Part shown: piece by piece, positions 1 through 10,454 of the stretch
Layout: each line of letters starts with the position of its first letter
Numbering within the stretch: position 1 is the first letter of the stretch
Origin: Hepatocystis sp. ex Piliocolobus tephrosceles
Taxonomy: Eukaryota; Apicomplexa; Aconoidasida; Haemosporida; Plasmodiidae
Assembly: GCA_902459845.2 (NCBI GenBank)
Contig: CABPSV020000690.1
Location: 1 to 10,454, forward strand
Reading direction: 5' to 3'
DNA: 10,454 nt
Notes under the pieces: generated by a model
Seen by the model: the letters and a program-made list of their open reading frames with translations, nothing else
The model's database searches: none
Told to the model about the DNA's origin: nothing
Position numbers and translations under genes: made by a program

Positions 1-41
<41 letters not shown>
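1..41. repeat. Poly(dT) run, T41 at window edge
   Basis: Uninterrupted T from the first base to position 41; it may continue outside the window. Confidence 0.97.
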
Positions 42-44
<3 letters not shown>

Positions 45-323
45 CCAATTTTCTTATAAAGGTGCATTTAAATCAAAAAGGAAGTATGTGCCATTGTAAG
101 TACTTCATAGCTATACGGTTAACAACTATTAAAAAAAAAAATTATCACTATTTTTTACTTCCTGTTTTGTTAACATATTAAAAAAAAAACTAGGAAAATA
201 AAAAAATAAAGTTTTGTAAGCACATATCACACACACATATATATAAGATTATCTTTATGTTTCGTTATTTTTAATATATTTTTATTGTTTGAATAATAAA
301 TTATTCTCCACAAATATCCTTCT

Positions 324-332
324 CCCCCCCCC

Positions 333-363
<31 letters not shown>
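324..363. repeat. Fused homopolymers C10-A30
   Basis: Ten C (324-333) directly followed by thirty A (334-363). Runs of ten G or C are exceptional in DNA of this composition. The opposite strand reads T30-G10. Confidence 0.97.
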
Positions 364-365
<2 letters not shown>

Positions 366-552
366 AGAAACGGAAGAAACGGAAGAAATAATAATTTAAC
401 AAACTTATAAAAAAAATAAGACATTTAAAATAGTAACAATTCCGGCTTTTTGAAAGATATATAAACGTTAAAAAAGAAAAAAAAATATATGTGGAAAACA
501 GAGTTTATTACATATTTTACAGTGTACATATAAGCATATATATGTGTATAAG

Positions 553-576
553 TATATATATATATATATATATATA
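553..576. repeat. (TA)12 microsatellite
   Basis: Twelve TA dinucleotides in the upstream region, a usual Plasmodium intergenic element. Confidence 0.95.
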
Positions 577-679
577 ACATTTTAATTATATAATTTTTAC
601 AAAAATATAAAAGACAAAACACATAACAGTTAACAGTCAACACGATATGTGTTTGTATAAAAAACGGACGTTTCTTTTT

Positions 680-683
<4 letters not shown>

Positions 684-721
<38 letters not shown>
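684..721. repeat. Poly(dA) run, A38, 30 bases before the start codon
   Basis: Thirty-eight uninterrupted A ending at 721; the ATG is at 752. If transcribed it would form an unusually long poly(A) stretch in the 5' leader; if not, it marks a nucleosome-depleted core promoter. Confidence 0.95.
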
Positions 722-722
<1 letters not shown>

Positions 723-751
723 GTAAGTTCAAAATAAAAATATAAAACAAG

Positions 752-1241
752 ATGAATGCTATTCAAACACAAAACATTAATAATTCAAGTGATATTAATA
801 CAGTTTCATACGCCAGTAGTAATAATGTAATTAAGTTTGAGGTTAATAGTGAAATGGTTAGTAATATAGCTAGTGACAATGTAGCTAATGATAGTGTAAC
901 TACCAGCAATGCAACTGACAACAATACAACTGACAACAATGCAACTGACAACAATACAACTGACAACAATACAACTGACAACAATACAACTAATGTAGAA
1001 CACACTGGTACGGTAATTACTTCCCAACATTCAAGTGAATGTAAAGATGATAAAATAAATCACAATTTTAATAAAGGAGATAAGACAGTTAAACAAGAAA
1101 ATGTACAAACAAACTATAATAATAATGATATGGCAAATAAAAGTTATAATGTAAATTCATTTACTTCTGTAAGTAATAATGCTTGTTTAAAAAAAATTAC
1201 AACAACAACAATAGCAACAACAATAGCAACAGCAACAACAA

Positions 1242-1285
<44 letters not shown>

Positions 1286-4200
1286 ACAACAGAGATAAAT
1301 GAGCTTGATAAAAAAAATGTACATAATAACACGGATAATGAAATAAACGAAGAAGAGGAACAAAAAAAAAAAAAAAAAAATAATGGTGATGATGACAATG
1401 AAATAATTAGTAAGGATATGATTAATAACATTGAACAGATAAATAATGAGAATAACAGTATTATTCATGATGGTAATAAAAAAGTTAATGCTAACTGTAT
1501 AAACAGTTTTAATGATACGAATAATGTAAAAGGTACTAACACTATGTTAAACACAAATAAAATAAGAAGCGCGAATAAAAATAGTTCCAATACAAATAGT
1601 TCTAATAAAAATAGTTCAAATAAAAATAGTTCAAATAAGGGAAATAGTAATCAGAACCATAGGATGAACCAGAACAATAGAAAAAATGAAAATAATATTA
1701 AAAATGAAAATAATATGAAAAATGAAAATAATATGAAAAATGAAAATAATATGAAAAATGAAAATAATATGAAAAATGAAAATAATTTGAAAAATGAAAA
1801 TAATAATATGAAGAGTAAGAGTAATAATATGAAGAGTAAGAGTAAACCATATGATTCCGAAACTAAAAAAAAAATGACTAATACACGAACTTATGTAAAT
1901 AATCAATATAATAATAGTAAACATTTTTACAAAAATGAAAACAGGTATGATAATTCCGATTCAAATAAACAATGGTTTAACACATATAGTAACACGAATA
2001 TAATAAATAATAAAATGTATGCACAAGAAGTACAAGCATATAAAGATGTAGATACAAGTCATTATAATTATAACTACGATATTTATAATAAATATAATAA
2101 TTATGGGAATTATAATAATAACAAATATAATAATGATTGTAATAGTAATGCATATTTAAACCAAATGTATACATACCTAAATATATACAACAGTAATTAC
2201 ACTGATTATCCATATATAAAAGAAACAACAAATAACATAAATTATCCATACTACCATAATAACGCTCCAAATAATATACTAATGAATGATTTTATAAAAG
2301 TACAGGATGTGTATGACCTAGCTAATATACAACTGAACAATAATATGCAACTAAACAATAATATGCAATTGAACAATAATATGCAATTGAACAATAATAT
2401 GCAACTAAACAATAATATGCAACTAAACAATAATATGCAACTAAACAATAATATGCAATTGAACAATAATATGCAACTAAACAATAACATACAACCCAGT
2501 AGTAGTATACAATATAATCCAAGTATATATTACAAGAATCATGAATATCTGAATGGAATGAATAATAACTATATATATAATAATAAGAATAATAATAATA
2601 TGTTATTAAATGATTATTTTAATCCTACGAAATTTGAGAATAGTATAACACATATAAAAAATGAAAAAGATATTGTTACTAGTGGTATTAACAGAACTAA
2701 AGTAAATACATATGGAAAGAATATAAAACATGAATACCATACAAATAATAACAGTGTTAATAACATGGAAAAAACTAATAAAAAACAAACAAATAAAAAA
2801 AACAAACAGGTGGACAAACAAACACATGTTGATATATTAAATAAAAAAGAAATAAAAAACGAAGGTACTGAGTTAGATACTGAAAAAGGATTAAATGTTA
2901 GACTAAATACAAACATTCACAACTTGAATGAAAAAGAAAAGGGATATAATAACGAAATAAATGCTTTGGCTGTTTCAACTATCCCATGGTCTGCTAGCAA
3001 CAATAACCATAAAGATAGTAAATTTTATACAAATTTTGGTAATAATAGTAATTATCATGGCATTAAAACTTTGGAAAATACGTTTGATGTGAATAGTTTT
3101 AAAAATTCGGTTAATTATATGTCTGTTCGTAATGTAGAAAAAAAGTTTTATCCAAACAAACAATACATTCGTATAACCGAAAATAATAATATGATGGAAA
3201 ACAAAAAAAATGTTATTCCTATGCATAAAAGCAAACAGTTTGTACATAATGCTAAGGACACTATTACTTCAACTGTTTATGGTCAAGGGGAAGAAAGAGC
3301 AAACATAAAAGGAGTATTACAGAATCAAGACCAAATTACAAAATATGGGATAAACAAAAATGGTATTTCATTGTATAAACGTAAGATGCATAATGATAAA
3401 GAATATAATATTGGTCATAATAATATGGGTCATAATAATAAGGGACATAATATGGGTCATAATAATATGGGTCATAATAATAAGGGAAATAATATGGGGC
3501 ATAATATGGGACATAATATGGGACATAATATGGGACATAATATGGAACATAATAAAGGACATAATAAAGGACATAATAAAGAACATACGAATCCAATTTT
3601 AAGCATACTTAATACAAGCGGCAAAAACCCTAACATGGAAGTTAATAAAGAAATATACAAATTTATAGATTATTGTGTTAAAAATCGTGGTAATAAATAT
3701 TTATTAGATGTATTAAACGACTTATCATATACCCCTAATGATGTTAATTCTATTACCCCTGATAATACTGTTGTCAGTACTAATAATAAAGACAGTATGG
3801 GTGACTTAAATAATATGTTTAAAATAAAAATAAGTCAAGAAAATATGAACACTATTGCGTCATTAGAAAATAATGTGGAAAATCAGACCATAGACAACAT
3901 TAAGAGTGTTACTACCACTATCAATACGGGTTCTAATATGGGTCCTAATACAGATGCGAATACAGGTTCAAATGCAGATGCGAATACAGCTCCCAATACA
4001 GGTTCAAATGCAGATGCGAATACAGCTCCCAATACAGATGCCAATACAGATGCCAATACAGATGCCAATACAGCTCCCAATACAGCTCCCAATACAGCTC
4101 CCAATGTCAGCACGAACGGTAGTATTAATACCAGTGTCAATGGAGGTATCGTTTCAAAACTAAGTTTAGACGATATAAACATGACCCTACTACATAGCGC

Positions 4201-7200
4201 TTATATAGATAATATAACAGTCGTTAAAAAATGTCTTGAAATGAATGCAGATGTAAATTATACTGATAAAGTAGGTAGAACAGCTTTACATTATGCATGT
4301 GTGGGTGAATACTATGAAATTTGTAATTTATTGATAAAACATGGAGCAGAAGTGAATATTTCTGATTTTAAACAGTGGACCCCATTACATGTTGCTGTTA
4401 CGAAAATGCATAACGAAATTACAGAATTATTATTAAAACATAATGCTAATATAAATGCCTTATTACCTCATTCGTTATCACCTAATAGAAGAAATGCTAC
4501 AGCTAGTATGAGTATACATTTTGCAGCCATAAAAGGAAACAAAGAAATAACAAAAATATTAATAAAATATGGAGCTAAAATTAATGACGTAGATATATCC
4601 AATAGAACACCATTACATTATGCTGCATATAGACCAAATTCTGATTATTTAGAATATTTAATAAAGGATGAAAAAGCAAATGTAAATGTGTTTGATATAC
4701 ATAATAGGTTACCTATACATGCAGCTTGTTTAGGTGGTGTCTTAAATAATGTAAAAATTTTAATAGAAAATAAAAGTTATTATCAAAAAAAAGATATTTA
4801 TAACATGAGTCCTTTAGATATAGCACAGATTAAAAAATTCAAGGACATTAAAAACTATTTGGAAAAATATATAAGTATTAATTATATTCCTAACCATTTG
4901 GAGGGCTTAAGTAAACCAAGTTGTGGCTTGTCAGATGAGACGAAAGTAAATGAAGAACATGCTAATACAGATAATAGTGGTCAAAAAAAAAGTGAGCATG
5001 ACTTGAATAATAAAAGTGAAGATACTAACATACAACTTAACAAAAAAGAAGCGAACAGTTTGGAGGTAATCGACGAAAAAAACTTAGATCCGAAAGAATT
5101 TTATAACGACAACCAAATGATTAAAGACATATTAATAACAACTATTAGTACAATTTTTAAAGAAAAAAATAAAGCACAAATAAAACGTGTGGTCGATGCT
5201 TTAGGTGTATACATAACTTTAAGTTTGTTAGAAAAAACTATTTTGATTCAAAAATATGGAGGGATAAATATGGTTGGTAAGACAGGAAAAAGAACTAGCG
5301 GTGGTGTTTTTTTTTATTTAATAAAATATATGTATCGAAATGATATAATATCGAAATCTAAGTATGATTATATCCTTGAAGAAGAAAAGGAGAAAAAAAA
5401 AACATATCTTAAGTTGAAAAAAAAATTATTACAAGAAGAGGAAAATAAAAAGGAGGAAAATAAAAAGGGGGAAAATAAAAAGAGGGAGAATAAAAAGGGG
5501 GAAAATAAAAAGAGGGAGAATAAAAAGGGGGAAAATAAAATAGAGAAAGACAAAAAAGAGGAAACCAAAAAAGAAGAAACCCAAAAAGAGGTAAATAAAG
5601 AGGTAAATAAAGAGGTAAACAAAGAGGTAAACAAAGAGGTAAATAAAGAGGTAAATAAAGAGGTAAACAAAGAGGCAAATAAAGAGGTAAATAAAGAGGT
5701 AAACAAAGAGGTAAACAAAGAGGTAAATAAAGAGGTAAACAAAGAGGTAAACAAAGAGGTAAACAAAGAGGTAAACAAAGAGGTAAATAAAGAGGTAAAC
5801 AAAGAGGTAAACAAAGAGGTAAACAAAGAGGTAAACAAAGAGGTAAATAAAGAGGTAAACAAAGAGGTAAATAAAGAGGTAAATGGGCTGTCTGTTGCGC
5901 GTGCTGATACATCTATTGCCATAACAAATGAACCAAATAGAAAAAATAAAATAAGTAAACTGAGTAATAAAAAGAATAAAAATAGTACAACTAATGTGAT
6001 TAATAATAGTGGTCTTAATAGTGGTCTTAATAGTGGTCTTAATAGTGGTCTTAATAGTGGTCTTAATAGGGGTCTTAGTAGTGGCAATAGCAGAGATTTC
6101 AATAAAGAACTCAACAAAAGTACTGAAATATACAATATGACTAGACGCAACTTTAACAGAGATAGTAACAATACTAATAATTCCATTTTAAAAACAAAGC
6201 AAGTTGCACAATTTAATAATAAATTATCAGGAAAAGGTAATCTAAATAATAAAGTTGTTACGAGTGAAAAAAAAACAGAGAAGAATAACAATAAAGATTA
6301 TATTAAAAACAGAATAAACACAATAAAACAGACACAGAAAAATATAAATAATATTAATAGTAATGGTTTTGCAAAAAAAATGAATGTAAAGTATGTTACA
6401 CATAACATGTTCAACAAAATTAATAACAGTAATGACAACAATAATAGTAGTAGTAGTATTGGCATTAATAAGAATGTTAATTGTAATATTGTTTCTACGG
6501 ATAAAGGACAAAAAAGAAATGAAAATAAAAATGAAAATAAAAATGAAAATAAAAATGAAAATAAAAATGAAAATAAAAATGAAAATGAAAATAAAAACGA
6601 AAATGAAAATGAAAATAAAAATAAAAATAAAAATGAAAATAAAAATGAAAATAACAATAAAAATAACAATAAAAATAACAATAAAAATAACAGTAAAAAT
6701 AACAATAAAAATAACAGTAAAAATAACAATAAAAATAACAGTAAAAATAACAATAAAAATAACAATAAAAATAACAATAAAAATAACAATAAAAATAACA
6801 ATATTGGTAGCTTATCCACTTATAATAATACAGAAAAGAATGAAAAAACATTAAACGAATATAGTAATAACATTTGTTTGAAAAAATATAATTATATTTT
6901 AAAAAACAATAAGGATGGTAAAAATGTACCACCTTATTATAAAAACAATAAATCAGATGATATAGCTCTAAAAAAAAAAAAAAATAACAATAACTTTGTG
7001 AATAGTAAAAAATTATCTGTTTCGAATGATTCCACTAAAAATATAACCAAATATAAACAAAAGAATAAACATTTCAATAGTAGTAATGTAGTTGTTGATA
7101 GGAGCAATAACGACGAAAACACAGACAGCGTTATTAATAATAAAATATTTACTAATAACGTCAAGAATAAAAGTGTTGAAAACGGAGCAAATAATAGTGC

Positions 7201-8026
7201 TAACAACAAAGGGCAAGAAAAAAAAAAAAAAAAAAATAATTTAAATTTAAATTTAATTAACAAAATGAATAATACCAATTGTATCGAAAAAATAAATAGG
7301 GAACAAACTTATGTTAATATAATGCAAAATCAACATGATAATTATAAAAATTTGTCAATAACACAAAATAAAAAAAAAAAAATGTCCAAGTTTAATAACA
7401 GTGGATATGCAACTTCCAGCTATAAAAATATTACTAATATGAACAACGTGAACCAAACAAACGGAATCACTCAAGTAAGTCAAATGACCCAACTGAACCA
7501 TATGAACAAACCAAACTATATAAACCAACTAAACCAGATGAGTCAACTAAACCAGATGAATCAGTTAAACCTGGCGAATCAGTTAAACCAGATGAATCAG
7601 TTAAACCAGATGAATCAGTTAAACTATATGAACCTACCTAACTATATGAACCAACAAAATTATATGAACCAACCAAATTATATGAACCAACCAAATTATA
7701 TGAACCAACCAAATTATATGAATCAACCAAATTATATGAATCAACCAAACCGTATGAACCAGCCAAACCGTATGAACCAATTGAATAACATCAATCGTAT
7801 TAACGAACAGATGGTGAATTACAAAGCTAATTTAATTCCTTCATACATAAATAATTTTCAAAACAATGAGTATGACTATATGGTAGGTGAAAAAAACTAC
7901 AACTGTTTAAATAATCAGAATATATATCCATTAAATAGTTTAAGTAAAGTTCATGCGAATAATAATCCACAAATTCTTTTAAATAATTTGAACTATTCAT
8001 ATTATAATAATAATCAACAAAATTAA
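752..8026 (+). CDS. Giant Asn-rich ankyrin-repeat protein with PHAX-type RNA-binding domain
   Basis: Single open frame of 2424 codons, no intron needed. The ATG at 752 is the first possible start: an in-frame TAA lies at 743-745, and the context (A at -3, A-rich leader) suits Plasmodium. Domain order: disordered N-terminal half (1-1143) with a Tyr/Asn-rich stretch (about 438-502), a His-rich array (888-945) and a short ordered-looking segment (948-993); seven ankyrin repeats (about 1144-1374); acidic/polar linker (1375-1445); PHAX-type RNA-binding domain (about 1446-1542); Lys/Glu-rich, probably helical repeats (about 1543-1711); Asn/Lys- and Asn/Gln-rich C-terminus. No signal peptide or membrane segment seen. 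Known: PHAX domains bind RNA and metazoan PHAX carries snRNA to CRM1; ankyrin repeats bind proteins. Inferred: a nuclear or shuttling RNA adaptor. The gene stands alone in the window. The ankyrin call is near certain, the PHAX call strong, the cellular role unproven. Confidence 0.95.
911..985 (+). repeat. 15-bp tandem array encoding (A/T)TDNN, five units
   Basis: Five units of (A/G)CAACTGACAACAAT encode ATDNN or TTDNN at residues 54-78. Units differ only at the first base (G or A), giving Ala/Thr alternation in the first three units and Thr afterwards. The near identity suggests recent in-frame slippage. Confidence 0.95.
1199..1291 (+). repeat. ACA/GCA trinucleotide tract encoding poly-Thr/Ala
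   Basis: Residues 150-180 are almost all Thr (ACA) and Ala (GCA) with three ATA (Ile) interruptions. It is a trinucleotide microsatellite in the coding frame. Read one base later, the same DNA would give poly-Gln and two bases later poly-Asn, so the Thr frame is notable in an otherwise Asn-dominated protein. Confidence 0.95.
1682..1843 (+). repeat. 18-bp KNENN(M/I/L) array followed by KSKSNNM units
   Basis: Six full 18-bp units and a seventh partial one (1682-1804) encode KNENN followed by Ile, Met or Leu, from residue 311. It runs into a 21-bp unit AAGAGTAAGAGTAATAATATG present about one and a half times (1811-1843, KSKSNNM). A weaker related Asn-Ser-Lys array (KNSSN units, about 1576-1640) lies just upstream. 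The composition is strongly charged and hydrophilic, probably disordered. Confidence 0.9.
2063..2260 (+). other. Tyr/Asn-rich segment
   Basis: Residues about 438-503 are almost all Tyr and Asn with a few Asp, Lys and Gly (for example YNYNYDIYNKYNNYGNYNNN). It is not a clean tandem array. Such Tyr/Asn-rich sequence resembles the prion-like domains of RNA-binding proteins that form condensates, which would fit a protein with an RNA-binding domain; this is inference from composition only. Confidence 0.75.
2327..2488 (+). repeat. 18-bp tandem array encoding MQLNNN, nine units
   Basis: Nine units of the type ATGCAACTAAACAATAAT encode (M/I)QLNNN at residues 526-579, followed by two degenerate units (IQPSSS, IQYNPS) to about residue 591. 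Units differ by synonymous Leu codons (CTA, TTG, CTG) in a patchy order, consistent with block duplication rather than single-unit expansion. Confidence 0.95.
3413..3586 (+). repeat. His-rich GHN(N)(M/K) array
   Basis: Residues 888-945: mixed 15-bp (GHNNM, GHNNK) and 12-bp (GHNM, GHNK) units, beginning with the longer form and ending with the shorter. Variants are GNNM and EHN(M/K). There are 13 His in 58 residues at spacings of four or five. The unit change is gain or loss of one AAT codon. Regularly spaced His could bind metal ions, as in Plasmodium His-rich proteins; not demonstrable here. Confidence 0.95.
3593..3730 (+). other. Short ordered-looking segment N-terminal to the ankyrin repeats
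   Basis: Residues about 948-993, between the His-rich array and the next Asn-rich region. It starts NPILSILNTSG, then has the amphipathic run EIYKFIDYCVKNRGNKYLLD followed by VLNDLSY, with spaced hydrophobics suited to two short helices. It is one of few N-terminal parts with mixed composition and no tandem repetition. I do not recognise a family. It could be a conserved binding helix pair; comparison with orthologues would decide. Confidence 0.5.
3923..4105 (+). repeat. 12-bp array encoding NTDA/NTAP/NTGS/NADA
   Basis: Residues 1058-1118, ending some 25 residues before the ankyrin repeats. Tetrapeptide units N-T/A-D/A/G-A/P/S occur in a mosaic: a larger block (NTGSNADANTAP, 36 bp) occurs twice, then NTDA three times more and NTAP three times. 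It is richer in G+C than the other arrays because of Ala, Pro and Gly codons. Probably a flexible spacer. Confidence 0.92.
4181..4873 (+). other. Ankyrin-repeat domain, seven repeats
   Basis: Residues about 1144-1374. Repeat starts are near residues 1144 (MTLLHSA), 1175 (GRTALHYAC), 1208 (QWTPLHVAV), 1251 (ASMSIHFAA), 1284 (NRTPLHYAA), 1318 (NRLPIHAAC) and 1351 (NMSPLDIAQ). Most are about 33 residues long and show the family's TPLHxAA turn-helix motif, a second helix such as EITELLLKHNANIN, and the Gly/Ala-Asn-Val-Asn loop. The first and last are degenerate, as expected of capping repeats. Repeat 3 carries about ten extra residues before repeat 4 (around 1232-1250). Ankyrin stacks are protein-binding scaffolds; the partner cannot be deduced here. 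This part is free of Asn runs, showing selection against the low-complexity expansion seen elsewhere in the protein. Confidence 0.95.
5087..5377 (+). other. PHAX-type RNA-binding domain
   Basis: Residues about 1446-1542. Recognised from memory of the PHAX RNA-binding family (phosphorylated adaptor for RNA export): a helix ending in IKRVVDALG (1477-1485), then LLEKTILIQKYGG (to G1503-G1504), then TGKRTSGGVFFYLIK (1511-1525) and a final helix to about 1542. In animal PHAX the corresponding pieces are a conserved RVV..G helix, a helix leading to a Gly-Gly, and an Arg-rich loop running into TPGGVF. The Gly-Gly pairs, the basic loop (K1510, K1513, R1514) and the VFF core are kept; the usual Pro is Ser1516. 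The family binds single-stranded or structured RNA without strong sequence preference and acts in snRNA/snoRNA export in metazoa. No cap-binding-complex or CRM1 contact motif could be identified here. A profile search was not possible. Confidence 0.85.
5441..5539 (+). repeat. 15-bp array encoding ENKK(G/R/E)
   Basis: Six 15-bp units plus a partial one directly after the PHAX-type domain, from residue 1564. The last residue alternates Gly and Arg, and the two-unit 30-bp blocks 5471-5500 and 5501-5530 are identical, so the current repeat unit of duplication was 30 bp. It is highly charged and probably extends the preceding Lys/Glu helix. Confidence 0.93.
5588..5884 (+). repeat. 12-bp array encoding EVNK, 25 units
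   Basis: 297 bp: 24 full GAGGTAAA(T/C)AAA units plus a final nine bases. Only one unit changes the protein (unit 8, GAGGCA, EANK); otherwise only the Asn codon varies (AAT or AAC). Because the unit is a multiple of three without stops in most frames, long spurious open frames appear on the opposite strand. The four-residue charge pattern (Glu to Lys) would suit a helix with i to i+3/i+4 salt bridges, though Val and Asn every four residues weaken that. Confidence 0.97.
6008..6079 (+). repeat. 12-bp array encoding SGLN, six units
   Basis: Five exact AGTGGTCTTAAT units (SGLN) then one variant (RGLS), from residue 1753. The five are identical in DNA, so the expansion is recent. No function evident. 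Confidence 0.95.
6518..6802 (+). repeat. 12-bp NENK array grading into NNNK/NNSK
   Basis: Residues 1923-2017. The first half is NENK with irregular NE or NK inserts (6-bp changes); the second half is NNNK and NNSK. Within the second half NNSK and NNNK alternate three times, a 24-bp higher-order period, then plain NNNK follows. The shift from Glu to Asn or Ser removes the negative charge, so the array goes from mixed-charge to basic along its length. Confidence 0.95.
7484..7807 (+). repeat. 18-bp array encoding MNQLNQ / MNQPNY, about 18 units
   Basis: Residues 2245-2352. Early units are MNQLNQ-like; later ones are MNQPNY (four, differing only by one synonymous base) and MNQPNR (two); the edges are degenerate (MTQLNH, INRINE). 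It is Asn/Gln-rich with regular Met and Tyr, hence prion-like in composition. It shares the 18-bp length and the Met-Gln-Leu-Asn character of the array at 2327-2488 but not its phase exactly. Confidence 0.95.
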
Positions 8027-8106
8027 CTTTTTCCAAAAATGTGAACAGCTTACAGATTTATATATGTAACACGTGTGTGTATTTTTTTATCGATATAGCA
8101 CAAAAC

Positions 8107-8133
8107 ATATATATATATATATATATATATATA
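8107..8133. repeat. (AT)n microsatellite
   Basis: About thirteen AT dinucleotides just after the gene, followed by two copies of ATGTGCATAT roughly 20 bases apart. Confidence 0.93.
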
Positions 8134-8180
8134 CATGTGCATATATTTCTATATGTGCATATTTTTAGCTTTATATTAAT

Positions 8181-8312
8181 TTGAACATTACTTTGAGTAA
8201 TAGTTTGAACATTACTTTGTGTATTAGTTTGAACATTACTTTGTGTATTAGTTTGAATGCTAACCCGAGTATTGGTATAATTGCTAACTCGTATGTTAGT
8301 ATATATTCTAAC
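8181..8312. repeat. Degenerate 24-bp tandem repeat downstream of the gene
   Basis: Three well-kept 24-bp units start at 8181, 8205 and 8229 (the last two identical, the first differing at two bases), then two diverged units (8253, 8277) and a half unit (8301-8312). The plus strand reads through without a stop and without an ATG (core NITLCISL); the minus strand also reads open, with core TNTQSNVQ, and likewise lacks an ATG and has a stop just upstream. I treat it as a non-coding minisatellite, with a decayed exon as the alternative. Confidence 0.85.
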
Positions 8313-8453
8313 TTTATTTATTTATTTATTTTTTTTATTATTGTTTTATTTTATTTTATTTTTTTTTTTTTTTATCCTTATATTTTTTAAAACAAAAACA
8401 TAGAATACATAACTGTATTATTTTTCATCAACTATTGTTTATTCAAAAATTTG

Positions 8454-8470
8454 AAGCTATATTATAGCTT
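8454..8470. repeat. Perfect 8-bp inverted repeat
   Basis: AAGCTATA, one T, TATAGCTT. The single-base centre means it would behave as a palindrome or cruciform rather than a normal RNA hairpin. Could be chance in AT-rich DNA. Confidence 0.8.
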
Positions 8471-8572
8471 ACCTTAACTTAAATAAATTGTATTGAAGAA
8501 GTTATATTTACATAAACATGGGTATATGGGACATTTATATTATATATATGTATATTTGTATATCTACACATA

Positions 8573-8605
8573 AGCGCTGAAAAATAGTAATAAAAAGCGC
8601 TTTTT
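8573..8605. repeat. Two AGCGCT sites, one in a 14-bp perfect palindrome
   Basis: AGCGCT at 8573-8578 and again at 8596-8601; the second is the centre of AAAAAGCGCTTTTT (8592-8605), a perfect palindrome. GCGC tetramers are rare in this sequence context, so two 23 bp apart stand out. Possibly a binding site; no factor can be named. Confidence 0.8.
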
Positions 8606-8703
8606 GTGGTTTAAATATGTCACATATGTTTTGTAAAAAAATTCAAATATATTTTATATTTTCAAATATGTTGATATATGTACAAATGTTTATAATGTAA
8701 ATG

Positions 8704-8725
8704 AAAAAAAAAAAAAAAAAAAAAA
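8704..8725. repeat. Poly(dA) run, A22
   Basis: Uninterrupted A run in intergenic DNA. Confidence 0.93.
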
Positions 8726-8762
8726 TGTACATACACGTAAACACAAAGGCACAACTATATAT

Positions 8763-8780
8763 ACACATATATATATGTGT

Positions 8781-8815
<35 letters not shown>
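8763..8815. repeat. 18-bp palindrome next to (AT)n run
   Basis: ACACATATATATATGTGT (8763-8780) is a perfect palindrome, followed after GC-containing TTGC by an (AT)16 run (8784-8815). Self-complementary dinucleotide DNA of this kind can extrude a cruciform. Confidence 0.9.
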
Positions 8816-8822
<7 letters not shown>

Positions 8823-9005
8823 GAACTTTATATTAACTTTATATGGTGTTATATATCTACTTATAAGTGCTTTTATCTTATACAAGTTAACTTAACACCT
8901 ATTTATGCTTATCATTTTTTTTTTTTTTTTTTATAAAATTACCTGTACATGGTATAATTTTTTTTTTTTTTTTGGCTAAACAGCTATATTTTTTAACTGT
9001 GATAG

Positions 9006-9031
9006 AAAAAAAAAAAAAAAAAAAAAAAAAA
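9006..9031. repeat. Poly(dA) run, A26
   Basis: Uninterrupted A run; further A or T runs of 14-16 bases flank it at about 8918, 8959 and 9086. Confidence 0.92.
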
Positions 9032-9109
9032 TGTTAACATATAAAAATTGAGAAAATAAAACATTTTTTTTTTTCTTTACATTTAAAAAAAAAAAAAAAA
9101 ATTGATATA

Positions 9110-9300
9110 TTAAAGAGTAGCAATAAATAAATAGTTTTTATTCGTGGCTATACCATTTTCTCAATATTGTCTAAGTTTAGTTAGTAGGGGAGAAGGAATA
9201 TTTTATATGAAGATTTGAGCGATTGAATGTTTTAGTTGTTTAAATCGTTTAATTGTTTTGACTGTTTGGATAGGATTTTACTTATTTATTTGGGCTTATT
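9110..9300. other. Island of higher complexity and G+C in intergenic DNA
   Basis: By direct count 48 of 180 bases at 9121-9300 are G or C (27%), against 6 of 60 at 9001-9060. It contains no homopolymer longer than five, and a loose 9-base periodicity around 9230-9272 (TTGTTT / TCGTTT / TTGTTTT / CTGTTT). Neither strand holds an open frame of note. It may be a non-coding RNA gene, a regulatory segment or a fossil exon; I recognise no RNA family. Confidence 0.45.
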
Positions 9301-9302
9301 AA

Positions 9303-9353
9303 AAAAAAAAAAAAAAGAAAAAAGAAGAAAAAAAAGAAAAAAAAAAGAAAAAA
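9303..9353 (+). repeat. Polypurine tract
   Basis: About 50 consecutive purines, A runs broken by single G residues, followed by (TA)n. Homopurine:homopyrimidine tracts can adopt triplex structure and exclude nucleosomes. Confidence 0.9.
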
Positions 9354-9520
9354 GTATATATATATATATAAATAAATATTTGTAGACTATTAAATATCAC
9401 ACTTTTCAATAAAATTTCCCAAAAAAGAAAAGAAATATCCATTTTGTGAATAATCAAACTAATATTTGAAGAAATCAGAAAAATATAACTTATATATTTA
9501 CAAAATGTATATAAAGTTTT

Positions 9521-9523
<3 letters not shown>

Positions 9524-9558
<35 letters not shown>
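9524..9558. repeat. Poly(dT) run, T35
   Basis: Uninterrupted T run in intergenic DNA. Confidence 0.95.
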
Positions 9559-9559
<1 letters not shown>

Positions 9560-10413
9560 TATGTAAAAGTTTTTAAAAAATAGCTACCTGCAAATTATTA
9601 CAATGCTACAAAAAAAAAAAAAAATAAAATAAAATAAAAAAATAAAAAAAAAAAATAAAACATAAAAAAAAAAAAACAAAATTGAGACTATTTAAAGCAA
9701 ATAAAAAAAAATACATTTGAAGTATTTAATTTTTTTAAGTCCCGATTTTTTTATTTGTAAAAAAAAAAGTGTTGCAAAATTGTTCGTAATAAAAAAAAAA
9801 AAAAAATATATATATATGTATAACTATGTCTGAGTATATATACATATGTATATATTGTGTATGAAGAAGAAAAAAATATAACATTTCCAATGCAAACACT
9901 TTTGCTTTTTGTGCAGAATTTGTTAACGAATATTTAAGTATTTTTTTTTGAATATTTTTAAAAGGTTTTAAAAAAAATGCACGTATGTATGTATATTTTA
10001 CTTTTTTAAATGCGTTCTGTTACATTTGTGTATATATATGAGTATTTTTAATTTTTAGCACGCATAATTTGACGATTGTTAAAAATGGGAAAAAAAAAAT
10101 AAAACAAAACAGAATAAAAGAATAAAAAATAAAATGATTTTTTTTTTTTTTGTTTCATTTGCTTTATTTTATTATTTATGTTATTATTTATGTTATTATT
10201 TATTTTATTATATATTTTTTGAACGTATGTGTATGATTCAATTTTTTCCATTTTTATTTTTTAACATTTTTAGTGTTTTATTTTTTTTAAAAACAATTTT
10301 ACCTCACGTTTTTCAACTTTTCCCACAATTTTTTTACTTTACAACGTTTTTTGTTTTTATTTTATTAATTTTTTCATAATATCCATTTCGCATCTTCATT
10401 TTTTGAAAATCCT

Positions 10414-10416
<3 letters not shown>

Positions 10417-10454
<38 letters not shown>
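10417..10454. repeat. (AT)19 microsatellite at window end
   Basis: Perfect AT dinucleotides to the last base of the window; may continue beyond it. Confidence 0.95.

What the first reader, a model, noticed from the sequence alone, without database searches (positions are those of the whole stretch)
4181..5377. Ankyrin repeats joined to a PHAX-type RNA-binding domain
Seven ankyrin repeats are followed 70 residues later by a domain with the PHAX signature (RVV..LG helix, Gly-Gly, basic loop, GGVFFYLIK). Animal PHAX, as I know it, has no ankyrin repeats: it uses short linear motifs to reach the cap-binding complex and CRM1. Here the partner-binding surface may have been supplied by an ankyrin stack, suggesting a parasite-specific RNA adaptor for snRNA, snoRNA or other RNA traffic. 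I cannot tell whether this architecture is already catalogued.
Basis: partly seen in the sequence, partly recalled or inferred. Interest (0 to 1): 0.75.

Follow-up and report, generated by a model that had tools for sequence, protein, structure and literature searches.

The report
Ankyrin-PHAX RNA-binding protein of apicomplexan parasites
A malaria-parasite protein really does join ankyrin repeats to a PHAX-type RNA-binding domain; this pairing is already recorded in databases and in print and is shared by relatives in three parasite genera, but what it does is still unknown.

Summary
One 2424-residue frame (752-8026, +) holds seven ankyrin repeats (4181-4867) and a PHAX RNA-binding domain (PF10258, E 7.7e-16, 5138-5392). 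It is not new: database relatives are named "PHAX domain-containing protein", a 2013 table lists "Ankyrin repeat region, PHAX RNA-binding domain" for P. falciparum PF3D7_1021900, and PDB 2w4s, "Ankyrin-repeat protein", is this domain, apparently from Cryptosporidium. I extend it: 16 of 16 listed PF10258 homologues (Plasmodium, Babesia, Cryptosporidium) also have ankyrins. With the window, 17 of 17 share a repeat-3/4 insertion and a short upstream motif (window 3638-3745) without a Pfam match. So this is one inherited three-part unit, not a chance fusion. The human cap-binding-complex tryptophan helix is not recognisable. Published tables and passages list PF3D7_1021900 among mRNA-bound and RUF6-RNA-associated proteins. 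Best reading: an apicomplexan RNA adaptor whose ankyrin stack binds a conserved, unknown partner; snRNA export is unsupported, not excluded. In passing: PHAX domains occur in Chloroflexota and phage-like contigs.

The parts
752..8026 (+). single-exon reading frame, 2424 aa, about 278 kDa; mostly Asn-rich low-complexity sequence around three conserved blocks
   Evidence: 2022 residues lie outside the conserved blocks, 27% of them Asn
3638..3745 (+). conserved block upstream of the ankyrins (residues 963-998) with the motif N.[ES]I[YH].F[IV]..C (residues 965-975); the same region is predicted helical in a Cryptosporidium relative
   Evidence: motif in 17 of 17 ANK-PHAX proteins, 0 of 34000 whole-protein shuffles, 0 of 224 other fetched proteins; helices 27-45 and 49-57, block means 75, 75 and 54, in the P0126 model
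4181..4867 (+). seven ankyrin repeats (residues 1144-1372)
   Evidence: Pfam Ank 1.6e-35; model pLDDT mostly above 90; the 50 Foldseek rows shown are ankyrin-repeat chains
4460..4507 (+). insertion between ankyrin repeats 3 and 4 (residues 1237-1252), predicted to end in two short strands
   Evidence: signature in 17 of 17 relatives, 0 of 224 other fetched ankyrin proteins; strands in both models
4868..5086 (+). variable linker, predicted disordered; nearly absent in Babesia P0106
5138..5392 (+). PHAX RNA-binding domain (PF10258)
   Evidence: 58.3 bits, E 7.7e-16; matches PDB 2w4s E 5e-12 and human PHAX 2xc7 E 5.4e-5
5393..5476 (+). conserved basic helix continuing from the PHAX domain (residues 1548-1575)
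   Evidence: alignments; one long helix in the model, with falling confidence

Best explanation
The gene encodes the apicomplexan ANK-PHAX protein, very probably the counterpart of P. falciparum PF3D7_1021900 ('10b antigen', PHAX domain-containing protein). Mechanism: the PHAX domain holds RNA through its Gly-Gly and basic loop; the ankyrin stack, with its own insertion, binds a protein partner conserved across these parasites; the upstream Ile-(Tyr/His)-x-Phe...Cys helix is a second docking site. The protein so tethers RNA to a ribonucleoprotein or transport partner. Shown here: the domains and their conservation as one unit. Shown by others, as printed: association with mRNA, with GBP2 and with RUF6 RNA. 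Inferred: that the ankyrins and the helix bind partners, and that the job is adapting RNA to something other than the animal cap-binding/CRM1 assembly.
For: Domains. Homologues with both domains in three genera. The ankyrins are at least as conserved as PHAX between the window and Cryptosporidium (40-42% against 26-32%) and Babesia (38-39% against 34%), as expected if the stack has a specific ligand. Shared insertion and upstream motif, 17 of 17 each. Seven PHAX residues, both GG pairs among them, are invariant in 17 parasite proteins, human PHAX and 2w4s. RNA association, as printed: PF3D7_1021900 in the mRNA-bound proteome table (PMC4933991); PBANKA_0506100 with GBP2 (PMC8479154); RUF6 ChIRP-MS and DDX5 IP (PMC9670795). 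No recognisable CBP80-binding tryptophan helix.
Against: No partner of the ankyrins is identified. None of the passages I read measures RNA binding by this domain. The tryptophan helix or an export signal could have diverged beyond recognition; in the motif register two Babesia and two Cryptosporidium rows do score near the top against the human helix. That the window is PF3D7_1021900 itself is not shown: the printed peptide for that gene (PMC5071865) is not in the window and the masses differ (278 against 267.4 kDa). The 2013 paper groups the protein under 'cell surface & PVM'.
Confidence: 0.6

Rival explanations
1. It is the parasite's working PHAX: an snRNA exporter that still bridges the nuclear cap-binding complex and CRM1 through diverged short motifs, the ankyrins being an add-on.
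For: Pfam PHAX domain; sole PF10258 match in the 12.4 Mb held of the genome; a review passage says CRM1 homologues are present in apicomplexan genomes (PMC5785795); two Babesia and two Cryptosporidium rows score near the top against the human helix in the motif register.
Against: No conserved tryptophan upstream of the ankyrins: 9 of 17 proteins have none there, and the window's two are in 0 of 10 other Plasmodium-like rows, though P0002 and P0003 share theirs with each other, and P0106 and P0122 have one within 35 residues of the motif. The motif's profile does not list human PHAX in PDB and Plasmodium rows score ordinarily. Searches for CBP80, CRM1, ARS2 and SMN families in the partial genome found nothing but rang in no control, so they say nothing.
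Confidence: 0.2
2. It acts mainly in cytoplasmic mRNA storage and translation control with GBP2, DOZI, CITH and Alba proteins.
For: Listed with these proteins in the GBP2 immunoprecipitation (PMC8479154); mRNA-bound proteome.
Against: Also named with RUF6 RNA, DDX5 and var promoters, which suggests nuclear presence; the GBP2 link may be bridged by RNA.
Confidence: 0.15
3. It is a surface or exported antigen; the domains are incidental.
For: The name '10b antigen', a printed yeast two-hybrid remark about PfEMP1 and the grouping 'cell surface & PVM' (PMC3640944); antibody reactivity (PMC11464252).
Against: RNA capture and RNA-protein precipitations; the 2024 paper itself calls it a nucleoprotein; the unit is conserved in Cryptosporidium, which has no PfEMP1 (recalled).
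Confidence: 0.04
4. The pairing is a gene-model or assembly artefact.
For: P0106 of Babesia sp. Xinjiang looks over-fused, with PhoD phosphatase stretches.
Against: One open frame in the window and the same pair in 16 of 16 listed relatives of three genera.
Confidence: 0.01

Closest known systems
Plasmodium PHAX domain-containing protein / '10b antigen' (PF3D7_1021900; PBANKA_0506100)
   Same: ankyrin repeats plus PHAX domain in a very large protein
   Different: the window is not shown to be the 3D7 copy: a printed peptide of that gene is absent from the window and the mass differs
Cryptosporidium ankyrin-repeat protein (P0125-P0127; PDB 2w4s for its PHAX domain)
   Same: upstream motif, ankyrins with the same insertion and PHAX domain in the same order
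   Different: only 478-499 residues; lacks the long low-complexity stretches
Animal PHAX (human 2xc7, 8pnt, 9hfl)
   Same: RNA-binding domain with both GG pairs; 22 of 68 aligned residues identical to the window
   Different: 394-residue human chain; its cap-binding-complex tryptophan helix is not recognisable in the parasite proteins; that it lacks ankyrins is recalled
Chloroflexota PHAX-domain proteins
   Same: PF10258 in 43 of 43 scanned
   Different: no ankyrin family among their Pfam matches; 5 with RRM and 5 with cold-shock domains

Membership tests
Apicomplexan ANK-PHAX protein | PHAX domain and ankyrin repeats in one protein | tested here: met
   16 of 16 listed PF10258 homologues alike
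Apicomplexan ANK-PHAX protein | insertion between ankyrin repeats 3 and 4 | tested here: met
   17 of 17; 0 of 224 others; pattern drawn from these same sequences
Apicomplexan ANK-PHAX protein | upstream N.[ES]I[YH].F[IV]..C motif | tested here: met
   17 of 17; 0 of 34000 shuffles; 0 of 224 others; pattern drawn from these same sequences
PHAX snRNA export adaptor | PHAX RNA-binding domain | tested here: met
PHAX snRNA export adaptor | tryptophan helix binding CBP80 | tested here: not met
   no conserved Trp upstream of the ankyrins; profile of the upstream motif does not list human PHAX; Plasmodium rows score ordinarily against the human helix. A diverged version is not excluded.
PHAX snRNA export adaptor | CRM1 export signal | not tested
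   hydrophobic spacing looked at by eye only
PHAX snRNA export adaptor | CK2-phosphorylated acidic serine cluster | not tested
   no scan made; low-complexity sequence would make it uninformative
PHAX snRNA export adaptor | binds and exports snRNA | not testable with these tools
   needs CLIP and RNA localisation

The most novel reading that the evidence does not exclude
Apicomplexa carry a rewired kind of PHAX: the animal cap-binding/CRM1 docking helix is gone, and a three-part unit (upstream Cys-ended helix, ankyrin stack with a private insertion, PHAX domain), kept since before Cryptosporidium and Plasmodium parted, links RNA, including mRNA and the RUF6 transcripts tied to var genes, to a parasite-specific transport or chromatin partner, in organisms reported to lack the usual mRNA export receptor.
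Probability: 0.25. Interest if true: 0.65.

Novelty: already known. Interest (0 to 1): 0.38.

Why it matters
RNA export in these parasites is poorly mapped; [quoted passage not shown] A conserved RNA adaptor with a defined partner-binding stack would be a direct handle on it, and the 495-residue Cryptosporidium version is small enough for pull-downs and structure work. The wider occurrence of the PHAX RNA-binding domain seen here (parasites, Chloroflexota, phage-like contigs) sits badly with the printed view of PHAX as an animal innovation (passages, PMC3032688), at least for that domain.

Tried and rejected
PHAX-only homologue search with the 399-residue piece: 90 candidates, none at E 0.001; its length window and exact-word step limit it. 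Human tryptophan helix, ungapped, against all 17 proteins: in the motif register the number of positions scoring as well or better is 3 of 768 (P0122), 7 of 767 (P0123), 9 of 475 (P0125), 7 of 471 (P0126), 43 of 454 (P0127), 835 of 1643 (P0106) and 336 to 750 of 1611 to 2400 in the 11 Plasmodium-like rows; so relatedness is unsupported, though not excluded for Babesia and Cryptosporidium. The best-scoring place of that helix lies at or near the start of the PHAX domain in 15 of 17 proteins (up to score 32), which I take as two similar amphipathic helices; not followed up. Profile of the motif against PDB: two weak CHAT-protein hits, E 0.12 and 0.69, taken as chance. Partner families PF09088, PF08767, PF04959, PF06003 in the partial genome: nothing, and nothing in the controls, so uninformative. 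Foldseek of the ANK+PHAX model: the 50 rows shown of 1228 are ankyrin-type chains; the PHAX part was not overlaid separately. First bacterial-genome scan with the parasite PHAX alignment: 62 pattern matches, no relative. Rfam and tRNA scans of the window: 0 hits. NCBIfam matches of the parasite proteins are generic ankyrin models far below their cut-offs. Toxoplasma and other coccidia: no row seen, but the visible lists do not let me call them absent. Two papers opened for the search terms were off the subject: PMC10449492 (a plasmid called pHAX) and PMC11122601 (2w4s only named in a figure legend).

A weakness to state: both productive homologue lists were drawn with queries that contain ankyrins, so PHAX proteins without ankyrins in these parasites would not rank; only the best 120 of 774 and 120 of 844 hits were visible.

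Full report
Observation. The stretch lies in one frame of 2424 codons, 752-8026 on +. Seven repeats can be read in register. The PHAX domain matches solved chains: 2w4s, titled 'Ankyrin-repeat protein' (E 5e-12), and human PHAX 2xc7 (E 5.4e-5). AlphaFold2 on the window's unit with five relatives gives seven ankyrin helix pairs mostly above pLDDT 90, a disordered linker, and a helical PHAX domain with block means mostly 70-84, dipping to 47-54 in the GG loop region.

Already catalogued. Homologues are named PHAX domain-containing protein, phosphorylated adapter RNA export protein or ankyrin-repeat protein by several of their sources. PMC3640944 (passages read) lists PF3D7_1021900 as '10b antigen' with 'Ankyrin repeat region, PHAX RNA-binding domain', 267.4 kDa. 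That the window is this gene or a close counterpart is inference: the window protein is 277.9 kDa and the peptide printed for the gene in PMC5071865 (passage read) is not in it. 2w4s aligns to residues 383-491 of the Cryptosporidium ryanae protein with E 1.5e-48 and 67 of 92 residues are identical; its own species name is recalled, not printed by a call.

Distribution. Of 240 rows shown (120 of 774 hits, 120 of 844), 16 carry PF10258, and 16 of 16 also carry ankyrins: nine named Plasmodium rows, P0014 (unnamed, Plasmodium-like), three Babesia and three Cryptosporidium. The queries contained ankyrins, so this does not exclude PHAX proteins without them. The held 12.4 Mb of the window's genome has one PF10258 match, the window itself; malaria genomes are larger (recalled), so the assembly is probably incomplete.

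One inherited unit. With the window there are 17 proteins (11 Plasmodium-like, 3 Babesia, 3 Cryptosporidium; not independent). Window-to-Cryptosporidium identity is 40-42% in the ankyrins and 26-32% in PHAX; to Babesia 38-39% and 34%. An insertion between repeats 3 and 4 is in 17 of 17 and in 0 of 224 other fetched ankyrin proteins. A motif N.[ES]I[YH].F[IV]..C stands 67 to 233 residues upstream of the ankyrins in 17 of 17, in 0 of 34000 whole-protein shuffles and 0 of 224 others. Both patterns were drawn from these sequences, so 17 of 17 is partly by construction; the controls and the constant order are the evidence. Pfam names nothing there. In a model of the whole C. ryanae protein the motif forms helices 27-45 and 49-57 (block means 75, 75, 54) amid disorder.

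Relation to animal PHAX. PMC12350170 (passages read) shows human PHAX residues 112-162, with W118 in CBP80 and an export signal in CRM1, as the bridging part, the RNA-binding domain being invisible. The parasite proteins have no conserved Trp upstream of the ankyrins: 9 of 17 have none. The upstream motif's profile does not list human PHAX. Ungapped scores against the human helix are ordinary for the 11 Plasmodium-like rows and P0106, but near the top for P0122, P0123, P0125 and P0126, so a very diverged relation is not excluded. Seven residues (E1471, R1479, G1485, both GG pairs) are invariant in all 17 plus human and 2w4s. So the RNA-binding domain is PHAX; the known docking helix is not recognisable.

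Function. PMC4933991 (passage) lists PF3D7_1021900 in its table of experimentally identified RNA-binding proteins, with domain RNA_GG_bind. PMC8479154 (passages) reports PBANKA_0506100, a PHAX domain protein, with GBP2; that it is the same gene is inference from name and domain. PMC9670795 (outline and passage) names PF3D7_1021900 among three proteins shared by RUF6 ChIRP-MS, DDX5 IP and var promoter proteomics. PMC11464252 (passage) calls it a nucleoprotein. These support an RNA-associated role and do not show export; PMC8479154 itself found no exportin in its precipitates.

Literature reach. Ten searches of the open-licence library listed no title devoted to this protein. I did not search for the upstream motif in print.

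Side result. PHAX domains also occur in three IMG/VR contigs (the same three again) and 45 GTDB loci, 43 of them titled as groups I take to be Chloroflexota. 43 of the 45 were scanned (L030 and L041, frames cut by the record end, were left out): 43 of 43 have PF10258, five also RRM, five cold-shock, none an ankyrin family. This stands against the printed view that PHAX is animal-specific (passages of PMC3032688), at least for the domain.

Verdict. Real, conserved and already catalogued; the added value is the three-part conserved unit and the unrecognisable human docking helix. The likeliest mechanism is an RNA adaptor with an ankyrin partner-binding stack; the partner is unknown.

Noticed in passing
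L005-L049 (GTDB genome loci): PHAX RNA-binding domains in bacteria: 45 loci, 43 titled as Chloroflexota groups plus one Myxococcales and one Nitrosomonas MAG; 43 of 43 scanned carry PF10258, 5 with RRM, 5 with cold-shock domains; a C-terminal region recurs that has no Pfam match in L006.
   Followed up: partly
L004:4893-5696 and 6142-7752: A 69.8 kb viral contig encodes a PHAX-domain protein and, downstream on the same strand, a Ro60-like TROVE/vWA protein; TROVE was found in 2 of 6 genomes or records searched, one of them this contig itself.
   Followed up: partly
L002:4953-5480; L003:4947-5393: Two more viral contigs with PHAX-domain proteins; in L003 downstream of a DnaB helicase gene.
   Followed up: partly
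window 5438-5883, 6524-6803, 7484-7780: Long tandem arrays with 12-, 15-, 18- and 36-base units inside the frame (for example 24.9 copies of a 12-mer at 5585-5883, 95% matches), coding low-complexity repeats.
   Followed up: no
P0106 (Babesia sp. Xinjiang): The annotated protein is ANK-PHAX followed by two PhoD phosphatase stretches; the two other Babesia proteins end soon after PHAX, so this is probably a fused gene model.
   Followed up: no
start of the PHAX domain in ANK-PHAX proteins: The human PHAX cap-binding-complex helix scores best at or near the start of the PHAX domain in 15 of 17 proteins; similar helices or an old internal duplication, unresolved.
   Followed up: no
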